From positions 1 to 64,000 of the IMG/VR virus record IMGVR_UViG_3300025634_000002: DNA of 64,000 nucleotides; one strand, written 5' to 3'. The notes beneath the pieces were generated by a model. It made no database searches, was not told the origin of the DNA, and saw nothing but the letters and a program-made list of their open reading frames with translations. Each line of letters opens with the position of its first letter. Positions within the stretch are counted from its first letter, which is position 1. The translations under genes were made by a program, and so were the position numbers. The DNA comes from a virus. Shown one piece after another: positions 1 to 64,000 of this stretch.

Positions 1-1350
1 TCATGAGAAGCCAACCGATGTGTCGATGCTTGGACCAGTGACCGCGGTATCCACATCCAGCGTCGAAACTGCCGTCTGGGCGCTGGGGCTCGTCACGTCG
101 GTCTCCACTTTCAGCATTGTCACCGCCGTCTGAACGTCCAAACTGGTCACCTCCGTGCGGGCATAGGCGACCCGCTGGATGACGCTAAATCTGGCCCGGA
201 GGTACGAGGCGACTTTTACCCGGGCCCTCAGGAATACCGTGCCGGTGTATCCAAAGACCCCGCGATCCTGCGTCCTGGCCCCGACCCTTCCCTTGAGGGC
301 AATGGTGAACCGACTGGCACCGCGCGCCTTCGCCTGGGCACTGCTACGCGCAAACAGCCCAAGTATGAGCTGCTCGAGGCCGCGCGCTTTCGTCACTGTC
401 ATGACGCGGCCAGCCAGGGCCGTAGCCCCGCGCACCGTGGCGCGGCCTTTCGACACCGACTTGGTCCGCGTTAACAGCAGGACGTTCCCGCGGGCAACTG
501 CCCGACCGTGGGTCTGGGCCTCTACCCGACTGAACAATCCAAGCAGACGGGTGAAAGCCCCGCGCCCCGTTGTCGAGCTTCGAGCCTGGCCCCGAAAGAA
601 CGCCGTCGCCGTCATGGCATCCCGGGCTCTAGCGGCCCCGTTGATCAGCCCGAACAGGGCGACAACTGCCGTGACGGACTGGAACAAGCCACGGGCTGCC
701 GAGCGCGCCTTGACCCGTGACGCCAGCGAGAGCGCGTAGAGCCCCGCCGAGAGGCGCCCGTGGGTCTGGGCGGCAGACCTAGCTGCGAGGCCAGCAGCAG
801 CCCTGGGAGCGCCACGGACGGTCGCGGAGGCCCGTCCACGCCCAGCTATGTGAGCGGACGGCGAGACAGATGCCCTAGCATGGGCGGCAGATTCCTCGTG
901 GCCCGCGAGACGGGCCATAGCCGATACGCCAGCACGCGCCTTTGCCGTGGCGCTGTCACGACCCGCCAGCGGGGTTCGCCCCGACACCGTAGCGCGGCCC
1001 TTGGCAGCCGATGCTTCACGGCCAAAGAGGCCAGTGCGCCCGGAAAGAGATGCGCGCCCGGTAGCCAGCGCCTCAGATCGTCCAAGCACCTTGGCCGACC
1101 ACGACGGCAGGCCCCTGGCTTGGGCCGCTGCCTTCATGATCCCTTGGAGCGGGCGGAGAACCTTTAGTGTAGCCCGAGCCCGCGCAGCGCTCTGTTCGCG
1201 CCCGGAAAGCGCAGTCCGGCCGAGGAGCGTGCCCCGGCCGGTTCCAGTCGATTTAACCCGAGCGGTCAGCGCCACCGTCGAGGGAGCAGAAGCCGAGGGG
1301 ATGACGCCGATCGGCTCGGTGCCGATCGGGCCAAAGCCGGGCATAGACAT
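1..1350 (-). CDS. Arg/Ala-rich tandem-repeat protein, probable virion or tail-tip component
   Basis: No family recognised. After an N-terminal Gly/Pro-rich lead (GPIGTEPIG, like the IGSSQIGTIP lead of the baseplate protein at 59713-60462) the protein is about 18 degenerate units of almost exactly 20 residues, each starting with an Arg and having a Leu/Gly/Arg centre. The last 50 residues change to a 9-residue repeat of the form T-x-V-T/S-x-x-x-x-Q/E/D. It is very basic until that acidic tail. The start is an ATG with an AGAGGGG ribosome site. It is last in the minus structural run, after fibre-like genes, hence the virion guess; function unknown. Confidence 0.75.
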   Translation of the reverse strand: MSMPGFGPIGTEPIGVIPSASAPSTVALTARVKSTGTGRGTLLGRTALSGREQSAARARATLKVLRPLQGIMKAAAQARGLPSWSAKVLGRSEALATGRASLSGRTGLFGREASAAKGRATVSGRTPLAGRDSATAKARAGVSAMARLAGHEESAAHARASVSPSAHIAGRGRASATVRGAPRAAAGLAARSAAQTHGRLSAGLYALSLASRVKARSAARGLFQSVTAVVALFGLINGAARARDAMTATAFFRGQARSSTTGRGAFTRLLGLFSRVEAQTHGRAVARGNVLLLTRTKSVSKGRATVRGATALAGRVMTVTKARGLEQLILGLFARSSAQAKARGASRFTIALKGRVGARTQDRGVFGYTGTVFLRARVKVASYLRARFSVIQRVAYARTEVTSLDVQTAVTMLKVETDVTSPSAQTAVSTLDVDTAVTGPSIDTSVGFS

Positions 1351-1375
1351 CGGCAGCCCCTCTTAGCTGGCAGCC

Positions 1376-1591
1376 TTACTGGGCGGACGAAGGCGGACAG
1401 TCGCCATGACGTTTACAGTTTACAGCACCGTCGCCACCAGCGTTGGCGAAAATCGGGGTCGGCTGCACGCAACCAACCGGATGATTGAAGACAGTGCAGA
1501 CCGGAGGAGATGTTGCGAACGCCGGGGCGACGACGTACCCGCCGACGAGCAGCATGCCGATGATGGCGAGACTGGAAAGGATGATCTTCAT
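1376..1591 (-). CDS. Small secreted cysteine-containing protein
   Basis: 71 residues. The N-terminus (MKIILSSLAIIGMLL) is a Sec signal peptide ending near AFA; the mature part has four cysteines (CTVFNHPVGC, CKRHGDC). I chose the ATG at 1591 rather than the in-frame ATG at 1603 because GGAGAA lies about 6 bases before it. Function is not recognisable; the cysteines suggest disulphides in the periplasm. Confidence 0.6.
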   Translation of the reverse strand: MKIILSSLAIIGMLLVGGYVVAPAFATSPPVCTVFNHPVGCVQPTPIFANAGGDGAVNCKRHGDCPPSSAQ

Positions 1592-1685
1592 GTGGTTCTC
1601 CATGTTTGCGGCGAGCCGCGCCGCGCGTACCCTTTTTGTGGCGCACGGACATTAACACCAACGACCGGTGCGTCAAAGTTGGGTT

Positions 1686-3047
1686 TTACTGCTCGCCCCA
1701 CAGCACGTAAGTGCCGGTGGCGTTGCTCAAGACGAATTTGATGTGATCGGTCACGTCGTTCTGAGTGGCTTCGGTGAAATCTAGCAGAACCCCGACATTA
1801 TCCTGCGCGGCGCTTCCATTTCCAATGGCGCTTAGCCCGCTGATGTATTTGCTGGTGGACGCGAGACCTGCATTGAGCACTTCCACAGTTCCCGATGACG
1901 AAGACGACCCGCCGACATCGGTCCCGATAGTATTGGCGGTGCCGTAGCTCGATCCTCCGTTGGAGGAGAGGGCCAGGGTCACATGTCCCACGGACCCCGT
2001 GGTGACCTCTTTGAAGACGATCTTCAGCCGCTTGTAGGTCGCGCCAAGTGCGATGCCGGTTCCGGACGAGATCGAACCGCCGTTGATGCGGGTCCAGGTT
2101 TCAGTGCCCGCGCTCGCGCTTGAGCATGTAGCCGCGGCATCGCTGAGGTCGCCACAAGCAATCGCCTGAGTGCCACCGAGCGATATGCTGTGCCCAGCGA
2201 TATTCATGGACGAATTCGTCAGCGACGAGTTCCCGATATTAGAGAGGGTATTGCTCGATCCTGAGATGGTCTTGTTGGTGACGGTATCGGTGCTGTCGGC
2301 ATTGAGCACCGTTCCAGCAGTGTGGAACTGCAGATTGCCGCCACCGGTAGCCGGGGCCTTGAGGGTCGCTGACCCTGACGTAGCTCCTTTGAGAGCGACA
2401 TCACCGTCGTTGAACGACTGAACCCCTGACCATGTGTTCGCGCCGTTGAGCAGCGGGATCGTGCCACCACTGGTGCCGGTCGCCGTAGAGCATCCCGTCG
2501 CGCCATTCGATAGATCGGCACAGGCGAAGGTCTGCGTCCCACCGAGCGACACCGAGTGCCCGGCGAGGGTCATGCTCGAATTGGCGAGCGCCGTGTTGGC
2601 TACGGTCGCACAAGTCCCAGCCCCCGCCGTCGAAATGGCGGAGATGAACTGATTGGTGCAGGTAGTAGCCGCTGGCAGTGGGGCAGCGAACCACACCGAA
2701 TCCGGCGTCAGGCTGATCGTTACAGTGCCGGTGAAACTGACCTTCGAGCCAGAGTTCGATGAGGCATAGACCGTGGTGCGAGCGAGCGTTGGGCCAACCG
2801 AGGAATACGTCCCCAAGCCCTGTTCCCAGTCGCCGGCCGTGTCGGTTGCGACATACTGAGCGGTATTACTGTTGCCGACAGTCGACCACGCCTGCAACCC
2901 GGTTGGCGGGGTGTTGAGCAGGACGAAATCGGAAGTGCCGGCCGTAAGTGACGTATCCTGGACGCGGTCAACCCAAATCGGGCCAGCCGCAAGGGCTGGC
3001 ACCGAGAGGAGCGCGACGACCGCGGCGAGGAGGAGGCGCTTCAGCAT
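1686..3047 (-). CDS. Fibre-like protein with Sec signal peptide
   Basis: 453 residues. It opens with a classical signal peptide (MLKRLLLAAVVALL, cleavage near ALA-AG), then GPIWVDRVQDTS, a start common in phage fibre proteins. Two copies of a module with NSS-x3-AGHS-x-SLGGTQ followed by AC-x-DLS lie near residues 155-190 and 275-310. The Ser/Gly/Thr-rich beta composition fits a tail fibre or host-contact protein. Its ATG overlaps the stop of the upstream gene (TGATG), so the two are probably translationally coupled. Confidence 0.7.
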   Translation of the reverse strand: MLKRLLLAAVVALLSVPALAAGPIWVDRVQDTSLTAGTSDFVLLNTPPTGLQAWSTVGNSNTAQYVATDTAGDWEQGLGTYSSVGPTLARTTVYASSNSGSKVSFTGTVTISLTPDSVWFAAPLPAATTCTNQFISAISTAGAGTCATVANTALANSSMTLAGHSVSLGGTQTFACADLSNGATGCSTATGTSGGTIPLLNGANTWSGVQSFNDGDVALKGATSGSATLKAPATGGGNLQFHTAGTVLNADSTDTVTNKTISGSSNTLSNIGNSSLTNSSMNIAGHSISLGGTQAIACGDLSDAAATCSSASAGTETWTRINGGSISSGTGIALGATYKRLKIVFKEVTTGSVGHVTLALSSNGGSSYGTANTIGTDVGGSSSSSGTVEVLNAGLASTSKYISGLSAIGNGSAAQDNVGVLLDFTEATQNDVTDHIKFVLSNATGTYVLWGEQ

Positions 3048-3925
3048 CAGGCCGCCGTGAGCGTGAGAGACGAGGCCGCAAACGATGCGGTAACACCAGA
3101 CGGCACCGACTGCTGCGTGATCTTGCGGACCATGCCGTCGCCGGTTCCAGTAGTGTTGACACCGACGTTGAAATTGTCACCGCTGACGCCCGCGACCGTC
3201 AGGGCCCCGGCAAACGACCCACCAGTGGCCGGGAGCGTGCCGCCGTACTTCTGGGTAACCACGACCGGATCACCGTTCGAATACCCATTGGCGGGGCTGG
3301 TAAATACGCCCGGGCTTGCATTGGTACAGGTAAACGGCAGCCACGAATAGTTGCCCAGATAGTCGCCGGAGATGTAGTTGCCGGAGGTCAGGGCGTCATA
3401 GACGCCGAACGCCACGACAGTGCCCCAGGAGCCGGTCGCCGCGGGGAAGGTGACGACGGCGCCATTGGTCACACTGGCCGGGGAGGTCGCGGGCTCAGCG
3501 CCGCTCGAGGCGGATGCCGCAGGCCATGCCGAAAACTGGATGCTGTCGCCATTACCGACGCCGCCGCCCGAGGCGTTGGCGCTCATGACGACCGTGGTGC
3601 CGGTGACCGATAGGACAGTCGTGCCGGCCGGAATGACAGAGGGCGCGGTGACGTCGGTGATCGTCATGCCGGGGACGATCCACGCCGGGGTCGATGCGAA
3701 ATGGAGCGTCGCGTTGCCCGAGGCTGTAGTATTGTTGGTAGTAGCCGGGCCCGCGACCTGGACGCGGGCATAGGAACCGCCCGAGACTTCGGTGCCGCCG
3801 GAGCCAGCATCGCTCGGAGCGACCGTGAACAGCGCGAGGAACCGATTGACCAAGGCGGGCATAGCCGTCTGGCCACTCTCCCAGTTCAGGAGTGACTCGG
3901 CAGAAGAATCAGACAAGCCGGGCAT
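3047..3925 (-). CDS. Phage tail fibre-like protein
   Basis: 292 residues. The N-terminal 60 residues (LSDSSAESLLNW, NRFLALFT, GSGGTEVSGG, YARVQV) match a short family of phage tail/virion proteins that follows fibre genes. The remainder is Gly/Thr/Val-rich beta sequence including a PGMTITDV segment like beta modules elsewhere in this genome. No signal peptide, unlike its neighbours. Exact position in the virion is not known. Confidence 0.7.
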   Translation of the reverse strand: MPGLSDSSAESLLNWESGQTAMPALVNRFLALFTVAPSDAGSGGTEVSGGSYARVQVAGPATTNNTTASGNATLHFASTPAWIVPGMTITDVTAPSVIPAGTTVLSVTGTTVVMSANASGGGVGNGDSIQFSAWPAASASSGAEPATSPASVTNGAVVTFPAATGSWGTVVAFGVYDALTSGNYISGDYLGNYSWLPFTCTNASPGVFTSPANGYSNGDPVVVTQKYGGTLPATGGSFAGALTVAGVSGDNFNVGVNTTGTGDGMVRKITQQSVPSGVTASFAASSLTLTAA

Positions 3926-3946
3926 CGGGTGCTCCGTTGAAAGGGT

Positions 3947-4123
3947 TTAAGCGAATTCGCGTTTCGCCTGTGAAGGAAGGGGCTGCATCGAGACGGTGCC
4001 GTCCTCGGCCATCGATAGCGTGAGGTTCTGGCCGGGCTGCACCGTCACGACAATTGCGTGCCTGAGAAGCGCAACGGCGGTGCTGCAGAGCATCGCGGCG
4101 CGGAGAAGCTTACTGCTGGACAT
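3947..4123 (-). CDS. Small hypothetical protein with hydrophobic N-terminus
   Basis: 58 residues, starting MSSSKLLRAAMLCSTAVALL and ending SQAKREFA. It overlaps the 3' end of the upstream signal-peptide gene by 14 bases and fills the gap to the next gene. The ribosome site is weak. The hydrophobic N-terminus could be a membrane anchor. Confidence 0.45.
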   Translation of the reverse strand: MSSSKLLRAAMLCSTAVALLRHAIVVTVQPGQNLTLSMAEDGTVSMQPLPSQAKREFA

Positions 4124-4934
4124 AGGTCAGCACGCCCTGGACGTTCACGGCCGTCCCAGCGGTCACGATGCAGATGCCGGCCGAAGCGGCGCTCTTGAAC
4201 ACGGTCTGCGTGCCGCCACCATAGGTCACGGGGACGACCGCTGCCGCCGAGGTGAGATCACCATTGCCGAACGTGCCGGTGAGCGCCGTGGGGCTCGTGC
4301 AGGCGGCACCAGTCCCATATTCGAACGAGGCAAGATCAGCCGAGGTAGCTGACGGTGCGATACTCATGGCGAAGCCGCAGACATAGACCGTCGTCGACCC
4401 GCTGACCGCAACAAGGCTGGTCGTGGTGGCCGAAGTGACGCTGATCGCGGCACTGGATTTCGCGGCCGAGGTGCACGGGTCCGATGTCCCGACAATCCAA
4501 GGCGTCGTGCCCTGATTGGCGGTCACCGTCCCCGGGATGGTTTCGGCGGCGGCGCCGACAAGGTTCACTGGACCCGTGGCCTGATAGACCACGAACGTCG
4601 CCGTGCTGCTCGCCGTGATGCCCGCGATGTAGGTTGCCGTATTCGCCCAGACGGTGAGCGCCATCCCGGCCTTGATCAGCGTCGAGCTCGTCGTCGCAAC
4701 GACGGTCGAGTCACCGAGCGCCATATAGGCGTCCGCGGTGCCGGTGTTGAAGACGGTTACCGCGCCATAGGGGATGATCGTGGCCGGAAGCGCCACACTG
4801 GACGAGGAATTGGAGACGCTGAGCGTGGTCTGGCCACCAAGCACCGAATAGGGAGCCGGAGTAGGTGTCGTCTGCGCATAGGCAGGCACCAGCATCGCAA
4901 GGCCCAAGGCTAAGGCGGCGAGTAGACGCTTCAT
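4110..4934 (-). CDS. Exported beta-rich protein with Sec signal peptide, fibre/spike-like
   Basis: 274 residues. Signal peptide MKRLLAALALGLAM with cleavage near AYA-Q. The mature protein is rich in Ser, Thr, Ala and Val. Two cysteines (VYVCGF and ICIV) sit in the C-terminal half. It lies between fibre-like genes and head-tail genes. The family is not recognised beyond a phage structural look. Confidence 0.65.
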   Translation of the reverse strand: MKRLLAALALGLAMLVPAYAQTTPTPAPYSVLGGQTTLSVSNSSSSVALPATIIPYGAVTVFNTGTADAYMALGDSTVVATTSSTLIKAGMALTVWANTATYIAGITASSTATFVVYQATGPVNLVGAAAETIPGTVTANQGTTPWIVGTSDPCTSAAKSSAAISVTSATTTSLVAVSGSTTVYVCGFAMSIAPSATSADLASFEYGTGAACTSPTALTGTFGNGDLTSAAAVVPVTYGGGTQTVFKSAASAGICIVTAGTAVNVQGVLTYVQQ

Positions 4935-4944
4935 GTCCGAGTCC

Positions 4945-5367
4945 TTACGAGTTCAGTTGGGCCACAATGGCGATCTTCACCCACTGGCTCCAATGTTCGA
5001 GCACATAGGCCGCGAGCCAGGTATTGCTTTCCGGAACGCCAGGAGTGCCATCGGGGAAGATGATCAGATCGCCGCCCTCTTGCTGGGCGCGCACGAGACC
5101 TTCGACCTCACCCGACAGATAGATCGCCCGTCTAGTGCCGGAGATGTTCAGCCCGTCGAGCAGTTCGAGATCCCGATAGGTGAGGGACTGGACCTGCATC
5201 CGGGCAGTGAAGGTCGCGTATTGGGGAACACGCGACCCGTCCGGATTGGTGGTGTAGCCGGTCGAGCGCTGGACCGTGGCCAACACAAACGGGTTGACCG
5301 CGGAAATGAGGCCGCTGGCTATTTGATGCAGGTTCACCAGGTCAGGCTTTGTCGCCGGCTGCCACAC
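4945..5367 (-). CDS. Conserved phage virion protein, head-tail region
   Basis: Up to 140 residues. The core (LHQIASGLISAVNPF, TYRDLELLDGLNISGTRRA, WLAAYVLEHW) resembles a conserved protein found near head-tail completion genes in many proteobacterial phages; I cannot assign a structural name. The start shown is a GTG overlapping the upstream gene by 26 bases. A second GTG ten codons in (5337), just after the upstream stop, is equally possible. Confidence 0.65.
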   Translation of the reverse strand: MWQPATKPDLVNLHQIASGLISAVNPFVLATVQRSTGYTTNPDGSRVPQYATFTARMQVQSLTYRDLELLDGLNISGTRRAIYLSGEVEGLVRAQQEGGDLIIFPDGTPGVPESNTWLAAYVLEHWSQWVKIAIVAQLNS

Positions 5368-5641
5368 CGGCAGCTTCGTTCATCGTCGTCTTGGCGTCGT
5401 CGGCGGCCGTGTTCATGGTGGTCTTCGCCTTATCGGAGGCGTCGTTCATCACGGTCTTGGCCGCGTCTACTGGCACAGGGGGAGCCCCCGTCTGGGGGAC
5501 CGGTGGCTTATAGGCGACCTTGTCGGGCCTGCCCAAACGCCAGTCGTCGAGCATCGCCTGCAGGTCGTTCCGGTTGTCCTCGACGAACTTGATCGCAGGC
5601 CCGGCGAGGGTGAACTTCTTGATAGAGGCGTCGAGGTCCAT
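5342..5641 (-). CDS. Small repeat-tailed hypothetical protein
   Basis: 99 residues. The N-terminal half (AIKKFTLAGPAIKFVEDNRND) looks globular and helical. The C-terminal 40 residues are an 11-residue A-K-T-x-MN-x-A-A repeat expected to form an amphipathic helix. It sits among virion genes; function unknown. Confidence 0.6.
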   Translation of the reverse strand: MDLDASIKKFTLAGPAIKFVEDNRNDLQAMLDDWRLGRPDKVAYKPPVPQTGAPPVPVDAAKTVMNDASDKAKTTMNTAADDAKTTMNEAAGVAAGDKA

Positions 5642-5657
5642 TTTCGATGTCCTTTGG

Positions 5658-6407
5658 TTAGCCGGTGAACGACACGCTGTTCAGCTGCCCAGTCGCAGCG
5701 CCGGCCGAGGTGGTGACGAGCATCGTCAGTTCGAGCACGACATGCTGGCCCGGAGTGAGGTTCGTGCCAGTCACCGTGAAGGTGTATGGCGCCGCGGTGC
5801 CGGTGAACTGCTGGGCCGCAGAGGTGGTGACAGCGGCCTCAACGCCAGCCGTCTCGGTATAGAGCTGGGCTGTGATCGTAGTCGAGGCACCAGTGACGGT
5901 GCCGGAGCCGGTGTAATTGGCATTGACCACCACCGGGATATTCGCGCCGGCCACATAGGTCGTCGGGAGGTTGAATTCCCAGATTGCCTTATCGGTCTTG
6001 GCGCTCGATGAGGTAGCCTCACCAGTCAACACCAGCGACGTGCCGGCCACGCGCGTCACGCCAACGGTGCCGGTCGGGGTGCCCGGGGTGGCCGTCATCG
6101 GCACACCGAGGTCCGACTTGGCATCCGTCAAGGACAGGTAGCGCGTGATCGGTGCGCCACCACCAGGAACGTAGGTCTGGGCCAGACTAATGAGCTGGCC
6201 GTTCGCGCCGGGCTGCTTGAGGATGGCCTGATAGAGCGCGCCACCGGCAACCGACTGGGACTGGGTGTAGAGCTCGGAATTGATCCCTACGCTCGCCGTA
6301 GGGGCCGGTGAAGGCACCTGGTCGAGCAGGAGGGTCTGCGCGAACGCCGGAGCGGCCACGAGCAGCATGAGCGCGGCGCCGGCAAGCGCCTTGAGCAAGG
6401 TCTTCAT
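5658..6407 (-). CDS. Exported virion-like protein with Sec signal peptide
   Basis: 249 residues. Strong signal peptide (MKTLLKALAGAALMLL, cleavage near AFA-Q). The mature protein has a helical start (NSELYTQSQSVAGG) and a C-terminal beta domain with GQHVVLEL. Gene position between head-tail adaptors and fibres suggests a structural role, which is hard to reconcile with export unless it acts at the cell surface. Confidence 0.65.
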   Translation of the reverse strand: MKTLLKALAGAALMLLVAAPAFAQTLLLDQVPSPAPTASVGINSELYTQSQSVAGGALYQAILKQPGANGQLISLAQTYVPGGGAPITRYLSLTDAKSDLGVPMTATPGTPTGTVGVTRVAGTSLVLTGEATSSSAKTDKAIWEFNLPTTYVAGANIPVVVNANYTGSGTVTGASTTITAQLYTETAGVEAAVTTSAAQQFTGTAAPYTFTVTGTNLTPGQHVVLELTMLVTTSAGAATGQLNSVSFTG

Positions 6408-6442
6408 TCGGATTCTCCTTGAAGGTCGGCCGGCGGCCGGGT

Positions 6443-6889
6443 TTACGTTTTTACGTCGTAGTCGACGGAGGCCAAAAGATGACCCGTATCGACCAACGGT
6501 TTTGATGACCCCTTGCGGGCAATCGTAGCTGGCGCCAGAGGCGGCGACACAAGATCGATGATCGACTGCTGTATTTGGCCCTTCACCGCCTCGCCCGTTT
6601 GGGCGAGTGTCTTGGCCGCGTCGTAGTCATTGGCCTTCAACAGCGCCGCAATCGCGGCAGGCCACTCCGGGCCCTTATTGGCGATTGTCGAACGAAAGAA
6701 CGGCCGGGGCGGAATTCCCGCGCGGGGAGCTCCGAATTCTTGGATAGCAGCAATAGTCGCGACGTGCTCTCCGGAGGGGTACGTCGAATTTTCTAGGAAG
6801 CCCACGTCGACCTCTTTGGCGCTCGAGGCTCGTTTCAGGATACCGTCGAGCGTGGCCGTGAGGCGCTCACCGCCGGAGAATTCAACCAT
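6443..6889 (-). CDS. HK97 gp10-like / virion morphogenesis protein
   Basis: 148 residues. The pattern VDVGFLEN, then A-x-IQEFGAP, then IPPRPFFR and a C-terminal LVDTGHLLASVDY is that of the HK97 gp10 / tail-completion family, which joins the head-tail connector. It follows the DUF4054 adaptor, the usual order. It overlaps the upstream small gene by 8 bases. Confidence 0.8.
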   Translation of the reverse strand: MVEFSGGERLTATLDGILKRASSAKEVDVGFLENSTYPSGEHVATIAAIQEFGAPRAGIPPRPFFRSTIANKGPEWPAAIAALLKANDYDAAKTLAQTGEAVKGQIQQSIIDLVSPPLAPATIARKGSSKPLVDTGHLLASVDYDVKT

Positions 6890-7112
6890 CGGTCTCTCTC
6901 AGCCGAACCGGACCCATCGAGTCCTTGTTCTGGTCGGCCCACGCCTTCCAGAATTCCTCGTCGACCTCGTTGACGCCATTGTGCAGCGTGACCGGATCAC
7001 CGATGGGTTTGGCGACAGGCTCACCGAACGTCGGCGGGTCGATCTTGTAGCGGCGCAGGACGATCCCAGACGGGGCGTCGCAGATCACGCTCACGGTCTT
7101 TTTGTCAGCCAT
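6882..7112 (-). CDS. Small phage protein, paralogue of the 7545-7988 product
   Basis: 76 residues. Its start (VSVICDAPSGIVLRRY) aligns with ITVACKLPHGLVLRLF of the neighbour at 7545-7988, and VDEEFWKAWADQN aligns with VDKDAFDLWMKQN there. It therefore looks like a shortened duplicate in the head-tail region. Function unknown. Confidence 0.7.
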   Translation of the reverse strand: MADKKTVSVICDAPSGIVLRRYKIDPPTFGEPVAKPIGDPVTLHNGVNEVDEEFWKAWADQNKDSMGPVRLRETDG

Positions 7113-7119
7113 CAGAGCC

Positions 7120-7545
7120 TCACTGGTTTAGCCACGGGTTGAACCAGCGCCGCGGCCCCGGAATGTAGCGCATTGTGCGCATGGGAGCAGTGGCTACCCA
7201 AAACATGCTTCCATAGCGCGTCTGGTTGTACCAAGCGGCCTCTGGTGTAGTCGGGAAGTCGGTCCCTACCGAAACGCTGCCTTCTGTCGCCGAATTAATC
7301 CTGCCGACCAGAGGCGAGGTAGGTTGCGTCGTCGACCCGTAGAGCAGTTGGCAGATATGGGCGACCATCAGGTTGAGCAGATTGGTCTGCGTCGCGGCAG
7401 TGGTCACCGGACCACCGCCATCGTTGCGGCAATACTGCTCGGCCAAGGGCAGCACGACACCTGTCACCTGTGCCTCAGTGATCGCGCCGAACTCGGGGAA
7501 GAGGCGCGACCACGGGGCATACTGGAACGCAATCTGGAACCCCAT
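7120..7545 (-). CDS. DUF4054 head-tail adaptor
   Basis: 141 residues. FPEF near the N-terminus, a NLLNLMVAHICQLLYG helix, GRINSATEGSVSV and WYNQTRYG are the signature of DUF4054, a head-tail connector family next to the capsid in Mu/P2-like phages. I chose the ATG at 7545 because conservation starts there and it overlaps the upstream stop as TGATG; a longer upstream extension is not protein-like. Confidence 0.85.
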   Translation of the reverse strand: MGFQIAFQYAPWSRLFPEFGAITEAQVTGVVLPLAEQYCRNDGGGPVTTAATQTNLLNLMVAHICQLLYGSTTQPTSPLVGRINSATEGSVSVGTDFPTTPEAAWYNQTRYGSMFWVATAPMRTMRYIPGPRRWFNPWLNQ

Positions 7546-7988
7546 CAGGCAACCGGTGCGATCTTGGGCTGTTCGTCGGCGGTCTTGATGCCCTTCGGGA
7601 CGCGGCTGGGATCGATCGGCTCGAGGCCATTGCGCACCGCCGCAAATTCCCGAACGAAACCGCGGATCATGTCGGCCTTTTCGGCACCGAAGATCAGCTT
7701 GTTGACGACGACCGGATTGTCCGCATTCTGCTTCATCCACAGATCGAAGGCATCTTTGTCGACGTTCTCGGTGTAGGCGTAGCTCGAACCTTCGGCCACA
7801 GGCTGGACCGTCACACCCTTGTGCTTGGTGAGATAACCGCGGATCACGATCTGACCCGGGCGAACCTGGGCTCGCTTGACGGTGCGGGTCCCTCCGCCAG
7901 GAGTCTGCTCGTCCTGATCGACCTGATCGAACAGGCGCAGAACGAGACCATGTGGAAGCTTACACGCGACCGTAATCGTGCCAGACAT
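7545..7988 (-). CDS. Conserved phage hypothetical, capsid-proximal
   Basis: 147 residues with an N-terminal beta segment (ITVACKLPHGLVLRLF), a middle VRPGQIVIRGYL segment, and a C-terminal charged part. The family is common between capsid and DUF4054 genes, where it may be a minor head or neck protein, but its role is not established here. A shortened paralogue lies at 6882-7112. Confidence 0.7.
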   Translation of the reverse strand: MSGTITVACKLPHGLVLRLFDQVDQDEQTPGGGTRTVKRAQVRPGQIVIRGYLTKHKGVTVQPVAEGSSYAYTENVDKDAFDLWMKQNADNPVVVNKLIFGAEKADMIRGFVREFAAVRNGLEPIDPSRVPKGIKTADEQPKIAPVA

Positions 7989-8146
7989 TTAATTCTCCGA
8001 TGTTGAGGGGTTTTGGAGGCGTCACGAATAGACCAGTCACCGGCCACGGCGACGTGCGCCGAAACACAGAAACCACGTTCTATCGTCGAGCCCGAAGGCC
8101 GCCTGATCTAGACGGATAGCATGTAAGAAGAATAGCAGAATTCTCC

Positions 8147-9262
8147 TTATATGCCAATCATTTGCGCGATTCCCATTGGCATCCTGATCACACTTCCCCA
8201 AGTACCACTCGTCATCTTCTTCTTCCACGCGGACAACTCGCGGACGATCGGGTGAGCGCGGAGCTTTTCGTTGAAGGCGCAGTAGCCGACCTTCTGGCCA
8301 CCGATCGAGTCCATGATCAGCTGCACTTCATTGCCGCCGCCGACGCCGACCGGGTTGGTGCTGGTGATGGCCCCGTACTGAACTGCGGAGATTATCCGCA
8401 TGTTGGGGAAGTTCTCCTTGAGCAGGGCCTTGACGTTGACACCGAAGGAGTTGGTCGCGGTCAGGGCGCCGAGAGACTGGGGCGACAGCGCCAACGTCAT
8501 CTTGGCATTGGCGTCGATCTGGTCCTGATCCTGGTCGATACCGTTGGTCTGCGAGAGGACCTGAATCCACAACGACTGGATGTCGGCGAAAATCTCGTTC
8601 GCGGTGGCGACGATTGCACCGTTCAAGACCCACTTCGTGCCGCCATAGGCTTTGATCGCCGGAGTGAGGGCGGCCGACAGATTGGGATCGTTGAGCAAGC
8701 CGTAGTTCTGCAGCCCCACCACACCGCTGAAGTAGGTCTGGTTGAGGAACCGCGCCAGCACGGTCACGGCGGCACCGTCGACTTCGCTGACCCAGTTGAC
8801 GCGCCCGAGGCCGGCTCGAGCGATTTCGAGCTCGCCGTATTCCGGGATCGTCTGGAACAGATAGGACTGCCGCTGCGGCCACGCCACGTTGGAGCCGGCG
8901 TGCCCGTTATCGTTGTAGTCGCCATAGGACGACACTTCGCCCACTGCTTCGACCGTCGGGAACATGGCGGTCTGGTCGACCCATGTGCCCTTGCGCGTCT
9001 CGCCGAAAATCTCGGCGGCGCGGGTCGGCGCGAACAGGATGCGATAGACATCCGGGTCGATCAGCGTCGTGAGGAACGCCGGGATACCGGAGTTTGGTCC
9101 AGTCGACAGCGTCGGCTGCGCGTCCATCGCAAGGTAGTTGCGGCGGAACTCATCCGTCACGTAGCCCTTGGCCTCAGACTGCAGATAGATGCCGGCGGCT
9201 TCGAACATCGCACGGTCGGTGGTCCAGGCAGCTGCGGCTTCCTGAAAATTCTGGAATTCCAT
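8147..9262 (-). CDS. Major capsid protein (DUF2184-type)
   Basis: 371 residues, a normal length for an HK97-fold capsid protein without a large N-terminal scaffold. The pattern around LIDPDVYRILFAPTRAAEIFGE, SSYGDYNDNGHAG and the C-terminal FNEKLRAHPIVREL is that of the DUF2184 capsid family. It has the best ribosome site in the block (GAGGAG, 8 bases before ATG), as expected for the most abundant protein. The 158 bases downstream hold no clear gene. Confidence 0.85.
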   Translation of the reverse strand: MEFQNFQEAAAAWTTDRAMFEAAGIYLQSEAKGYVTDEFRRNYLAMDAQPTLSTGPNSGIPAFLTTLIDPDVYRILFAPTRAAEIFGETRKGTWVDQTAMFPTVEAVGEVSSYGDYNDNGHAGSNVAWPQRQSYLFQTIPEYGELEIARAGLGRVNWVSEVDGAAVTVLARFLNQTYFSGVVGLQNYGLLNDPNLSAALTPAIKAYGGTKWVLNGAIVATANEIFADIQSLWIQVLSQTNGIDQDQDQIDANAKMTLALSPQSLGALTATNSFGVNVKALLKENFPNMRIISAVQYGAITSTNPVGVGGGNEVQLIMDSIGGQKVGYCAFNEKLRAHPIVRELSAWKKKMTSGTWGSVIRMPMGIAQMIGI

Positions 9263-9324
9263 TTTGGTTTACTCCTCAGGTTGCCGGCATACCGCCGGGA
9301 CCGATTTGGGGTTGAAGGGAGGTA

Positions 9325-10290
9325 TTAGCCCTGCGGCCAGGACGTGATCTTGACGAGTTCGCCAGGCAGCGCCGTGCTTGCCGCAATCCACTTGGTCTCG
9401 ACGTTGGTCGCGCCGGTCAGATTGCCGGACGCGCCGCTGTTGCTGCTCTGGGTCAGATTGACCGCAGCCGTCGACCCGCTCGCACCCGCTCCGGTGATGA
9501 ACTGGGTGATGACGGTGCCAGCCGTGACGCCAGCCGAGGCACCGGTCAGGCTGTCGCCAACACCGAAGGTACCCGAGCTCACAGTGGTGAGGGTCAGCAG
9601 ACCATAGGTCGCCGTGATCGCCGTCGACGCCACGGTCTGTTCGGGGATCGACACCGAATAGGTGCCGTCACCGCCAGGGGTGCCGGTGAGCTGCTGGCCG
9701 ATGGTCGTGCCGGACGCAACACCAGTCCCGGAGATAGCCGAGCCCGGATAGATCGTGCCGGTGACCGCGCCGGTAACCGTCATCACGTCATTGGCGATCG
9801 AGGCCGTGAAAGATGCGGTTTCAGCCGCAATCGACCACGAGGTCGACACAGCACCAGCCGGAGCACCGGTCGCAGCGAACGTCGCTTTGCCGTCGGCAAA
9901 GTTGGCGTAGGCTTTCTGGCCAGGAACCGCAGTCGTCGCCCCGTTGTTCTTCACCCAGAAGTCGCCCTCTTTGAAGAGCGTGATGGGGAAGCCGCCAGGG
10001 ACCAGCATACTGGTTTCCTGCAGGTAGACCTCGATGAGGCCCTGCTGCTCGCGATGGACGAAGCCCGCGACCGGGCCACCACCGAAGTTGTTGACCACGC
10101 CTGGGGCGCCGTCGGCATCGACATTCTGATAGCTCGTCCATGCGAAGCGGCCGACAGTGACGCCCGCAAGACCGCAGATAAGGGCACCCGGGCCCGCCAG
10201 AACCGTCGCACGGGGATTCGTGCTCGCGAAGTCGCCTTCAACCCCCGGAGAGGGCTGATAATAGGCCTGCTGCTGGAAATTTGCGGACAT
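9325..10290 (-). CDS. Structural cement / head decoration protein with extra beta modules
   Basis: 321 residues. Residues 15-50 (GDFASTNPR, AGPGALICGLAGV, GRFAW) match the phage structural cement family that stabilises capsids. The C-terminal 170 residues are beta modules of the form FTASIANDVMTV, PGSAISGTGV, GGDGTYSV; a related module is inserted in baseplate J at 61110-62546. Gene order (just upstream of the capsid gene) fits. Confidence 0.8.
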   Translation of the reverse strand: MSANFQQQAYYQPSPGVEGDFASTNPRATVLAGPGALICGLAGVTVGRFAWTSYQNVDADGAPGVVNNFGGGPVAGFVHREQQGLIEVYLQETSMLVPGGFPITLFKEGDFWVKNNGATTAVPGQKAYANFADGKATFAATGAPAGAVSTSWSIAAETASFTASIANDVMTVTGAVTGTIYPGSAISGTGVASGTTIGQQLTGTPGGDGTYSVSIPEQTVASTAITATYGLLTLTTVSSGTFGVGDSLTGASAGVTAGTVITQFITGAGASGSTAAVNLTQSSNSGASGNLTGATNVETKWIAASTALPGELVKITSWPQG

Positions 10291-10309
10291 TTTGTCAGCG
10301 CTCCAATTG

Positions 10310-10336
10310 AAAAAAGGGAGCCATCGCGGCTCCCTT
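10310..10336 (-). terminator. Rho-independent terminator between prohead protease and cement gene
   Basis: On the minus strand AAGGGAGCC and GGCTCCCTT form a perfect 9-bp stem with a 5-base loop, followed by a run of T (A6 on the plus strand). It lies directly after the protease/scaffold stop and before the cement gene, so it can reduce read-through and separate expression levels of the two. Confidence 0.85.
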
Positions 10337-10358
10337 GGGTTGAGGGAAGGTTAGGCGC

Positions 10359-12398
10359 TTAGAGCGTCTTGACCTGGTGATCCTTGGCTTCGGGGAAGCG
10401 GCTGAAGAAGCCGCTGGCCGCCGCAGCGTCAGTGGCGATCGTCACCTGCCGAGCGCCAGAGCCGGGGAGCGGCTGCGCCTTGAGGATGGCGCGGTAGGTG
10501 CCAGCCTCGTGCGGAACGTCGACGAGGTCGACATGCATGGCCACCAGAGCGGTCTTATAGACCTCGGCGGCACTATCCATCGCGACGGCGATCTTGCCGA
10601 TGTAGGGGCGAACCTCTTCCTCGGCCTTGCGGATATCGCGCTCGACCTGACGGGCTTCGGCGACGGCCTTGGTGACGGCGGCGTCCATGGCCTTGCGGTC
10701 CTTGGCGGACTTGTCCTTCGCCTCGTCCTTGTCGGCCTCTTCTTTGGCCTTCTTCTTTTTCTTTTCTTCCTCGTCGTCGTCTTCGTCCATGGCTTCCTGG
10801 TCGTCCTTGTCCCAAAGGGCGTCGCAGGCCTTCATGTCGTCGGCGCTGAGTTTGTCCTTGAGGAATTCGTTGACGCGCTTGCGCGGGTCCATCTCCTCGT
10901 CTTTGGCCCTCTTGCCCATCGGCACGCCGGCATTCGGATCGAGGTCTTCGCCGAGCTCGGTCGATTCGAGCGCGTCGAGCAGTTCGATCATGTCCTCGAG
11001 GTCGGCATCCTTGGCCAGCTTGCCCTTGGTGAGCTTGGTCACGCCATCGGCGATGCCGGCACGGCTATCGGCGTAGTTCTTGCCGGTCACCTTGGCCAAC
11101 AGCGGCGTGAGGTCGATCTTGGTGTCCGCGGCCAACTTGGGCTTGAGGAACACAGTGAGCGCACCCTGCACGAGGGCCGCTTTGCGGGTCAGAAGAGGCT
11201 TTGCGGCCATCTCAGGGTTCTCCTTGATTGCTGAATCGCCGACAACGACATCGGGCCCGGCGCGGCCTTGAGTTACGAGGGCGACGTGATTGCCGACAAT
11301 GTCGCGCATCACGCCGTCATAGGGTTCGCCCTCATAGCTGCCGGGCGTCATATCGGCCCGGTAGCGATAGGCGGACGAAAGTTCTTTCTGCTTACCGGAC
11401 TCGATAAGCTCGATCGCCTCGCCGTCCCAGATGGAAAGCGGGGCCATCAGGTAAGGTGCTTCGAAAACCACGTCGTCGCCGATGGCGCCGATCGTGATCT
11501 CCCGATGCGAGTCCTCGGCGCTGACCGGAATGTGCTCCATCAGCAATTGCTTGCCGGCGAAGGTCGGCGCGGCCTTGGCGAGCTCCACCGGGTCGCGGAG
11601 GAGCATGTAAACCTTTTGCGGATCGAGCCCCATGGACTCGGCGTCCGCGATCTCGTGGCCCCAGTAGGGGCAAATGTTCGCCTTGCTGATCGGGGTCATC
11701 TCGACGAAGAGGTGGCCATCCTGATCGATGCGGCGAACGCTGTCCCGATCGAAGGCAATCGCCCGCGGCCGATCGGCCGAGGCGCGATCGAACGCCATGG
11801 CAGCGTCCTGTGCCGGCATGGCTTCGACTTTGGCTCGCACCCAGCCGGCGAAGTTCTGCTTGAGCTCGTCCCAATCCGCCGGGAACATCGCGCCCGCCAG
11901 ATCGAGACTGAGACGGCGCTCGAGCGTCTGCTTCACTCCGGGATGGAGCGGTGCCGGCAACTGATCGAGCGGCACCCAGGCAAATCCCGAATGCTCGTCG
12001 CTCAGCGTCGGCGCGAATTTAGTGTCACTGGGCTGCGCGAAGGTATGGAACGCCATGCCCTTAGGTGTCACGGCGCTATCGAGCAGCTTACGCGGCGTCA
12101 GCGGGATCGAACCCACCTCCTCGCCAGCTTCGCGGGCCGCAATAGCCTCAGGGGCTTCCCCGGGCTCGCCCTTGCCACCCGGCAGATCCCAATGGCCTGC
12201 CCAGTTCTCATCGCCTGAGCGGCGACGGAGAAGCAGGATGTCACCGTCGGGCGCCACGAACATGATGCCGGACGCGAGACCGTTCACGGCATCCTTCGCG
12301 ACGAATTCTTCCCCGACGGCTTTGGGGATTCCGAGCGTCGAGTGACCACTGGCCGCTGCGAACATCGCTTTGCGTTGAGCTTCCGAGACGGCTGGCAT
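10359..12398 (-). CDS. NUDIX - DUF2213 prohead protease - scaffold fusion
   Basis: 679 residues. Residues 1-36 (VSEAQRKAMFAAASG) match a short phage motif; residues about 43-165 are a NUDIX hydrolase domain with the box G-x5-E-x7-RE-x-x-EE-x-G at 75-97; residues about 215-385 are DUF2213, a prohead-protease-like domain with candidate catalytic His289 (LLMEHIPV) and Ser341/342 (ELSSAYRY); residues 545-600 are a Lys/Asp/Glu-rich helical scaffold. The protease/scaffold matures the head; the NUDIX part would hydrolyse a nucleoside-diphosphate derivative, substrate unknown. The fusion is continuous with no internal stop. Confidence 0.85.
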   Translation of the reverse strand: MPAVSEAQRKAMFAAASGHSTLGIPKAVGEEFVAKDAVNGLASGIMFVAPDGDILLLRRRSGDENWAGHWDLPGGKGEPGEAPEAIAAREAGEEVGSIPLTPRKLLDSAVTPKGMAFHTFAQPSDTKFAPTLSDEHSGFAWVPLDQLPAPLHPGVKQTLERRLSLDLAGAMFPADWDELKQNFAGWVRAKVEAMPAQDAAMAFDRASADRPRAIAFDRDSVRRIDQDGHLFVEMTPISKANICPYWGHEIADAESMGLDPQKVYMLLRDPVELAKAAPTFAGKQLLMEHIPVSAEDSHREITIGAIGDDVVFEAPYLMAPLSIWDGEAIELIESGKQKELSSAYRYRADMTPGSYEGEPYDGVMRDIVGNHVALVTQGRAGPDVVVGDSAIKENPEMAAKPLLTRKAALVQGALTVFLKPKLAADTKIDLTPLLAKVTGKNYADSRAGIADGVTKLTKGKLAKDADLEDMIELLDALESTELGEDLDPNAGVPMGKRAKDEEMDPRKRVNEFLKDKLSADDMKACDALWDKDDQEAMDEDDDEEEKKKKKAKEEADKDEAKDKSAKDRKAMDAAVTKAVAEARQVERDIRKAEEEVRPYIGKIAVAMDSAAEVYKTALVAMHVDLVDVPHEAGTYRAILKAQPLPGSGARQVTIATDAAAASGFFSRFPEAKDHQVKTL

Positions 12399-12598
12399 CA
12401 GGCGATCGGCTTCACAATGCTGGTCTGGGGAAAGTAGCGGCCGAACTGGTCAACGGGCATGCCGACATTGATGATCAGGCCATCGGACTTGGCGCGGTTC
12501 AGGACTTCGCACACTTGATCCAAGAGGGGGAGGATTTCGGCGCGATAGGCTAGGCCCCGATCGTAATCCGTCTTGCCGTTCAACTGGACAGCTTCCAT
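12398..12598 (-). CDS. Small hypothetical, head-gene linked
   Basis: 66 residues, mostly helical with a C-terminal GRYFPQTSIV. It overlaps the protease gene by one base (TGATG) and abuts the next small gene, so it is part of the head operon. No family recognised. Confidence 0.6.
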   Translation of the reverse strand: MEAVQLNGKTDYDRGLAYRAEILPLLDQVCEVLNRAKSDGLIINVGMPVDQFGRYFPQTSIVKPIA

Positions 12599-12819
12599 CA
12601 GATTGCCCTATCCGTCATGACGCCTTGCGGATTTGCCGGAGTGGTCACCAGAAACCTCGTTTTATCCGAGTAATCCTTGTCTACTTCCATCGGAACGGCT
12701 GCCGTTTGCATGACCCCTAGTTTAGGAGTGCATGCCGCCAGCGCCTTGTCCTGAGACGAGTAGATGCCGTCGATCTCTAAGCCATCCGAACCGATCCGCA
12801 CGACGACCCAGACCTGCAT
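12598..12819 (-). CDS. Small hypothetical, head-gene linked
   Basis: 73 residues. The start MQVWVVVRIGSDGLEIDGIYSSQDKA is beta-like and resembles short phage proteins that compare or label gene products, but no function can be given. One-base overlaps on both sides tie it to MuF and the protease gene. Confidence 0.6.
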   Translation of the reverse strand: MQVWVVVRIGSDGLEIDGIYSSQDKALAACTPKLGVMQTAAVPMEVDKDYSDKTRFLVTTPANPQGVMTDRAI

Positions 12820-13634
12820 CAGCTAAACCCTTTGATCACCGGCCGTCCCACGCACCGGCAGTTGATCAGCTGCCCGGGGAGTATGTGCTCGCCAACATCT
12901 GGATCGAACCAGCCCTCGGCGATCTTGTAGCGCGTCTTTTCGCGGCCTGCCTTCAAGTGCGTCGGCCGCGGCTCATGGCCACCGCCAGAATGCGTCCAGA
13001 TGGCTTCCTCGAACCCGACTTCAATCTGCCGAGCCCGGACCATGCTCGAGGTCGCGAGGTTGTTCTGTGTGCGCGCGATCAGCGCCGCGCGCCGGTAGGT
13101 GACGCCGTAGCGATCCTGCAGTTCTTTGGTCAGCATGCCGAGGTCGCGCCCGGTCTGCACGGACCGCATGACCATCCCCTCGATCTCTACGAAATACTGA
13201 GCGGGGATCGACTTTATTAGAGCGACATTCTGATTGAGCGTCGCATTGAACACGTCACGCATTGCCGGCGTCATCTTGAAGGCGACCGTGAGGCCGGCAT
13301 CCTTCAGGATTTTGCGCAGCGCGTCGGCGGACCGTTTGTCGCTGGCCTTGGCGAACCAGGCGGCGAGCTTCGGACCCGCCTCGTCGAACTTCTTCTGCCA
13401 GCGCTTGGAGAGTTGCCGGATCGAGCGCTTCAGCGCGTCGGCCGGGGTTTCGTCAAGCGCGATCGGCTGGTTTGCCCGGTAGGACGCCCGTAGCCAATAG
13501 ACCGTGCTTTCGGACATCTCCTTGATCAGGCTCGAGAGCCTGCGCTGGTACTCAATCTGAATCCCAAGATTCGGGTGAATAGGACGAAGCAGTCGCTCTT
13601 TCTTCAAACGAGCAACCCTTGGCGCCGCGCCCAT
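12819..13634 (-). CDS. MuF-like minor head protein
   Basis: 271 residues. The C-terminal third has ARTQNNLATSSMVRARQI, then RPTHLKAGR, GWFDPDVGEHILPGQ and INCRC, the hallmark of the Mu gpF / SPP1 gp7 domain. This minor head protein joins the portal ring before DNA packaging. Normally it follows the portal directly; here an HNH gene and a 3.5-kb opposite-strand island separate them. Its ATG lies 31 bases inside the HNH gene. Confidence 0.9.
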   Translation of the reverse strand: MGAAPRVARLKKERLLRPIHPNLGIQIEYQRRLSSLIKEMSESTVYWLRASYRANQPIALDETPADALKRSIRQLSKRWQKKFDEAGPKLAAWFAKASDKRSADALRKILKDAGLTVAFKMTPAMRDVFNATLNQNVALIKSIPAQYFVEIEGMVMRSVQTGRDLGMLTKELQDRYGVTYRRAALIARTQNNLATSSMVRARQIEVGFEEAIWTHSGGGHEPRPTHLKAGREKTRYKIAEGWFDPDVGEHILPGQLINCRCVGRPVIKGFS

Positions 13635-14290
13635 TCAATCGGGTCCTTCCTGCCCTTAGACAAATTGCAGGCCGGGCATAAAAGCTGAATATTCGAGATG
13701 AAGTTCGTTCCCCCAAGCACCAGCGGAACGATGTGATCTTCGTGGTAACTGTCTAGAATATTCTTTCGACACACCGCATTCGCGCATCGGTAGCGCTGCT
13801 TTTTGATCAACTCTCGGATCTGCTCCTGAGAGTGATAGCCTGCCGCTCCCTTGCGTCGAGCGTAGTTATTGCGGCTATTTTCTTTGAACCGCTCTGGATG
13901 GGCCAGATAATACCGTTGCCTTTGGGCGCGCTTGAGTTCCGGGTTCGCTGCGACGCGCGCTGAGGTCTGTTCTAGAACCCGATCACGGTGTTCGCGATAC
14001 CACCTCGCGCCGTAGGCTTTCGCTCGCGGAGTCTTGCTCTTCGCTCTGTATTTTTCCGGATTAGATGCATACCGCTTACGGTCATCCGCTCGGCGCACCT
14101 CGCGATGGGACGATACCCACGCAGAATTATTCACGGCGTGACAGGCACGACATTCACAACTGCTTGCGTATCTAAGCGCCAGATGACCTCGACTACATGG
14201 GCGGCCAGTGAAGTAAAATACGTCATCAGCGGCTTTTGCTGCGCTGCGAGTGACAATCGGTCCATCATATGGGACATAAGGGGCAGCCAT
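13604..14290 (-). CDS. HNH homing-type endonuclease
   Basis: 228 residues. The C-terminal domain has CANAVC, YHEDHIVPLVLGG, NIQLLCPACNLSKG, an HNH nuclease with zinc cysteines. The N-terminal half has C-x-x-GH and C-x-C-x2-C cysteines and repeated Y-x-(N/H)PE/ELK units rich in Arg and Lys, likely DNA-binding. Lower GC than its neighbours, with codons unlike the head genes, suggests transfer. It sits at the junction between head genes and the plus-strand island. Confidence 0.85.
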   Translation of the reverse strand: MAAPYVPYDGPIVTRSAAKAADDVFYFTGRPCSRGHLALRYASSCECRACHAVNNSAWVSSHREVRRADDRKRYASNPEKYRAKSKTPRAKAYGARWYREHRDRVLEQTSARVAANPELKRAQRQRYYLAHPERFKENSRNNYARRKGAAGYHSQEQIRELIKKQRYRCANAVCRKNILDSYHEDHIVPLVLGGTNFISNIQLLCPACNLSKGRKDPIEWARRQGLLV

Positions 14291-14477
14291 TCGGGCGCTT
14301 CCTACGCTCGTTTCGGTCAGAGGTCGCTAGCGCTTCAACGCTCGGCGGCCTCGTCATTTTTATAGCATCCATAAGCTCTGGATGGCTACAGATTCCTTGG
14401 GCATTGAACTCCATCGTCACCGGTTCAGCAGCTGCAGCGATCATCTCGAGCAGGTTGATGACCAAAGAAAATCGCAA
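14265..14477 (-). CDS. Doubtful small protein upstream of HNH gene
   Basis: Up to 70 residues from a TTG start; in-frame ATGs exist at 14444 and 14414. The C-terminus has CPLC, as in small zinc-ribbon phage proteins. It overlaps the HNH start by 26 bases and begins close to the divergent promoter at 14490-14525. Ribosome sites are weak, so it may be noncoding. Confidence 0.35.
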   Translation of the reverse strand: MRFSLVINLLEMIAAAAEPVTMEFNAQGICSHPELMDAIKMTRPPSVEALATSDRNERRKRPNGCPLCPI

Positions 14478-14489
14478 CTTTCTGCATCA

Positions 14490-14525
14490 GACATATTGAC
14501 AGGCCCGGACAAAACGTCCTATATA
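14490..14525 (+). promoter_or_regulatory. Promoter A of the plus island with paired operator-like dyads
   Basis: TTGACA (14496-14501), an 18-base spacer and TATATA (14520-14525). A dyad-like site GACATATTGAC overlaps the -35 box and a second, GGACAAAACGTCC (14507-14519), lies in the spacer; centres are 18 bases apart. The same arrangement occurs at 15053-15087 and 17056-17090. Confidence 0.75.
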
Positions 14526-14550
14526 GGGTCATAGAGCGAAAGGGGACGAA

Positions 14551-14775
14551 ATGTTCACAATTGGCAGTGGCGCGACTTGGAAGGGCGGCAGTTTCTACAA
14601 GCCAGTCGAGGAGATCAGGGACGACGGTAAGGCATACGCGACCAAGTTTGACGTGTGCTTCGGCGGCGGTTTCAGCGGTCTCGATTTGAAGGCGGCGGCC
14701 GACGAGGTTGCGGCTTGGGATGGAGCGACGGCCGGCAAGTATATCCAGATGGCAGATTGGGCGAAGACAGCCTGA
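14551..14775 (+). CDS. Small hypothetical, first gene of the plus island
   Basis: 74 residues (GSGATWKGGSFYKPVEEI, ending YIQMADWAKTA). Good ribosome site (GGGGA) after promoter A. No family recognised. Transcribed opposite to the flanking packaging genes. Confidence 0.6.
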   Translation: MFTIGSGATWKGGSFYKPVEEIRDDGKAYATKFDVCFGGGFSGLDLKAAADEVAAWDGATAGKYIQMADWAKTA

Positions 14776-14795
14776 TCACACAGGAGAAACAGAAA

Positions 14796-15035
14796 ATGAA
14801 AGGCTACTACGTCACGATGCAGCGTCAGGTCCTCGGCGGTGTCAAGACCGCCTGGCTACTCGGACCGTTCCCGACCCACGAGCTGGCCCTCGCGCAAGTC
14901 GACGTTGCTGCAACCAAGGCCGAGCAGATCGACCCATGGATGGCATTCGACGCCCGCGGCACGACGGCACTCACCACCGACAAGCTGCCGCCCGGCAAGC
15001 TGAACCAGTTCTTTCCACAGATGATGGCGGCGTAA
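14796..15035 (+). CDS. Small hypothetical of the plus island
   Basis: 79 residues, MKGYYVTMQRQ to FPQMMAA, with a WLLGPFPTHELAL segment like small phage proteins that accompany DUF7007 genes. The start at 14796 has AGGAG 10 bases before it. Function unknown. Confidence 0.65.
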   Translation: MKGYYVTMQRQVLGGVKTAWLLGPFPTHELALAQVDVAATKAEQIDPWMAFDARGTTALTTDKLPPGKLNQFFPQMMAA

Positions 15036-15052
15036 GTCGATTTATTTCACAA

Positions 15053-15087
15053 GACATCTTGTCAGGCATAGACATTATGTCTATATC
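15053..15087 (+). promoter_or_regulatory. Promoter B of the plus island with paired dyads
   Basis: TTGTCA (15059-15064), a 17-base spacer and TATATC (15082-15087). GACATCTTGTC (15053-15063) covers the -35 box and the perfect dyad GACATTATGTC (15071-15081) abuts the -10 box. A repressor bound here would block RNA polymerase. Confidence 0.8.
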
Positions 15088-15113
15088 AGAAGGGTAGGAG
15101 AAAGGAGCACGAA

Positions 15114-15284
15114 GTGAGCAAGATACCGGCGGTCACGATCAAGAAGCTGGCAGCCGCCCTAGCGACCATCGTCAACTACACCGCGAGCATTAAGCCCGCG
15201 AACCTGAAGAAGGCCCAGGCCATGCTGGACGTGATCAACATGACAGCAGCGAGCGCTTTGGATGCGGAGAAGGAGGCACAGTGA
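15114..15284 (+). CDS. Small helical hypothetical
   Basis: 56 residues from a GTG start with AAGGAG 8 bases upstream, directly after promoter B. The sequence (SKIPAVTIKKLAAALATIV) is Ala/Lys-rich and helical. Its stop overlaps the next start as TGATG. No family recognised. Confidence 0.6.
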   Translation: MSKIPAVTIKKLAAALATIVNYTASIKPANLKKAQAMLDVINMTAASALDAEKEAQ

Positions 15285-15574
15285 TGCGGACGCTTACGAC
15301 TAGCCCGTGGGGCGCAGTTCAGGACCAGAAGGAGCTCGCTCCCGGGATCATTCAGGTCTGGACCGCGAGTCACGGCGGAATTTGGGTCGAGCCCGCCAAG
15401 TGGGCGACGATGCCGATCAAGACGACCGGCTACAGCGAAGACGGGTGGTTCGAGGAAGACTGCGATTGGGCGCTGGTGGCGCTCGCCTTCCCCGAGGCAT
15501 TCGATGCCAAGAGCCTCGCCTACGCCGAGAAGATGAAGGCAGGCGATTACTTCAAGCAGATGGGAGTCCAGTGA
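15284..15574 (+). CDS. DUF7007-like protein
   Basis: 96 residues. SPWGAVQDQKELAPGIIQV and TASHGGIWV give the SPWGA...GI-x-V...SHGG signature of a phage family (DUF7007) of unknown biochemical role. The ATG at 15284 overlaps the upstream stop; an alternative GTG lies one codon earlier. Confidence 0.7.
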   Translation: MRTLTTSPWGAVQDQKELAPGIIQVWTASHGGIWVEPAKWATMPIKTTGYSEDGWFEEDCDWALVALAFPEAFDAKSLAYAEKMKAGDYFKQMGVQ

Positions 15575-16182
15575 TGGCTTACACAGTTCCGGCGAAGGTC
15601 GTCGACTTCGGACGTTGGGTCCCGAAGGGGTCGATCAAGATCGCCGACAAGAAGAGCGATGCAGTCGCCTATCTCTACGATGGCGGCTCACAGGCAGCGG
15701 TCGGGGGCAAGCCCGTTCCGTGTGCCCGGGTATTCTACGGCAAGCAGCGGAAGCCCGTTGCAGCCTATCAGTTCCCCACTGAGGCAGCCCGTGCCACGAA
15801 GGTCGGCGAGCTCTTCGCCGGCCGGCAGGCGTGGGGCGTGCGGAAGGCCGATCGGAAGACCGCCCAGATCGCCGCAGCCAAGGCCGGCAACGTCGAGGTT
15901 GGCACCTATTTCTACACCAGCTGGGGCTACGATCAGACCAACATCGATTGGTATCGGGTCGAGCAGCTGATCGGCCAGACCATGGCGCTGGTCGTGAAGG
16001 TCGCCGCGATGGACGCAAGCAATGGCAACGAGGTGTCGATGACTGGCAAGAGCGTGCCGAGCGACCAGCCGTGCGGCCAGCCCTTCAAGGTCCGGCTGAA
16101 CGGCGACGGCTTCAAGGTCAACGGCCGGTATTACGCGAATCTGTGGGACGGCAAGCCGAAGAATTGGACCGCATACGCTTGA
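15574..16182 (+). CDS. Hypothetical protein of the plus island
   Basis: 202 residues starting MAYTVPAKVVDFGRWVPKG, with a beta core and a C-terminal GRYYANLWDGKPKNW. The middle GTYFYTSWGYDQTNIDWYRV resembles small phage proteins found beside DUF3560 genes. The chosen ATG overlaps the upstream stop; the reading frame is open further upstream but not protein-like. Confidence 0.65.
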   Translation: MAYTVPAKVVDFGRWVPKGSIKIADKKSDAVAYLYDGGSQAAVGGKPVPCARVFYGKQRKPVAAYQFPTEAARATKVGELFAGRQAWGVRKADRKTAQIAAAKAGNVEVGTYFYTSWGYDQTNIDWYRVEQLIGQTMALVVKVAAMDASNGNEVSMTGKSVPSDQPCGQPFKVRLNGDGFKVNGRYYANLWDGKPKNWTAYA

Positions 16183-16240
16183 CCCCGCCAGCGGCGCCCG
16201 ATGCGGTGCCGCTCACAGGATCAACCGGAAGGAGAACACA

Positions 16241-17038
16241 ATGCCCAGGATGGACTACGATGCACGGCAGGCCGCTCGGCAGGAGCGGCTTGAGGCTAGG
16301 GCCGACAAGTTGACCAAGGCCAGCGCCGCCGCCTTCAAGAAGGGCGACGACATGTTTTCGATCATCCCGTTCGGCCAGCCTATTCTGGTCGGACACTACA
16401 GCGAGGGCCGGGACCGGCGCTATCGGGCGCGGGCCGCAGGCCAATTGGACAAGGGCGTGATGCTCGCCAAGGAGGCAGGCAACGCAGCAGCAGCCGCGGC
16501 GTCGATCGGCACCGGCGGCGTGAGCTCGGACGATCCGAACGGGATCGAGAAACTGACCGAGAAGCTTGCCGGGCTCGAGGCCAAGCAGGCGAAGATGCAG
16601 GACGCCAACAAGGCAGTCCGTAAGGGCGACCGGGCCGCCCTGATCGCGCTCGGCTTCACCGCAGCCAACGCCGAGCAGGTCTGCACGGTGCCGGTATGGG
16701 GCACAAAGCTTTGCGCCTTCGAGCCCTACCAGTTGCAGAACAACGGCGCCACGATCCGGGCGACCAAGGCGCGGATCGAGCAGTTGAAGGCCGCGGCCAC
16801 GGTCGAGACCAAGACGATCGAGACGAACCTCGGATTCGAGGTCATCGAGAACGCCGAGGCAAACCGGGTGCAGATCATCTTCCCGGGCAAGCCCGACGAG
16901 GCCACCCGGACGATCCTCAAGGGCGCCGGCTTCCGCTGGTCGCCGAGCGAGGGCGCCTGGCAGCGGTTGCTGAACAACGGAGCTCGGTGGGCAGCGCAGC
17001 GGGTTATCGCCGAACTGACACCGAAAGAAGCCGTCTAG
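16241..17038 (+). CDS. DUF3560 family protein
   Basis: 265 residues. The N-terminal half with KADKLTKAS-like helix, IPFGQPILVGHYSEGRDR and R-x-RARAAGQLDKG matches DUF3560, a plasmid- and phage-borne family. The C-terminal 60 residues (LKGAGFRWSPSEGAWQR) match a short domain often fused to it. Biochemical role unknown. Followed by promoter C. Confidence 0.8.
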   Translation: MPRMDYDARQAARQERLEARADKLTKASAAAFKKGDDMFSIIPFGQPILVGHYSEGRDRRYRARAAGQLDKGVMLAKEAGNAAAAAASIGTGGVSSDDPNGIEKLTEKLAGLEAKQAKMQDANKAVRKGDRAALIALGFTAANAEQVCTVPVWGTKLCAFEPYQLQNNGATIRATKARIEQLKAAATVETKTIETNLGFEVIENAEANRVQIIFPGKPDEATRTILKGAGFRWSPSEGAWQRLLNNGARWAAQRVIAELTPKEAV

Positions 17039-17055
17039 CTCACTTTATTTCATCG

Positions 17056-17090
17056 GACATATTGTCAATACCGGCAATATGTCCTACATC
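17056..17090 (+). promoter_or_regulatory. Promoter C of the plus island with paired dyads
   Basis: TTGTCA (17062-17067), 17-base spacer, TACATC (17085-17090). GACATATTGTC (17056-17066) covers the -35 box. The second site GGCAATATGTCC (17073-17084) is, with one change, the reverse complement of the first. Confidence 0.75.
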
Positions 17091-17115
17091 TGGATAGTCA
17101 GAACGGAGGACTCAG

Positions 17116-17370
17116 ATGGGCAAGGAATACGTCATCAAGAAGCTGGTCGCGGGCACGAAGCTCCCGACCTTTCAGACCCTCGGCACGGTTAAGGGACCGT
17201 TCCAGTTCCCGCGCTCGAGCGCTGCGCTGGCGTTCCTGATCGATCAGGTCAACGCCCGCAAGGCCATCGGTATCTATCCGATGCCCGACGAGGACAACCC
17301 CGGCTGTATCGATGTCATGGTCGACTTCGGCGGACCGGTCGAGCAATACGCAATCGAAGGGAGGACGTGA
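17116..17370 (+). CDS. Small hypothetical of the plus island
   Basis: 84 residues, MGKEYVIKKLVAGTKLPTF onward, ending YAIEGRT. Ribosome site GGAGGA. First gene after promoter C and overlapping the next gene by 4 bases. No family recognised. Confidence 0.6.
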   Translation: MGKEYVIKKLVAGTKLPTFQTLGTVKGPFQFPRSSAALAFLIDQVNARKAIGIYPMPDEDNPGCIDVMVDFGGPVEQYAIEGRT

Positions 17371-17597
17371 TGCAGATTTACGTGATCCAGAGCGGCACGA
17401 TCGGCGATCCAACGAGCCCGATCCCGGCATGGTGGACCGGCAGCGGATGGTCGGCGGAGCGGCCCAACGCGATGGAGTTTCCGTCCTACATGTCGGCTGA
17501 CGTGCAGTTGAAGATGCTGTTTCGGTCGCCGACCAGCAACAAGAATTTCGTCCATATGGCCGAGATCATCGAGGAAGAGAAGGAGACCATAGCTTGA
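17367..17597 (+). CDS. Small hypothetical of the plus island
   Basis: 76 residues, with WWTGSGWSAERPNAMEF and a C-terminal Glu-rich helix. ATGA-type overlaps join it to both neighbours. Function unknown. Confidence 0.6.
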   Translation: MMQIYVIQSGTIGDPTSPIPAWWTGSGWSAERPNAMEFPSYMSADVQLKMLFRSPTSNKNFVHMAEIIEEEKETIA

Positions 17598-17833
17598 AGA
17601 TCGAACCGCTCAGCCAGATCACCGTGACCGCCGATATTTCGCGGCCTGTGCTCCACATGACGTGGGCCGATTTCGGCTTCACGATCGGCGCCAAGGACCC
17701 CGTGCTCGCCGAAATCAAGGCCGCGCTCGAGAAGGGCGACACCTACACCATGCCCATCCAAACGACGTCCGTCTTGATCGCCGCGAACGGCAAGGTCTCA
17801 AAATATCACGGCGATTGGAGCAAGTCGAAATGA
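17594..17833 (+). CDS. Small hypothetical of the plus island
   Basis: 79 residues from a TTG start overlapping the upstream stop (TTGA). The body (VTADISRPVLHMTWADFGF) is beta-like. Coupled by a 4-base overlap to the HTH gene downstream. Confidence 0.55.
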   Translation: MKIEPLSQITVTADISRPVLHMTWADFGFTIGAKDPVLAEIKAALEKGDTYTMPIQTTSVLIAANGKVSKYHGDWSKSK

Positions 17834-18066
17834 CCAAACCAAAACCGATGTCAGCGGCAGAATTCGCCAAGTCGCTGGCGACCCTAGAACTCACCCAGCG
17901 AGCAGCAGGGCCGCTCCTAGGGGTCGACGAGCGCACCATCGCCCGATGGTTCCACGGTCACATCCAGGTCCCGCTCAGCGTGACCTACCTGCTCCGCGTG
18001 ATCATCAGTTCCGGCACGACGTTCGAGGCCGTCACGAAGATTCCTTCGTATCCGCCTCGGGCTTGA
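17830..18066 (+). CDS. Small helix-turn-helix protein, candidate repressor of the island
   Basis: 78 residues. FAKSLATLELTQRAAGPLLGVDERTIARWFHG is a Cro/CI-type helix-turn-helix. Being last in the island that holds three dyad-bearing promoters, it is the obvious candidate to bind them, but this is inference. Its 3' end overlaps the convergent minus gene by 35 bases. Confidence 0.7.
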   Translation: MTKPKPMSAAEFAKSLATLELTQRAAGPLLGVDERTIARWFHGHIQVPLSVTYLLRVIISSGTTFEAVTKIPSYPPRA

Positions 18067-18229
18067 TCTTGCCGGCTTCAGCTTTGGTCCGGGCAACGAA
18101 TTCCGCCCGGGCCTTTTTTGCGTCTGGCGACGTCATGGCGTCGAACTTGTCAGGGTCCGGCGCTCCAGTGTCGTTCTCGAAGGCGTCGTCAGGGATCGGA
18201 CTACCGTCCTTGAATTTATACCCGTTCAT
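18032..18229 (-). CDS. Small charged protein after the portal gene
   Basis: 65 residues (MNGYKFKDGSPIPDDAF), Lys/Glu/Asp-rich. The ATG at 18229 has GGTGAG upstream and overlaps the portal 3' end by 14 bases; a GTG three codons earlier is possible. The plus-island terminator is embedded in it. Function unknown. Confidence 0.6.
   Translation of the reverse strand: MNGYKFKDGSPIPDDAFENDTGAPDPDKFDAMTSPDAKKARAEFVARTKAEAGKIKPEADTKESS
18086..18119 (+). terminator. Strong terminator of the plus island
   Basis: GGTCCGGGC and GCCCGGGCC form a 9-bp stem (one G-U) with a 10-base loop followed by six T. It lies 20 bases after the HTH gene stop and, unusually, within the coding region of the convergent minus gene 18032-18229. 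Confidence 0.85.
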
Positions 18230-20786
18230 CGTTCTCACCGGCCACGCGGCGTGGCTTGTCGCCGGAGTTGTTATCGTAGACCGCCCATCGTTTGCAAATG
18301 GGAATGATCGCGTCGAAGTTCTTTTCGTTGTCGACGTTGCCCATGATCACCTCAGGCGGAACGAACCGACCCTTTTCGCCGCCGCGGACAAACCTGCCCA
18401 TGGCGCGCTCGGTGGCCGTCTCCGGAGAGGCGTACATGTAGAAGGCGTGGATGTCGTGACCAGCCGTCTCGAACTGAGCAATTCTGCCGGCGGCGCTCTT
18501 AGAGCTCTTCAGCGTCGCGTCGAACACCACGTGGATGCCGAACGCGATCGCCATCTGAGCGGCTTGCTGGACGAGGTAGTCGGACTCCTCATGCAGCTGG
18601 GCCGCGTTCCAGCCCTCATACTCGGGCAGTTGCGACTTGAAGTAGTCCGCGTCGATAACCAGCGTCTTGCTGGCGTCGATCGGGCCATCCTTGCCGGTCA
18701 GCCAACTCTTTCCCGAACCACCGCGGCCTCCGAGGATCGTCATCGAAGGCTTCTCACCGGGCGCCGGTGTTGCTCGAGCGACGGACTCCGCCGTGAACAG
18801 GCCGGCAAGCACTCGATCGTGGATCTTGGCCCGCTCTGGCGACCAGGCGCCGTCTTCCTGCATGTGGCCGCCTTCGCTTACCGAAGCATCGGTCGGAACG
18901 ACCTTGTCCAAGCGTGCTCGAGCAGCTGCGATCTTTTCGGTTGCGCCGGCCTTGGCGGCGATCTGGGCCGCCTTGGTGTCCCGTTCCGCGGTCGTCATCG
19001 GCTTGGGCTGATGCGTCTCGTAGAGGCTCGAGGCTGGCCGCTGAGCAGCGACTGCCGCAGCCGCCTTGGCTGCCGAAGCTTGGCGCTCCGACTTTCCCGA
19101 TTTCTCGGTCTCAGCTTTCTCCTTGCCGGCGCCTTCGGACTTGGCCGGGTTGCCGGCACCCTCACCAAACTTCCCGTCATCGCGACGCGGATGCTTGCTT
19201 TCGGTCCAGTCTGCGTCTTGGGCTTTGCCGCCGCTGACCTCGGTCGCAACTACTTCTGGTTTGCCGCCCGATGGCTCCAAGCCGCCCTCGGTTTCTTCCT
19301 CGAGGAGGTCCGGCAGGTCGTCGACGTCAAGCCCTGCATACGGCGTGTCGGGATCACCAGCAACGCGCTTGCGGATTTCCTCAGGCGCCAGCACGCCGGT
19401 GTCGACGTGGATCTGATCGGTCTCGGCGTCGGTCTTCCTGACCTCGGCCGCGTCCTTTTCGCTCAGGGCCCACAGCGGCTCGAACTTGAAGCCGATCTGG
19501 TCGTCGGTCTCGCCCCACAGCGAATACATGACGTAGCCGAGCAGCCGGTGGATTTTGTCCCGGTACTGATGCTCCTGGCACGACGCGATGTAGTCGTAGA
19601 ACGACCGCATCACGCCTTCGGAATCGGCGTTCAAACCGGCCGGCTGAATCCCGAGCAGTTTCACCGTCGGGATATGGCTGACCGAGGCCATGTGCTCTTG
19701 CGACTGCGCGACGAGTTCGGCAACGCCAGCGATCGGCGCCGAGACGTTCTCGAATTCCTCGGAATTCTTGTCGACGATCATCAGGCCCGAATTTGCACGG
19801 GTCAGGTTGAACAGTTCGGCGCGCTTGAACAGCTGCTGGCCGTCGCCCTGGATCGAGGTGGCGAGGTTGGACTTCAATACCCAGGTCGTGAACGCATTGA
19901 GCAGGTCGCTCGCGCTCTGCCGATTCCGCAGCCAGTTGTCGACGTAGGGCTTCGCCATCTGCGACAGCGAGAGGCCGCCGAACGAATAGGTCGGCTTCAG
20001 AAGGTCCGGAACTTCCCGGGCAATGAAGGTGATCAGCCGCGAGGCGTGGACGATATTTTGCTGCGCATACCACTGTTGTGGATTGTACCAGTCGTCCTTC
20101 AGTGGATTGTTCGAATTGTAGCTGGTCGGGTAGCACCAGACCGCTTCAACCGTCTTCAGCGACACGATCGGCTTTTTCGAGAACTTGGCCTTGCTGAGAT
20201 CGTCCCAGCCGCCACCGATCGGCTTGTCGAGCTCCTTCGGGTCGTCGGTGTCGCCGGTGTCGATGTAGATGTGACCGCGGCCGAAAAACCCGTCCTGCTG
20301 GGTGGCACGAGCAAACATGTTGCGGACGTGCAGGCGCTCGAATTCGGCTTCGAGTTCCTTGATCCGGTCGGTCTTGTCGTCCTCGGTGTCCTTGGACGTG
20401 AAGCTGATCCACTTCCGGGTCATCTCCGTCGCAATCGTTTCGGAGATGATGCGGTATTCTGGACGCTGGGCGAGTTCCGACAGATAGGCGTAGCCGAGGA
20501 AGGTGACCCCCTCGGTAAAGAACGAGCCGATGATCGCCTGCGAGGCCCAGGACTGCGCCTGGATGATCCCGTCATCCATCGCCATGCCGGACTTGCCGGA
20601 GGCGGTCTTAGCCGGCCCTACGCCCGGCGGATGGGTCGGCAGGGTGAAGACCTGCGTCTTTTCCTGCTGGCGGCGCATCGTCGAGATGGCGACGTCACCG
20701 ACGACCATGCCGTGATCGGTCTGCTTGAGCGTGAGCTCTTTAACCGGCGCAGGCTGGCGAGCCCAGAGCCTGCGGAACCAGTTCAT
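18216..20786 (-). CDS. Portal protein (DUF1073 type) fused to a zeta-like P-loop kinase domain
   Basis: 856 residues; portals of this family are usually about 450-550. Residues 1-480 carry the DUF1073 portal (SFFTEGVTFLGYAYLSELAQRPEY split by helices, GRGHIYIDTG, PAGLNADSEGVMRSFYDYI). Residues 480-680 are an Ala/Lys/Glu linker with HPRRDDGKFGEG, a motif seen where phage head proteins carry extra domains. Residues 682-840 are a zeta-toxin-like kinase: Walker A GGRGGSGKS (686-694), DADYF (about 711), VVFDATL, and a C-terminal ERAMGRFVRGG arginine segment. The portal is the DNA channel. The kinase could act on a nucleotide-sugar or other small molecule; unknown. Confidence 0.85.
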   Translation of the reverse strand: MNWFRRLWARQPAPVKELTLKQTDHGMVVGDVAISTMRRQQEKTQVFTLPTHPPGVGPAKTASGKSGMAMDDGIIQAQSWASQAIIGSFFTEGVTFLGYAYLSELAQRPEYRIISETIATEMTRKWISFTSKDTEDDKTDRIKELEAEFERLHVRNMFARATQQDGFFGRGHIYIDTGDTDDPKELDKPIGGGWDDLSKAKFSKKPIVSLKTVEAVWCYPTSYNSNNPLKDDWYNPQQWYAQQNIVHASRLITFIAREVPDLLKPTYSFGGLSLSQMAKPYVDNWLRNRQSASDLLNAFTTWVLKSNLATSIQGDGQQLFKRAELFNLTRANSGLMIVDKNSEEFENVSAPIAGVAELVAQSQEHMASVSHIPTVKLLGIQPAGLNADSEGVMRSFYDYIASCQEHQYRDKIHRLLGYVMYSLWGETDDQIGFKFEPLWALSEKDAAEVRKTDAETDQIHVDTGVLAPEEIRKRVAGDPDTPYAGLDVDDLPDLLEEETEGGLEPSGGKPEVVATEVSGGKAQDADWTESKHPRRDDGKFGEGAGNPAKSEGAGKEKAETEKSGKSERQASAAKAAAAVAAQRPASSLYETHQPKPMTTAERDTKAAQIAAKAGATEKIAAARARLDKVVPTDASVSEGGHMQEDGAWSPERAKIHDRVLAGLFTAESVARATPAPGEKPSMTILGGRGGSGKSWLTGKDGPIDASKTLVIDADYFKSQLPEYEGWNAAQLHEESDYLVQQAAQMAIAFGIHVVFDATLKSSKSAAGRIAQFETAGHDIHAFYMYASPETATERAMGRFVRGGEKGRFVPPEVIMGNVDNEKNFDAIIPICKRWAVYDNNSGDKPRRVAGENDERV

Positions 20787-22445
20787 CTAGTGCCTTCTCC
20801 CAGCGCCAGCGCGCAGGCTGCGCAGCAACTCGTCGGAAATCTCCATCGGCGGGTTCACCGCCTCATATTCGGTCAACACCAGCGCGTCGGCATAATCCGG
20901 ACTCTGGATGCCGCGGGCGGCCAGTGCGGCCTTTTTCTCGATCACGATCTTGCCGCGCTCGTCCTTGCCCCACTTGACCAGAGAGAGCTGCAGGCAAAGC
21001 GTGTCGCTTTCCGGATCACCGCTGGGCAGTGCCAGGAGGTCCGTCAGGTCGGCGCTATGATCTTGGCCGCCCTTCCTCTGCTCGAGGAACAGGACATGCT
21101 CATGCGAACGCTGTGCTGCGGTGCGCACCATCCACCAAAGCTCGGCCTTCAGATTGCCGAACATCTCTTCCGAGGTTCGACCGTCTGGCCAGATGTTCTG
21201 CGTCGGCGGCAGGCCGGTGTTGACTGCCAACACCAGCAATCCCTTGGTCGGATTGTGCATCAGGGTCGACGACACACCGAAGCCAACACCAGGCGCATCG
21301 AAGTTCAGTTGGCTCGCGCCGTTTTTCTTGGCGACCTCGATGCCCCAGTGGGCAGTTTCGGTCGTATCCGGATCGGTTCGCGACTCCGGCGGCTTGACCA
21401 CCGGACCCTTGCGAGGCACCGCGACGGACTTCGCCTTACCCGCTCCGACGTCCAGCCCGATAACCGCGGAGTTGGATGCCTTGAGCCTCGGTTCCAGCGC
21501 CAGAAGTCGTTTGCAGCTTTCGACCCAAAGGGCCGGAACGCAGATCCCGGTGACACTTGCCGAGTAGTCGATGTCGTATTCGGAGGCCCAGGTCGTCGGG
21601 TCCGAAAAGCTCGCCTCTTTGGCCTTGGCCCATTCCTCGGTCTTTCGAGGATCGTCACGCCAGTGCAGGCGGAAAATCTGGTGACCCTTAAGGATCGAGT
21701 GACGCTTACGGGCAAACAGATTGCCCATGCCATTCACCGACGAGACCCAGATCACGCAGTCCGTATTGGCGGACAGCGATTTCTCGATCCGCTCGGCGTG
21801 CTCGATGTGCGCCGCTTCGTCGATGAAGATGACCGTCGATCGACCAGACCGGCCGATTTCCTCGCCGCTGTCGCCCGTAATGGACGCCCCGGAGTCGGGG
21901 TTCAGCAGCTTCATCGATCGCGAGTGACGCGAAAATTCAAATCCGGGTGGCAGCATCTCCGGAGGCAGCCGGCGCATCATGGCGCGCAGCTTCTCAAAGA
22001 GGCTGTCCATGTTGCCGACTTCATCGACATTCCGCTCGAGGTTAGACCCGAACGTCGCCTTGAAGCCTGGACTATAGCGCCACTTCCATAGCGCTACCGC
22101 AAGGCAGAGATACGAGGCGCCGACATCGCGGCTCTTCTCGATCAGGCCTTCATCGTTCCGGTCGATCTGGCCGATCAGCCATTTGACGCAGTCGACCTGC
22201 TTGGGCCACAGCTTGAAGGGTAGATACCGCGGCGACCCATCGGACGGGCGCGGATCGTAAATCCACAGATAGGTCTGAATCCAGTAGAGGCAGCCGTCAA
22301 CACCAGCCGCGCATTTTTCGTTTTCGGCTTTCCAGCTACCCTGGCTGGCCTCAATCCGTCGCTTCTGCCGTTGCGCCGCTAGTGCTTCCGACCAGCCCGA
22401 GCTTTTCGAGAATTGGAATGGCCGCGTCGAGAGCAGCGAGTTCAT
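20787..22445 (-). CDS. terL: Terminase large subunit
   Basis: 552 residues. ATPase motifs: Walker A-like EKSRDVGAS at 103-111 and Walker B VIFIDEAAH at 205-213; the C-terminal RNase-H-like nuclease starts with VIGLDVGAG (D332). It pumps DNA into the prohead through the portal and cuts the concatemer. It abuts the portal gene and overlaps the small-terminase 3' end by 95 bases; the start codon lacks a good ribosome site, so the true start may be internal to the first 20 codons. Confidence 0.92.
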   Translation of the reverse strand: MNSLLSTRPFQFSKSSGWSEALAAQRQKRRIEASQGSWKAENEKCAAGVDGCLYWIQTYLWIYDPRPSDGSPRYLPFKLWPKQVDCVKWLIGQIDRNDEGLIEKSRDVGASYLCLAVALWKWRYSPGFKATFGSNLERNVDEVGNMDSLFEKLRAMMRRLPPEMLPPGFEFSRHSRSMKLLNPDSGASITGDSGEEIGRSGRSTVIFIDEAAHIEHAERIEKSLSANTDCVIWVSSVNGMGNLFARKRHSILKGHQIFRLHWRDDPRKTEEWAKAKEASFSDPTTWASEYDIDYSASVTGICVPALWVESCKRLLALEPRLKASNSAVIGLDVGAGKAKSVAVPRKGPVVKPPESRTDPDTTETAHWGIEVAKKNGASQLNFDAPGVGFGVSSTLMHNPTKGLLVLAVNTGLPPTQNIWPDGRTSEEMFGNLKAELWWMVRTAAQRSHEHVLFLEQRKGGQDHSADLTDLLALPSGDPESDTLCLQLSLVKWGKDERGKIVIEKKAALAARGIQSPDYADALVLTEYEAVNPPMEISDELLRSLRAGAGRRH

Positions 22446-22830
22446 CTTCGGTCAGTCCGTCAAAGTCGTTGCTTGTGAGTAGCACGACCTGAACGGCACC
22501 GGAATGCTTATGCTGGTCGACGATCATGCCGAGCAGCTTAGCCTTGCCCATGGTCCCCTGGATCATGGCGTTGGACTGCTTTTCGCCTTTGGCAACACCG
22601 CGGGCTTCGTCGAGCTCCGCCACCAAGCTATCGATCGTGATCTCGGCCTTCTTGGCGCTTTTGGCCTGAAGTTCGGCGATCCGATCTAGAATGCTTTGGT
22701 TTGTTTTAAGCGTCGATGCGTTGCCGCGGTTCGGCTTATAGCCGGCCGTGACATAAGCCTCGTCGGCCGTTTTACCCTTGGCGAGCTCCTGAGCGAAACG
22801 CTCATGCCTAGCGTTTGGCAGGGCTGTCAC
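22351..22830 (-). CDS. terS: Terminase small subunit
   Basis: 159 residues from a GTG start overlapping the upstream stop (GTGA). ERFAQELAKGKTADEAYVTAGY is the DNA-binding helix-turn-helix of the Terminase_2 family, followed by helical oligomerisation region IDSLVAELDEARGVA. It recognises viral DNA and recruits the large subunit. Confidence 0.88.
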   Translation of the reverse strand: MTALPNARHERFAQELAKGKTADEAYVTAGYKPNRGNASTLKTNQSILDRIAELQAKSAKKAEITIDSLVAELDEARGVAKGEKQSNAMIQGTMGKAKLLGMIVDQHKHSGAVQVVLLTSNDFDGLTEDELAALDAAIPILEKLGLVGSTSGATAEATD

Positions 22831-23369
22831 GGGACAGTCCCTTTGAGGATCGCACGAAACTGCTCGCGACCGATGTCGCAATACATCTTCTTGATGATCG
22901 CCAATATGTCGTCAGTCAGGTCGATACCGTGAAATTCAAGACCGCCATGCGACAACAGCAGGGCGATGGAGCGCCGAAGACTTGGAGCAAGCCGCTCAAC
23001 CATCTTAGTCGTCCAAGGCCGATAGACCAGTAGCCTTGTAGGCCGCAGGAATTCCTCGACCTCACGAACGGTCATGACCCCGCCGCGTTGCACATTGGTC
23101 AGGTTCTTTAACCCGATATGCTCGATCCTGCGTCGCTCAGCGTCGTACGCTGCAGCTTCGTCGGCAAATCTCTCGACGATCCGGTAGCTTACGCGAGCCC
23201 CCGCAGCGACAATGTCACGAATACGCTGACACTTCCTGCTGTAAAAGCCGCGTTCCGCCTCTCGCTCATGATCGTACATCCGTCGCCGCTGGCCTTTGCC
23301 GACGTAAAACACGTCGCCAGTGCGAGGGTCGATCAGTTCATAGACGTAGAATTTCATCCCGTCGCTCAT
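22827..23369 (-). CDS. GIY-YIG nuclease-domain protein
   Basis: 180 residues. The start FYVYELIDPRTGDVFYVGKG is the GIY-YIG core (YVYE...FYVGKG), with downstream Arg and Glu candidates (RRRMYDHEREAERG). The C-terminal half is helical. It sits between small accessory genes and the small terminase, a usual place for free-standing homing endonucleases. Confidence 0.75.
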   Translation of the reverse strand: MSDGMKFYVYELIDPRTGDVFYVGKGQRRRMYDHEREAERGFYSRKCQRIRDIVAAGARVSYRIVERFADEAAAYDAERRRIEHIGLKNLTNVQRGGVMTVREVEEFLRPTRLLVYRPWTTKMVERLAPSLRRSIALLLSHGGLEFHGIDLTDDILAIIKKMYCDIGREQFRAILKGTVP

Positions 23370-23446
23370 CGGTTACCTTTTGGGGTCACCGGACGAAATT
23401 CGTAACCTACATGGGATAGGTCGGGATTTGGGGGTATTCGGCTCAT
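23366..23446 (-). CDS. Possible 26-residue peptide
   Basis: Starts MSRIPPNPDLSHVGYEF and ends with an ATGA overlap into the GIY-YIG gene; its own ATG overlaps the upstream stop in the same way. The unbroken chain of 4-base overlaps is the only support. Confidence 0.35.
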   Translation of the reverse strand: MSRIPPNPDLSHVGYEFRPVTPKGNR

Positions 23447-23718
23447 TTGGTCAACGGGACTGACGGGTAGCGGGATGGAATTGGGTTTTTGACGGATTTG
23501 TGTCGAGTTCTCTTTACCCGTGGATAGAGCATGGCTCTGCGAGCAGTTTGAATTATCCCGATGAGCCTCAACCAAGTGCGGACGAGGCTTGACGGATGAT
23601 CGAACACGTAAAAGCCGCCGGGAATACCGGTCGACGTCCTCACCACCAAACGCGTTCCAGCCGGAACATCACCATCCGGGAACCAAGTCACATGCGTATA
23701 GCGGACGTCGATCGTCAT
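23443..23718 (-). CDS. Small basic hypothetical protein
   Basis: 91 residues, starting MTIDVRYTHVTWFPDGD, with a C-terminal tail rich in Arg, Lys and Pro. The ATG at 23718 has GGGAGAG upstream and an ATGA overlap with the previous gene. Function unknown. Confidence 0.55.
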   Translation of the reverse strand: MTIDVRYTHVTWFPDGDVPAGTRLVVRTSTGIPGGFYVFDHPSSLVRTWLRLIGIIQTARRAMLYPRVKRTRHKSVKNPIPSRYPSVPLTK

Positions 23719-24017
23719 CCGACTCTCCCGTCGCTGAGCAGCGCAACCTGCTGACCCGCCATGACGTCGAGTCCAGCGGCCATCACGACGATACCGCCCT
23801 GTGCCCACTCGCCTGAGAAGAGAGCCACGCGCACGGGGGCGCCAGACGAGACGCTTTCTAGCGCGGTTCCGAAGAAGAAACCGTCGGGGATATATTTGGC
23901 CACTGGGCTGGTCTTGCGACGAATGACGGCCAGCTTCATCAGGCTATCGGCGCGCACGATTGCAGGCGCAGCGAGGACTGCCGCAGCCCCAAGGATAAAT
24001 CCCCGACGTCCGATCAT
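23715..24017 (-). CDS. Small Tat-exported protein
   Basis: 100 residues. MIGRRGFILGAAAVL and APAIVRA form a twin-arginine signal with cleavage near VRA-DS. The mature part is a small beta domain (VALFSGEWAQGG, DVMAGQQVALL). Similar short Tat-tagged proteins occur in phages and prophages of proteobacteria; role unknown. Confidence 0.65.
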   Translation of the reverse strand: MIGRRGFILGAAAVLAAPAIVRADSLMKLAVIRRKTSPVAKYIPDGFFFGTALESVSSGAPVRVALFSGEWAQGGIVVMAAGLDVMAGQQVALLSDGRVG

Positions 24018-24346
24018 CCGACGGCGACCACGACCATGGTCTTGATCTTGGTCGGGTCGGCTTTACCGCCGAGCCAGTTCGGAGCGATGCGCTGCCACCA
24101 GGTGCGGCCGTCGAACGGGGATTCGGCGAGCGTGATGCGGTCACCGATCTTGAGGCTCTGAGCAACCCTCACCTCGAGCGCGCGGATGCGGGACTCCTGG
24201 TTTCCGAGCTCGACGACGGGGCCCGGTGCCTTGACGGGGCCCGGCACGACCACGTCGTTCACGTTCACATTGTCGAGCAATATCATCGGTCGGCCGGCGT
24301 TATGAGCGCCGACTAGCGACCCCGGGAAAATCTTCAGCATGTTCAT
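24014..24346 (-). CDS. Hypothetical protein
   Basis: 110 residues, with a valine/proline-rich middle (VNDVVVPGPVKAPGPVV) and WWQRIAPNWLGG near the end. Start chosen at 24346 because GGAGG lies 5 bases before it. ATGA overlap with the Tat-tagged gene downstream. No family recognised. Confidence 0.6.
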   Translation of the reverse strand: MNMLKIFPGSLVGAHNAGRPMILLDNVNVNDVVVPGPVKAPGPVVELGNQESRIRALEVRVAQSLKIGDRITLAESPFDGRTWWQRIAPNWLGGKADPTKIKTMVVVAVG

Positions 24347-24361
24347 CAAAACCTCCATAGT

Positions 24362-24667
24362 TCATTGCGTCTTCGCCGCATCGGTGAGAATTTCTCCGGT
24401 CTTTCGCAAGCACGCGGCGAGATGATTGAGCGCATCGAGGTCCAACCGGGGAGTCGCACCACCGTGCTCCGCCGAAAACACCGCGATAGCGTCAAGATCA
24501 TCAGCGACATCGTCGTACGTCGCCATGCCACAGCCTTGAAGAACGGACCGCTGGACATCCGTAAGACCGCTCGGGGGCGGGGCGGCACTTGTAGTTACAC
24601 CATTGCACGGCGCCACCGACAGACAGGCCGCAAGAACCACCTGAGCAAGAAGAATAGCTGCTGCCAT
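24362..24667 (-). CDS. Putative small lipoprotein
   Basis: 101 residues. The N-terminus (MAAAILLAQVVLAAC) ends in a lipobox LAAC, so the mature protein would be anchored through Cys. The remainder is helical with CLRKTGEIL. Function unknown; it may act in the envelope. Confidence 0.55.
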   Translation of the reverse strand: MAAAILLAQVVLAACLSVAPCNGVTTSAAPPPSGLTDVQRSVLQGCGMATYDDVADDLDAIAVFSAEHGGATPRLDLDALNHLAACLRKTGEILTDAAKTQ

Positions 24668-25167
24668 CAGAAAACCTCCACCTCGAGCATATTTAGCCGA
24701 TGCGCGATCATGCCGGCGGCGCGGTCACGGTGCCGTTTGAAGGTGGCGAGCGCGATCCGCTTGCGCTTGCAGAGATCGGTCGTCGACATGCCCTTGAGCT
24801 CGGCGCCTATCCACATAGACAAGCGGTCACGGAGTTCCGGCGCCGCGTCGAGCGGGCCACCCAGCCAACCCGGCTGATGCTTCCCCTCGAGGTCCCAGCC
24901 GGACACCACCATTTCCATGCGGGTGACGGAAATTCGGGTTCGATAAGGGGAGACGTTGGTCATCTCGGGGGGATAGTCGCCGGGCTCGGCATACTGGGGC
25001 CAGAAGGCCCTGAGACTTCCCGGGCCCACCTTGCCGCCGATCCGGTTGAGCATCCGGAAAGCGTCGACCATCGCTTCCTTGACCAGCTTGACCGTCCAGA
25101 GGTCTTGCGTCCCCTTGGCGTATTCGGGGACCTCCATCTGGAGGATGTGAAGAGCGGAGGCCTTCAT
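24667..25167 (-). CDS. DUF6362-like helix-turn-helix protein
   Basis: 166 residues. The C-terminal part has RISVTRMEMVVSGWDL, then a helix-turn-helix-like STTDLCKRKRIALATFKRHRD and a final helix, the order of DUF6362. ATG at 25167 with GGAGAA and an ATGA overlap. Possibly regulatory or packaging-related; not established. Confidence 0.6.
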   Translation of the reverse strand: MKASALHILQMEVPEYAKGTQDLWTVKLVKEAMVDAFRMLNRIGGKVGPGSLRAFWPQYAEPGDYPPEMTNVSPYRTRISVTRMEMVVSGWDLEGKHQPGWLGGPLDAAPELRDRLSMWIGAELKGMSTTDLCKRKRIALATFKRHRDRAAGMIAHRLNMLEVEVF

Positions 25168-25577
25168 GCTTTCTCCGGCACGATCGCGGAAAATAGATCG
25201 TCCGGGATTCCAGCACTCGTCACTACCTGGCGCATCCATTCCTCGAGCATGAGGCCGCGGGCCAGGGCGAGCTTGCTCAACACCTGCCGCTCGTAAGCGG
25301 TCAGCGGGACGGGAACGTAGATGGCGTTTCGTTGCCGACCGAAATCCTCGAGGTCGGCGTAGCGATATACCGCTCGTATCGTGTCGCCTGTCGTTCCGTC
25401 GTTCAGCGACCTAGCGATGTCGGTCGCCTGATGCCCTCGACCTGTGAGGAACCCGATACGGATCGATTTCTTGGTCGTCCATTTCGGCTCGAATGGGGGA
25501 TGTCCTAATCTTTCCGGTCGACCATCCAGCGAGCAAAAATCACTCGATTGGTCGATCTCGTATGCGACGTCGGACAT
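25164..25577 (-). CDS. GcrA-like DNA-binding protein
   Basis: 137 residues. Residues 32-75 (WTTKKSIRIGFLTGRGHQATDIARSL, then IRAVYRYADL) resemble the W-x-lr-x-G-x-sa-x-IA-x-L helix-turn-helix of GcrA, the alphaproteobacterial cell-cycle regulator. The C-terminal part (LTAYERQVLSKLALARGL) is a ribbon-helix-like or helical unit. The GcrA assignment is a resemblance only. Confidence 0.55.
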   Translation of the reverse strand: MSDVAYEIDQSSDFCSLDGRPERLGHPPFEPKWTTKKSIRIGFLTGRGHQATDIARSLNDGTTGDTIRAVYRYADLEDFGRQRNAIYVPVPLTAYERQVLSKLALARGLMLEEWMRQVVTSAGIPDDLFSAIVPEKA

Positions 25578-25755
25578 TGACGGCCTCAGTGCGGGAACAG
25601 GACTTTAGAAGATTTTGATCTAGAGGTCTACGAGAGCTACCGCCGCTCGATTTCATCGCAGGACACGGCTGGCCTGACCAGTGACGAGTTCCGCAAAGCT
25701 GGTGAAGTGGTGCTTCCATATGACCCTTATTATCAGGCTTGTCCGTAAGTGTCAC
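25540..25755 (-). CDS. Small zinc-ribbon-like protein
   Basis: 71 residues from a GTG (GTGA overlap); an ATG at 25719 with AGGG upstream is the alternative. The motif LCGTRHWSGQPCP suggests a single zinc-binding knuckle. The tail is basic. Overlaps the next gene by 38 bases. Confidence 0.5.
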   Translation of the reverse strand: MTLTDKPDNKGHMEAPLHQLCGTRHWSGQPCPAMKSSGGSSRRPLDQNLLKSCSRTEAVNVRRRIRDRPIE

Positions 25756-26258
25756 GGCGTCTCTGGTTTGGCAATCGCGTCACGGGAGCGAATTGCGGCG
25801 CGGGCTGCGAGAAGTTCGTCGCCATAGTTGGGGCCTGTATATCGGCCGCCGTGGAGTTGCTGGAACGTAAACGCGCCATCGACGTAGGGTTTGCATTCGT
25901 CCAACTTGTCCACGAGCGCGCTCAGCGCCTCGCGCAGTCGGGTGAGTTCGGCTTCGGCGACAAGGGCGCGCTTCTCCATTTCATCAGTGGTCTGCCGAAG
26001 GGCCTTGGGCTCATCGATGGCACCCACCATACTGCCAGCCCACTCGTTGGCTTGATCGCGTTCACGTCGCGCTTCGTCCCTCTCGGCTGTTACAGATGCG
26101 AGAGAGTCAGCGGCGAGGCGCAGGGTATCGACCAAATAGGGCGCGTCAAGGACTCGGACGTAGCCGTCCTGCACATAGCGCGCGCCTTCCATCATGCGGC
26201 TCAACTGGATGACTAAGCCACGAAGGCACTGCTCGATCAGATCGGTGGGCTCGGTCAT
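25752..26258 (-). CDS. Coiled-coil accessory protein
   Basis: 168 residues. A long helical region (SVTAERDEARRERDQANEW) is followed by a conserved-looking end with LHGGRYTGPNYGDELLAARAA. It belongs to the many small phage proteins of unknown role that pair helices with short C-terminal tags. Confidence 0.6.
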   Translation of the reverse strand: MTEPTDLIEQCLRGLVIQLSRMMEGARYVQDGYVRVLDAPYLVDTLRLAADSLASVTAERDEARRERDQANEWAGSMVGAIDEPKALRQTTDEMEKRALVAEAELTRLREALSALVDKLDECKPYVDGAFTFQQLHGGRYTGPNYGDELLAARAAIRSRDAIAKPETP

Positions 26259-26488
26259 TTCGTCTCCGGGGCGAGGGGGGTGCGCTCGGCCGGGCTGTCG
26301 ATGGTCATTGTCATTCCGCAGTGCTTGGGCCAGCCGTGACGAAGCGCGTGGGCGCTATCGACGCGCTCGGAGTGACCGCAAACAGTGCACCAGACGACGC
26401 CACGCTTAAGCTGCGGCACCTCGGCCGCGATGCGATCATGCAACCCCGTGGCGCGCGAAAGAATGGCTGGAACGTCGATGCTGGCCAT
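26255..26488 (-). CDS. Small zinc-finger protein
   Basis: 77 residues. WCTVCG, then HALRHGWPKHCG gives C-x2-C...H-x-GW-x2-HCG, a zinc-binding pattern common in small phage proteins. Role unknown. Confidence 0.65.
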   Translation of the reverse strand: MASIDVPAILSRATGLHDRIAAEVPQLKRGVVWCTVCGHSERVDSAHALRHGWPKHCGMTMTIDSPAERTPLAPETK

Positions 26489-27079
26489 CTACCTCTCCCG
26501 GCTGGGCGTATCTTGAGAGTTGGCAAGGGCGTGGATTTCAGCGGCAGTTTTGGCGTCATCGATGCTGCCGGCTTGTCTCGCGCGGCCGCCGGGAACGGCG
26601 TAGAATGAAACCCCGGCGTCGTCAGTCCATGCGTGATAGGCCCCCCTCGGAGTTGTAGCCTCGAAATTCGTAGGGCCGAAAAGGGTCCACGCCAGCACCA
26701 TATCCCCTTGAGGGATGGCGAGGGCGGTGCGGATGCGACGGTCGTAGTCGGCTTGGGCAGCGGCTTTGGCGAGGTCGAGAGTGTCGTATTTGACTGGAGA
26801 CGGAGCGCTCTGCTTAAGCCAATAAGGGCCAGAGCGGAACCACCAGATTTGGTAGTAGGCCAGCGGCGGGTTCGCGTGGATGGTGTGGAAGTCCTTGTCG
26901 TTGCCGGGATCGTCGCGCCACTCCAGTTCCTTGATCGCCACCGGCTGTGGGGATGCGTAGAGGGTCTCGACACATTTACGCGGGCCAGAGCACCAATGTG
27001 CATCAGCGCTGTTACCGGTATAGTTCCAGTATTCGCTGCCAATGGTTTTGTAGCGCCACGCCACCGGTTCATCAGACAT
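26489..27079 (-). CDS. Conserved phage hypothetical
   Basis: 196 residues beginning SDEPVAWRYKTIGSEYWNY, with ETLYASPQPV and a later A-x-YYQIWWF. Proteins with the same DEPVAW...LYA start and LEW block are common in phage early regions, but no activity is known. Confidence 0.65.
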   Translation of the reverse strand: MSDEPVAWRYKTIGSEYWNYTGNSADAHWCSGPRKCVETLYASPQPVAIKELEWRDDPGNDKDFHTIHANPPLAYYQIWWFRSGPYWLKQSAPSPVKYDTLDLAKAAAQADYDRRIRTALAIPQGDMVLAWTLFGPTNFEATTPRGAYHAWTDDAGVSFYAVPGGRARQAGSIDDAKTAAEIHALANSQDTPSRER

Positions 27080-27530
27080 TTGGCCATACCTCCCGCTTCA
27101 TAATCAGTTGAATAAGACGGCGACTGACGTTGAAACGCCGCGCTAGACTGTGCTTGTTTTCCCCGCCGCTCGACGCGGCCCGGATTTCAGCCACGCGAAC
27201 TTCATCCAACTTGGCCGAGGCGTTCTTCGTGCCGGCCTTGGAGCGGCCTTTGACTACCATGTCGCGGCTGTTGATCTGCGGCGTGCCCAGGAATAGGTGG
27301 TCTGGGTTGACACACGACGGATTGTCGCAGCGGTGGCAAACCAAGGTGTTGGCCGGAATCGGACCGCGAAACAGCTCATACGAGACGCGATGCGCTTGGA
27401 GACCTTTGCCGGCATGACTGAGATAACCGTAGGGCTTACGATCTGAATGAACGCGCCCTTCCCAAAGCCAACAGCCACTCATCGGCTCGGCAAGGTAGAG
27501 AGCGTTAAACTTTTCTTCCAGCGTCCTCAT
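27072..27530 (-). CDS. HNH homing endonuclease with DNA-binding tail
   Basis: 152 residues. CWLWEGRV, GYLSHAGKGLQAHRVSYELF, then VCHRCDNPSCVNPDHLFLGT is the HNH-3 type nuclease; a C-terminal ENKHSLARRFNVSRRLIQLI is a helix-turn-helix. ATG at 27530 (ATGA overlap) chosen. Likely a free-standing mobile gene. Confidence 0.85.
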   Translation of the reverse strand: MRTLEEKFNALYLAEPMSGCWLWEGRVHSDRKPYGYLSHAGKGLQAHRVSYELFRGPIPANTLVCHRCDNPSCVNPDHLFLGTPQINSRDMVVKGRSKAGTKNASAKLDEVRVAEIRAASSGGENKHSLARRFNVSRRLIQLIMKREVWPNV

Positions 27531-27739
27531 TTCTTCACCGGCTCGCTCTGTGCCTGCGGAGCGCGGGATGCGCACATGCGAGCCCACTGTTCGACGGCAC
27601 GATCACGAGCGCCGGGTTCATCGGCAAAGGCCGTAGTCTGTGCCCAACATTTAACGCACTGCACGAATACCGTTCCATTCGCGGCAGGGTTGAACAGGTG
27701 ACCTTCGCCACCACAAAGACAGGCTGGAAACTTGCTCAC
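27527..27739 (-). CDS. Lar-like restriction alleviation protein
   Basis: 70 residues from a GTG start. C-x-CG near residue 8, then VQCVKCWAQT and a C-terminal A-x-EQWARM fit the C-x2-CG...V-x-C-x2-C...W-N/A-x-R pattern of Lar-like proteins, which in Rac prophage lessen type I restriction. The link is by motif only. Confidence 0.6.
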   Translation of the reverse strand: MSKFPACLCGGEGHLFNPAANGTVFVQCVKCWAQTTAFADEPGARDRAVEQWARMCASRAPQAQSEPVKK

Positions 27740-28452
27740 TCGTCGGCCCTCGCCATATCAATGCCCGCATCGATGGCCGCGCCGACCATCCGCTCTAGAC
27801 GATCTCTTGGCGTGCCGCCTTTGCCTTCCTCACCGTTGAACCAGCGCACGGCTACGTCGTGGCTGAGTTCCTTCACGCGGTCGTCAGTGCGCCATCGGCG
27901 CAAGGTGTGGGCAGGCGGCGCCTCCTCGCTCGGCTCTGCCTTCGGGGCGCGCGGTATGGCGAGGGGAAGGAACGACTTCTCCGCACCCGGCCCCCAAACC
28001 TCGTCTCGATACGAACTGAGTCCTGGCGTCCCGTAGAGGGCCGCGCTAATCTCGCGCAACGTCTCAGCGAGTTGGTTCGGGCAATGCTCGCCGCGCTCAA
28101 ATCGGTAGCACGTCGAGCCGCTGGAACTGGTGTGCTCGCAACCGGGGCAGCAGTCGATGGCCTTGACCTCGGCCGCGATATTCTCGGGAGCGCAGAGCGC
28201 CGTCGAGTAGTAGATCGCGAAGGTGAGCCGCGCCAGTTGGTCGACCGTGTAGGCTTCTGGGCGCACCACCCCATCCCCATCAGTGGGGAGCCGGGAGGCG
28301 CGGTCGAGCATGATGGCTTGCTCGAACGATTGGCCAACGGCGTCGAATTGCTCGGCAGTTAGCGTGCTGTTGAGGTGGTCCAGAACGAGGGTGAAGCGTG
28401 CCTTGTCAGCCAGCTTGCGCACGTCTGGCGGCACTATCGGATTACTTGGCAT
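27736..28452 (-). CDS. Hypothetical protein with cysteine cluster
   Basis: 238 residues. The N-terminal half is helical; the middle has CCPGCEHTSSSGSTCYRFERGEHC, a possible zinc site (written here in part), and the C-terminal end has VRWFNGEEGKGG and DRLERMVGAAIDAG. No family recognised. Confidence 0.6.
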   Translation of the reverse strand: MPSNPIVPPDVRKLADKARFTLVLDHLNSTLTAEQFDAVGQSFEQAIMLDRASRLPTDGDGVVRPEAYTVDQLARLTFAIYYSTALCAPENIAAEVKAIDCCPGCEHTSSSGSTCYRFERGEHCPNQLAETLREISAALYGTPGLSSYRDEVWGPGAEKSFLPLAIPRAPKAEPSEEAPPAHTLRRWRTDDRVKELSHDVAVRWFNGEEGKGGTPRDRLERMVGAAIDAGIDMARADE

Positions 28453-28476
28453 GGGGGTCCTCGGATAGAATGGCGT

Positions 28477-28827
28477 TCACGAAATTGCGCCGTTGGTGAT
28501 GAAGCCGTGCCAGTGCCCGGAAGCGCTCGCGTCCACACTCGGCGTGACTGTCATGGTCGAGAAATCATCGCCGGTGACGGTCCACGCGAACATCTGTTTC
28601 GCCGGCACGATGTCGCCATGCGAGTCCGGATGAAGCTCAGCGAGGGCTTGGAATTGATCTCTAGCCTTGAGCGGACGGGTGGTAACGGATAGCCGCGTTT
28701 TCTGGCAATGAGGACAAAGGAACGTAAACCCGGCCAGCGACCTCTCTTTGTGGATCAGCGGCTCGCCTGTAGCGATGGGGCGGTCGAGAGCATCGAACCA
28801 GCGCGGATCGAGATCAGTCAGTCGCAT
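28477..28827 (-). CDS. DUF6527-like zinc-binding protein, copy 1
   Basis: 116 residues. FLCPHCQ near residue 35, a central W-x-V and the C-terminal TVTPSVDASASGHWHGFI give the CPxC...PS-D...H-x-H pattern of DUF6527. A close paralogue lies 27 kb away at 55352-55684. The ATG at 28827 overlaps the end of the HNH-bearing frame by 14 bases. Confidence 0.7.
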   Translation of the reverse strand: MRLTDLDPRWFDALDRPIATGEPLIHKERSLAGFTFLCPHCQKTRLSVTTRPLKARDQFQALAELHPDSHGDIVPAKQMFAWTVTGDDFSTMTVTPSVDASASGHWHGFITNGAIS

Positions 28828-30142
28828 TGCGGGGGTCCTCGGGTTTAGGTTTCGAGATAACTTTCGATCCACGCCGTTGCCGCCTCGGCATTGATTGCAT
28901 TGCCGCAACCTCTGAGTCTGGCGACACGTGCGGGGGCACCGACAATGAGGGGAAACGAACCGACATCCTGCCAGCCGGACTGACCCCAGCATACCTCTGT
29001 GTAATGTGCCATGATTTGTGACAACTGTCGCAAAGGGTCTGAAGATTGCTCGTCTGGTTGTTCGTCCAGTCCTCGTCCACGTGATGAATAACAAGGCTCT
29101 GGGACGTACCGCAGAACTCGCAACGCAGTCCGAGATGCTTTCGAGCCTGCACGTTCATTGCCGATCGGGAACTTCCACCCTTGGTTTGAGAGTTGGCGCA
29201 GGAAAGCGAGCAGAAACGGCGCTTCTCGAACGCTGTCAAATCCTCCATCCTGCCGCTGTTCAGTATCTTCCGATGAAAGAAGGTCCCACAAGTTTCGCAC
29301 TGCTTCGGTACCGTTTCTTTGATGCCGGAACGACCAACCTTCGACGGCTTTTTCAACTTCTCGAACGCTGCTATCCCGCACTCGTCCCAAACTTTGGGCA
29401 GACCCATCAACCATCTGCTGTGCGCTGGGTCTAACTGGCCGCCACTTTCCATCCCGGCAGAGGAGCCAGTCAGCATCTCGCCAGAAACCGTTATTCGGGC
29501 CGGGCCCGTCCACTCCGGCCACGTCGCCGGCAGCCCCGACCGTTGTACGTCTGACGCTATGATGCCGTGCGCCAGCTCCGCTTCCTGTTCCAGCCCTGGA
29601 GGTGAAGACTGTCCGCCCCCAGAGCGACGGCCATTGTCCGTTGATGGCGTCATCGCCCTGGCTGATTTCCGTTGCGTCTGGGCCGTGGGCGTTGACCAGC
29701 CCGCCAGCGCCACCGTCCTGCGGCTGCTGTCGTTGTTCCCCGCTTCGTTGTTGCCCTTCTGCGCCGGGGTGCCAGCCATCGGGGTCGGCCAGCCTGCCAG
29801 CTTCGACTGCGATGGCAGCATCTTCTGCATCTTCGCGCCGGGGTTGCCCGAGGCGTCGTCGTTGGCCGAGGGGGTCAGCCATGAGGCGAGAGAGGTCGCC
29901 GCGGTCAGGGTGTCGAACACTCCCCGGCTCCAGCGAACGCCCGAGCTCTGGCTGTCCGCCGACCGCGGCGTCGGCCACCCAATAAAGCCGGTCGCGGATG
30001 TGCGGAGCACCGACGCCAGGATCGCCGGAATGTGCCGCCCGCCCGGCGTCGTCCTGATCTTCACCCGGTGCGTGTAGAGGCTCGACGCCGTGGTCTCCAG
30101 CTTTGCCGCCAGCGCCGCCGCCACCCGTTCTTGCAAGGTCAT
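28814..30142 (-). CDS. Overlapping-frame ORF with C-terminal HNH domain
   Basis: 442 residues, in a different frame from the C5 methyltransferase that covers the same DNA. The first 250 residues (LQERVAAALAAKLETT, GWPTPRSAD, GEMLTGSSAGMESGG, HSRWLMGLPKVWDECG) match a domain that ends some phage cytosine methyltransferases. The next 110 are an HNH nuclease (CETCGTFF, RFCSLSCAN, CEFCGTSQSLVIHHVDEDW, CDSCHKSWH). So both frames look protein-like over about 1 kb. It starts where the upstream HNH gene stops, in the same frame. Confidence 0.55.
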   Translation of the reverse strand: MTLQERVAAALAAKLETTASSLYTHRVKIRTTPGGRHIPAILASVLRTSATGFIGWPTPRSADSQSSGVRWSRGVFDTLTAATSLASWLTPSANDDASGNPGAKMQKMLPSQSKLAGWPTPMAGTPAQKGNNEAGNNDSSRRTVALAGWSTPTAQTQRKSARAMTPSTDNGRRSGGGQSSPPGLEQEAELAHGIIASDVQRSGLPATWPEWTGPARITVSGEMLTGSSAGMESGGQLDPAHSRWLMGLPKVWDECGIAAFEKLKKPSKVGRSGIKETVPKQCETCGTFFHRKILNSGRMEDLTAFEKRRFCSLSCANSQTKGGSSRSAMNVQARKHLGLRCEFCGTSQSLVIHHVDEDWTNNQTSNLQTLCDSCHKSWHITQRYAGVSPAGRMSVRFPSLSVPPHVSPDSEVAAMQSMPRRQRRGSKVISKPKPEDPRNATD

Positions 30143-31127
30143 CTAGCGGCGCTCCCTGATCGCGTCCGCTATCGCCAGCAGGACTTCCGGCCCCCAAAAC
30201 CCGAGCGCGCAGTTCACCGCCAGGCAAACGATCCTGACGTTGCTCAGCACGTAGCCCTTGGTCGGCTCGATCCGGTCGATCGAAGGCGTGTTCCACTGAC
30301 GCCCGTTCTGAACCGGCATCGGTAGCCCCGTCATCTCGCAGGTGCCCGTGTCGATCCTCATCTGCAACTCCGGTATGTGTAGGTCCAGATCGAACGGCAG
30401 GAGCATCTTGGACGCGCGCCGCTGCGCGTGCCGAACCAGTTCCTTCGCCCGATGCTTCGTCCGATAGGCCAGCGAATACTCGGCCTCGGTCTTGCGATGG
30501 CGCGTCCGCGTCGTGAGTGGCTTGCGCCGTCTCCGGTCGCAGTCCTTGCACGAGTAGCGGCGCCCATTCCGGCCCCGCTTCTCCGCGTAGAACGCGGTCA
30601 ACGGTTTCGTCTCCCCGCACTTGGTGCAGGTCCGCGGCCCAATACATTCGCTGCCGGATGTGGGGTGCGCCAACGGCGCTGGAAGGGAAGTCTGCTGCTG
30701 CAAATTCATAGCCAACGTGCTCCAAATCGTCCGCGACCAAATCTACCCACCCAAGAGCGTCCTTGCTCGCAACCTGCTCTCCAAAGACGACTGCAGGCCG
30801 GCACTGCTCGATGAGCCAGAACCAGGCCGGCCATAGGTGCCGCTCGTCAGCAAACCCAGCGCCTTTGCCTGCCGCGCTGAAAGGCTGGCATGGGCAGCTG
30901 CCGGTCCAGACGGGGCGGTCATCAGGCCAACCGGCGCGGCGGAGGGCGTAGGACCAGACGCCGATGCCGGCGAAGAAGTGGCACTGAGTAAATCCAGCAA
31001 GCTCGGCTGGTCGTATGTCCCGAATATCTCGTTCATCGACATCTCCCTGCGCGATGTGGCCCTGCACGATCAACTCGCGCAGCCACGCCGCCGCCTTTGG
31101 GTCGATCTCGTTGTAGTAGGCCGTCAT
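28845..31127 (-). CDS. DNA (cytosine-5) methyltransferase, apparently invaded by HNH genes
   Basis: 760 codons. Motif I FFAGIG (51-56), motif IV GSCPCQPFS with Cys80, motif VI VFGEQVA and motif VIII APHIRQRMYW (154-163) are intact. The C-terminus has WRDADWLLCRDGKWRPV and, 150 codons later, SFPLIVGAPARVARLRGCGNA, a pair normally adjacent. Motif VIII occurs a second time at about 29978-30017. The two extra stretches coincide with HNH domains in another frame (30143-30715 and the end of 28814-30142). The frame stays open, but whether a working enzyme results is doubtful. Start has GGAGG. Confidence 0.7.
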   Translation of the reverse strand: MTAYYNEIDPKAAAWLRELIVQGHIAQGDVDERDIRDIRPAELAGFTQCHFFAGIGVWSYALRRAGWPDDRPVWTGSCPCQPFSAAGKGAGFADERHLWPAWFWLIEQCRPAVVFGEQVASKDALGWVDLVADDLEHVGYEFAAADFPSSAVGAPHIRQRMYWAADLHQVRGDETVDRVLRGEAGPEWAPLLVQGLRPETAQATHDADAPSQDRGRVFAGLSDEASGEGTGSARAAARVQDAPAVRSGPTHTGVADEDRHGHLRDDGATDAGSERASVEHAFDRPDRADQGLRAEQRQDRLPGGELRARVLGAGSPAGDSGRDQGAPLDDLARTGGGGAGGKAGDHGVEPLHAPGEDQDDAGRAAHSGDPGVGAPHIRDRLYWVADAAVGGQPELGRSLEPGSVRHPDRGDLSRLMADPLGQRRRLGQPRREDAEDAAIAVEAGRLADPDGWHPGAEGQQRSGEQRQQPQDGGAGGLVNAHGPDATEISQGDDAINGQWPSLWGRTVFTSRAGTGSGAGARHHSVRRTTVGAAGDVAGVDGPGPNNGFWRDADWLLCRDGKWRPVRPSAQQMVDGSAQSLGRVRDSSVREVEKAVEGWSFRHQRNGTEAVRNLWDLLSSEDTEQRQDGGFDSVREAPFLLAFLRQLSNQGWKFPIGNERAGSKASRTALRVLRYVPEPCYSSRGRGLDEQPDEQSSDPLRQLSQIMAHYTEVCWGQSGWQDVGSFPLIVGAPARVARLRGCGNAINAEAATAWIESYLET
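30143..30715 (-). CDS. HNH-like endonuclease nested in the methyltransferase gene
   Basis: 190 residues. CTKCGETKPLTAFY and CKDCDRRRR form a zinc ribbon, and CEMTGLPMP, SIDRIEPTKGY, NVRIVCLAVN give the C-terminal nuclease pattern of phage HNH proteins. Wholly inside the C5 methyltransferase in another frame. Its N-terminus covers the first copy of methyltransferase motif VIII. Confidence 0.7.
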   Translation of the reverse strand: MAMNLQQQTSLPAPLAHPTSGSECIGPRTCTKCGETKPLTAFYAEKRGRNGRRYSCKDCDRRRRKPLTTRTRHRKTEAEYSLAYRTKHRAKELVRHAQRRASKMLLPFDLDLHIPELQMRIDTGTCEMTGLPMPVQNGRQWNTPSIDRIEPTKGYVLSNVRIVCLAVNCALGFWGPEVLLAIADAIRERR

Positions 31128-31477
31128 GCACTTCTGGCCTCCTGGATGGATTTGAGTGCGGCGCGGGCGGCTTCGCGAGCAGCAACAGCACCGACAGCTT
31201 CGAGCGAGTTCGGCGGGAAACTCGCCGCGCAATCGTTGATGGCCTCCAGCACAGCGCGGGAGGGGTCGGTGGGGAGGGCGCGACGGTTCCATGCGGTTGT
31301 CGCGGACGCGATGCTTCCGGCGAGCGGGCCTCGGGCGTCACAGTCGCAGCAGCGGACATACCAGCGCGGCGCGTTTCCAACCGCCGTCCCTGCCATAGTC
31401 ACGCCGAGCGTGCGCTGCTCATGTTCGTGCGGGCACGGCTGCAACGCGTCGAGCGGTGCATTGGGTGGGGGCGTCAT
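31124..31477 (-). CDS. Lar-like protein next to the methyltransferase
   Basis: 117 residues. CPHE, WYVRCCDCDARGP, and TTAWNRR form the C-x2-C...C-x2-C...A-x-x-WNRR pattern of Lar-like restriction alleviation proteins. ATGA overlap with the methyltransferase suggests a joint anti-restriction unit. Confidence 0.7.
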   Translation of the reverse strand: MTPPPNAPLDALQPCPHEHEQRTLGVTMAGTAVGNAPRWYVRCCDCDARGPLAGSIASATTAWNRRALPTDPSRAVLEAINDCAASFPPNSLEAVGAVAAREAARAALKSIQEARSA

Positions 31478-31701
31478 GGGCGCGCCATTTGCTTGAGGGT
31501 TGGCATGGGACGGCCAGCCGCACTTTCGGACCAGCCATCCTTGCTCACATAGGAAAAGTATTGGCCGAGCGTGAAAGCTGCGCTGTTTAGAATGGCCTTA
31601 GCGTTTCCGTCGTTGCAGCCACGCGCCCGCTCAAGCAGGAACTCGACGGCATCCTTTGCGGCGTGACGATAGCCCTGTTTGTGCTGCTCGCTACGATCCA
31701 T
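31474..31701 (-). CDS. Small hypothetical
   Basis: 75 residues, MDRSEQHKQGYRHAAKDAV onward; helical. The ATG at 31701 is internal to a longer frame whose upstream part is Arg/Ser-rich and not protein-like. Overlaps its neighbours by 4 and 11 bases. Confidence 0.6.
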   Translation of the reverse strand: MDRSEQHKQGYRHAAKDAVEFLLERARGCNDGNAKAILNSAAFTLGQYFSYVSKDGWSESAAGRPMPTLKQMARP

Positions 31702-31990
31702 TGGTAGCCTCCTTGATCTGGGTGGATGTGGTGCGAGCGCGGCGGAGGTCGTCCATCGCTTGCGCGAAGGTGGGCTCTCGGTCGCGGTCAAAACGGACGC
31801 GCTTGCTGATGTATTCAATAGCCTCCAATGACCTGTCCAGCGCTTCCCCCGCCTGGGCCAGCAGGGAGCGGAGGGCGGCGAGTTCGGAGAGGCCGGCCGC
31901 AACCTCGTCCATCATAAATGTTCCGGGTGTGGGCGCGCTTGATCCGAAGAAGAAGATCAGTTCGTCAAGGCGCTGGTCACTTAGCTTCAT
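31691..31990 (-). CDS. Small helical hypothetical
   Basis: 99 residues, starting MKLSDQRLDELIFFFG and containing a long helix with LSELAALRSLLAQAGEAL. Typical of accessory helical phage proteins; no function. Confidence 0.6.
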   Translation of the reverse strand: MKLSDQRLDELIFFFGSSAPTPGTFMMDEVAAGLSELAALRSLLAQAGEALDRSLEAIEYISKRVRFDRDREPTFAQAMDDLRRARTTSTQIKEATNGS

Positions 31991-32480
31991 CGGACGCTCC
32001 TTCTAGGGGCATGGCGTAAAGGGCTTCGACCTCGTAGCCTTCTTCTGGAAACGGGCCGGGCTTCGTGGCTGACATACGCCACGCAATGTTGCCCATCTTC
32101 CCCCATCGCCAACGCCAGCCGATTGGCTTCGCAGCGGCACGCTCGGCGCGGAGGGCGGCGTTCTCAAACCATGCATCGCATAGGGCGGAGACGGTGGCAG
32201 GGTCCATGCGCGCAACATGCTCACCAGTGAGGCGTTGACGGCGCTCGGCCTCATCTGGCGCGAGGGCTAGAGCGCCGCTCCCGTTCCCGGTATAGTAGCC
32301 CCAGCCGCGTAGCTCGATGACGCGGCCGTGCTCTCCGGGCTCATCCATGAGCGGGAAATCGCCGCCCTTCTCAGACGGAGCCCATACGTAGGCCGCGAAC
32401 TTGTCGAGCTTCCAAGGACCGCCTTGAACGCCTTCGCAACCCTCCCGTATCTCCCGCACCTGTTGCTCGGTTAGGGTCAT
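31977..32480 (-). CDS. Ead/Ea22-like accessory protein
   Basis: 167 residues. LREGCEGVQGGPW-like start (IREGCEGVQGGPWKLD), then EHVARMDPATVSALCDAW is the shared block of Ea22/Ead-like phage proteins (arms HIAR-x-DP-x-TV-x-AL). Their role is unknown. Confidence 0.65.
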   Translation of the reverse strand: MTLTEQQVREIREGCEGVQGGPWKLDKFAAYVWAPSEKGGDFPLMDEPGEHGRVIELRGWGYYTGNGSGALALAPDEAERRQRLTGEHVARMDPATVSALCDAWFENAALRAERAAAKPIGWRWRWGKMGNIAWRMSATKPGPFPEEGYEVEALYAMPLEGASDEAK

Positions 32481-32704
32481 GGCGGGGGCTCCGGCGGCGG
32501 GACCGTTTGAAGCAGACTAGGTGCCCATGCCTCTTCTAGTTTCCCGCCGAACCAGACGACAACCGGTTTTGCGCCGGGCGTGCCGCCCGTTCCCTTCCTT
32601 GTGTAACGGACAACCTTACCGCGCCGGCCTTGAAGCTTGGGGAACATCCGCGCGGCGTCAGCAGTTAGGTAAACGGTGGACCAAATGGGAAAGGGCTCAC
32701 TCAT
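32477..32704 (-). CDS. Small hypothetical
   Basis: 75 residues from ATG 32704 with GGAGC upstream. The body (VYLTADAARMFPKLQGRRG) is an SH3-like beta pattern ending in prolines. Role unknown. Confidence 0.55.
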   Translation of the reverse strand: MSEPFPIWSTVYLTADAARMFPKLQGRRGKVVRYTRKGTGGTPGAKPVVVWFGGKLEEAWAPSLLQTVPPPEPPP

Positions 32705-33020
32705 GGGTAGGCTCCGATTGTTCGGCTTTGGTGATGGCGCGATCAAATAAGGCCAAGACCTCAGCGTGCTCGTGAGTGTCATTGAAGCCAGTAAGACCGC
32801 CGCTGTTGCGCAGGAGGAATTGATCCTCGATATAGTCGGTGACGCGCCGATAGAGTTGGTAAGAGGCGCCAGACATTAGATCGATCGACGTATGCCCAGT
32901 GACGGCTTTCCTGATTGCTCCGACCGCGCAGAAGCGCCCATGGTCCTCGTAGGCAAAGACGCCCCAATGCTTCGGATCAGCGATCAGCGCCCGCGCTGCT
33001 CTCAGGTCATGGCTCAGCAT
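32697..33020 (-). CDS. DUF6197-like protein
   Basis: 107 residues. L-x-AARALIADPKHWGVF, FCAVGAIRKAV and the C-terminal FNDTHEHAEVLALFDRAI match DUF6197, a small conserved family of phages and bacteria with no known activity. Confidence 0.7.
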   Translation of the reverse strand: MLSHDLRAARALIADPKHWGVFAYEDHGRFCAVGAIRKAVTGHTSIDLMSGASYQLYRRVTDYIEDQFLLRNSGGLTGFNDTHEHAEVLALFDRAITKAEQSEPTHE

Positions 33021-33372
33021 GGGAGGCTCCTAGGGCTTTAATGAGGGCGCGACAGACGGCAATGCCGCCGGGCGCAGGGTCCATCGGTCGCGACGAGTCG
33101 ACTACCTCAACACCACTCTCGGACAGCCACGCCTCGATGATCTGGATACGGCCAGAGCCGTCGCCAAGGCGCGTCATGCAGAGAACCAAGTCAGACGCTT
33201 TGCGCTCGACCAGAGCAAAGGCTGCGTCCACCGAAGTCGAGTAGTGTAAGTGTGCGCTCGAAAATGGGATGGCATCAGGGTCAGCCCATTGCGTAATGAG
33301 CCAATCCAGATCGCTGTCGCCCTTCGTCGCCTCGCTTAGGCGCCGTTCCAGTTCTGCGAGATCAGCTTTCAT
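33007..33372 (-). CDS. Conserved small phage protein
   Basis: 121 residues. Residues 1-60 (LAELERRLSEATKGDSDLD, HYSTSVDAAFALVERK) match a frequent phage family with a tyrosine-S-x-D-A-A signature. Function unknown. The ATG at 33372 overlaps the next gene upstream by 4 bases. Confidence 0.65.
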   Translation of the reverse strand: MKADLAELERRLSEATKGDSDLDWLITQWADPDAIPFSSAHLHYSTSVDAAFALVERKASDLVLCMTRLGDGSGRIQIIEAWLSESGVEVVDSSRPMDPAPGGIAVCRALIKALGASHAEP

Positions 33373-33566
33373 GGCTTGGTCTTTCGCTGCGGGAATTGAG
33401 CGTGAGCGGCCTTGAAGATAGGTTCCATCCACTCAACATCGTCCTCAGCAGCATCCATGCCGTTGAGGATGTCGCCAAGCTGTTCCATCAGGAGCGCCGA
33501 GCGGTTCCCTATGATCTCGGCAATGTCCTGCGGGCCAGCGCCTCCGGCAGCGAACACGACAGCCAT
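33369..33566 (-). CDS. Small hypothetical
   Basis: 65 residues from the ATG at 33566 (AVVFAAGGAGPQDIAEI); a GTG at 33614 would add 16 residues of doubtful sequence. Weak ribosome site. A 51-codon ORF in another frame (33509-33664) overlaps the start and may be the real 5' part if a frameshift exists. Confidence 0.45.
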   Translation of the reverse strand: MAVVFAAGGAGPQDIAEIIGNRSALLMEQLGDILNGMDAAEDDVEWMEPIFKAAHAQFPQRKTKP

Positions 33567-33650
33567 ATCCGTGTGGACGAGGGCCAGTTGGCGAGGTGCG
33601 CAACGACGCGGCACTGATCGGAGATTTGTCGAAGGTCGTGCATTGCGAGA

Positions 33651-33854
33651 TCAGCTTTGGTCATGCGTGGGGCTTTCGGTTGCGAGGGCGAGACGGCCGG
33701 CGGGGGTGACCTGCCATTCTCCGTTCTGGTGGGTAGCTAGTCCCAAAGAGATCAGCTTCGCCATCGGACGGTGGAAACTGCGCGGGAGAAGCCACATATC
33801 GCCCCCGTCTAAATGGCGTAGCAACCTCAGTTGCGGTGTGGTCAGCTTACCCAT
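33651..33854 (-). CDS. Small winged-helix-like protein
   Basis: 67 residues. TTPQLRLLRHLDGGD, PMAKLISLGLA and WQVTPAGRLAL resemble a winged-helix (MarR-like) fold with a short wing. Could regulate neighbouring genes; unproven. Confidence 0.55.
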   Translation of the reverse strand: MGKLTTPQLRLLRHLDGGDMWLLPRSFHRPMAKLISLGLATHQNGEWQVTPAGRLALATESPTHDQS

Positions 33855-33857
33855 CCC

Positions 33858-34109
33858 TCATCCCTCCGCGTCGTTTTCGGAGGCGACACGCTTGACCAAA
33901 ATGTTGATATCGAGCGAGCGGTATTGCTCGTTGATCCATGTTTCGATACGAGGCTTAAGGGCCGCAACGGCCTGATCGACAGCATTGTCCACCATAGCTT
34001 CGGCCTGCTTCATCAGCGGCTCTTTGAGCCCTAGCCTGACTTGGTTTTCCAGTGCGTCGCGAACGAGCCTTACGAACGCTTCGCCGGGAATCTGAATTAC
34101 GGAAGCCAT
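33858..34109 (-). CDS. Small helical hypothetical
   Basis: 83 residues, starting MASVIQIPGEAFVRLVRDAL. Mostly amphipathic helix. The start at 34109 follows the HTH gene by 4 bases. No family recognised. Confidence 0.55.
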   Translation of the reverse strand: MASVIQIPGEAFVRLVRDALENQVRLGLKEPLMKQAEAMVDNAVDQAVAALKPRIETWINEQYRSLDINILVKRVASENDAEG

Positions 34110-34113
34110 TCCC

Positions 34114-34317
34114 TCATCCCTCCTTGTGGCGCTTGCGAATTGGTTCGTAGGACGTGATGCGCTTGAGGCCGAGGGCCTTGAGCAATGAATCTGGCGGCTC
34201 GCGAAGGCCATTGACCACGCGGCTGATGACGGACTGCTCGATGCCGTGTTGCTTGCCCCATAGGATTTGGGGTTTCGCCGTGGCCTTGATATGCTGGCGC
34301 AGTTCTTCTTCGGTCAT
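34114..34317 (-). CDS. Cro/CI-type helix-turn-helix protein
   Basis: 67 residues. IKATAKPQILWGKQHGIEQSV followed by ISRVVNGLREPPDSLLKALG is a complete small helix-turn-helix domain of the Cro type. Possible regulator of the minus accessory operon. Confidence 0.7.
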   Translation of the reverse strand: MTEEELRQHIKATAKPQILWGKQHGIEQSVISRVVNGLREPPDSLLKALGLKRITSYEPIRKRHKEG

Positions 34318-34324
34318 AGCAACC

Positions 34325-34690
34325 TCAGCTAACCAAGAAGGCTTTGAACCGTGACCACCACGACGGTTGGGTGCTGGCGATTGCGCGAGCAGTTGCCTTG
34401 TCGGCAGCTTTCCGATGCATTTCCTTGGCGAGAGTGGTCAGTTCGGGAGTGTCCTGATCTGGGGATGGAAGCGCCGTGCGTAGATTGCCGCCATAGTAAT
34501 CGGAATCCGCATACCAGAGACCGCTCTTTTTATCCAAAGTGCAGTGCTGATATTTTCCATAAACCTGCGCACTGATGTCGGTCGTCTGAAAACTCATTCC
34601 ATCCATTTCACGAGGAAGTAGGATGCCAATCGAGATTGAGGTAGACTCGCCGGGCATCAGGGCCATTCCAGGACGATAGGGTTTGTTCAT
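34325..34690 (-). CDS. Hypothetical protein with own promoter
   Basis: 121 residues, MNKPYRPGMALMPGE onward, ending WSRFKAFLVS. The beta N-terminus and basic helical C-terminus are not assignable. GGGAGA precedes the ATG, and a good minus-strand promoter lies 30 bases upstream. Confidence 0.6.
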   Translation of the reverse strand: MNKPYRPGMALMPGESTSISIGILLPREMDGMSFQTTDISAQVYGKYQHCTLDKKSGLWYADSDYYGGNLRTALPSPDQDTPELTTLAKEMHRKAADKATARAIASTQPSWWSRFKAFLVS

Positions 34691-34715
34691 TCGTGTCTCC
34701 CGTTTCGATGCCCTA

Positions 34716-34744
34716 GATTTAGCGAACCGTTCGGCAGCCGTCAA
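34716..34744 (-). promoter_or_regulatory. Minus-strand sigma-70-like promoter
   Basis: Read on the minus strand: TTGACG, 17-base spacer, TAAATC, about 26 bases before the ATG at 34690. It would drive the accessory run 34.7 to about 23 kb independent of the genes upstream. Confidence 0.65.
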
Positions 34745-34763
34745 TGCCCGATTGCACATATTT

Positions 34764-35324
34764 TCATGTTGACATTCCGGCGCTGGCAACATCGCTGGAA
34801 ACGCGGACCAGACGCTCCATGAGGCCCATCGGCTTGATCGTAGGATGCAGTTGGCTATCGCCTGAAGCAGGCCCGACGTAAAACCTAGACTTGTCCGCAT
34901 AGCCCCCGCCGATTCGGACGCCCTTCCAAAAGTGGAAAATATATTCCGTGTCCGGGAGGTAATTGGCACCGCAGAGCGGAGTCGGATTCGTCTTGTTGAA
35001 CGTCGAAAGGTTCCAGCGAAAATCGTTCGCCTCGGCAAATTCGATCATGCGCTTAATTTGCGCCTTGGCACAGAAGGCGATGATCGAAGGCGCTACGCCC
35101 AGCAATAGCTCAGGATCGAATCCTTTATGGAGCCCGGCTGCGTAGATGTCCTTATAAACCTGACGACGACCGCCGATGCCGCCTCCCATCGGGACGAAAT
35201 CGTAGGGCGGATCAGTCACTACCGCGTCGAACTTTCCTAGCGTCGGCAGGATCTCTAGGCAATCACCCAGCCACACCTCTACGCCTTCCGCCAGCACCTC
35301 TTTGCGTGGTTCATTCATCTTCAT
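34764..35324 (-). CDS. Truncated DNA adenine/cytosine-N4 methyltransferase
   Basis: 186 residues. GDCLEILPTLGKFDAVVTDPPYDF holds motif IV DPPY (text split here), and HPTIKPMGLMERL lies near the end. In this class the SAM-binding FxGxG motif should follow the HPT-x-KP helix, but the frame ends SSDVASAGMST and no D-P/F-x-GSG appears in the other frames downstream. It is likely inactive or dependent on a partner. The neighbouring gene 35523-36188 is an intact N6-adenine enzyme. Confidence 0.7.
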   Translation of the reverse strand: MKMNEPRKEVLAEGVEVWLGDCLEILPTLGKFDAVVTDPPYDFVPMGGGIGGRRQVYKDIYAAGLHKGFDPELLLGVAPSIIAFCAKAQIKRMIEFAEANDFRWNLSTFNKTNPTPLCGANYLPDTEYIFHFWKGVRIGGGYADKSRFYVGPASGDSQLHPTIKPMGLMERLVRVSSDVASAGMST

Positions 35325-35526
35325 ATCCTACGCTATAGCTGAGCTTCTTGGCGAGGTCGCGCGACACAGGCCACGATCCTTCGATGGTCAGGAAATCCCC
35401 AGGGAACATCTCTTCGGCTCGGGGAAGTGGTTTGGTCTCAGGCTTTGGGGTTTTAACGAGACGAGCGAGCTGGGAGTCGATGAAGGCTCTACGGTCAGGG
35501 GAGTCTTCGTTGATGAAGTCGATCAC
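35311..35526 (-). CDS. Small hypothetical between methyltransferases
   Basis: 71 residues from a GTG (GTGA overlap), with a C-terminal GSWPVSRDLAKKLSYSV. It overlaps the truncated methyltransferase by 14 bases. No family recognised. Confidence 0.55.
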   Translation of the reverse strand: MIDFINEDSPDRRAFIDSQLARLVKTPKPETKPLPRAEEMFPGDFLTIEGSWPVSRDLAKKLSYSVGYEDE

Positions 35527-36188
35527 AGCAGTTCCCCTTGGCGGGCGTCTTTCCGATCCAGCATCCGAAGCACTGTCTCGCCGCGGTGCTTCTTGTCCCA
35601 GACGAACCAGCCGTTGAGCATCGGCGGAGCACCTTGGCCGGTGAAGTCGATCTTCCAGCGCATGAGGTACACGCGAGCCGGAGGATGGGCCGCGTAGAAC
35701 GGTCCTAGGCCACCAGCGCCGGGCCAGCCCCAGTTCATCAGGAGCGCCATGTAGTCGACGTCCAGCGCCTCGAGGGCGTGCTTGAGCCAGCGAGCTTTGC
35801 CATTGCCCCAGCCGCATTCCGAGAACGGCGGGTTCGTTACGATTGCTCGAGCTGGCGCGGCCTCCCAATCATAGAACGACCGAATGGTCGCGCCGAATCC
35901 CCGGTCGACCAGATCCGAGATGACGACGTCGAATCCCAGCGCTGACATTTCGCGGGCCATCGCGCCGTCGCCAACCGCCGGTTCCCAGATTGTGTGGAAG
36001 TCACGCAGGCGTTCTAGTTCGGCATGCAGTAGCGCCCGAGTCGGCTCTGGCGGTGTCGGGTAAAAGTCGTCGCCTTCGCGCTCCAAGCCACCGTCGACTC
36101 GCGCCAGCGTGCCATCGAAAAGCATCTGCACGACGGGCTTCGATTTCTTGCCGGTTGCCCGAAACAATCCTCGCGCGGAAGCGGTCAT
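35523..36188 (-). CDS. N6-adenine DNA methyltransferase
   Basis: 221 residues. DDFYPTPPEPTRALL, then WEPAVGDGAMAREM (motif I region, SAM binding) and VTNPPFS (motif IV catalytic NPPF) are all present, followed by WFVWDKKHRG. The order I then IV is that of stand-alone phage adenine methyltransferases. Likely self-protection against restriction. Confidence 0.85.
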   Translation of the reverse strand: MTASARGLFRATGKKSKPVVQMLFDGTLARVDGGLEREGDDFYPTPPEPTRALLHAELERLRDFHTIWEPAVGDGAMAREMSALGFDVVISDLVDRGFGATIRSFYDWEAAPARAIVTNPPFSECGWGNGKARWLKHALEALDVDYMALLMNWGWPGAGGLGPFYAAHPPARVYLMRWKIDFTGQGAPPMLNGWFVWDKKHRGETVLRMLDRKDARQGELL

Positions 36189-36676
36189 TCCCCACCCATC
36201 TTCCGCAGCCGGGCGAGTGGGGATGCGTTGAGCCTGTCGATCACCGATTGCGGGGTCTTGCCGGTCTTGACGGCGAAATCCTGTTCGGTGTTGGTCCAGT
36301 CGCGAACGTCGGTTCTGCGGCCGTCGACCTCGAGATAGGTGATGCCGGCTGGCTCCATGCCTGCGGGCGGCAGTTCGCCTTGGCGGTAGGCGGTGAGCTT
36401 CGCCATCTCCTTGCGGGCGTCGTGGTCGGCCACTAGGCGATCGTAGCGGCGCGTGTTGACGGCCAGTTCTACCGGCGTGGGCATGAACTCGTTGTTCCGC
36501 GGCACGAGGCCGTCGCGCAGCTCCTTGCACGATTGCTGCACGGCTTCGAGGCTCATGTCCTCGACGGCGTCCATGTAGACGTCGAGCTGGCTTTCAGTGA
36601 GTCGCTCGGCTTGTGATCCGAAGAACTTCAACATCCTTAGGATCGCCGTGTGCTTCGCGTCCGAATCCATACTCAT
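36185..36676 (-). CDS. Probable replication accessory protein (helicase-loader-like)
   Basis: 163 residues from ATG 36676 (GGAGAA upstream). AILRMLKFFGSQAERLTESQ, VQQSCKELRDGL and FMPTPVEL resemble the helical loader-like proteins that sit after phage replication proteins. Helicase loading is an inference; no helicase is in the window. Confidence 0.5.
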   Translation of the reverse strand: MSMDSDAKHTAILRMLKFFGSQAERLTESQLDVYMDAVEDMSLEAVQQSCKELRDGLVPRNNEFMPTPVELAVNTRRYDRLVADHDARKEMAKLTAYRQGELPPAGMEPAGITYLEVDGRRTDVRDWTNTEQDFAVKTGKTPQSVIDRLNASPLARLRKMGGE

Positions 36677-36980
36677 TTTCGATCTTCTCCTTGAGTTGAT
36701 GCATCCGCGCATCGATCGGTGACATCGGCTTGCCGTTGACCCGTGGCGCGCTGGGCGGCTCGACCGGCCACACATCGGTCCAGCCTTTTAGGATGGCCTG
36801 CTCGACGGCGGCAACGGGGTCTGGGAAGGTGCGGAGCTTCTTGGCCATCAACTGGCCGGCGAATTGCGTCATGGGTTTCTTGAGGGCCTTGCGGTGCGCT
36901 ACGAAATGAGCGGCGAGGTCAGGGCCGAGGATTTGGGCGAGCTCGTCGGCGGCTGTGAATAGGTCAGAGCCCTTAGCCAT
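36594..36980 (-). CDS. Replication-associated protein fragment
   Basis: 128 residues. LKKPMTQFAGQLMAKKL, then AVEQAILKGWTDVWPVE matches the short C-terminal domain of phage replication initiators (K-x-LT...KL...GW-x-D-x-x-P). The usual N-terminal winged-helix region is missing, so it is either a small stand-alone version or a remnant. Overlaps the next gene by 83 bases. Confidence 0.55.
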   Translation of the reverse strand: MAKGSDLFTAADELAQILGPDLAAHFVAHRKALKKPMTQFAGQLMAKKLRTFPDPVAAVEQAILKGWTDVWPVEPPSAPRVNGKPMSPIDARMHQLKEKIENEYGFGREAHGDPKDVEVLRITSRATH

Positions 36981-37414
36981 CAGAAATCGCCCGGCGCTAC
37001 TTGTGCGCAGACAATCCCGTTGGCGCGCCACATGGCCACGACGCTGGCTCGATCATCAAAGACGAGGTCGGGCTTCGGGTTCGAGTCGTGCAGCCATTGC
37101 GCCTTGAGGTCGTGGTCAGGCGTATGATCGCCTTCCGCTCGCATGCGTCTCGGAAGAATGTGGAGGTTGTGTCGTCGCAGCCATTCCTCAGTCTTGGCGT
37201 TCACCTCGGCCGAGCGGCCAGACCAGATTTCCACTCGATCACCGGCTGAATTGAAGGCGAGTGCGGCGCCAATCAGCGGCAGATTCGGAACATCGAGGTC
37301 GCAGGCTGCAAAGAACGCGCGCCAGTCTTTCGGCTTTCCGTCTGTGCGCTGCACGAAATGCTGCCGATGCTCATTGAGCGCCAACGTTCCGTCGAGATCG
37401 AAAACCACAAACAT
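36980..37414 (-). CDS. HAD-type phosphatase resembling polynucleotide-kinase 3'-phosphatase
   Basis: 144 residues. VFDLDGTLALNEHR is the catalytic DxDGT motif; IWSGRSAEVNAKTEEWL, then RMRAEGDHTPDHDLKAQWL and VFDDRASVVAMW follow the order in the phosphatase half of T4 polynucleotide kinase. No kinase P-loop is present. It could remove 3'-phosphates from nucleic acid ends, complementing the RNA ligase at 47.6 kb. Strong ribosome site GGAG. Confidence 0.75.
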   Translation of the reverse strand: MFVVFDLDGTLALNEHRQHFVQRTDGKPKDWRAFFAACDLDVPNLPLIGAALAFNSAGDRVEIWSGRSAEVNAKTEEWLRRHNLHILPRRMRAEGDHTPDHDLKAQWLHDSNPKPDLVFDDRASVVAMWRANGIVCAQVAPGDF

Positions 37415-37854
37415 CGTTATCTCCTTTGCGCCTCGCGCGCGGCCTTAGTTCACTGGAATAGCAGTCCCTTGCGTCCTCCTGATCGTCACCTCCCGGCAGC
37501 GGTCAACGCAAGGTCGGAGCACACTTTCAACACCGGTATAGCCGCGATGCCCGTCATGGTGGGCCAGTCCGAAGCGTCAGTCGTATCGCGGTTGCGGTCA
37601 TAGCCATGTGGAGCATTTGACCGGCCCAAGGGCTCCCGAATCTCGGGATGAAAAAAGCCCCGGTGTACTCGGCCATTGTGAGGATGCCGAAGGGTCCGTT
37701 CGTCCGGTCCTCGGTTTGTGGGCTGGCGAGCAGCCGAACACAGCCGATTTCCTTAGAGGAACCTCGCGACCGTGCTTGCATTTGAATGGGGAGGCGGGCA
37801 TATAGGGCTTGCCCAACCGCCGAACATTCGCTGGCTGCACAGCGTCTAGTTCGT
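37415..37854 (-). other. 440-base stretch without a confident gene
   Basis: No frame with a credible start spans this stretch. On the minus strand, a frame open from about 37486 to 37756 reads smoothly (PEIREPLGRSNAPHGYDRN, DASDWPTMTGIAAIP) but has no ATG, GTG or TTG near its 5' end. An overlapping frame from about 37445 ends in RCREVTIRRTQGTAIPVN. This may be a decayed gene or two frameshifted pieces. Confidence 0.4.
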
Positions 37855-37891
37855 AAAACCGTCCCGTTGCTCACCGCTTCGGGACGGTTTT
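37855..37891 (-). terminator. Terminator after the 37950-38648 gene
   Basis: AAAACCGTCCCG and CGGGACGGTTTT form a 9-bp GC-rich stem with A/T flanks and a 13-base loop. It ends transcription of 37950-38648 on the minus strand; by symmetry it can work in both directions. Confidence 0.8.
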
Positions 37892-37949
37892 CATTTGGGC
37901 CCAGATTGGCCGCATCGTCAATACCACCGGTAGGGGCCGGACGATCTAC

Positions 37950-38648
37950 CTATGGTAGTCCAGCCTCGGACCGCTTCTGCGCCGCCAGCGCTGTCTGGCT
38001 CAGCGGCACCTCATCAGCCACAGACCCCATCCCGGTCTTGCCGGTGAGACCTTGGCCGTCCTTGATGCTGTCGATCGCTCCGTCGAGAATCGCAGCGCCC
38101 TCGGCCTGCTCGTCGTCGAGAGCGCCAGGCGCCGCGGCAGCCGCGGCAGCCGCGGCAGACAGTTCGGCCTTGGTCGGCTTGGCCTTCTTGGCGCTTGACG
38201 CCTTGGGCTTCGATCGCGGGTTGCTGTCGGCGGCGATGCGGCGCTCTTGCGCTTCGGGCGTCTCTCCACCAGCCGCAGCGGCAGCTTTGGCATCGGCCTC
38301 CTTCTTGCGAGCCGCACGCTTCTCCTGGCGCTCGACATCATCCGGGAACAGGTCAGCGACCTTGCCGGCCAGCGCCTTGAACATCCTGCGCACGCCGCGC
38401 TGGTGGAGTTTCAAATCCGCTGAGTCCATCACGCGGAGCATTCCAACCGCCTGCTGGAAAGCCTTTGGCGGAATGCCGATCTTGTCGGCGTTGGCGCGAA
38501 TCGAGGCGCGCTCATCGTTCTCAGCCTTGGACCGGCGCAGGCTTCCTGCATACTGATCCGCGAGTTTGACGATGGTCGCGTCAAGCTTCATGTCGTCGCT
38601 CATGTTCGAACCGTCGAACATTTCCTCGGTGTCGTCATCGTCAGCCAT
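37950..38648 (-). CDS. Hypothetical Ala/Lys-rich protein
   Basis: 232 residues. Residues 15-80 (DATIVKLADQYAGSLRRSKAEN and KIGIPPKAFQQAVGML, separated) look like a conserved helical domain; the rest is an acidic/Ala linker and a C-terminal SQTALAAQKR tag. GGAG ribosome site. Upstream are two direct GGAATAAAAT copies (38680-38700). No function is known. Confidence 0.6.
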   Translation of the reverse strand: MADDDDTEEMFDGSNMSDDMKLDATIVKLADQYAGSLRRSKAENDERASIRANADKIGIPPKAFQQAVGMLRVMDSADLKLHQRGVRRMFKALAGKVADLFPDDVERQEKRAARKKEADAKAAAAAGGETPEAQERRIAADSNPRSKPKASSAKKAKPTKAELSAAAAAAAAAPGALDDEQAEGAAILDGAIDSIKDGQGLTGKTGMGSVADEVPLSQTALAAQKRSEAGLP

Positions 38649-38695
38649 GTGGGCTCCTTTGGGTTTTCGTAAATCGCACTATTTTATTCCTGATT

Positions 38696-39076
38696 TTATT
38701 CCGGCAGGCAGCCCCACGCCGTGAGGATCGAGACTGCTTGATCGATGCCGTAGGCCACGGCATGCTCTACGCCGAGAAATGCACACTTCTCGGCAAACTC
38801 GTTCTGGGCGTTGTCGACCGTGCCGCCTTTGCGCTTGAGCTCCAAGAAGGCTGGGGAGCCGTCCGCGAGGATGAAGCACAGGTCAGGCACGCCGCGTAGC
38901 ACGCCCATCGCCTTGAGCTTGCCACCGGTCGCCTTGCCACGCTTGCCGCCGTTGGGGCAGTGATAGAAGATGATCTCGGGGGGCGCCTGTAGGCGCAGCC
39001 GCTCGACCAAGGCGCATTGGATCTGCTCCTCCTCGGTCTTGCGCTGCTTGAGGCCTAGGGCTTCGTGGTAGGTCAT
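38696..39076 (-). CDS. VRR-NUC domain nuclease
   Basis: 126 residues. EEEQIQCALVERLRLQ, a middle HCPNGGKR, GVPDLCFIL and FLELKRKGG give the E...PD...E-x-K core of the VRR-NUC family, small nucleases tied to phage recombination or replication. No HNH or GIY signs. ATG at 39076 overlaps the upstream gene by ATGA. Confidence 0.85.
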   Translation of the reverse strand: MTYHEALGLKQRKTEEEQIQCALVERLRLQAPPEIIFYHCPNGGKRGKATGGKLKAMGVLRGVPDLCFILADGSPAFLELKRKGGTVDNAQNEFAEKCAFLGVEHAVAYGIDQAVSILTAWGCLPE

Positions 39077-39456
39077 AGGGGAATCCAGCCGATCATAAAC
39101 TCGTCGCCACCGAGCACGCCAAGCGCCGAGTTCCAGAAACCGTGATGCGCAGACCACTGTTTCCAGTATCCGATGACCACCGGATGCTTAAGGTTCGGAT
39201 GGGGTTTGCGATAGAGCCGTAGGTGTGATCCGTCCCGAGGCGCCTCATACATGGGGCGCAAGTCAGACGGATAGGTCGGCGCCGCGACATAGCGCGAGAC
39301 CGTCTTAGTCGGATACTCCCAAGGCGGGACGTCCATGTTCGCGGGGCCAGGAACAGAGCGGTCGCCGCGGCGCCAGCGTTCAAGCTCTAGTCGCCGCTGA
39401 TGCTGAGCCTCGCCAGTGATGTTGAAGGTGCCAGCGGTGAAGCGGTCCTCGTTCAT
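39073..39456 (-). CDS. Small conserved phage protein (DUF551-like C-terminus)
   Basis: 127 residues. APRDGSHLRLYRKPH and the Trp-rich end (GYWKQWSAHHGFWN) follow the 'AP-x-DG' type of small phage proteins like DUF551. Function unknown. Confidence 0.55.
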   Translation of the reverse strand: MNEDRFTAGTFNITGEAQHQRRLELERWRRGDRSVPGPANMDVPPWEYPTKTVSRYVAAPTYPSDLRPMYEAPRDGSHLRLYRKPHPNLKHPVVIGYWKQWSAHHGFWNSALGVLGGDEFMIGWIPL

Positions 39457-39758
39457 TCTTTAAGCCTCACAGGGACATCGAGACGGGCACAGACATTTAC
39501 GAGGGCGATGATCTGGCAGCCAGTCGGTAGGTTGTTGGCCTTCGCCGAGTTACAGTCGTAGTGGGTCGCGGTCAGGTTTCCGAGGCCGTTGTAGCCGCCT
39601 TCGCACTGCGGCCAGACGTGATCGATGTTGCGGTCGCCTTCCCTCATCGGCTGGCCACAAATTGCGCAGAAATAGTCCTGCTCACGCGCCAGTAGTCGGC
39701 GCATGGCAACCCATCGTCGCTGGCGGTCCAGATAGGTCCACGGAACCCAAGGGCGCAT
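39453..39758 (-). CDS. HNH endonuclease
   Basis: 101 residues. CAICGQPM, NIDHVWPQCEGG, NLTATHYDCNSAKANN form a complete small HNH domain. Compact, with no separate DNA-binding domain; could be a host-directed or homing nuclease. Confidence 0.8.
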   Translation of the reverse strand: MRPWVPWTYLDRQRRWVAMRRLLAREQDYFCAICGQPMREGDRNIDHVWPQCEGGYNGLGNLTATHYDCNSAKANNLPTGCQIIALVNVCARLDVPVRLKE

Positions 39759-39759
39759 G

Positions 39760-40182
39760 TCATGCTCGCGCCTTGGCCTTTTTCGCGCGGGCGGCGAGTG
39801 CCTCTTCGATCAGGACTTCTATTTCGCCACGGACCTTGCGGTGATCAAGTTTAGCCGCCGCGGTGATAGTGGCGAAAAATTCCTCCGTAACCCAGATCAT
39901 GATCTTCCCTTTTTTCTTGGGCCTCACCAGTGCGAAGGGCGAACCTTCTTGCATCATGGCAAAAACAACCTCGTGCGGCTGAAACCACTCACGCCGAATG
40001 CGATACTGACGCAGCAGTAAATGCAGGGCATGTTCGTCATCCTCTGTGCCCTCAATGACCGCTAAAATAGCTAGCTGGGACGGCGACATTGATTGAAGCG
40101 AGGATAGCCTCAGACGAGGATCGCTGCCTGTGTAGCCGATCTTTATTGGCCCACCCTCTCCTGCTTGGATGAAATAGATCAC
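39760..40182 (-). CDS. T5orf172 / GIY-YIG-like protein
   Basis: 140 residues from a GTG overlapping the ribbon-helix-helix stop. IYFIQAGEGGPIKIGYTG, RLSSLQSMSP and EHALHLLLRQYRIRREWF are the T5orf172 nuclease-like pattern. The C-terminal Arg/Lys-rich helix is probably DNA-binding. Confidence 0.75.
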   Translation of the reverse strand: MIYFIQAGEGGPIKIGYTGSDPRLRLSSLQSMSPSQLAILAVIEGTEDDEHALHLLLRQYRIRREWFQPHEVVFAMMQEGSPFALVRPKKKGKIMIWVTEEFFATITAAAKLDHRKVRGEIEVLIEEALAARAKKAKARA

Positions 40183-40355
40183 GACGCCCTCGACTTATCC
40201 TCGTCGAGCCCGCGCCTGATTAGGACCGCCATCATCTGGGTCCAACCGATACCGGCGCGCTTGGCAGCGACCTTGAGTTCATCGGCCGTCTCCCGAGGCA
40301 GCGTGATTGTGGTCGTCACCTTGTCTGGGGCTATGTATTTCACGTCCGATGTCAT
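40179..40355 (-). CDS. Ribbon-helix-helix regulator at the divergent switch
   Basis: 58 residues. The core VTTTITLPRETADELK, then AGIGWTQMMAVLIRRGL is a typical Arc/MetJ-like ribbon-helix-helix. Its stop overlaps the next GTG start. It heads the minus early run, beside the divergent plus operon with dyad sites upstream, so autoregulation and control of the plus operon are likely. Confidence 0.75.
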   Translation of the reverse strand: MTSDVKYIAPDKVTTTITLPRETADELKVAAKRAGIGWTQMMAVLIRRGLDEDKSRAS

Positions 40356-40371
40356 TCGCGATACCTATGCA

Positions 40372-40416
40372 ATGGCTATTGACAAGCCATATCTACATGA
40401 CCACTATGTGATTTGC
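40372..40416 (+). promoter_or_regulatory. Plus early promoter with two operator-like dyads
   Basis: TTGACA at 40379-40384, 17-base spacer, weak -10 CACTAT (40402-40407). ATGGCT-N7-AGCCAT (40372-40390) brackets the -35 box and ACAT-N7-ATGT (about 40394-40408) covers the -10 box. Both dyads have 7-base spacers, fit for a dimeric ribbon-helix-helix protein. Confidence 0.55.
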
Positions 40417-40449
40417 AAGCCGACGTTCACAGCAATCGGGAGAGACCAA

Positions 40450-40644
40450 ATGGCGGACAAGGACAGCTTCGCGGATTGGGAACGCAAGGTCCGTGCGATG
40501 CTGCCATGCCCCGATAGTTTTGACGTGCAGGAAGCCATCGCCACGTGCGGCCTCGATAATCCGATCGAGCGCCTAAAGCTGCTCATCGAATTGACCGTAG
40601 CCCACGACGAAGCAAGCGCTTCCGGCGCTTTCAACGACGAATAA
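40450..40644 (+). CDS. Small hypothetical, first gene of the plus early operon
   Basis: 64 residues, MADKDSFADWERKVRAML onward; helical. Start at 40450 with GGGAGA upstream; the frame is open further upstream but crosses the promoter. Function unknown. Confidence 0.65.
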   Translation: MADKDSFADWERKVRAMLPCPDSFDVQEAIATCGLDNPIERLKLLIELTVAHDEASASGAFNDE

Positions 40645-40656
40645 CAGGAGAACCGA

Positions 40657-40953
40657 ATGCCCCCCTTCATCCTCAGCGCCGCCGACATCCGCGCCGCGCT
40701 CAACCTCACCTCGACCGAGTTTGATCCGCTGATCGATACCGGCATTGCCACGGTCGGGATCGACCTTGAATGCCGCTACAACCGCTCGCTGCGGGTCGGT
40801 GAGGCGCCGGATGGGTCACGGGACTTCTTCCTCTCCCGTGTCGTCGCGTGGGCCAAGGATCAGCCCGACATCATGCTCGCCGCCGTGCGCGAGGCTGGCG
40901 TGCGCGCTGACGGGGCAATCGCTGATCTGGCGAAGCCGCTGGTGACAGCGTGA
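40657..40953 (+). CDS. Small hypothetical of the early operon
   Basis: 98 residues, with LSAADIRAALNLTSTEF and DFFLSRVVAWAKDQ. AGGAG ribosome site. Overlaps the next gene by GTGA. No family recognised. Confidence 0.6.
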   Translation: MPPFILSAADIRAALNLTSTEFDPLIDTGIATVGIDLECRYNRSLRVGEAPDGSRDFFLSRVVAWAKDQPDIMLAAVREAGVRADGAIADLAKPLVTA

Positions 40954-41165
40954 GCGAGCTTCCTGCCTCCGTGCGCGATCGTCAACTCGCTTCGATCACC
41001 GATGCGGGACGCGCCCTCGGATTGATGGAGGCCGTCGTCGAAGTTATGCGCCTCGCCAGTCAATTTCAGGACAGCGGAAATCGGGAAGCCTACGCCGCAA
41101 CTCGCGCGCTCGCTGAACGGCTGAAATCGCGCTCTGACGAAATCGAAAAGGAACTCGCGCCGTGA
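40950..41165 (+). CDS. Small helical hypothetical
   Basis: 71 residues from GTG (GTGA). Helical, e.g. LGLMEAVVEVMRLASQF and ALAERLKSRSDEIEKEL. Overlaps the next start by 4 bases. Confidence 0.6.
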   Translation: MSELPASVRDRQLASITDAGRALGLMEAVVEVMRLASQFQDSGNREAYAATRALAERLKSRSDEIEKELAP

Positions 41166-42277
41166 ACGACCAACTCACCAAGACCAACGCCATGCCGGTC
41201 AATCACGCCTACGACCTCTGGCATGCTGAGCAGAAAACTCCGACGCCCGAGGAACGGCGCGCCGACCGGACGACCGAAGCTGCGGAAATGTCGGGCTTCT
41301 GGCGCATGCATGGCGCGCGTACGAAGACCGATTGGCCGGTCGCCATCTGGAACGGCGAGGGCCAAGACGAAACCATCTTCCAGATCGGCCGCAAGGTCCG
41401 CAACACCGCCGAGCACCGGGACGAGTGGGACGATTTCGTTGCCTCGTCATGGCTGCATTGCACCGCCGTGACCGAGCGCGAATACCACGACGCGATGGGG
41501 ACTGGCTTTTGGGTCGACCTGAAACCGGCGCGGCAGATGACCGAGGAAGAAAAGCTCGGGATAGATACCTCGACGGGCGGCAACAATCCGCCGATCGACG
41601 AGTCGCTGGCCGACCAGATCGCGTCGCTCGTCGACAAGGCCAAGGCCACACCTGAGCCCAAGACCCAGGACGAGGCGAACGCGGCGACTGCCATCCTCGA
41701 CAAGCTGCGCGCGCTGCTCAAGCGCGCCGAGGCTGAGCGGGTCACGGAGAAAGAGCCATTTTTGCAGGGTAGCCGCGAGGTCGACGCCAAATGGGGAGCC
41801 ATCGCCAACCCCGGCAAGGAAGCCGGCGTGGATCTCGACAACCGGCGCAAGGCGTATCTGCGCAAGGAACAGGCGCGGCTCGACGCCGAGGCTGCAGCCG
41901 AGCGTAAGCGTCAGCAGGATTTGGTCGACGCCGAGAATGAGCGCATCCGCAAGGAAAACGAGGCGCGTCTGGCCGCTGCGCAGGATCACGGCAATTACGA
42001 TCCTACGGACCCCACGGACGAACCGCCTGAGCTTCTGCCCGAGGTCGCGGCACCTGTCATCGCGGCTCCCCGCGCTACCGCCAGCAGTGCCTACGGTCGA
42101 GCGAGCGGCCTCAAGACGGTGAAGGTCGCCGTGGTCGATGATCCGACCAAACTGGCCTCGCACTTCATCGAGGCCAAGGATGTCGATTTTGCCGATTACC
42201 TCCAGAAACGAGCGGCGGCGGCTCTGCGTGGAAAGGTCACGCTGCCGGGCTGCTCCAGCAAGGATGAACTGCAATGA
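41162..42277 (+). CDS. Coiled-coil protein upstream of recT, recombination-associated
   Basis: 371 residues from GTG. The middle (residues 150-275) is a long charged coiled coil with EAERVTEKEPFL and RLDAEAAAERKRQQDLV. The C-terminal 60 residues (VKVAVVDDPTKLASHFIEA, then YLQKRAAAALRG) form a small domain. Coiled-coil proteins of this type precede RecT-like annealases in several phages. Role is unproven. Confidence 0.65.
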   Translation: MNDQLTKTNAMPVNHAYDLWHAEQKTPTPEERRADRTTEAAEMSGFWRMHGARTKTDWPVAIWNGEGQDETIFQIGRKVRNTAEHRDEWDDFVASSWLHCTAVTEREYHDAMGTGFWVDLKPARQMTEEEKLGIDTSTGGNNPPIDESLADQIASLVDKAKATPEPKTQDEANAATAILDKLRALLKRAEAERVTEKEPFLQGSREVDAKWGAIANPGKEAGVDLDNRRKAYLRKEQARLDAEAAAERKRQQDLVDAENERIRKENEARLAAAQDHGNYDPTDPTDEPPELLPEVAAPVIAAPRATASSAYGRASGLKTVKVAVVDDPTKLASHFIEAKDVDFADYLQKRAAAALRGKVTLPGCSSKDELQ

Positions 42278-42810
42278 GCGAGGACTGGAAGTCGATCGAC
42301 GGTTTTCCTGGCTATCAGGTCTCTAGCCTCGGCCGAGTCCAGTCGTTCAAGAATGGCGACATCTTCGGGAAACTCCTGACGCCGAGTCGGGGAAGCAAAT
42401 CCAGACGCGCAATCGTCACCCTCTATCGGAACGGCAAGAAGCAATACCGCCTCGTCGCTAGGCTCGTGTGCGAAGCCTTCCACGGCTCCCCTCTGACGGG
42501 CCAGCAAGCGGCGCATCGAAATGGCAACCGACTGGAAGACACTCGAGAAAATTTGCGCTGGCGGACGCCTAAGCAGAACAGTGCTGAACGAGACGACCAC
42601 GGCACGACTGCTCGGGGCGAGCGCCACTACGCGGCCATCCTGACGGATGATCAGGTTCGGCAAATCCGCGAGGCCTACTCCGCCCGAAAGAGCACCGGGA
42701 CGGTCTACGGGTTCATCACGAAAACTGCGGCCCGATACAACGTTAAAATCTCGTGCGTCGAAGACATCGTCTACGGGCGCTCGTGGAAGCATCTCAAGGA
42801 GCAAGCATGA
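42274..42810 (+). CDS. NUMOD4-HNH homing endonuclease
   Basis: 178 residues. WKSIDGFPGYQVSSLGRV is the NUMOD4 DNA-binding motif and AAHRNGNRLEDTRENLRW the HNH core; a C-terminal helix-turn-helix (TAARYNVKISCVEDIV) ends it. It sits inside the recombination operon, ATGA-linked to both neighbours, so it has adapted to the operon's translation. Confidence 0.9.
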   Translation: MSEDWKSIDGFPGYQVSSLGRVQSFKNGDIFGKLLTPSRGSKSRRAIVTLYRNGKKQYRLVARLVCEAFHGSPLTGQQAAHRNGNRLEDTRENLRWRTPKQNSAERDDHGTTARGERHYAAILTDDQVRQIREAYSARKSTGTVYGFITKTAARYNVKISCVEDIVYGRSWKHLKEQA

Positions 42811-43805
42811 CCGAGACCACCACCAAGTCAAAGACGGATGCGCCGCAGGCCGCGCCCGCTGCCCAGCTTCCATCGCGCCGCGAGGATTGGGAGAACTTCA
42901 AGACCGAACTCGACAAGCGCGCCGACGAGATCGGCTCGCAACTCCCCCCGAACGTGACCAAGGATCGCTTCATCGGAGCCTCGCTCGCTGCCGTGAAGGC
43001 CACGCCTGCCATCCTCACGGCCACCCCGCGCTCGCTCATGTCGGCGCTGACCAAGGCGGCCCAGGACGGCCTTCTGCCCGATGGGCGCGAGGGGATCATC
43101 ACGGTCTACTCGACGACCGTCGATGGGCAGAAACAAAACATCGCCCAATGGAACCCGATGTTCTACGGGATACGCAAGCGTGCCCGTGAACTCGACGGGA
43201 TCATCATCGACGCCCAGGTGGTCTACGTCGGTGACGAGTTCGATTACGAGCTCGGGGACCATCCGTTCATCAAGCACAAGCCGAAGGCGCGCACCGAGAA
43301 GGTGGATGCCAGCGCGGGCCTCGCCGTCTATGCGATCTTCCGTCACCCGACCGAGGGCATCCTTGCCCGTGAGGTGATGTGGAAAGTCGATGTATTCGAC
43401 GTGATGAACCAGTCGCGGGCCAAAGGCTCGCTGATGTGGACGACGTTCTGGACCGAGGGGTGGCGCAAGACGGTCGGGCGCCGCGGTGCAAAATCAGTTC
43501 CGGTCTCGCCACAACTCGAGCGGCTGATCCAGCGCGACGACGAGAACTTCTCATTCGACCAGACACCACCGATGCTCGCGCCACCCTCACCGCCGAGTGC
43601 GCCGCCAGCACCGGCCGCGCCCGAAGAGACGCCGGCCGACGTCGCCCAAGATTTCAACGACGACGACAACGGCGAGCACGTCGACCCGAACACATCTCTC
43701 GATCGCCAGTTCAACGAGACCATGCGCGAGGACCGACCGTTCCCCGGCGACGAACCCCTTCCCGAAGCGACCAAGCAGGCTGTGCGGAGGGGAAACACGC
43801 CATGA
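42807..43805 (+). CDS. recT: RecT-family single-strand annealing protein
   Basis: 332 residues. FIGASLAAVKATPAILTATP, SLMSALTKAAQDGLLPDGRE, AQWNPMFYGIRKRARE and DYELGDHPFIKHKP follow RecT. It anneals complementary strands in phage recombination. The C-terminal 90 residues are a Pro/Asp/Glu-rich tail. No obvious partner exonuclease lies next to it; the VRR-NUC protein is 4 kb away on the other strand. Confidence 0.9.
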   Translation: MTETTTKSKTDAPQAAPAAQLPSRREDWENFKTELDKRADEIGSQLPPNVTKDRFIGASLAAVKATPAILTATPRSLMSALTKAAQDGLLPDGREGIITVYSTTVDGQKQNIAQWNPMFYGIRKRARELDGIIIDAQVVYVGDEFDYELGDHPFIKHKPKARTEKVDASAGLAVYAIFRHPTEGILAREVMWKVDVFDVMNQSRAKGSLMWTTFWTEGWRKTVGRRGAKSVPVSPQLERLIQRDDENFSFDQTPPMLAPPSPPSAPPAPAAPEETPADVAQDFNDDDNGEHVDPNTSLDRQFNETMREDRPFPGDEPLPEATKQAVRRGNTP

Positions 43806-44047
43806 GCGAACGCGACACACCGGCGTTTCCGGTCTCTCACGGAACGGGCTCGGCCTACTTTGCGCACCCCGGCATGACACTACGCGACTGGTTCGCGGGG
43901 CAGGCGCTCTCTGGGCTGCTGGCCGAACCTCAACCCGAGGACGGCGAGCCTGAACTTGGGGTGGGCCGCGACTATGCCGCTAAGGCTGCGCAAGCTGCTT
44001 ACCGGATCGCTGACGCCATGCTCGCAGAGCGGGCGACCATCGAATGA
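43802..44047 (+). CDS. Conserved small phage protein
   Basis: 81 residues. DTPAFPV, GMTLRDWFAGQALSGLLAE and A-x-AAYRIADAMLAER are the signature of a very common phage family of unknown role. ATGA overlaps on both sides. Confidence 0.75.
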   Translation: MSERDTPAFPVSHGTGSAYFAHPGMTLRDWFAGQALSGLLAEPQPEDGEPELGVGRDYAAKAAQAAYRIADAMLAERATIE

Positions 44048-44232
44048 GCAAAAACGCCGAGCCCCGCAAATCCACCGAAGCCGCCAACCAAGCCCTATGG
44101 GAATCTCTCACGGATCGCGAGCGCACCGCCGTCAACGCCGCGATGAAAGCCTTTGCTGATGCACCCGGAACGTCGGATCGGATTTCCATGCTGTATGCGA
44201 TCAGGATGTATCAGGCGGAGATGGCGAAGTGA
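44044..44232 (+). CDS. Small helical hypothetical
   Basis: 62 residues; helical with LTDRERTAVNAAMKAFAD. ATGA/GTGA overlaps. No family recognised. Confidence 0.55.
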   Translation: MSKNAEPRKSTEAANQALWESLTDRERTAVNAAMKAFADAPGTSDRISMLYAIRMYQAEMAK

Positions 44233-44432
44233 GCGACCTACCGAAATGCACTAGCCGGTGGGGCCACAAGTTCGAGGGTCGCTACGACAAAGGCTCCGCA
44301 ATCATCCCTCCCGGCACGCCGCTGAGTATCGCCATGGACAGCCTCTCTAGCATCTACGAGCGGTTCCGTCAGGTCACCTACGCGCGGGACGTGTGTGTCC
44401 GCTGTGGCGTGACTATCGAGAGGGCCAAATGA
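44229..44432 (+). CDS. Small zinc-knuckle-like protein
   Basis: 67 residues from GTG. C-x5-GHKF near the start and DVCVRCGVTI near the end form a possible C-H-C-C zinc site, usual for small phage early proteins. Function unknown. Confidence 0.55.
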   Translation: MSDLPKCTSRWGHKFEGRYDKGSAIIPPGTPLSIAMDSLSSIYERFRQVTYARDVCVRCGVTIERAK

Positions 44433-44701
44433 GAGCCGAGGACCGCATCATCAGAGACGCCAAGATCGAGGACATGCACAAGCGCGGCGTGCCGAAATCC
44501 GAGATCAGCCGCAGCCTCGGCGTCAAGCCCAATCGGATCTACGAAATCCTTGCACAGCGCGGAGCGATTTCGGTCAATCCAGCCGATCGTGTCGAGCGCA
44601 CGATATGGGACGGCGATAGCCGCGACCGGCTACGGCAGGCCATCCATAGGCGCCAGGTTGCGGGTGCTAGAGCGGCATTGCAGATGATGAGGCAGCAGTG
44701 A
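44429..44701 (+). CDS. Small helix-turn-helix protein
   Basis: 90 residues. KRGVPKSEISRSLGVKPNRI is a helix-turn-helix; the C-terminal part is Arg-rich. Could be a regulator or DNA-binding accessory. ATGA overlap sets the start. Confidence 0.6.
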   Translation: MRAEDRIIRDAKIEDMHKRGVPKSEISRSLGVKPNRIYEILAQRGAISVNPADRVERTIWDGDSRDRLRQAIHRRQVAGARAALQMMRQQ

Positions 44702-45153
44702 GCCGAGCCGCAATAGCGATGGTCAAAGACCAGAGGGGGCTGCACGCGATGGACCAATATGCTCATCAGCAAATTGAGGAGTTGCCGCCCGGCACCTATA
44801 GCGTTCGCTGTTCTCGGATGACGGCCAAATACAAGACCGAGCGTGAGGGCATGCGCGGGCTCTGGTGGGCAGGCTGTGACCTGCTATCGAAGAACACCGA
44901 GCAGAAGGGTTTTGCGACCAAGCGCGCGGCCAGCGACGAGATCCTCATAGGCATCGACCTCACTCGGAAACGCTACCGCATCGACAAGACCTGGGAACCA
45001 ATTCCGGTCTCTCTGGCAGAGGAAAGCATGGATGACGAGGAAATGGCGACGGTGATCGAGCTCGGCCGCGCCTACTGCATGGACCGGTTTCGGTTTGACC
45101 CCTTCAAGATGTGGGTCGACGAGCAAGAAGCAATGAAGGCGAACAATCGATGA
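44698..45153 (+). CDS. Hypothetical protein, DUF1367-like end
   Basis: 151 residues from GTG. The middle has MRGLWWAGCDLLSKNTEQ, and the end SMDDEEMATVIELGRAYCMD resembles the MD-x-EE block of DUF1367 proteins of lambdoid phages. Similarity is distant. Confidence 0.55.
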   Translation: MSRAAIAMVKDQRGLHAMDQYAHQQIEELPPGTYSVRCSRMTAKYKTEREGMRGLWWAGCDLLSKNTEQKGFATKRAASDEILIGIDLTRKRYRIDKTWEPIPVSLAEESMDDEEMATVIELGRAYCMDRFRFDPFKMWVDEQEAMKANNR

Positions 45154-45350
45154 CCGATGAACAGACGACAATCGTCCTGCTGGCCGTTGCCAAAGTGATC
45201 GGCAACTCGAAGAAACTCATGATCGAAGCCATTGAAGGCCGCGTCAACGAAAAAGAGGCCTTCAATGAACTGCTAGTCAGCAGCACCGTCGACATCAGCA
45301 TTGCCTTTCAAGAGGCATTCGACCTCGTGGAGCACAGGAAGGCATCGTGA
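45150..45350 (+). CDS. Small helical hypothetical
   Basis: 66 residues, MTDEQTTIVLLAVAKVIGN onward; helical. ATGA/GTGA coupled. Function unknown. Confidence 0.55.
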   Translation: MTDEQTTIVLLAVAKVIGNSKKLMIEAIEGRVNEKEAFNELLVSSTVDISIAFQEAFDLVEHRKAS

Positions 45351-45544
45351 CCCATCGGACCAACCGCCAGATATTCGCCAACGCCCATCGCGTCGATGAC
45401 GACCTCGACCTAGACGGCGAGCGCGGCCCATTGCGGCGGCGCGAACCACGGTCTGGGCTGATCGTCGAGGCCGAGGAGGAACGCCAGGTCAAGATGCCAA
45501 AACTGCTGTTCCTTAGCCGCAGGTTCGGATGGGAAAGCCCATGA
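45347..45544 (+). CDS. Small charged hypothetical
   Basis: 65 residues from GTG, Arg/Asp/Glu-rich (VDDDLDLDGERGPLRRR). Overlaps the HNH gene by ATGA. No family recognised. Confidence 0.5.
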   Translation: MTHRTNRQIFANAHRVDDDLDLDGERGPLRRREPRSGLIVEAEEERQVKMPKLLFLSRRFGWESP

Positions 45545-45915
45545 GCCGGTCCGTCGAGGAGTGGATCGGCAAGACCGACGACGCGGCCATCCCGACCAGA
45601 GTGAAGCTGCGTATCTGGGAGCGTGAAAATGGAACCTGCTGGATCAGTGGCCGGAAAATTCGACCGGGAGAGCCATTCGATTTCGACCACAAGGTCGCGC
45701 TCATAAACGGGGGCGAGCACAGGGAGTCGAACCTGTTCCCGGCCCTCCGCGACAAGCATCGCGAAAAGACCCGCGAGGACGTGGCGATCAAATCCGAAAC
45801 GGCCCGCGTCCGCTCCAAGCATCTCGGGATCAAGAAGGCCTCGCGACCCATGCCGGGGTCAAAGGCCAGCGGCCTACGCAAGCGCATGAACGGCACAGTG
45901 GAGAGACGAACATGA
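45541..45915 (+). CDS. HNH nuclease
   Basis: 124 residues. CWISGRKIRPGEPFDFDHKVAL and NGGEHRESNLFPAL form an HNH core (D-H-K and N); the C-terminal 45 residues are Lys/Arg-rich. Its integration in the coupled operon suggests a phage function more than a recent mobile gene. Confidence 0.75.
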   Translation: MSRSVEEWIGKTDDAAIPTRVKLRIWERENGTCWISGRKIRPGEPFDFDHKVALINGGEHRESNLFPALRDKHREKTREDVAIKSETARVRSKHLGIKKASRPMPGSKASGLRKRMNGTVERRT

Positions 45916-46319
45916 ACAAATCAAAGGCAGCAACAGACGGCGCCGAGCCGGAAGGCATCACCGAGCCTGCTACGGTGACGCTGGAGGACGATACAGGTCC
46001 GGCGCGGTCCAATGTGCCGCGAACTACGCAGGTGGCCTCTACGGCCATCGTAGGCGATTTCTCGCTACCCAACGAGCACATCGATTATGCGATCCTGCTG
46101 GAGAATGGCCTGAATACGAGAATCCACGGCCTCCAAGCTCACATCGCCGCCATCGAAACGCTCTTGAAGAAGGGGCAGGCCAAGCACGACGAGATCATAG
46201 CCGATCTGGTGCACCGGCACGAGAGCGAAAAGATGAAGCTGGAGAACCAACTCGACAACCTCAAGACCGCGCTGCGAATGGCAAAGTCAGGTGTTGCGGC
46301 CAAGGACGTGCCGACGTGA
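45912..46319 (+). CDS. Coiled-coil protein
   Basis: 135 residues. Disordered acidic start and long C-terminal coiled coil (IAAIETLLKKGQAKHDEI, then KLENQLDNLKTALRMA). ATGA overlap upstream, GTGA overlap downstream. Function unknown. Confidence 0.6.
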   Translation: MNKSKAATDGAEPEGITEPATVTLEDDTGPARSNVPRTTQVASTAIVGDFSLPNEHIDYAILLENGLNTRIHGLQAHIAAIETLLKKGQAKHDEIIADLVHRHESEKMKLENQLDNLKTALRMAKSGVAAKDVPT

Positions 46320-46480
46320 GAACCGTGACAGTCTATTTCGCTGATCGCCTCAAGGATGGACGTTGGCGCATCGTATGCAGCGAGAACGGATTTACGCGCG
46401 ACCTCTGCGGTGCCATCAATGAGCACGTCGCACGCCAGCAAGCCGAAATCTTGACCGCCATGCGGAGAGTATCGACATGA
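46316..46480 (+). CDS. Very small protein
   Basis: 54 residues from GTG (TVYFADRLKDGRWRIVCS). The GTGA overlap at the start and ATGA overlap at the end fit the operon's pattern. No family recognised. Confidence 0.55.
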   Translation: MRTVTVYFADRLKDGRWRIVCSENGFTRDLCGAINEHVARQQAEILTAMRRVST

Positions 46481-46635
46481 TCAGCCCCTATCCCAACATC
46501 ATCCTCGTCGCCCTCGACCGCAAGCGTGCAAAGCGCGACCGGTTGCTGTTCGAATCCATCATGGTCACAGCCTCGCTGGATGCTATCGCAGAACTGCTAA
46601 ATCGGGATTGGGCGGTAGGGAGGAATGGGCCGTGA
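46477..46635 (+). CDS. Very small protein
   Basis: 52 residues (ISPYPNIILVALDRKRAKRD). ATGA and GTGA overlaps at the ends are the main support. Confidence 0.5.
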   Translation: MISPYPNIILVALDRKRAKRDRLLFESIMVTASLDAIAELLNRDWAVGRNGP

Positions 46636-46838
46636 GCGACTGGCAACCGATTGAGACGGCTCCTAAAGACGGAACTGACATCCTGCTTTACCGTCGTAAC
46701 TGGCACCAGAGTGCTCCAGTCGTTGCTGGCTGGTTTGAAGACGGATGGTATGCCTACGATCATGATTCAGAACAGGTGCCAGAACTCGGCGGCATAACGC
46801 ACTGGATGCCACTCCCCGAGCCACCATCCCGGCAGTAG
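46632..46838 (+). CDS. DUF551-like small protein
   Basis: 68 residues from GTG. WQPIETAPKDGTDILLY and ITHWMPLPEPP are the DUF551 signature, widespread in phages and without known function. Last protein gene of the operon, followed by a hairpin terminator. Confidence 0.75.
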   Translation: MSDWQPIETAPKDGTDILLYRRNWHQSAPVVAGWFEDGWYAYDHDSEQVPELGGITHWMPLPEPPSRQ

Positions 46839-46851
46839 CCTCCCAGCCGGT

Positions 46852-46880
46852 GGGGCGACTCCACATGCAGGGGTCGCCCC
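46852..46880 (+). terminator. Terminator of the plus early operon
   Basis: GGGGCGAC and GTCGCCCC form a perfect 8-bp stem with a 13-base loop, then GTTAATCTT. The T tract is weak, but the location directly after the last gene and before RNA genes fits. Confidence 0.6.
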
Positions 46881-46889
46881 GTTAATCTT

Positions 46890-47052
46890 GCAGTGCGCAT
46901 CTAGAACGGCTATATCGGTTTCGAGGCAGAGGTCGCGGGTGCAAAGCCCGTTGTCATCCGTGTGGGCCTAGGCTAACGCACGGTGGACATAGCTCAGAGA
47001 TAGAAGAGCGCTGCCGAGCAATCTTCACAGTTCGTTAGGCGGACCATGCGTA
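46890..47052 (+). ncRNA. Y-RNA-like (YrlA-like) RNA: tRNA-like domain in circularly permuted order
   Basis: All four tRNA helices are present, but in the order 3' half then 5' half. Anticodon stem: GGCAG (46925-46929) with CTGCC (47011-47015). T-arm: GCGGG-7-CCCGT (46935-46951) after a variable AGGTC. Acceptor-like helix: 46952-46964 with 46977-46989, 13 positions, two mismatches, closed by a 12-base loop, so no free CCA end. D-arm: TA-GCTC-10-GAGC (46990-47009). Outside the anticodon stem, CTAGAAC pairs with GTTC..TAG and GCGCAT with ATGCGT, giving an open long stem where Ro-type proteins bind Y RNAs. A strong hairpin follows. It lies about 560 bases before rtcB. Confidence 0.65.
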
Positions 47053-47085
47053 TCCTCCGGGGGCAACTTCGGAGGATACGTTTAT
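47049..47085 (+). terminator. Hairpin terminator of the Y-RNA-like gene
   Basis: CGTATCCTCCG and CGGAGGATACG make a perfect 11-bp stem around a 10-base loop, then TTTATG. The T run is short. It overlaps the last bases of the proposed Y-like RNA stem by three. Confidence 0.65.
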
Positions 47086-47216
47086 GTGGAAACCACTCTC
47101 AAAGCACAATGAGGAACGGCTGGGACTGGTACTGGCGCTACTTGCGGCGAGCGAGCAATTGTGCGAGGAAAGCGGTATGGACACCGCGACCACCATCGCA
47201 GATCGACCACCTACTT

Positions 47217-47291
47217 CTGGGCGTAGCTCAGAGGTAGAGTGCCGCACTCGGAATGCGGAAGTCGCTGGTTCGATACCAGCCGCCCAGACCA
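47217..47291 (+). tRNA. tRNA-Pro (CGG)
   Basis: Complete cloverleaf: acceptor CTGGCG-type 7-bp stem with CGCCCAG, D-stem GCTC/GAGT, anticodon stem CCGCA/TGCGG with loop CTCGGAA (anticodon CGG), T-stem GCTGG/CCAGC with loop TTCGATA, discriminator A and encoded CCA. Reads CCG proline codons, frequent in this GC-rich genome. Confidence 0.92.
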
Positions 47292-47320
47292 ACCTCACAC
47301 GAACGATCCTCTGAGCTTTC

Positions 47321-47397
47321 GCCGCCGTAGCTCAGACGGTAGAGCAGCCCTCCTGTAAAGGGCAGGTCGCAGGTTCGATTCCATGCCGGTGGCACCA
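47321..47397 (+). tRNA. tRNA-Thr (TGT), slightly atypical
   Basis: Acceptor GCCGCCG pairs with CGGTGGC (one G-U); D-stem GCTC/GAGC; anticodon stem GCCCT/AGGGC with loop CCTGTAA, anticodon TGT; encoded ACCA. Two oddities: position 33 is C where T is almost universal, and the T-stem GCAGG pairs with CC-A-TGC, a one-base bulge. Read with a one-base shift the anticodon would be GTA (Tyr), but the stem then fails. Confidence 0.75.
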
Positions 47398-47456
47398 AAG
47401 TTTTCGCCGAGAGGCGATCCTAGTTCGAGTCGCACTTGATAATCAGAGGAACGAGA

Positions 47457-47596
47457 CCAAGCCCGGTGTAGCGATACGGTGCGGGTGTAACTGGCGAGAT
47501 GAGTATGGTTAGCCAGTAGGGTCACGGGGTAAAACGAGGCGTCATCACCAACACGCCTATCGTCCTCAAAGCCGGGTCGCGCCCGGCGTAATTTTT
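47457..47596 (+). ncRNA. Structured leader upstream of rtcB, ending in a terminator-like hairpin
   Basis: Successive hairpins: GCCCG/CGGGT (47461-47486), ACTGGC/GCCAGT (about 47489-47518), AGGCGT/ACGCCT (about 47537-47558) and GCCGGG/CCCGGC (47571-47587) followed by GTAATTTTT. The last is a good Rho-independent terminator only 20 bases before the rtcB ATG, so it may end the tRNA transcript or act as an attenuator. No canonical tRNA fold was found in it. Confidence 0.45.
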
Positions 47597-47615
47597 CAAC
47601 CCAGGAGACACTGAT

Positions 47616-48791
47616 ATGGACTTCCTGACTTACGGCTCGCATGACGAAAACACCATCGCCCAGATGACCGCCTGCATGGCCTTCGATGACGCTGCGGCCG
47701 GCGTTCTTTGCGCCGATGGCCATCTCGGTTACGCGCACCCCATCGGGGGTGTCGTCGGCTACACCGACCACATTTCGATCAGCGGCGTCGGCTTTGACAT
47801 CGCGTGCGGGAACATGGCCGTTCGCCTAGATGTGAAAGCCTCTGAGATTCGCCCGCGCATTGCCGAAATCATGCAGCAGATCGGCCAAGTCGTGAGCTTT
47901 GGCGTTGGTCGAACCAATGACGAGCGCGTCGAGCATTCGCTGTTCGACAGCGACCTGTGGAACGCGGCTGGCGTGCCGGAACTGAAAGCGATGGCGCACA
48001 CGCAACTCGGCACGGTCGGGAGCGGCAACCACTACGTGGACTTGTTCGAGGACGAGGACGGCTGGACGTGGATCGGCAATCATTTCGGCTCGCGCGGTCT
48101 CGGGCACAAGATCACGACCAAGTATCTGGCCGCAGCAGGGGCCAAGGACGGCATGCTGGTGCCTCCTGCGCTTGTGCCTGCCGACAGTGACCTTGGCCTA
48201 GGCTACATGGCTGGCGTCGAACTTGGTGGGCTCTACGCCTATGCGGGGCGCGAGTGGGTAATCGAGCGCGTCCGCAAGATCGTCGGCGGCGAAGTTACCG
48301 AGAGCGTCCACAACCACCACAACTGGTGCTGGCGCGAGACACACAACGGCGTTGACATGTGGGTGGTTCGCAAGGGTGCGACCCCCGCATTCCCGGGCCA
48401 GTATGGTTTCGTCGGCGGCTCGATGGGCGACGACGCAGCGATCCTTCGCGGCGTCGAGAGCGAGAAGTCGAAGGCCTCACTCTACTCGACCGTCCACGGC
48501 GCGGGCCGCATCATGTCGCGCACCGATGCACGCGGGCGTTTCGTCAAGAACCCCGAGACCGGCAAGAAGGAACGCCAGCCCGGAAAGGTTCGCCACGATG
48601 AATGGCAGAACTGGATCAGGGAAAAGGGCGTGACGCTGATTGGTGCTGATCTGGATGAGGCTCCGCAGGCCTACCGTCGCCTGCCTGAAGTCCTCGCGGC
48701 CCATGAAGGCACTATCGAGATCATGCACACACTCAGCCCGTTCGGCGTCATCATGGCCGGTGCTGATGTTTTCGATCCGTTCAAGGACTGA
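47616..48791 (+). CDS. rtcB: RtcB RNA ligase
   Basis: 391 residues, a usual length. Metal and active-site motifs: GVGFDIACG (D61, C64), GSGNHYVD (H139), NHFGSRG (H156), VHNHHNW (H234/235), RKGATPA, GGSMGDD and STVHGAGR with the guanylylated His294. RtcB joins 2',3'-cyclic phosphate or 3'-phosphate ends to 5'-OH ends with GTP and Mn. It lies directly after tRNAs and a Y-like RNA. Ribosome site AGGAGA. Confidence 0.92.
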   Translation: MDFLTYGSHDENTIAQMTACMAFDDAAAGVLCADGHLGYAHPIGGVVGYTDHISISGVGFDIACGNMAVRLDVKASEIRPRIAEIMQQIGQVVSFGVGRTNDERVEHSLFDSDLWNAAGVPELKAMAHTQLGTVGSGNHYVDLFEDEDGWTWIGNHFGSRGLGHKITTKYLAAAGAKDGMLVPPALVPADSDLGLGYMAGVELGGLYAYAGREWVIERVRKIVGGEVTESVHNHHNWCWRETHNGVDMWVVRKGATPAFPGQYGFVGGSMGDDAAILRGVESEKSKASLYSTVHGAGRIMSRTDARGRFVKNPETGKKERQPGKVRHDEWQNWIREKGVTLIGADLDEAPQAYRRLPEVLAAHEGTIEIMHTLSPFGVIMAGADVFDPFKD

Positions 48792-48801
48792 CCATGAAAG
48801 A

Positions 48802-48827
48802 GGCCGCGCTAGCTGAGCCGCGCGGCC
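48802..48827 (+). terminator. Hairpin after rtcB
   Basis: GGCCGCGC and GCGCGGCC make a perfect 8-bp stem with a 10-base loop 10 bases after the rtcB stop; no T run follows. A second imperfect hairpin (48948-48976) lies in the noncoding stretch before the convergent minus gene. I see no gene between 48828 and 49023. Confidence 0.55.
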
Positions 48828-49023
48828 TAGTGACTAACAGGGAGGAGAGAGACTCGAAGAAAGCGCCAACTGAGCGGCAGAAGTGAAGCCGGAATTGGCG
48901 AGATGATTGAGCGCTCGGCAGGCGAGGAACGCAAGCCCTGAAATGCGAAAGCCGCCACCCTTTCAGGCGACGGCTTCTGCGGTGAGCCACGAACAAGCGG
49001 ACTATCGCAGGTTCAGTGGCCGA

Positions 49024-49218
49024 TTACAACCACACCATGATCTCGATCCCGATGATCGCGACGCAACCCATGATGTAGGGCATGGCGCGCGTGAGGAGAG
49101 GATGGGGATCGGGCTCGCCCATTGTGCCTGCCGTAGCGAGCCATGAGGCCAGCGCTCCACCAATCAGGAGCACCGGCCCTATAGTCCAGCGGATGATTTG
49201 GACGAGCAAATCAGCCAT
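49024..49218 (-). CDS. Small two-span membrane protein
   Basis: 64 residues, MADLLVQIIRWTIGPVLLIGG, then a loop with GEPDPHP and a second span ending VWL. Overlaps the upstream 34-residue gene by 8 bases. Possible holin-like or antiholin role; unproven. Confidence 0.6.
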   Translation of the reverse strand: MADLLVQIIRWTIGPVLLIGGALASWLATAGTMGEPDPHPLLTRAMPYIMGCVAIIGIEIMVWL

Positions 49219-49315
49219 ATTTGGCCATCGCGATGAAGCCGAGGATCTGACCCCCGACAACGAGAAGGATGATCGCCCCCAAACCTATGAGAGCGACCTT
49301 AGCCCAAGTCGGCAT
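49211..49315 (-). CDS. 34-residue single-span membrane peptide
   Basis: MPTWAKVALIGLGAIILLVV then a short tail. GGAGG lies 8 bases before the ATG, the best evidence that it is real, and it overlaps the downstream membrane gene. Function unknown. Confidence 0.6.
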   Translation of the reverse strand: MPTWAKVALIGLGAIILLVVGGQILGFIAMAKYG

Positions 49316-49848
49316 TAGGAGACCTCCGCAATCTGGTATGGAGCACGACGCAACCTGCGCTTGATGTTGCTCACGTGACCCTGTGTAATTCCAAACCTCT
49401 TGGCAATCGCTCTCTGGGTCATCCGTCGAGTTTTGGCGAGCTCCCTAATTTCTTCCACGTCAGTCTCGGTCAAAGCGCTTGATGGATGACGATCGCCGCA
49501 CAAGCGCGTCCCATGCATGTCCTTGTCCATGTCGTTTTCTTTTCTGGTCTTCCACGACAGATGATTTGGATTCACGCAGCCGAGATGCCCGTGCCCGCAC
49601 GAGTGCGCAGATTCGTATTTTGAAGTTGGCGGCTCGCCATGCGCAAGGATGCACATCGCTCTATGTGCGGTCATTCTACGGTTTCCGAACCTGATCCGAC
49701 CATATCCGTCTGGAGCCGCTGAAAATGGCCAGATGATGCAGGTCTGGGTGGTCGTGCCAACTAAGCTTCTCAGAAACGGAAGAAGCATCCCGTAATGCGC
49801 GCCTTGGTTGCGCGTATGGTTTATTCCCGATAACGATTTGGCAGCCAT
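49315..49848 (-). CDS. HNH homing endonuclease with helix-turn-helix
   Basis: 177 residues. GRIRFGNRRMTAHRAMCIL, then HSCGHGHLGCVNPNHLSWKT is an HNH-3 type nuclease; the C-terminus TQRAIAKRFGITQGHVSNI is a helix-turn-helix. Clearly lower GC than its surroundings. Probably mobile. Confidence 0.85.
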   Translation of the reverse strand: MAAKSLSGINHTRNQGAHYGMLLPFLRSLVGTTTQTCIIWPFSAAPDGYGRIRFGNRRMTAHRAMCILAHGEPPTSKYESAHSCGHGHLGCVNPNHLSWKTRKENDMDKDMHGTRLCGDRHPSSALTETDVEEIRELAKTRRMTQRAIAKRFGITQGHVSNIKRRLRRAPYQIAEVS

Positions 49849-49917
49849 GCCATTCCACCTTTTGGCTGGTTAGAGGACGGGTTGAGCGCTGACACGCTCC
49901 CCGTCCCTCGAACATAC

Positions 49918-49952
49918 AAAAAGGCCGCTCCACATTCAAGCGGAGCGGCCTT
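49918..49952 (-). terminator. Terminator after the 49978-50361 gene
   Basis: On the minus strand AAGGCCGCTCC and GGAGCGGCCTTTTT form a 9-11-bp stem followed by a T run. It closes the 50.7-50.0 kb minus operon just before the HNH gene, so the HNH gene needs its own promoter. Confidence 0.85.
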
Positions 49953-49977
49953 GGTATTGAACTGCCGAGCAGCAGCG

Positions 49978-50361
49978 TCAGGCGGTCGGAGTCGGCGTTG
50001 CGGTCGTCGCGGTGGACGTGGCAGCCTGAAGGTTGCTCACCGTCGCGGCGAGTTCGGTAGAGATTGCGTCAATCGCTGCCTGGTTGCCGCTGGCGTTGGC
50101 CGCCGCAAGCTGGGTCTGGAGCGAAGCGATGTTAGCCGCCTCGGTATTGACAGTAGAAATCAGCGTGGTCGAGAGGTCACGAAGCTGGTCAGCTTCAGCC
50201 TGAACATCTGCGAGAGAGGCCATGATGGTCTGTTCCTTGTTGATGATGGTGGCCTGGCCGTCGAGCAGTTGAGCGAACTGCCGCTCTACGCCGTTGATGC
50301 CTTCCGCGAGTAGGCCGAGCACCTCGCGGTCGGTGTGGGTGATTTCGATGAAGATCGGCAT
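49978..50361 (-). CDS. Helical protein with Ala/Thr-rich end
   Basis: 127 residues. Residues 47-115 (MASLADVQAEADQLRDL, then ANIASLQTQLAAANASG) resemble a common short phage helical protein; residues 1-46 are an extra N-terminal segment (VERQFAQLLDGQ). An internal ATG start at residue 47 would give the common form. Function unknown. Confidence 0.6.
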   Translation of the reverse strand: MPIFIEITHTDREVLGLLAEGINGVERQFAQLLDGQATIINKEQTIMASLADVQAEADQLRDLSTTLISTVNTEAANIASLQTQLAAANASGNQAAIDAISTELAATVSNLQAATSTATTATPTPTA

Positions 50362-50398
50362 GGGGCGTGCCTAGCACTTTCTTGGCGACGGTTCCATG

Positions 50399-50557
50399 TC
50401 AGAGGACACGAACCAACACTAGAATGATGATGATCAGGAGCACGACGCCCAAAATCCCAGATGGATATGGACCGTAGCTATGCAGCCCGAATGATGGCCA
50501 AGCCCCAATCAAAAGGGCGATGACGACGATCACGAGGATGATACCGAGCAGGCTCAT
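50399..50557 (-). CDS. DUF3309 family small membrane protein
   Basis: 52 residues: MSLLGIILVIVVIALLIG, WPSFGLHSYGPYPSG, then a second hydrophobic span. This is the DUF3309 pattern, common in alphaproteobacteria and some of their phages. Membrane protein of unknown role. Confidence 0.75.
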   Translation of the reverse strand: MSLLGIILVIVVIALLIGAWPSFGLHSYGPYPSGILGVVLLIIIILVLVRVL

Positions 50558-50694
50558 GCGATCACCGCGGCAACAATGAGGATCACGCCACCGACGATCT
50601 TGAGGATGCTGCCGGCAGTAAGAGCGGGGAGCGAGTCGATGCCCGTGCCTACTGCCCAAATGCCGGCGCCTAGGAAAGCGTAGTTGAGGTGCAT
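50554..50694 (-). CDS. 46-residue membrane protein
   Basis: MHLNYAFLGAGIWAVGTGI, then a second span with KIVGGVILIVAAVIA. GGAGG lies 6 bases before the ATG at 50694. Overlaps the DUF3309 gene by ATGA. The longer frame upstream enters the tRNA and is rejected. Confidence 0.6.
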   Translation of the reverse strand: MHLNYAFLGAGIWAVGTGIDSLPALTAGSILKIVGGVILIVAAVIA

Positions 50695-50756
50695 GGTCGA
50701 CCTCCGAGCGGACTGAGCCGCTTGACGACAACGCGGCCCTCGTCTAGTTGGTTGCT

Positions 50757-50833
<77 letters not shown>

Positions 50834-50891
50834 ACTTTGAGCTAACCACGTTCCCCAGCCCTAGACCGGCAGGAACGCAGTGGAGAGGGCC

Positions 50892-51866
50892 ATGAAGCAG
50901 ATCATCAAGATCAAGTTCGGTTCGCACCTTTACGGCACTTCGACGCCGGCAAGTGACGTTGACTTCAAGTCCGTCTTTATCCCCGACGCGCGGTCAATTC
51001 TTCTACAGCGAACCAAGGGCTCGATCAACGATCAGCGCCCCAAGGCAGAGTTCGAGAAGAACACCGCTGGCGAGATCGAGGAGGAGCGCTTCAGCCTACA
51101 GAGATTCCTTGGCCTAGCAGCCGAGGGGCAGACGGTCGCACTCGACATGCTCTTTGCGCCGTCATGGTCCTTTGTCGCGGAGCCATCGCCGGTCTGGTAC
51201 GAAATCCTCGATAACCGTCACCGGCTGGTCAGCCGCAGGTCTAAGGCGTTCATCGGCTACGCCATGAAGCAGGCGTCAAAATATGGCGTCAAGGGATCCC
51301 GCGTGGCCGCGTCCAGGAATGCTCTGAACATCCTCGCCAGGGGCATGGCTGAGCACGGGACGGTCGCCAAGTTGGAAGTGATGGCCGAGATCATCAAGCC
51401 CGTTGCAGAGACCGACGAGCACATGGCTATCGTGCCGATCACGATGCCAAACGGCGGCGTTGTCGATCATTGGGAGGTGTGCGGCCGGAAGATGCCTTAC
51501 TCGAGCAGCATCAAGAACGCGCACGGGATCATGCAGCGGCTTGTGGAAGAATACGGGCATCGCGCGCTTCAGGCCGAGAGCAACCAAGGCGTGGACTGGA
51601 AGGCCCTATCCCATGCGGTGCGCGTCGGCCATCAGGCCATCGAACTGCTCAACACCGGATTTGTGACCTTCCCGCTTCCGAACGCAGCGCATATCGTCGC
51701 CATCAAGAAAGGCCAGTTGGACTACAAGATCGTCGTAGAGGAAATCGAGACCGTGATGAACGGCGTTCTGGACGCGGCCGACAAGTCGCCGCTGCCTGAT
51801 GAACCGGACATGGTGTGGATCGATGATTTCGTGTTCGAGATGCACCGTCGAGAGGTCGTCGGATGA
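50892..51866 (+). CDS. Predicted nucleotidyltransferase (DNA polymerase beta superfamily)
   Basis: 324 residues. FGSHLYGTSTPASDVDFKSVF holds the GSxxYG...SDxD signature (metal-binding D-V-D) of minimal nucleotidyltransferases of large phages and bacteria; the C-terminal helical part (ALSHAVRVGHQAIELLNTG) is usual for the family. Substrate unknown. I chose ATG 50892 over GTG 50880 because GGAGAGG lies just before it. It follows the initiator tRNA by 59 bases, so a tRNA-directed role is possible. Confidence 0.8.
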   Translation: MKQIIKIKFGSHLYGTSTPASDVDFKSVFIPDARSILLQRTKGSINDQRPKAEFEKNTAGEIEEERFSLQRFLGLAAEGQTVALDMLFAPSWSFVAEPSPVWYEILDNRHRLVSRRSKAFIGYAMKQASKYGVKGSRVAASRNALNILARGMAEHGTVAKLEVMAEIIKPVAETDEHMAIVPITMPNGGVVDHWEVCGRKMPYSSSIKNAHGIMQRLVEEYGHRALQAESNQGVDWKALSHAVRVGHQAIELLNTGFVTFPLPNAAHIVAIKKGQLDYKIVVEEIETVMNGVLDAADKSPLPDEPDMVWIDDFVFEMHRREVVG

Positions 51867-52078
51867 TGCACTTTGTCGGCTTCAAAGACCCGCGCTACGC
51901 CAAGGATGAACGCTATTGGCGAGCGGCCCAGATTTTCGGTGAGCCCGATTTCATCCACCGGAACTGGGATGTGCGCGCCAAGCAAGAGGTCGTGCCGGGA
52001 GACGTAGCCGTCTTTGCGGCAGGCACCGAACGCGATGAGCCTTGGGCGAATGCCTTCGACGACAGTGCCCATCTCTAG
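51863..52078 (+). CDS. Small conserved phage protein
   Basis: 71 residues. HFVGFKDPRYAKDERYWRA, FGEPDFIHRNWD and AVFAAGTERDEP occur together in small phage proteins of unknown role. ATGATG start overlaps the nucleotidyltransferase stop. Confidence 0.65.
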   Translation: MMHFVGFKDPRYAKDERYWRAAQIFGEPDFIHRNWDVRAKQEVVPGDVAVFAAGTERDEPWANAFDDSAHL

Positions 52079-52081
52079 ACC

Positions 52082-52214
52082 CGAACTTAGCTCATCAGGT
52101 TAGAGCGCTCGACACAACACTGAGGAAGTGGGTAAGGTTCAACCGCTGGCCGCCGAGTGGAAGCAAGGCATCGTCCTAGACGGTTATTCCGGCAGGCCCG
52201 GGCGGCCAGCACAA
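52082..52214 (+). ncRNA. Putative structured RNA with tRNA D-arm-like element
   Basis: TAGCTCATCAGGTTAGAGC (52088-52106) is a perfect tRNA D-arm, but no acceptor stem or normal anticodon and T-arm follow. AGTGG/CCGCT encloses GTAAGGTTCAA. A perfect 10-bp helix joins GCTGGCCGCC (52145-52154) to GGCGGCCAGC (52201-52210). It ends in a strong terminator. Could be a tRNA remnant or a tRNA mimic. Confidence 0.4.
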
Positions 52215-52243
52215 GACCCCGGGCCATAGATGGCCACGGGGTC
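52215..52243 (+). terminator. Terminator of the nucleotidyltransferase / RNA unit
   Basis: GACCCCG..GGCCA and TGGCC..CGGGGTC form a 12-bp stem with one bulge and a TAGA loop, then TAAGCTTT. Separates the plus unit from the convergent lysis region. Confidence 0.7.
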
Positions 52244-52264
52244 TAAGCTTTCGCAGAAGCAGTG

Positions 52265-52405
52265 TCAGTCGCCGCGCTGGGCGCTCTGAGATGGCGTGCG
52301 ACCTGGAGCGGGGTTCGGCGCCGGATTTGGCTGCTTGGTCTGGTTCGGGTTCGGATTGGGAGTCGGCTGGGCCGGCTTCGGGTCCGGGCGAGTGTTGGCG
52401 TTCAT
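52265..52405 (-). CDS. Proline/asparagine-rich small protein
   Basis: 46 residues of low complexity (RPDPKPAQPTPNPNPNQ). A similar short Pro-rich ORF is often kept in phages after lysis genes, but composition alone is weak evidence. The ATG has GGAT upstream. Confidence 0.4.
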   Translation of the reverse strand: MNANTRPDPKPAQPTPNPNPNQTKQPNPAPNPAPGRTPSQSAQRGD

Positions 52406-52460
52406 GGTGGAGATCCTAAAGTTGGGGGTCTGGAAGAAACGCCATGCCCCTAGCTTTGGT

Positions 52461-52961
52461 TCACGCTGGCGGTTGCTTCGCCAATAGCGCAATGACGCCG
52501 ACCACGAGTGCACCCCCTCCAACAACGGCCGCGATGACGGAAAAGATCAGCGCCCGGCTATCGCTGTGACCAACGGTCTGCCCGTCGCGAAGTGTCACGC
52601 GGTCCTTTAGATCCCCGATCTTGTCGTCGGTCGTCTTGGTAAGGGTTTCAATGGTGGCGAGGACGCCGTCGATCTGCTTGACGAAGTTGCTCTCGATCTT
52701 GTCGCTGCCCTCTTTCTGCGTCTTTAGCGCGGCATCGAGGGCGACCTTGTTGCCATCGAACTTAGAGTCGAGAAGCTCCCGAAGCGCCTTGAAATCGGCA
52801 GCAGTCAATTCCTTGAGCGCGGCGACCTCACCATGCACGTCTCGAGTCGTAGGAGCCTTGTCCGCGAATGCCTGCAGCAGCCGAACCGCTTCCTGCATGC
52901 CATCGAGGCGCTGGCTGAGCGTTTCTACAGTCGGAGTTTTAGATGCTGCTGACTCAGTCAT
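52461..52961 (-). CDS. Coiled-coil protein with C-terminal membrane anchor
   Basis: 166 residues. Long heptad region (ETLSQRLDGMQEAVRLLQ, IETLTKTTDDKIGDLKD) and a C-terminal hydrophobic span (FSVIAAVVGGGALVVGV). Tail-anchored coiled coils like this occur in lysis regions; role may be holin or superinfection related, unproven. Confidence 0.65.
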   Translation of the reverse strand: MTESAASKTPTVETLSQRLDGMQEAVRLLQAFADKAPTTRDVHGEVAALKELTAADFKALRELLDSKFDGNKVALDAALKTQKEGSDKIESNFVKQIDGVLATIETLTKTTDDKIGDLKDRVTLRDGQTVGHSDSRALIFSVIAAVVGGGALVVGVIALLAKQPPA

Positions 52962-52962
52962 C

Positions 52963-53193
52963 TTAGTTTCCCATCAACGCGGCAAAGACCTGAAAGATGG
53001 TTCCGATCGAAAAGAGTAGCACCCCAGAGCAACCAATCAAATCGCGCCGGTCGCCCTCGTTTGCCTCAGCCGCGGTGAGCGCGCGGTAGAGCTTGGGTAG
53101 CGGCGGGAGCGCCATGGGAAGCCCATACCGGGCCATCGTCAGGATGCCGAGATAGTCACCCACTAGTCCGGAGATTTGAAGGACGTGACCCAT
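52963..53193 (-). CDS. Small membrane protein, lysis region
   Basis: 76 residues, MGHVLQISGLVGDYLGILTM, a central PLPKLYR helix and C-terminal span LLFSIGTIFQVFAAL. ATG at 53193 chosen since the longer frame overlaps the upstream gene and lacks a ribosome site. Confidence 0.6.
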   Translation of the reverse strand: MGHVLQISGLVGDYLGILTMARYGLPMALPPLPKLYRALTAAEANEGDRRDLIGCSGVLLFSIGTIFQVFAALMGN

Positions 53194-53216
53194 CGCTACC
53201 CCGTTGCGGCGGCTGT

Positions 53217-53600
53217 TTAGCGTCCCAGGCCCTTGCCGAGCCATGCCCAGAAGCCGGCGCCGATGATCGCCATAGCGATGCCGAGAACGGCGACCAGAAC
53301 GATTCCGCCGACACGACGAGAGGCACCGTCCCAGTTGAGCCGCAGGCGCCGCAGGAAGCGGAAGTCCTCGCGCGATGCATCGACGTGATCGGGACCGTCA
53401 AGCCGCAAGCCGGCGTCGCCGAGTTCTTCTCTCAGTACCGTGCGCAATTGCTCCACCTGTTCGCTGGAAAAACTCGAGCCGCTGGCGACGAGCGCCGTCA
53501 GCGACTTGGCGTGATCCCGAACGTCCCGCTCGATCACGGTGAGACGTTCTTCGACGGTGCTGCGCCGATGTTGTTCGTCGGGTGACGCGCCGCCGGTCAT
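53217..53600 (-). CDS. Coiled-coil protein with membrane span, lysis region
   Basis: 127 residues. Helical N-terminal part (TVEERLTVIERDVRDHAKSL) and a C-terminal span (VGGIVLVAVLGIAMAIIG). Structure is like phage accessory lysis or holin-associated proteins. ATGA overlap upstream. Confidence 0.6.
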   Translation of the reverse strand: MTGGASPDEQHRRSTVEERLTVIERDVRDHAKSLTALVASGSSFSSEQVEQLRTVLREELGDAGLRLDGPDHVDASREDFRFLRRLRLNWDGASRRVGGIVLVAVLGIAMAIIGAGFWAWLGKGLGR

Positions 53601-53770
53601 TTCTTGACGCTCCGTAATTCAGCGATGCCCCAATCGGACCATCCGGACGGGGCCTTGGTGAAGAAATCCGTGTCATAGGCGAGGTAGGCAAAGAGCAGAA
53701 CCAGTGCGATCAGCCACAGGCCGAGAGTTCGTTTCGTTGCGCTCCATAGGGCGTGGAACATCAGGGTCAT
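53597..53770 (-). CDS. 57-residue single-span membrane protein
   Basis: Basic start (MFHALWSATKRTLGLW), one span (IALVLLFAYLAY) and a periplasmic tail with SGWSDWGIAELRS. ATGA overlaps on both sides. Could be a small holin or regulator. Confidence 0.6.
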   Translation of the reverse strand: MTLMFHALWSATKRTLGLWLIALVLLFAYLAYDTDFFTKAPSGWSDWGIAELRSVKK

Positions 53771-54123
53771 TGTGACGCCTTTAGCTGGCTGAACTTGGTC
53801 GCGGTATCGGTGAAGAACCCGACCATCGTGATCGCGATCAGGCCAGCGATAAAACCCGCCGTGGTGTCCTTTGCGTCAGGGTCGACGTGGATCAGGTCCA
53901 GCCCTCCACCGACGACCGTAAGCGCGAAGCCATGCAGGAACAGCGAGACCAACGAGCCGATGACAATCGAGGTTCCGATGTCGATCCCGAGCACGGTCAA
54001 TGCCGGGCCAGCAATCGGCCAGGATGAGATCGCCTTGCGGAGCGCGACCAAGCCTCGCACTAGACCCCCAAGGGCCCCAGCTACAAGGAGCGCGACGGCG
54101 TCTGGTCCGAAGGAGGTGATCAT
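53767..54123 (-). CDS. Multi-span membrane protein, holin candidate
   Basis: 118 residues with about three spans (VALLVAGALGGLVRGLV, LGIDIGTSIVIGSLVSLF, TAGFIAGLIAITMVGFF). It lies directly after the spanin-like pair, so it is the best holin candidate, but no specific holin family was recognised. Confidence 0.6.
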   Translation of the reverse strand: MITSFGPDAVALLVAGALGGLVRGLVALRKAISSWPIAGPALTVLGIDIGTSIVIGSLVSLFLHGFALTVVGGGLDLIHVDPDAKDTTAGFIAGLIAITMVGFFTDTATKFSQLKASQ

Positions 54124-54359
54124 GGCGCCTTGTCACACAAAGTGTGCCAGACGCGGTTCGCGGCCCGAACTTGGGTCTGTGTCTCCGGGGTATCGTTCTT
54201 CGAGTAGTGGATGATCTGGAACGCCGAACATGACGTGTCCAGAAATCTAGTCGCGCTGATCGGGGTCGCGCACGCTGCCACCGGCATAAGGGTCAGGAGC
54301 AGCCCTAGCAGCTTCAGCAGCCGCGATGCGCTTGGCCTGTTCAGCGTTAGCTTCGGCAT
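54120..54359 (-). CDS. Rz1-like outer-membrane spanin candidate (lipoprotein)
   Basis: 79 residues. Signal LLKLLGLLLTLMPVAAC ends in lipobox VAAC. The tail has SAFQIIHYSKNDTPETQTQ and NRVWHTLC, the DT-x-ET/N-x-x-W-x-x-LC pattern frequent in small phage lysis lipoproteins. It overlaps the 54247-54462 gene by 113 bases in another frame, as Rz1 does with Rz. Confidence 0.65.
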   Translation of the reverse strand: MPKLTLNRPSASRLLKLLGLLLTLMPVAACATPISATRFLDTSCSAFQIIHYSKNDTPETQTQVRAANRVWHTLCDKAP

Positions 54360-54462
54360 CGGCGGCCGCCTTTCCTTCTTGGTACCAGGTCTGCTGCTCG
54401 AGATACGCCATCACCGCGAGGATCAGCTTGACCAGAGCGATGGAGAACTGGATGTTCCCCAT
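54247..54462 (-). CDS. Rz-like inner-membrane spanin candidate
   Basis: 71 residues: an N-terminal hydrophobic helix (IALVKLILAVMAYLEQQ) and a helical Ala/Glu-rich tail (AAADAEANAEQAKRIAAAEA). Short for an Rz, but topology and overlap with the lipoprotein gene fit an i-spanin. Confidence 0.5.
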   Translation of the reverse strand: MGNIQFSIALVKLILAVMAYLEQQTWYQEGKAAADAEANAEQAKRIAAAEAARAAPDPYAGGSVRDPDQRD

Positions 54463-55079
54463 CAGGCGACGGGCGCGGCCGGAACAGCTGCGACAATCGT
54501 GGAGGCAGCCGCCGTCGGTGCCGGAGTGCCGGCATTTGCCGCACCGACCGCGCCGGTGGTGATCTGCGTGGAGGTCGAACTGCCTGCGACCTGGGCATTA
54601 TCCGGGAGCAGGTCACCGATGCGCGCGATGATCTTCTGCGCGATCATGGCCTCGCCGCCGAGCCACGTGATCAGCCATGCCGGTCCGTGATCGACGACAT
54701 ACTGCACGGCCTGAGCGACAACAGAATTGCCGACGCTGACGGTCCAGATTTTGTCCTTGGTCGCCCCAGCAACGGAAGCGATCGCCCAATCGACGGCCTT
54801 CTCGAGCAGCTGTTCGGCCTGCGCGGTGATCCCGGCCGTCACGTAAGTGCGGATGCCGGCGGGCAGGTTGCGGAGCGCGAAGGCGACAACGCCCGCCACG
54901 ATGGCGTAGAGCGCGTCCTGGATCAGCGGGGCGACCTGCGTCACCCAGTCACCTACCGGAACGGCGACCGTGTCGGGGGGGATCGACGAACTCGCGATGA
55001 CGAACTGCGCCAGCGACGGGGCGGTGAAAAGAGCGAGGATGGACACGGCGGCAACGATGCGGGCGAGAGCGCGGATCAT
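54462..55079 (-). CDS. Exported protein with signal peptide, lysis region
   Basis: 205 residues. Signal peptide MIRALARIVAAVSILAL, cleavage near SLA-Q. The mature part is helical with a possible membrane segment (LYAIVAGVVAFALRNL) and an Ala/Thr-rich end. ATG at 55079 with AAAGG. Function unknown. Confidence 0.6.
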   Translation of the reverse strand: MIRALARIVAAVSILALFTAPSLAQFVIASSSIPPDTVAVPVGDWVTQVAPLIQDALYAIVAGVVAFALRNLPAGIRTYVTAGITAQAEQLLEKAVDWAIASVAGATKDKIWTVSVGNSVVAQAVQYVVDHGPAWLITWLGGEAMIAQKIIARIGDLLPDNAQVAGSSTSTQITTGAVGAANAGTPAPTAAASTIVAAVPAAPVA

Positions 55080-55163
55080 GGGCGACCTTTCTTTCGGTTC
55101 AAAGACTAGCGGCACGGTATGCCCCGAAGGACATTCGTGCAATCGGTGAGGAACAGGATTTTA

Positions 55164-55352
55164 CTAGAAGATGATGAGCAGAACTCCGCCCAAGGCGACA
55201 GCAATGCTGGCGATGAGCGACATGATAGCTGAAGCGTCCCACGGGATGTCGTTGGACCACGGGTAAAGGGCTGCTTTGATGGCCCACACGATGCCGAAGA
55301 CGATCATGAGCCCGGCGAGGACGAGCTTTGCCCAGAACGCAACGGGGTCCAT
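55164..55352 (-). CDS. Two-span membrane protein
   Basis: 62 residues: FWAKLVLAGLMIVFGIVWAI, PWSNDIPWD, then a second span. ATG overlaps the upstream stop (TGATG). Holin-like topology; unproven. Confidence 0.6.
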   Translation of the reverse strand: MDPVAFWAKLVLAGLMIVFGIVWAIKAALYPWSNDIPWDASAIMSLIASIAVALGGVLLIIF

Positions 55353-55684
55353 CAGATCACCTGCCCGTTTGTGATGATGCCATGCCAATGGCCGGACGCA
55401 CTCGCATCGATACTCGGCGTCACGCTCAAAGTCGAAAAGTCATCGCCGTCGACTGTCCAAGGAAACATTTGCTTAGCTGGAACGATGTCCCCATGCGAGT
55501 CCGGGTGCAGCTGGGCAAGCGCCTCAAACTGATCGCTGTGCTTGAGTGGCCGCGTCGTCACGGCCAGCCGCGTCTGCCGGCAGTGCGGGCAAAGAAAGGT
55601 GAAGCCAGCCCGTGATTTCTTGTCGTAGTAAAGCGGGCGGTCATAGGCTTCAAACCATCTTGGGTCCAGATCGATGAGGCGCAT
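55352..55684 (-). CDS. DUF6527-like zinc-binding protein, copy 2
   Basis: 110 residues, about 70 % alike by eye to the product at 28477-28827 (shared LDPRWF, AGFTFLCPHC, HPDSHGDIVPAKQMF, SGHWHG). The CPHC and H-x-H could bind zinc. It lies between the endolysin and membrane genes. Confidence 0.7.
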   Translation of the reverse strand: MRLIDLDPRWFEAYDRPLYYDKKSRAGFTFLCPHCRQTRLAVTTRPLKHSDQFEALAQLHPDSHGDIVPAKQMFPWTVDGDDFSTLSVTPSIDASASGHWHGIITNGQVI

Positions 55685-56215
55685 TCACGCCGCAAGCGCG
55701 CGACTTAGCGTTGCCTCCACGGCCTCTGGCTGGACCAGTGCATGGTTGAGCGCGTCGCCTGCATAGTAGCTCTGGCCGCGGGCAAGCATTAGGTGAGCTC
55801 CTTGTGTCGGCGCGAGGACTGGCAATGATGCCCATTCTTCGGCGAGCGACTTGCCGAAGGCGAGCGTAGTAAGCGTTCGCGCCTTGAAGGCTGCATAGCC
55901 GCGCCGCTGGAGCAGCCAGAAGCCGACGGCGTCCTGCACGTCGGGCGAGAACAGCGTCGTGCCGGGAAGATGTAGCCCCGTCATCGCCTCGGTGAGGGTC
56001 GGCTGCATCACCTGGTAGCGTCCAGCTGCGTTCGACCCCCATTGCCGTCCCCAGCCGATCTGCGCCGAGAGCAGATCGTGCAGCGTCATGGCGGTGATCG
56101 GCTTCGGCAGGCCGCGGTCGTGGTCGCCGAACAGCACCGTGTAGCTGCCGCGGCTCTCCGGGCCCGAGATAAAATCGAGCAGGATCGCGGCACCGGTTGG
56201 AACTGATGGATTCAT
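55685..56215 (-). CDS. Endolysin, lambda R-like (GH104) transglycosylase
   Basis: 176 residues. LLDFISGPESRGSY holds the catalytic Glu (FI-x-x-ES), followed by AAGRYQVMQPTLTEA, FSPDVQDAVGFWLLQRRG and LAEEWASLPVL, the order of the lambda endolysin family. It cleaves peptidoglycan. No signal peptide, so export depends on a holin. ATG at 56215 chosen since the conserved part begins there. Confidence 0.85.
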   Translation of the reverse strand: MNPSVPTGAAILLDFISGPESRGSYTVLFGDHDRGLPKPITAMTLHDLLSAQIGWGRQWGSNAAGRYQVMQPTLTEAMTGLHLPGTTLFSPDVQDAVGFWLLQRRGYAAFKARTLTTLAFGKSLAEEWASLPVLAPTQGAHLMLARGQSYYAGDALNHALVQPEAVEATLSRALAA

Positions 56216-56225
56216 TTCCGGACCC

Positions 56226-56456
56226 TCATGGTTGTGACGATGCCGACAGCGCGGCGATCTTGGCTTCAACGACCGCGATCTGCCCTCGTATCGCTGCAAG
56301 CTCAGCCGCCTTGATCGAGGCCGGAGCGGTGTGCTGCTCGATCGTCGCCTCGTCCACATGGAGTCGGGTCAAGATGGCCTGGTCGTCGGATAGTTCGTCG
56401 GCAAAAGCCGGCGTCGTGATCAGCAGCGCAGCGACAAAGAAGATCGTTCTGGTCAA
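56226..56456 (-). CDS. Small exported coiled-coil protein
   Basis: 76 residues: signal peptide TRTIFFVAALLITTPAFA, then a helical tail (AIRGQIAVVEAKIAAL). Overlaps the fibre stop by 4 bases. Role unknown; perhaps periplasmic lysis accessory. Confidence 0.6.
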   Translation of the reverse strand: MTRTIFFVAALLITTPAFADELSDDQAILTRLHVDEATIEQHTAPASIKAAELAAIRGQIAVVEAKIAALSASSQP

Positions 56457-58321
56457 TTGTACTGCCCTCCTGTGGCCGTGACGCCCGGGGTGCTGCCGGG
56501 CAAATAAGTGGGGCCACCGCCGCTGGTGTCGATTACCGAATTTAGATCGGCAAAATAGTAGTCCCCGGTAGCTGGCCCAGAGAACGTTATGTCGCTCGGC
56601 GTATTAATCAGCGCCAGGTCCAGCGCTACAGCAAAAGCAGTACCGAAAGCCGGCGTCCCAATTAGAGTGATCGTCTCGCCGCTCAACTGGGATGCGTCGA
56701 TCACACCCTGATCGATCGCGAACCAGTGATCCAATGGGTTACCGGCGATAGAGTACGGGTCATTCAGGGTGACAGTGCCACCAACCGCACCAATGTCCTC
56801 GGCCGTTAGGCCGGCGCCGAAAGCGACATTGTAGAGCTGGATCGTTGCGTAGCTCCCCGCTAGTACGCCGATGATGCCGCTGTTGAATGTGATACCATCG
56901 AGGCCGATCTGCGAGGTCGCAGCCGTTGCAGTGAAACACGACGTAGCGGCATTTAAACGAACATTAGACGGCGTCCCGACGTTGCCCTTCAATTCGGGCA
57001 GGGCATCCACACCGTTGGTCTCGATAGGGCTCCTTGTCCCGGTAATCCTCAGGTTTTCGTTATAGTCCCCGTCTGCTAACTGCACGACAAACTGATGGTC
57101 GTTCGCATCTACCGATTGCATCAGGTCCAGTCCGTGCTGGGCGGTCAGGCAAGCATGGGCAATGGAGTTTGCCGAGCAATCATTAGCGTCGTTGCCGGTC
57201 TGGCCGGTCTGCGTCCCCGATTGAGAGCCCGACGTGTTGACCGCGCTGCCACCATCGGTTGCAGAAAACTCGAAAGCGTTCGCGGTCAGGCCAGTCGCGA
57301 TGACGAAATAGATTTGTCCAGCAACGACACCGGTCGGGAGTGCTCCGGTAGTCGAGAACACCACCGGGCTATGGTTGCTCAAACCGTGAGCTGTCCACGT
57401 CACTACAGCCGGCGAAGCGATAGTCATGGTCACCGTGGCCGGGACGGTCCTGATGTAGATGGTCGTGTCGCCGGACAGAGCGGGGACACCGCAGGCGCCC
57501 CCTGAATCCACGTAGTTTCCGTTGCCGTCGAGATCGACGCAATGCCCGCTGGTCAGCGATCCGGTGGAGCTCGCGAAGACGGTCGTGTTGCCGCTGCGCG
57601 ACCCTACAGCGAATGCAGACGTACCGTTCCCGAGCAGGGGCGCGTTTGCGGTGAAAGTCCCCGCACCGCTCCCGCCAGAAGGCACGCCCATCGGGGTCGT
57701 CGCGGACAGCGTGGTAAAGGCACCGGCGGCCTTGGTGGTCCCGCCAATGGCCGTGCCATCGATCGTGCCGCCAGTGGCCGCAATCGCGTTGGCGTTCTGG
57801 GTGGACAGCGTACCGAGGCCCATCGCCGTCGCCAGGCACGTCAGGGTGGTGCAGTTCGTGCCACCGTTCGCAACCGACACCGGCGTCGATAGGGAGATCG
57901 CGCAACTGGACGTCGTACATGGCGACGGGGAGCTTATTAGCCCAGTGCCGGGGGTAATCGTCTGGTTGGCGCCGGCCGCACCGAAGGGACCAGTCGTTAC
58001 TCCATTGATTTGGGCGAACACACCGGCCGTGGTGGTCCACAGATCACCGTCAGTCGGGGAGGTCGGCGCGACGCCGGGCGCGACGTTGATCCCCGCCGTG
58101 CCAGTAGTAGACGGCGTGATGCCAAGCCGCCCCGACATGTTGCCGCCAGCCGAGTTCAGCGGGACATAGCCGAGCACGTCGTTTTTGGATGACCACGCCG
58201 ACGCCCATTGTCCGGCCGTAGGTACGTCGCCATAGTTGAAACCAGGCGGCACGCTCTGCGCATAAGCGGGCAGGCACGTCAGCGCGAGAAGCGCCAGAAC
58301 TCGAAGGATGTTCTTGAGCAT
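56453..58321 (-). CDS. Tail spike/fibre with Sec signal peptide
   Basis: 622 residues. Signal peptide MLKNILRVLALLALTCL, cleavage near AYA-Q, then GFNYGDVPTAGQWASAWSS and GNMSGRLG, a phage fibre N-terminus. The C-terminal 250 residues (HACLTAQHGLDLM, FVVQLADGDY, NVRLNAATSCF, GITFNSGIIGV) look like a right-handed beta-helix spike, ending in TGGQYN. ATG 58321 with GAGGTG chosen; the longer open frame upstream is Arg/Ser-rich and not protein-like. Confidence 0.8.
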   Translation of the reverse strand: MLKNILRVLALLALTCLPAYAQSVPPGFNYGDVPTAGQWASAWSSKNDVLGYVPLNSAGGNMSGRLGITPSTTGTAGINVAPGVAPTSPTDGDLWTTTAGVFAQINGVTTGPFGAAGANQTITPGTGLISSPSPCTTSSCAISLSTPVSVANGGTNCTTLTCLATAMGLGTLSTQNANAIAATGGTIDGTAIGGTTKAAGAFTTLSATTPMGVPSGGSGAGTFTANAPLLGNGTSAFAVGSRSGNTTVFASSTGSLTSGHCVDLDGNGNYVDSGGACGVPALSGDTTIYIRTVPATVTMTIASPAVVTWTAHGLSNHSPVVFSTTGALPTGVVAGQIYFVIATGLTANAFEFSATDGGSAVNTSGSQSGTQTGQTGNDANDCSANSIAHACLTAQHGLDLMQSVDANDHQFVVQLADGDYNENLRITGTRSPIETNGVDALPELKGNVGTPSNVRLNAATSCFTATAATSQIGLDGITFNSGIIGVLAGSYATIQLYNVAFGAGLTAEDIGAVGGTVTLNDPYSIAGNPLDHWFAIDQGVIDASQLSGETITLIGTPAFGTAFAVALDLALINTPSDITFSGPATGDYYFADLNSVIDTSGGGPTYLPGSTPGVTATGGQYN

Positions 58322-58331
58322 GACCGTCACC

Positions 58332-59699
58332 TCAATACTGGCCTCGGGGGTCAACCCAGCCGAGCGTGATGACATCGTCGTGCGAGCCGCCGCCGCCCGA
58401 AGAGGTGGGTACCGCATATTGAATCTGTGCGCTCGTGTTCGTGAACTGGAGGACGCGGCCCGACGTGTAGCCAATCCCACCTGGCGTGCCCGCAAACTCG
58501 GCGGCGACGCTCGTGTTCACCCCGTCATAGAAGAATTGATCGAACGTCTGACTGCCGCTGGCCTGATAGGCAGCCTGCATGATGGCCTGCACCCGAATGC
58601 CCGATGGCACGGTGAGGCCCAGAGCCGCTTTCGCCCGCGTCCCCGAAGCGCTGTAGTCCTGCGGCGGTGAACTGGTGTTCCAGTAGAAACTGTTGCCATC
58701 CTGCACGAACGGACGGATCGAACCGCCAGCGACAATCACCGCCCCGACGCGACGATAGTTGGTGAACCCGGAGGGGTGATCCGAGGCGGTAAGGCTGGTC
58801 GAGAATCCCGCATCCGAAACACCTGTGGTCGGGTTCTCGATCAGGAACTCGTAGTAGGTCGTGTTGGTCATCGACCCGGAAAACAACCCGCCTGCGTTGC
58901 TTCCCGCCGTCCACGCATTGTTGAGCTGCTTGACCAGCGAACTGCCAAGCGTGATGTACAGCAGATTAGCGCTATCGGTCGCCGTCCCGGCCGCGAAGTC
59001 GATACTATGCGCTGCGTCCCCCGCGTCATTGGAGGTCGTCAGCCCATAGATTGATCCCGGGGCCGGGGCGGTGGGCACCGATACCGTCCCGCTGTTGTGA
59101 CCGATGACGATCTGGCCCTGCGTCGTGGCCCATTCGATCCTGCCTTCGGCAGTCGGGGTCGGGGACGCCCCTTGCTGCAGTGTCAGCAGCGGCTGGGTGA
59201 GCGTGGTATTGGTGAGGGTCGACCCGTCCGTCAGGGCCAACTGCTTCCAGTTCGCGCCGGCCGAATCCGGGTTAGACGTGTTGTTGTCGACCAGGTTCAG
59301 CCAAACAACGCCCGGCGACGCACCAGCGAGGACGGCGCCTTGCGGATAACCGCCGATGGCGCCAGAGAACGTCCCGTCATAGACCGGAAGGCCCCCGGCG
59401 CCCTGCCAGCGCGACCATGCCGTGATCTGCTTCAGGATGCCGTTGAAGTCCTGGCCGAAGGGTGGGACGCCCCCTGATCCTACCGGCACAAAGGTGAGCG
59501 GCGGAAACCCATCGGTGAGCGATGCCGCGCCGTTCTGCACCCCGATCTGGGACGGAGTCGGAATCGCGCGGATATAGCCGCCGCCAGCACTGTTGCCCCA
59601 TGGGATCGAGAACTTGGTGGGAATGGAGGCCGCCGTCATCGCTATCGCAGGCGTAGCGAGAAGCAGAGCGGCAAACATGGCGGCGAGGCGCTTAAGCAT
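58332..59699 (-). CDS. Tail fibre protein with Sec signal peptide
   Basis: 455 residues. Signal peptide MLKRLAAMFAALLLA, cleavage near AIA-M, then FSIPWGNSAGGGYIRAIP, FGQDFNGILKQITAWSRWQ and VVWLNLVDNNTSNPDS, typical of fibre proteins of baseplate-proximal type. ATG 59699 has AGGGA 8 bases upstream. Confidence 0.8.
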   Translation of the reverse strand: MLKRLAAMFAALLLATPAIAMTAASIPTKFSIPWGNSAGGGYIRAIPTPSQIGVQNGAASLTDGFPPLTFVPVGSGGVPPFGQDFNGILKQITAWSRWQGAGGLPVYDGTFSGAIGGYPQGAVLAGASPGVVWLNLVDNNTSNPDSAGANWKQLALTDGSTLTNTTLTQPLLTLQQGASPTPTAEGRIEWATTQGQIVIGHNSGTVSVPTAPAPGSIYGLTTSNDAGDAAHSIDFAAGTATDSANLLYITLGSSLVKQLNNAWTAGSNAGGLFSGSMTNTTYYEFLIENPTTGVSDAGFSTSLTASDHPSGFTNYRRVGAVIVAGGSIRPFVQDGNSFYWNTSSPPQDYSASGTRAKAALGLTVPSGIRVQAIMQAAYQASGSQTFDQFFYDGVNTSVAAEFAGTPGGIGYTSGRVLQFTNTSAQIQYAVPTSSGGGGSHDDVITLGWVDPRGQY

Positions 59700-59712
59700 G
59701 GTCATTTCCCTT

Positions 59713-60462
59713 TTAGAGGCTCGAGACGTGGGCGAGGACGCCAACGGGTTTCGGTAGCACCCCAGATTGCTCGACGATAGCAAGCTCGACCGGAGTCAAA
59801 GCGAACTGGAAGACATAGGTCATTACCATTGTCGGGAGATCGGCGCCCGAGTAGAACGGCGATTGGTTGAAGCCGGCCTCGTTACCGGCCTCTTGGAACC
59901 CGAAAGCATCGACGACCCCAGCTCCGTCCTGGACGTAGGCATTGCCGCGACCCGGGAACAGGGCCATCAGGATTCGGTTAATCGCGGGGATGGACCCGTT
60001 GGTGATATTGGCCGCGGCCTTGGCCATGATCAGGAGACGGTAGGCGTCGTCGGACAGGGCGTAGTTGCTAGTGACCGGAACGCCTGAGTAAAACGATCCC
60101 TGACCGAAGGGAGCCGAACCGGGGGACGCCTCGTTGAACCCGAATGGCGTATTCCCTGCGTCCGCGATTTGTAGGACGCGGCTGACCCCCACGATGCGGC
60201 CCCATCGATCTAGACCAACGCCGACCGCAGTCGATACATTGAAAATTGCGTCATAAAATGCATCTAGATTTTGTGTTTGATCTAGATATTCGAATATATT
60301 AAGTATTAATTGGGTTAGTATCGGACTATTTGCATATTGTGCAATTATCGTTGAATATACTGAGAAGTCAGGGATGGTCCCAATTTGACTGGAGCCAATG
60401 GTAAAAAGTCCAATGGCGTTCGAACCAGGAGCCGGATTCGGAGGGTACGGCGGACCAGACAT
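59713..60462 (-). CDS. DUF2612 baseplate/tail protein
   Basis: 249 residues. IGSSQIGTIPDFSVY, NVSTAVGVGLDRWGRIVG, SDDAYRLLIMAKAAANITNG and RILMALFPGRG match DUF2612, the baseplate protein after baseplate J. Bases about 60240-60360, coding for its N-terminal quarter, have only about 28 % GC, unlike the rest of the gene. Confidence 0.85.
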   Translation of the reverse strand: MSGPPYPPNPAPGSNAIGLFTIGSSQIGTIPDFSVYSTIIAQYANSPILTQLILNIFEYLDQTQNLDAFYDAIFNVSTAVGVGLDRWGRIVGVSRVLQIADAGNTPFGFNEASPGSAPFGQGSFYSGVPVTSNYALSDDAYRLLIMAKAAANITNGSIPAINRILMALFPGRGNAYVQDGAGVVDAFGFQEAGNEAGFNQSPFYSGADLPTMVMTYVFQFALTPVELAIVEQSGVLPKPVGVLAHVSSL

Positions 60463-61026
60463 TTATTCCCTCGGAACCGGCTGAAACGAATGCAGTCTCA
60501 GTTTAGCGTCAAGATAAGCCTTATGGGCGTCCTCGGCTCTTTCGAACAGTCCCAATGATGACCTCTTGCCAGCGTGGTTGATGTAGGCCACCCATTTATG
60601 GACTTGTCCATGCCATGAAACACCGGTGAACCCGCTGGTGTTGTCTGCCCTAGTTTTCATGTTCTGATGATTTTGAGCGTTGGTCGCTTCTCGTAGGTTA
60701 CTAAAGTTGTTCTTAGATCGAACACCGTTTCTATGATCAAGTTGATCATCTGGCCATTTACCAGTGACCATTAGCCATATGACATGATGTGCTCGATACT
60801 GGACATACTCGATGCAGACCATGCGATACCCTGATGGCTTGACCCATCCGGCGTCTTTTCCAGAGAATCTCGTATTCCAGCTTAAGCATTCCTGAGCCGC
60901 TGTTCGGCGGCTGTTGTCCTTGAACATGTCCGGCGTCCGCGGCTTCCATGTCAGGACTCCGGTCTTCGGATCATAGTCGAACAATTGCCGCGCATAGTCG
61001 GCGGTGATATCGGTGCGCTTAGTCAT
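60463..61026 (-). CDS. HNH endonuclease with AP2 domain
   Basis: 187 residues. DYDPKTGVLTWKPR, RAHHVIWLMVTGKWP, LDHRNGVRSKNNFSNLREA is the HNH core (H, N, N), followed by GFTGVSWHGQVHKWVAYI, an AP2-type DNA-binding domain. Inserted between baseplate J and DUF2612, which are normally adjacent, and lower in GC: a homing gene. Confidence 0.9.
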   Translation of the reverse strand: MTKRTDITADYARQLFDYDPKTGVLTWKPRTPDMFKDNSRRTAAQECLSWNTRFSGKDAGWVKPSGYRMVCIEYVQYRAHHVIWLMVTGKWPDDQLDHRNGVRSKNNFSNLREATNAQNHQNMKTRADNTSGFTGVSWHGQVHKWVAYINHAGKRSSLGLFERAEDAHKAYLDAKLRLHSFQPVPRE

Positions 61027-61109
61027 GGTCCGGCTCCTGCGGATTGTGGTCAGAGACCGTCAGTTCCTCGCGGGAATTGGCGGTCTCGTTTTATAGCACA
61101 AACCGAGAG

Positions 61110-62546
61110 CTAAGTCAGGGTGACCTGAATGTCGGCCGCGTTGATTGTCGGCGTCTGGTTGATGCGCACGGACACGTCGAACAGATTTGCGACAGCCGCC
61201 TGCATCAGTTCCGAACCCACGGGGGTGGGATGCGCGTTGGAAATCACGTAAGTGCCGGTGCTGCCCGCAGACCCGCTGGACTGCGACAGGATTGTGGTGC
61301 CGACGATCAAGTCACCGGTCACGTCGGAAATCGTCTGGCCGACAGCGAGGGCCCCTGCCGAGATCGCACTGACGGTAAGAACGTTCCCAGCTACCGAGCC
61401 CGTGAACGAAGCTCCTGCGGTGTTGGTCGAACCGACCTCTATCGAGATGATCTGGACCCATGACCCTACGGCCGCGATAGGCGCATAGAACCGGCTCGCA
61501 TACAGTGGAACGCCGATCTTGGCGCGCGGACCACCGTCGCCACCCGCAAAGGCCGCTATGATGGCGTTCTGGATCAGGACATTCGCATTCGATGGGACCT
61601 GCGGGCCATTTGCGATGTTGACCGCGAACAGGATCGGCAGGGCCGGGGGGATTTCGAACTGGACCGTGTAGGTCGGGTATGGCGGCACATAGCCCGGGCT
61701 GGTGTCCTGCACCGTGACGGAGGTGTTGCCGTTGTAAGCGCATCCCGGAGCTTTGTGCGACCAGATTGCCTGAGCCACGGCTTGTGCTTCGCCGCCGACG
61801 ACTGCGACATAGACCGAGTTCGGGTTGAGCGACACACCGCCGATCGTCGCCGGGCTGTTGCTGTCGTTTTCGGTAACGTAGGCGTCGATGACGTCGGGCA
61901 CCGACAGGACCGCGCCGAGGATGGACCCAAGCGATCCGAGCGAGTTCGCGGCTACCGATGCGATGCGTCGAGCTTCGAAAGCAGAGCGGCTTTCGGTGTT
62001 GTTGCCGATCACCCCGTCCGACGGGTTGGTGATTGAGTCCCACCCCGGGATGGCCTGATAAATTTGGCTGAGGGTGCCTTCCGGGCACGCAATTGGGCCC
62101 GGGACCAGGCAAGCGAAAGTAAGTGTGATACTCCCACCGATGGGGATCGTCCCTGCCTCGGTGCAAGTATAACGATTACCATCAGCCGCAATAGCGATGG
62201 CGCCGACCGGGATGACTACACCCAAGAGGCCGGAGCACAATGCCTGCACGACTGTCGGCTGGGCCGGGTTGCGCTCGAGGAAGTAGATGCGCGCCAAGGC
62301 GTCCTGATACCGTCCCGAAGCGAAGGCCGGATCGAACTGGTTCGCGAGGAACAGGAACTCGGCATTGACCTCGTCGATGACCGCGGCTTCGCTAGTCGCG
62401 AGCTGACCCTGAGGGGTATTTAGCGCCGGGTTGAGATCGCCTCCGAAGGCAGCGTTCAGGTCTTCCTGCACGCCTGCCAGGACGGCCGCTGTCGACGGAA
62501 TGGAGACCCCCGTGGGGCCGATTACAACGGGAGGAACTGAAGTCAT
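61110..62546 (-). CDS. Baseplate J-like protein with inserted beta module
   Basis: 478 residues; family usually about 350-400. Core: FDPAFASGRYQDALARIYF, AIPGWDSITNPSDGVIG, ESRSAFEARRIAS, DVIDAYVTENDS. Near residues 375-440 a Gly/Thr-rich module (FTGSVAGNVLTVSAIS, GTTILSQSSGS, STGTYVI) is inserted, related to modules of the cement protein at 9325-10290. Baseplate wedge protein. Confidence 0.88.
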   Translation of the reverse strand: MTSVPPVVIGPTGVSIPSTAAVLAGVQEDLNAAFGGDLNPALNTPQGQLATSEAAVIDEVNAEFLFLANQFDPAFASGRYQDALARIYFLERNPAQPTVVQALCSGLLGVVIPVGAIAIAADGNRYTCTEAGTIPIGGSITLTFACLVPGPIACPEGTLSQIYQAIPGWDSITNPSDGVIGNNTESRSAFEARRIASVAANSLGSLGSILGAVLSVPDVIDAYVTENDSNSPATIGGVSLNPNSVYVAVVGGEAQAVAQAIWSHKAPGCAYNGNTSVTVQDTSPGYVPPYPTYTVQFEIPPALPILFAVNIANGPQVPSNANVLIQNAIIAAFAGGDGGPRAKIGVPLYASRFYAPIAAVGSWVQIISIEVGSTNTAGASFTGSVAGNVLTVSAISAGALAVGQTISDVTGDLIVGTTILSQSSGSAGSTGTYVISNAHPTPVGSELMQAAVANLFDVSVRINQTPTINAADIQVTLT

Positions 62547-62896
62547 TAGAAGCCCGCTGCTGTGACATTGCCGAGGTCGTCGACCAACTGGACTTGCCCG
62601 CTGAGCACCCTACCAGTGAAGGACGTAAAGAAACACTGCGCACTGACAACGTCGGGCACGGTCAGGGCAGCTTCGACGAAGTAGGTCCGCAGCAACGACA
62701 GCGGCGGCAACTGGCCTAGGATTTGACCGAAATAAGGAATGCCCAGAGTCGTGTCGTAATAGACCTCCCCGAGGAACGTCCTCAGGGCACTCGCTGCGTC
62801 CTGGGCCAGCGCGAGCGGAGCCTTGGCAACGGCGATATTGCCCGCAACGTCAACCGTGAGGTCCCAGATCGTTGGCTCAAGAAGAAGCGTGTCCAC
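62546..62896 (-). CDS. Baseplate wedge protein, gp25/gpW-like
   Basis: 116 residues. WDLTVDVAGNIAVAK, ASALRTFLGEVYYDTTLGI and a C-terminal FFTSFTGRVLSGQVQL fit the small gp25-like baseplate family. One-base overlap with baseplate J and the usual order spike - gp25 - J. Confidence 0.8.
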   Translation of the reverse strand: MDTLLLEPTIWDLTVDVAGNIAVAKAPLALAQDAASALRTFLGEVYYDTTLGIPYFGQILGQLPPLSLLRTYFVEAALTVPDVVSAQCFFTSFTGRVLSGQVQLVDDLGNVTAAGF

Positions 62897-62909
62897 CAGT
62901 GTCTAGCCC

Positions 62910-63590
62910 TCATGTGCCGGGAGTCGGCGGCGATGGCGAACCGATCGCCGCGGTCGGATGTTCGTGGGTCTGTAGCCCGACCGAGTCGGCACCACCGGCA
63001 CCAGCCGTGACCTCGCCGGTGACGTTAAGGTTTCCGTTGACCGTGGCCGTTCCAGACGCAGGGGTAATCGTGATCCCGCTGGCCTTCATTTCGATGATGT
63101 TGCCGTTCTTGTCGAAGACCTTGAGGCCGGTCGACGTGAACTGCACGGCCTGCGTAGGGTCGGCGGGGTTGACGATGCCGCCAAAATAGACCGCGTCCGC
63201 TAGGTCATTGCGTCGGTAACTGCCTGGGTTCGATACCGCTCCAGCATTGGCCTTGAGCGCAGAGATGTCTCTGTCTGAGACGACTAGGAAACCGACATCG
63301 CCGGCTACCGGATCAATGATGATGGCGTTAGGACCGCCCTGCAGTCGAAAGACTGGTAGCCCGAAAATCGTGCCATGCGAACTTTGCTGCCCAATGCCGT
63401 CGATCAGATTGACAGCGACCTGCACGTCGACCGTGGGGGGCGCCCCAACACCGCCGCCATGGACGGTCTGCACCGTCGCCGGTATTGCAAACCGAGCGCG
63501 GCCCAAGGCCTGACGCACGATGAATGCGATAACCGAAAACTCGGAATTGGCATCGAACACATTTTGCTGGCTGTAAGGAACGTCTGCCAT
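62910..63590 (-). CDS. Baseplate spike protein (gpV / Gp138-like)
   Basis: 226 residues. RFAIPATVQTVHGGG, TVDVQVAVNLIDG, DVGFLVVSDRDI form the OB-fold domain; the C-terminal VNGNLNVTGEVTAG and THEHP form a beta-prism end with His-x-His tip that can bind iron. It punctures the outer membrane. Confidence 0.85.
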   Translation of the reverse strand: MADVPYSQQNVFDANSEFSVIAFIVRQALGRARFAIPATVQTVHGGGVGAPPTVDVQVAVNLIDGIGQQSSHGTIFGLPVFRLQGGPNAIIIDPVAGDVGFLVVSDRDISALKANAGAVSNPGSYRRNDLADAVYFGGIVNPADPTQAVQFTSTGLKVFDKNGNIIEMKASGITITPASGTATVNGNLNVTGEVTAGAGGADSVGLQTHEHPTAAIGSPSPPTPGT

Positions 63591-64000
63591 CAGTGAGTAC
63601 CGATCGGCACGCCGGTTAGCGTCTGATACCAGTTGCCCCCAGGCTCGATCGATTCCAAATCGTAGTCGATCGAAATGACTTGCCAGCTCCCGCAGGCTGG
63701 TTGCAGCGCGCTCTGGACTTGGATCGATCCGAATATCTTGATCTGCGGGTTGAACAGCGTTCTTAAGATGATCTGGTTCTGCGAGAAGATCGGATACGAA
63801 ACGAGGCCCGTCGCTGGGGAGACGATAGGAGCCTGATCAGTAAGAGGGACACCGCGGGGTGAAATCACAAACACCCCGGCATCGATCGTCGCGTCGATCC
63901 CCGCTGCATCGACGATCCTCTGGATTTGGCTCCACGGGCTGCCGTAGAGATATGGGTTTGCCAGCTTCGCGCTCACGCCGTTATTTTTGAAACCCTTGAG
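63590..64000 (-). CDS. Baseplate hub protein, C-terminal part (runs off window)
   Basis: At least 137 codons, open to the window edge (reading KGFKNNGVSAKLANPYLYG before the first possible GTG start). WSQIQRIVDAAGIDATID, PIVSPATGLVSYPIF, LFNPQIKIFGSIQVQS and GNWYQTLTGVPIG match the C-terminal domain of Mu/P2-type hub proteins (gpD/gp44-like). Its start lies beyond 64000. Confidence 0.8.
   Translation of the reverse strand, partial: LKGFKNNGVSAKLANPYLYGSPWSQIQRIVDAAGIDATIDAGVFVISPRGVPLTDQAPIVSPATGLVSYPIFSQNQIILRTLFNPQIKIFGSIQVQSALQPACGSWQVISIDYDLESIEPGGNWYQTLTGVPIGTH

What the first reader, a model, noticed from the sequence alone, without database searches (positions are those of the whole stretch)
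18216..20786. Portal protein fused to a zeta-toxin-like kinase
The 856-residue frame holds a full DUF1073 portal, a 200-residue low-complexity linker with HPRRDDGKFGEG, and a P-loop domain with GGRGGSGKS, DADYF and VVFDATL. Twelve portal copies per virion would carry twelve kinases at the DNA entry/exit channel. MuF-type head proteins are known to carry effector domains; a portal carrying a zeta-like kinase may be an injected or prohead-acting effector, or an anti-superinfection toxin. No epsilon-like antitoxin was recognised nearby.
Basis: partly seen in the sequence, partly recalled or inferred. Interest (0 to 1): 0.8.

Follow-up and report, generated by a model that had tools for sequence, protein, structure and literature searches.

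The report
Phage portal protein carrying a kinase
A phage's DNA-entry-channel protein really does end in a toxin-type kinase held on a floppy tether; related phages carry the same kinase on several different virion proteins, often beside a tiny companion gene that may be its immunity factor, so phage particles may deliver a toxin-immunity pair.

Summary
One 856-residue minus-strand frame joins a complete Phage_portal_3 portal to a zeta/AvrRxo1-type P-loop kinase with an intact catalytic set. It is not a freak: the same kinase family sits on portals (at least three places on its tree), on MuF head proteins, on polyvalent proteins, or in the gene next to the portal. Portals of this family carry interchangeable C-terminal enzymes. 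Effector-portal fusion is already published (Iyer 2017, 2022), so this is a new variant of a known kind.

(1) The "HPRRDDGKFGEG" linker is a recurrent module-junction motif, found on 10 of 17 extended portals and 0 of 44 unextended ones. (2) The kinase has a candidate partner. A 65-residue ORF overlaps its stop codon; two families of such ORFs lie beside 51 of 98 kinase loci and nowhere else in the DNA examined. Searching 2.9 million viral contigs with the small ORFs alone fetched 13 loci, all with the kinase just upstream.

Most likely function: a virion-borne effector kinase, held inside the head, released and delivered, with a cognate immunity protein in the producing cell. Release, delivery, substrate and immunity are inferred.

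The parts
18216..20786 (-). Portal-kinase fusion gene, 856 aa
   Evidence: Open frame and coding-like codon composition; PF06381 + PF06414
19410..20486 (-). Phage_portal_3 (DUF1073) portal domain, residues 101-459
   Evidence: PF06381 E 1.9e-77; phrog_146 portal E 1.1e-103; Foldseek to E217 portal E 2.6e-17
19047..19319 (-). Disordered tether, residues about 490-580
   Evidence: AlphaFold2 block means of about 31-57 in most of this stretch
19165..19193 (-). HPR..GKFG module-junction motif (in KAQDADWTESKHPRRDDGKFGEG)
   Evidence: Only match in the window, 0 in shuffles; recurrent in phage virion proteins
18897..19034 (-). Accessory helices ahead of the kinase, residues about 585-630
   Evidence: AlphaFold2 helices with pLDDT about 73-83
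18231..18869 (-). Zeta/AvrRxo1-type P-loop kinase domain, residues about 640-852
   Evidence: PF06414; model pLDDT 91.5; fold matches; invariant residues
18032..18229 (-). Small partner ORF (65 aa from ATG at 18229; 68 aa from GTG at 18238), candidate immunity/antitoxin; overlaps the fusion gene's stop by 14 nt
   Evidence: Homologues lie next to the kinase in unrelated contigs and nowhere else in the DNA examined
20787..22445 (-). Terminase large subunit, directly upstream of the portal
   Evidence: phrog_2 E 3.8e-18
12819..13634 (-). MuF-like head morphogenesis protein
   Evidence: phrog_324 E 2.6e-76
10359..12398 (-). Head maturation protease (DUF2213) with an N-terminal Nudix domain (41-159)
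   Evidence: phrog_2229 E 8.6e-124; PF09979 E 7.6e-47, NUDIX E 1.7e-18

Best explanation
The gene makes a portal whose C-terminus, on the inside of the head, carries a small-molecule kinase on a disordered tether. Twelve copies would be built into each virion at the portal vertex. The kinase belongs to a phage-restricted branch of the zeta/AvrRxo1 kinases, used as an interchangeable virion effector module. In the producing cell the overlapping 65-residue ORF most likely binds and silences the kinase, as AvrRxo2 does for AvrRxo1. The tether, marked by the HPR..GKFG junction motif, is most likely where the module is released. The freed kinase would enter the next cell with the DNA and phosphorylate a nucleoside-diphosphate-type metabolite (NAD-like or nucleotide-sugar), to blunt nucleotide/NAD-based defence or restrain the host. 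Shown by computation: the fusion, the fold, intact catalytic residues, recurrence on several virion carriers, the motif, the linked small ORF. Known for relatives: portal C-terminus inside the head; a MuF-zeta protein in virions. Inferred: twelve copies here, release, ejection, substrate, immunity, benefit.
For: Portal and kinase in one frame. Portal homology and fold to E217/Pa193, whose barrel projects into the head and whose residues after 528 are not resolved (PMC10329688, PMC11042391); the related PB1 portal carries an InPase domain in that region. Kinase residues invariant in 42 sequences: R652, K693, D714, E734, D756, T758, R794, R798, R807, D838 (index + 629). Fold: zeta Z 18.9, PezT 18.0, AvrRxo1 17.1. 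Carriers: portals, MuF, polyvalent proteins, or the gene after a phrog_12-type portal in many loci. P-SS2 ORF030 (MuF + zeta) averages 96.5 peptides in purified virions (PMC2784084). Extensions on 61 portals: ADP-ribosyltransferase 14, zeta 7, Nudix 5. Junction motif. Partner: 51 of 98 kinase loci, 0 hits elsewhere; all loci fetched with the small ORFs alone have the kinase just upstream. AvrRxo2 lies downstream in a bicistron and inhibits AvrRxo1 (PMC5087710).
Against: No direct evidence that this portal is assembled into virions, that the kinase is freed, or that it leaves the capsid. Portals stay in the head after ejection, so delivery needs cleavage, and none has been shown. Substrate unknown. 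The two partner families are not detectably related to each other, and neither matches AvrRxo2. About half of the kinase loci have no profile-detected partner, mostly in divergent branches. The window is an uncultivated IMG/VR contig.
Confidence: 0.5

Rival explanations
1. The kinase acts in the producing cell or during head assembly and is never injected. It stays tethered to the portal and acts locally or late in infection, and the small ORF tunes it.
For: The portal is retained in the capsid after ejection (E217, PMC10329688). No cleavage site is proven. The gene lies with terminase and head genes, so it is probably expressed late.
Against: The same kinase family is also carried by MuF proteins and by separate proteins, which argues for a portable effector rather than a portal-specific role. 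Other portals carry quite different enzymes at the same place.
Confidence: 0.22
2. A genuine UNAG (UDP-GlcNAc) kinase that weakens the wall of the infected cell to ease DNA entry, as Iyer et al. 2017 proposed for zeta-MuF fusions (PMC5512222).
For: Closest structures by Z-score are the UNAG kinases zeta and PezT. T758 falls on Thr118 and K760 on Arg120 of zeta, both of which contact the UDP phosphates (PMC3062530).
Against: Positions of Glu100 (ribose) and Thr128 (uracil) are not conserved, and the family has its own invariant PEYEGWNA block. The N-terminal R652/H656 segment is shared with AvrRxo1, which does not phosphorylate UNAG (PMC5087710).
Confidence: 0.15
3. A selfish or regulatory toxin-antitoxin pair that happens to be fused to the portal (addiction or superinfection exclusion from the prophage state).
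For: A candidate partner overlaps the kinase gene and accompanies the kinase between carriers.
Against: The kinase is part of a structural gene in a head-gene cluster, not a separate operon. The family is rare in cellular genomes (23 loci in a scan of 84,980 species). Epsilon-type genes lie upstream of zeta (general knowledge), not downstream.
Confidence: 0.08
4. A recent fusion by recombination with no selected function.
For: Linker of low complexity; portal fusions are a minority of the family.
Against: Portal fusions in at least three places on the kinase tree, invariant catalytic residues over 42 sequences, conserved partner ORFs.
Confidence: 0.05

Closest known systems
Polyvalent proteins and effector-bearing portals (Iyer et al. 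2017, PMC5512222; Iyer et al. 2022, PMC9503650)
   Same: Enzymatic effectors fused to virion structural domains in phage late operons; InPase, 2H and PBECR on portals, Nudix on portal/MuF/protease, and zeta on MuF are described there
   Different: The passages searched do not name a zeta kinase on a portal, the HPR..GKFG junction motif, or a linked small partner ORF (figures and supplements were not read)
AvrRxo1-AvrRxo2 (Arc1) effector/immunity pair of Xanthomonas (PMC5087710, PMC5491322)
   Same: Kinase fold, catalytic aspartate, N-terminal PERxxxH segment, HxES-like motif; partner gene directly downstream
   Different: Delivered by type III secretion into plants; in the alignment it lacks the T-x-[KR]-[ST] phosphate motif and the PEYEGWNA block; its partner shows no detectable similarity to ours
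Zeta/PezT toxins of epsilon-zeta systems (1gvn, 2p5t)
   Same: Fold (Z 18-19), Walker A, catalytic Asp, Thr118/Arg120 equivalents
   Different: UNAG ribose/uracil contacts not conserved; no epsilon-like gene recognised; carried by virion proteins
E217/Pa193/PB1 portal (Pbunavirus)
   Same: Homologous portal; C-terminal barrel inside the head followed by an unresolved C-terminal region; the PB1 portal holds an InPase domain there
   Different: Carries InPase, not kinase; no HPR motif in the PB1 sequence
Cyanophage P-SS2 ORF030
   Same: Member of the same kinase family in a virion protein, seen by mass spectrometry (PMC2784084)
   Different: Carrier is MuF, not portal; listed as 'Major capsid protein' in the paper's table

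Membership tests
Phage_portal_3 (PF06381) portal | Full-length match to the portal model | tested here: met
   Positions 3-357 of 357, E 1.9e-77
Phage_portal_3 (PF06381) portal | Portal fold similar to solved portals | tested here: met
   Foldseek to E217 E 2.6e-17, Pa193 9.8e-16
Phage_portal_3 (PF06381) portal | Forms a dodecamer at the head vertex | not testable with these tools
   Inferred from homologues
Zeta toxin superfamily (PF06414) | Walker A Lys, catalytic Asp, conserved arginines | tested here: met
   K693, D714, R794/R798/R807 invariant in 42 sequences; alignment to zeta
Zeta toxin superfamily (PF06414) | Zeta fold | tested here: met
   1gvn Z 18.9 over 201 residues, rmsd 2.7
UNAG kinase of epsilon-zeta type | All specific UNAG contacts (Thr118, Arg120, Glu100, Thr128 of zeta; PMC3062530) | tested here: not met
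   Thr118 and Arg120 equivalents kept (T758, K760); Glu100 and Thr128 equivalents not conserved; read from sequence alignment only
UNAG kinase of epsilon-zeta type | Epsilon antitoxin gene | tested here: inconclusive
   None recognised; a small ORF of another kind lies downstream; no epsilon profile was run
AvrRxo1-type effector/immunity pair | PERxxxH N-terminal segment and catalytic Asp | tested here: met
   R652 42/42, H656 40/42, D714 42/42; alignments
AvrRxo1-type effector/immunity pair | Small partner gene directly downstream | tested here: met
   ORF 18032-18229 overlaps the stop; conserved beside relatives
AvrRxo1-type effector/immunity pair | Partner homologous to AvrRxo2 | tested here: inconclusive
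   No match in PDB profile searches at E up to 10
AvrRxo1-type effector/immunity pair | 3'-NAD kinase activity | not testable with these tools
   Needs biochemistry
Polyvalent virion effector | Virion structural domain plus unrelated enzyme in one polypeptide, in a head-gene cluster | tested here: met
   same module beside ART-PolyVal, InPase or MuF in relatives
Polyvalent virion effector | Enters the host with the DNA | not testable with these tools
   Inference; P-SS2 virion peptides support packaging only

The most novel reading that the evidence does not exclude
Tailed phages carry a virion-delivered toxin-immunity system. A kinase module is plugged into portals, MuF or other head proteins through a shared junction motif that serves as a processing site, and a dedicated immunity protein of about 45-75 residues, encoded at the module's stop codon, protects the producing cell. 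The junction motif would mark effector modules across many phages.
Probability: 0.35. Interest if true: 0.85.

Novelty: new variant of a known kind. Interest (0 to 1): 0.62.

Why it matters
It adds a kinase to the enzymes that phages hang on the portal. It gives a sequence tag (HPR..GKFG) that finds virion effector modules without knowing their enzyme. It also supplies a compact candidate immunity protein, so toxicity, neutralisation and substrate can be tested together in E. coli. If right, it explains how a phage can make a potentially toxic kinase fused to an essential structural protein, and it makes testable how virion effectors leave the portal.

Tried and rejected
UNAG kinase as a firm assignment: rejected as unproven, since only the phosphate contacts are conserved. 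A known defence-system match: PADLOC gave no hit for the fusion protein. A single common origin of both small-ORF families: hhalign probability 0.3%, so kept as two groups. AvrRxo2 homology of the small ORF: no PDB match (absence is not proof). A second recurrent tag (QRRAM..GIPKKVG) was looked for beside HPR motifs: of 19 regex matches, several of them chance, 3 are in proteins with an HPR motif; the first regex for it failed. A literature search for zeta toxin plus portal protein gave two papers, neither on such a fusion judging by titles and abstracts.

Full report
WHAT IS THERE. The window lies in an uncultivated viral contig of 70,972 bases. The frame 18216..20786 on the minus strand encodes 856 residues. 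It lies directly after the terminase large subunit and in the same direction as a MuF-like head protein and a head maturation protease. Pfam gives a nearly complete Phage_portal_3 portal (101-459, E 1.9e-77) and a Zeta_toxin kinase (673-818, E 1.2e-23). The AlphaFold2 model of the whole protein shows a confident portal, a disordered tether at about 490-580, a helical segment, and a confident kinase. Its portal part matches the solved portals of Pseudomonas phages E217 and Pa193 best.

WHERE THE KINASE WOULD SIT. In E217 and Pa193 the portal is resolved only to residue 528 of 765. The E217 barrel points into the head, and Pa193 residues 529-765 have no density (PMC10329688, PMC11042391). The related PB1 portal has an InPase domain at 639-757, that is, in this unresolved region. 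By homology the kinase here would hang on the inner side of the portal. That is inference, but from a close structural precedent.

THE KINASE. A model of residues 630-856 (pLDDT 91.5) matches zeta toxin (Z 18.9), PezT (18.0) and AvrRxo1 (17.1). In an alignment of 42 viral sequences the invariant residues include R652, K693 (Walker A), D714 (catalytic), E734, D756, T758, R794, R798, R807 and D838, and most of a diagnostic PEYEGWNA block (add 629 to the alignment index; one search prints residue numbers one too low). Against zeta, T758 and K760 fall on Thr118 and Arg120, which contact the UDP phosphates of UNAG, while the positions of Glu100 (ribose) and Thr128 (uracil) are not conserved (contacts from PMC3062530). 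The N-terminal PERxxxH segment and an HxES motif are shared with AvrRxo1, a 3'-NAD kinase that does not act on UNAG (PMC5087710). The substrate is therefore probably a nucleoside-diphosphate-type small molecule, identity open.

NOT A ONE-OFF. Searching viral contigs with the kinase domain gave 66 loci. It is fused to Phage_portal_3 portals (L002, L003, L043, L049; later L243), to MuF (L032, L047), and to polyvalent proteins with ADP-ribosyltransferase, InPase or 2H domains. In 29 further loci it lies downstream of an unrelated portal family, mostly as the next gene (some contigs are near duplicates). On a tree of the kinase domain the portal fusions fall in at least three places (some nodes weakly supported). 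In cyanophage P-SS2 a MuF-zeta protein of 1500 residues averages 96.5 peptides in purified virions (PMC2784084, ORF030). A scan of one genome for each of 84,980 bacterial and archaeal species found only 23 loci, so it looks like a phage family.

THE PORTAL AS A PLUG BOARD. Of 61 complete portals fetched with the portal domain alone, 17 have a C-terminal extension of 120 residues or more. Pfam on 61 extensions (this set plus those from the other searches, so not an unbiased tally) finds ADP-ribosyltransferase on 14, zeta on 7, Nudix on 5, histidine phosphatase on 3, and topoisomerase IB, Acb1, InPase and PBECR on one or two each. The cultured Pseudomonas phage Orisa03 has portal + junction motif + ADP-ribosyltransferase. 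Such fusions are in the literature in general form (PMC5512222, PMC9503650).

THE JUNCTION MOTIF. The E three residues before HPR (69 of 74) and the following glycines (52-61 of 74) were not part of the pattern and are conserved. The motif is on 10 of 17 extended and 0 of 44 unextended portals (Fisher p 2e-7). It recurs in single proteins with a median spacing of about 285 residues, about one domain. Over all ORFs held it matches 249 times against 5 in shuffled sequences; that set is enriched by the scan, so the ratio shows non-randomness, not frequency. Here it lies in the disordered tether. Processing site, packaging tag or recombination joint are all possible; I favour processing, without proof. 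The passages of Iyer 2017 that I searched do not mention it.

THE SMALL PARTNER. Directly after the kinase lies a 65-residue ORF (ATG at 18229, overlapping the fusion's stop by 14 nt) with GxPIPxDxFEN. Homologues with the same core lie beside the kinase in L005/L006, L007, L047, L070/L086/L268 and, on the opposite strand, L053. A second family (RPDLYDxYD..PDYIQKLIAER) follows many other members, usually with overlapping start and stop. With profiles of both, 51 of 98 kinase loci score (48 on the same strand, 3 convergent; duplicates counted) and there is no hit anywhere else, including 204 loci without the kinase. The profiles were built from adjacent ORFs, so the 51 is partly by construction; the absence elsewhere is not. 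As an independent test I searched 2.9 million viral contigs with the small ORFs only: 13 newly fetched loci, all with the kinase domain ending within about 100 nt upstream, one (L312) on a contig not found before. The partner type largely follows the kinase branch rather than the carrier (L047 is an exception). The two families are not detectably related. AvrRxo1 has the same arrangement: its inhibitor AvrRxo2 is downstream in a bicistron (PMC5087710). I take the ORF as a candidate immunity protein; a packaging chaperone is the main alternative.

HOW IT MOST LIKELY WORKS. Portal and kinase are made as one chain; the small protein keeps the kinase quiet; twelve portal chains carry twelve kinases into the head; the module is released at the tether and leaves with the DNA; in the next cell, without partner, it phosphorylates its metabolite. 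The first step is shown by sequence, the third rests on homologues, the rest is inference. The Nudix domain on this phage's protease fits a theme of nucleotide- or NAD-acting virion enzymes but is not evidence of a joint pathway.

VERDICT. New variant of a known kind, with two testable additions (junction motif, linked small ORF).

Noticed in passing
window 10359-12398 (-): Head maturation protease carries an N-terminal QRKAMFAAASGHSTLGIPKAVGEEF tag followed by a Nudix domain; the tag recurs in proteins of related phages.
   Followed up: partly
L243:3863-9592: Portal of over 1910 residues with four HPR-type junction motifs and a divergent zeta domain between two of them.
   Followed up: partly
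L091:964-5016: 1351-residue protein with up to six junction motifs 152-266 residues apart and weak ParB, GNAT and kinase-like matches.
   Followed up: partly
L194:4798-9297 (P-SS2 ORF030): Called 'Major capsid protein' in the proteome paper and 'minor head protein' in GenBank, but it is a MuF + zeta kinase protein.
   Followed up: yes
window 16241-17833 (+): A block of plus-strand ORFs with coding-like composition lies inside the minus-strand head-gene region, between the portal and MuF genes.
   Followed up: no
window 22827-23369 (-): GIY-YIG (LEM-3-like) nuclease upstream of the terminase gene.
   Followed up: no
portal extensions in alignment A4: Single portal extensions carry an Acb1 (anti-CBASS) domain, a Hint domain, and a zincin-like metallopeptidase.
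   Followed up: no
L023, L049, L053: The small partner ORF is convergent with the kinase gene rather than downstream on the same strand, yet still adjacent.
   Followed up: partly

What the first reader, a model, noticed from the sequence alone, without database searches (positions are those of the whole stretch)
46890..47085. Permuted tRNA / Y-RNA-like gene beside rtcB
Seen: a T-arm followed by a closed acceptor-like hairpin, then a D-arm, with the outer strands forming a 5-bp anticodon-type stem (GGCAG/CTGCC) that continues into CTAGAAC/GTTC..TAG and GCGCAT/ATGCGT helices, then an 11-bp terminator hairpin. That is the order of a tRNA cut open at the anticodon loop. Known: bacterial YrlA-type Y RNAs mimic tRNA in this way, Y RNAs bind Ro60/Rsr, and rsr, Y RNA and rtcBA are often neighbours; I recall this without checking. 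Inference: a phage Y RNA or a permuted tRNA repaired by RtcB. No Ro/TROVE gene is in the window.
Basis: partly seen in the sequence, partly recalled or inferred. Interest (0 to 1): 0.9.

Follow-up and report, generated by a model that had tools for sequence, protein, structure and literature searches.

The report
Y-RNA-like tRNA mimic beside rtcB
Just upstream of its tRNA and RNA-repair genes this phage carries a stretch that would make an RNA shaped like a tRNA whose halves are joined in reverse order and whose amino-acid end is sealed shut, the shape of a bacterial 'Y RNA', but without the Ro protein gene or the Ro-binding signals that normally go with it.

Summary
Window 46925-47015 has, in tRNA numbering but permuted order: anticodon-stem 3' strand, AGGTC variable loop, 5-bp T-arm, closed acceptor hairpin, UA, D-arm, anticodon-stem 5' strand. 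It is the only such arrangement in the window; 300 simulated windows gave none. It is not called as a tRNA. A covariance model built from 20 phage Y-RNA-like RNAs, whose helices covary strongly, finds it (38.3 bits, E=6e-9; 23.2 bits, 8e-5, filters off). rtcB follows at 47616 and an RlaP-type repair nucleotidyltransferase at 50880. The outer parts fail: a full-length model gives 19.5 bits, against 42-130 for the best match at each Ro locus tested; Rfam YrlA gives 14.3 against a cut-off of 69; no Ro/TROVE gene lies in the 71-kb record; the outer helices are not the minimum-energy fold. No close relative was found, so covariation of this copy is untested. A true permuted tRNA joined by RtcB is not supported. 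Best reading: a diverged, Ro-less Y-RNA-like tRNA mimic in a phage RNA-repair cluster; expression and function unproven. A variant of a known kind.

The parts
46895..47051 (+). Probable extent of the Y-RNA-like transcript if the outer helices form (about 157 nt)
   Evidence: Read from sequence; full-length model R2 aligns 46886-47052 at 19.5 bits, E=0.0018. Ends not shown experimentally
46895..46907 (+). 5' strand of the proposed basal stem (GCGCAT, CTAGAAC)
   Evidence: Complementary to 47030-47038 and 47046-47051, but not in the minimum-energy fold
46915..46924 (+). Small hairpin TCG-GTTT-CGA in the 5' internal loop, at the place of the anticodon-like hairpin of many Y RNAs
   Evidence: Present in the minimum-energy fold; position by comparison with alignment A4
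46925..46929 (+). Anticodon-stem 3' strand (tRNA 39-43), GGCAG
   Evidence: Five pairs with 47011-47015
46930..46934 (+). Variable loop AGGTC (tRNA 44-48)
   Evidence: Read from sequence
46935..46951 (+). T-arm GCGGG-TGCAAAG-CCCGT; U54, C56, A58 kept, position 55 is G
   Evidence: the same TGCAAA loop occurs in the phage Y RNA L403 and TGCRA loops in annotated tRNAs
46952..46989 (+). Closed acceptor-like hairpin (4 bp, 2x2 mismatch, then CCGTG/CACGG); no CCA
   Evidence: Minimum-energy fold of the 91-nt module
46990..47009 (+). UA (8-9) and D-arm GCTC-AGAGATAGAA-GAGC
   Evidence: aligned to the D-arm of models YrlA, R1 and R2
47011..47015 (+). Anticodon-stem 5' strand (tRNA 27-31), CTGCC
   Evidence: Pairs with 46925-46929
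47030..47051 (+). 3' strand of the proposed basal stem (GTTCGTTAG, ATGCGT)
   Evidence: Complementarity only; no Ro-side similarity
47049..47080 (+). Strong hairpin, terminator-like but with a weak T tail; 3' arm contains GGAGG ahead of an ATG at 47084
   Evidence: not called as a terminator
47217..47291 (+). tRNA-Pro (cgg)
   Evidence: ARAGORN, Rfam tRNA 66.6 bits
47321..47397 (+). tRNA-Thr (tgt)
   Evidence: ARAGORN, Rfam tRNA 54.5 bits
47616..48791 (+). rtcB, RNA ligase
   Evidence: PHROG 1075 tRNA splicing ligase, 9.6e-65
50757..50833 (+). tRNA-Met (cat)
   Evidence: ARAGORN, Rfam tRNA 60.5 bits
50880..51866 (+). RlaP-like nucleotidyltransferase of RNA repair
   Evidence: PHROG 388, 1.6e-84; Pfam PF10127 RlaP 46.3 bits, cut-off 23

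Best explanation
A phage-encoded, diverged Y-RNA-like tRNA mimic that sits at the head of a tRNA - rtcB - rlaP repair cluster and no longer shows, or never had, the Ro-binding stem. It most likely acts by mimicking the elbow and acceptor side of a tRNA (T-arm, D-arm, sealed acceptor stem), so that it occupies or steers a tRNA-binding protein. The likeliest targets are a host tRNA-cleaving nuclease, for which it would be an uncuttable decoy since it has no anticodon loop and no 3' acceptor end, or an exonuclease of the PNPase kind, while RtcB and RlaP mend the real tRNAs. Shown: the anatomy, the match to the covarying phage family, and the neighbourhood. Inferred: transcription, the fold in the cell, and the whole mode of action.
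For: Tight tRNA numbering in permuted order, unique in the window and absent from 300 simulated windows. R1 match 38.3 bits / 6e-9 or 23.2 bits / 8e-5 with filters off, in the expected register. R1's family covaries: 65 cells changed on both sides against 24 in shuffles, covariation score 0.442 against 0.137. Family members often occur in records with a Ro gene, and model R2 finds Y RNAs at the Ro loci tested. Similar RNAs occur in records without a detectable Ro gene, among them the phage of L280, which has an RtcB 73% identical to this one and two Y RNAs. A long acceptor is not unique: L149 has 45 nt there. L403, in a record with a Ro gene, has the same TGCAAA T-loop and also lacks GG in the D-loop; it is the candidate's nearest match, z=10.9, though it was fetched by a pattern for that T-arm. 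rtcB and RlaP are neighbours.
Against: No close relative was found, so no covariation test of this copy was possible. The full-length model scores only 19.5 bits, no better than the core, so the flanks add nothing. A pair of adjacent true tRNAs in the same window scores nearly as well as the candidate with R1 (35.5 against 38.3), better with filters off (28.0 against 23.2) and better with R2 (30.0 against 19.5), so the score leans heavily on the T-arm and D-arm alone. A rival fold is more stable. The decoy or tether role has no direct evidence. Salmonella YrlA is not cut by the DNA-damage-induced nuclease and was proposed as a competitive inhibitor there (PMC7790460), but that is a proposal too.
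Confidence: 0.55

Rival explanations
1. A relic: a once Ro-bound phage Y RNA that lost its Ro gene and Ro-binding stem and is now decaying, without function.
For: Low YrlA and R2 scores, loss of U55 and of GG in the D-loop, two acceptor mismatches, a rival fold, no Ro gene.
Against: All arms still pair (5-bp anticodon stem, 5-bp T-stem, 4-bp D-stem, long acceptor hairpin); position in a compact repair cluster; L403, whose record has a Ro gene, shows the same loop departures.
Confidence: 0.2
2. A working Ro-type Y RNA that uses a Ro protein of the host, or one not recognised, with a basal stem too diverged to recognise.
For: Records with Y RNAs but no detected TROVE gene exist; 15 of 249 genomes of the order of the Falsochrobactrum genome that carries a 78%-identical RtcB have a TROVE gene over the cut-off; L371 from one of them has a Y RNA near it.
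Against: No recognisable Ro-side motifs; flanks mostly no more similar to known Y RNAs than shuffles (one of 11 comparisons, L101 on the 5' side, reached 0.013). The host of this phage is unknown and Ro is rare in that order.
Confidence: 0.17
3. A genuinely permuted tRNA gene whose transcript is cut at the basal stem, joined by the phage RtcB and trimmed to a tRNA.
For: The order of the pieces and the adjacent RtcB.
Against: No CCA; the acceptor is sealed by 5 more pairs and has 2 mismatches in 7; nothing like U33 at the cut; no GG in the D-loop; in the related family the acceptor ends in short closed loops such as TTCG or GAAA, which does not look like a processing intermediate.
Confidence: 0.03
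4. Chance, or debris of two adjacent tRNA genes.
For: T-arm followed by D-arm is trivial in tRNA arrays; the adjacent tRNA-Pro/tRNA-Thr pair matches the same models.
Against: Debris of two tRNAs would not pair at both the acceptor and the anticodon stem. Of 159 T-arm/D-arm neighbours examined, only 6 have at least 4 contiguous acceptor pairs plus 5 anticodon pairs, the window among them; no hits in simulated windows.
Confidence: 0.05

Closest known systems
YrlA-type bacterial Y RNA (Rfam RF02553; Salmonella, Deinococcus and others)
   Same: Permuted tRNA-like module with T, acceptor and D arms, a possible basal stem from the two ends, similar size (about 157 nt; 90-150 nt given in PMC8394870), neighbourhood of rtcB
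   Different: 14.3 bits against a cut-off of 69; no Ro gene in the record; no recognisable Ro-side motif; acceptor hairpin 38 nt instead of about 16; no U55 for TruB to modify
Phage Y RNAs, e.g. L403, L107/L086, L101, L125 (found here; Y RNAs in mycobacteriophages are cited as known in PMC12282133)
   Same: Same module; L403 shares the TGCAAA T-loop and a D-loop without GG
   Different: They are in records with a TROVE gene and most have GGTTACTTC plus an anticodon-like hairpin and a 3' CTTGNTC-like strand; the candidate has none of these clearly
Phage Y-RNA-like RNAs in records without a detected Ro gene (L148, L149, L133/L120/L113, L145, L176, L137, L280)
   Same: Module with sealed acceptor; L133, L120, L081 and L148 have a 5-bp anticodon stem like the candidate; L280 also has rtcB
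   Different: The best of each scores 52-72 bits with R1 where scanned, against 38.3; their T-loops are standard (the search pattern demanded it)
Circularly permuted tRNA genes and permuted tmRNA
   Same: 3' half precedes 5' half
   Different: Those are processed to a free CCA end (my knowledge); this one is sealed, has no CCA and no usable anticodon loop

Membership tests
Bacterial/phage Y RNA (YrlA type) | tRNA-like module: T-arm, closed acceptor stem, D-arm in permuted order | tested here: met
   R1 38.3 bits, 6e-9, 23.2 bits, 8e-5
Bacterial/phage Y RNA (YrlA type) | Large basal stem formed by the 5' and 3' ends | tested here: inconclusive
   Complementary strands exist but are not in the minimum-energy fold, and the full-length model gains nothing from them
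Bacterial/phage Y RNA (YrlA type) | Score above Rfam's YrlA gathering cut-off (69 bits) | tested here: not met
   14.3 bits, E=2.1; but clear Y-RNA-like RNAs in six other loci also fall short, at 36-48 bits
Bacterial/phage Y RNA (YrlA type) | Full-length model of mostly Ro-linked Y RNAs (R2) | tested here: inconclusive
   19.5 bits, E=0.0018 over the full length; the best match at each Ro locus tested scores 42-130 bits
Bacterial/phage Y RNA (YrlA type) | Ro/TROVE gene in the same genome | tested here: not met
   None in the 70,972-base record; the record may be incomplete and a host Ro cannot be excluded
Bacterial/phage Y RNA (YrlA type) | Ro-binding strand motifs of the family | tested here: not met
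   Flanks mostly no more similar than shuffles to 11 reference RNAs; the lowest fractions are 0.013 (L101, 5' side) and 0.047 (L280b, 3' side) among 22 tests
Bacterial/phage Y RNA (YrlA type) | Binding to Ro and PNPase, modification by DusA/TruB | not testable with these tools
   Needs biochemistry; position 55 is G, so TruB could not act there
tRNA | Recognised by ARAGORN or Rfam tRNA | tested here: not met
   Not called
Permuted tRNA gene | Full acceptor stem with CCA and free ends after trimming, anticodon loop with U33 | tested here: not met
   5 of 7 acceptor pairs, GTG instead of CCA and further pairs; A at the place of U33
Phage RNA-repair cluster (RtcB, RlaP, tRNAs) | RtcB and RlaP with tRNA genes close together | tested here: met

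The most novel reading that the evidence does not exclude
A Ro-independent branch of Y-RNA-like tRNA mimics in phages: sealed tRNA look-alikes that work inside RNA-repair clusters as decoys for tRNA-cutting defence nucleases or as guides for RtcB/RlaP, with no Ro protein involved.
Probability: 0.22. Interest if true: 0.72.

Novelty: new variant of a known kind. Interest (0 to 1): 0.45.

Why it matters
If it is expressed, it would show that the Y-RNA module can persist in phages without Ro, inside a tRNA/RtcB/RlaP repair cluster. That would make the proposed role of Y RNAs as tRNA mimics in the fight over damaged tRNAs testable without Ro and its exonuclease partners. It also adds to a set of phage Y-RNA-like RNAs that Rfam's YrlA model scores below its cut-off.

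Tried and rejected
Blast for the element in phage and plasmid records: none. Exact D-arm patterns in viral and genome contigs: none. T-arm pattern in viral contigs: tRNAs, other sequence without the arrangement, and one real Y RNA, L403. YrlA and R1 scans of phages related by RtcB, RlaP or portal: mostly tandem tRNAs; real Y RNAs only in L280 and L313. Permuted tmRNA was considered after a weak hit in another phage and dropped: no tmRNA match here. A second D-arm at 52088 proved not to be a second Y RNA. The score difference between filters 'off' and 'default' for R1 (23.2 against 38.3 bits) is not explained; both are reported. That window 47438-47562 might be part of the same RNA was dropped: it recurs in other phages with unrelated flanks.

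Full report
What is there. Window 46890-47085 lies between a short DUF551-like gene (46608-46838) and a tRNA-Pro gene (47217), with no long reading frame across it. Read in order it holds, on the + strand: GGCAG (tRNA positions 39-43), AGGTC (44-48), a 5-bp T-stem with the loop TGCAAAG (49-65), the 3' acceptor strand TGTCATC, a closing hairpin, the 5' acceptor strand ending in GACA, TA (8-9), a D-arm GCTC-AGAGATAGAA-GAGC, one base, and CTGCC (27-31). That is a tRNA in permuted order with its acceptor end sealed. The numbering is exact: five-base variable loop, 5-bp T- and anticodon stems, two bases before the D-arm, one after it.

Is it more than chance. A descriptor of that arrangement hits the window once and 300 simulated windows of the same dinucleotide make-up never. 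It was written with the candidate in view, so this is support and not proof. Among 159 T-arm/D-arm neighbours in all loci, only six have at least four contiguous cross-acceptor pairs and all five anticodon pairs; tandem tRNAs as a rule do not. The 91-nt module folds on its own into this shape, with 13 of 1000 shuffles as stable.

The family it resembles. After tandem tRNAs were set aside, about two dozen have a short sealed acceptor hairpin. Twenty were aligned: acceptor, T and anticodon stems covary far beyond shuffles and slid controls. Conservation of the T-loop and D-arm there is partly built in by the pattern. In 14 of 24 such records there is a TROVE (Ro) gene, 13 over the cut-off, and in three of a further set. 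A longer model, R2, built from 21 RNAs that include three Paenibacillus ones, finds a match at every Ro locus tested; several of those loci overlap the training set, L371 does not (69.5 bits). So this family is the known Y-RNA kind; phage Y RNAs are mentioned in the literature (PMC12282133, PMC7765460), and Ro proteins in jumbo phages (PMC7824862).

How the candidate compares. With the core model R1 it scores 38.3 bits (E=6e-9 in 129 kb) or 23.2 bits with filters off (8e-5), both in the expected register; the adjacent true tRNA pair scores 35.5 and 28.0. With R2 it scores 19.5 bits, against 30.0 for that tRNA pair. Rfam's YrlA aligns it in the same register but at 14.3 bits, E=2.1, while clear Y-RNA-like RNAs in six other loci reach 36-48 bits, also below the cut-off of 69. 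Flanks outside the module are mostly no more similar to known Y RNAs than shuffled sequence. The T-loop G55 and the loss of GG in the D-loop looked disqualifying, but L403, a phage RNA in a record with a TROVE gene, has both. A long acceptor hairpin also occurs elsewhere (L149).

Neighbourhood. Downstream come tRNA-Pro and tRNA-Thr, rtcB (47616-48791), tRNA-Met and an RlaP-type nucleotidyltransferase (50880-51866). PMC7824862 describes RlaP as predicted to restore lost nucleotides before ligation and RtcB as a tRNA ligase in phages. In Salmonella, rsr, Y RNAs and rtcBA form one operon switched on by tRNA cleavage, and YrlA was suggested as a competitive inhibitor of the nuclease (PMC7790460). 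The own record, 70,972 bases, has no TROVE gene. The phage of L280 offers a parallel: RtcB 73% identical, two clear Y RNAs, no TROVE gene in 67.6 kb. Hosts could supply Ro: 15 of 249 genomes in the order of one RtcB relative have it over the cut-off, but the host of this phage is not known.

Verdict. I read it as a diverged Y-RNA-like tRNA mimic that belongs to a phage RNA-repair cluster. I do not file it as a Y RNA, because a linked Ro gene and Ro-side motifs were tested and not found. That it works like the tRNA-mimic half of a Y RNA is an inference from shape and neighbourhood. A decaying relic is the main rival. A permuted tRNA joined by RtcB is very unlikely. The missing evidence is covariation among close relatives, and expression.

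Noticed in passing
window 47438-47562; L002:3001-3123; L007-L019: A roughly 125-nt block is nearly invariant across phages with unrelated flanks (84% identical to a Klebsiella phage), sits near tRNA genes in several, and has a stem around an invariant loop (GAGATGAGTATGGTTA) that changes on both sides (CTGG/CCAG, ATGG/CCAT, GCGG/CCGC, CGGCC/GGCCG). No Rfam match..
   Followed up: partly
alignment A4: L101, L074, L112, L075, L125, L107, L059, L243, L232 and others: Many phage Y RNAs and the Paenibacillus ones carry, just before the T-arm side of the module, GGTTACTTC and a small hairpin with a 7-base loop often of the form CTNNTAA, like an anticodon loop; its 3-bp stem covaries (14 cells changed on both sides against 3.5 in shuffles). 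Whether this is described is not known to me..
   Followed up: partly
L133, L120, L113, L085, L063, L145, L148, L149, L137, L176, L280: Viral records with clear Y-RNA-like RNAs but no TROVE gene found in the record held; some records are fragments..
   Followed up: partly
L137, minus strand, 2812-3069: At least two very similar Y-RNA-like modules head to tail..
   Followed up: no
L002:2690-2940: Non-coding stretch with matches in about 360 phage records, mostly of enterobacterial phages, in a region that folds more stably than shuffles (z -4.6); part of it has a weak match to Rfam tmRNA_permuted (33.3 bits, cut-off 47)..
   Followed up: no
window 52082-52150: A D-arm (TAGCTCATCAGGTTAGAGC) followed by what may be a degenerate tRNA remainder; not called as a tRNA..
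   Followed up: partly
window 10359-12398, minus strand: One reading frame matches NUDIX/MutT families in its first part and head maturation protease families in the rest..
   Followed up: no
L371, position 1255-1391: A Y RNA near a TROVE gene in a genome of the order of Falsochrobactrum; its 5' strand GGGTTATCGGAT resembles the candidate's CGGCTATATCGGTT by eye, but the similarity of the 5' part is not significant..
   Followed up: partly
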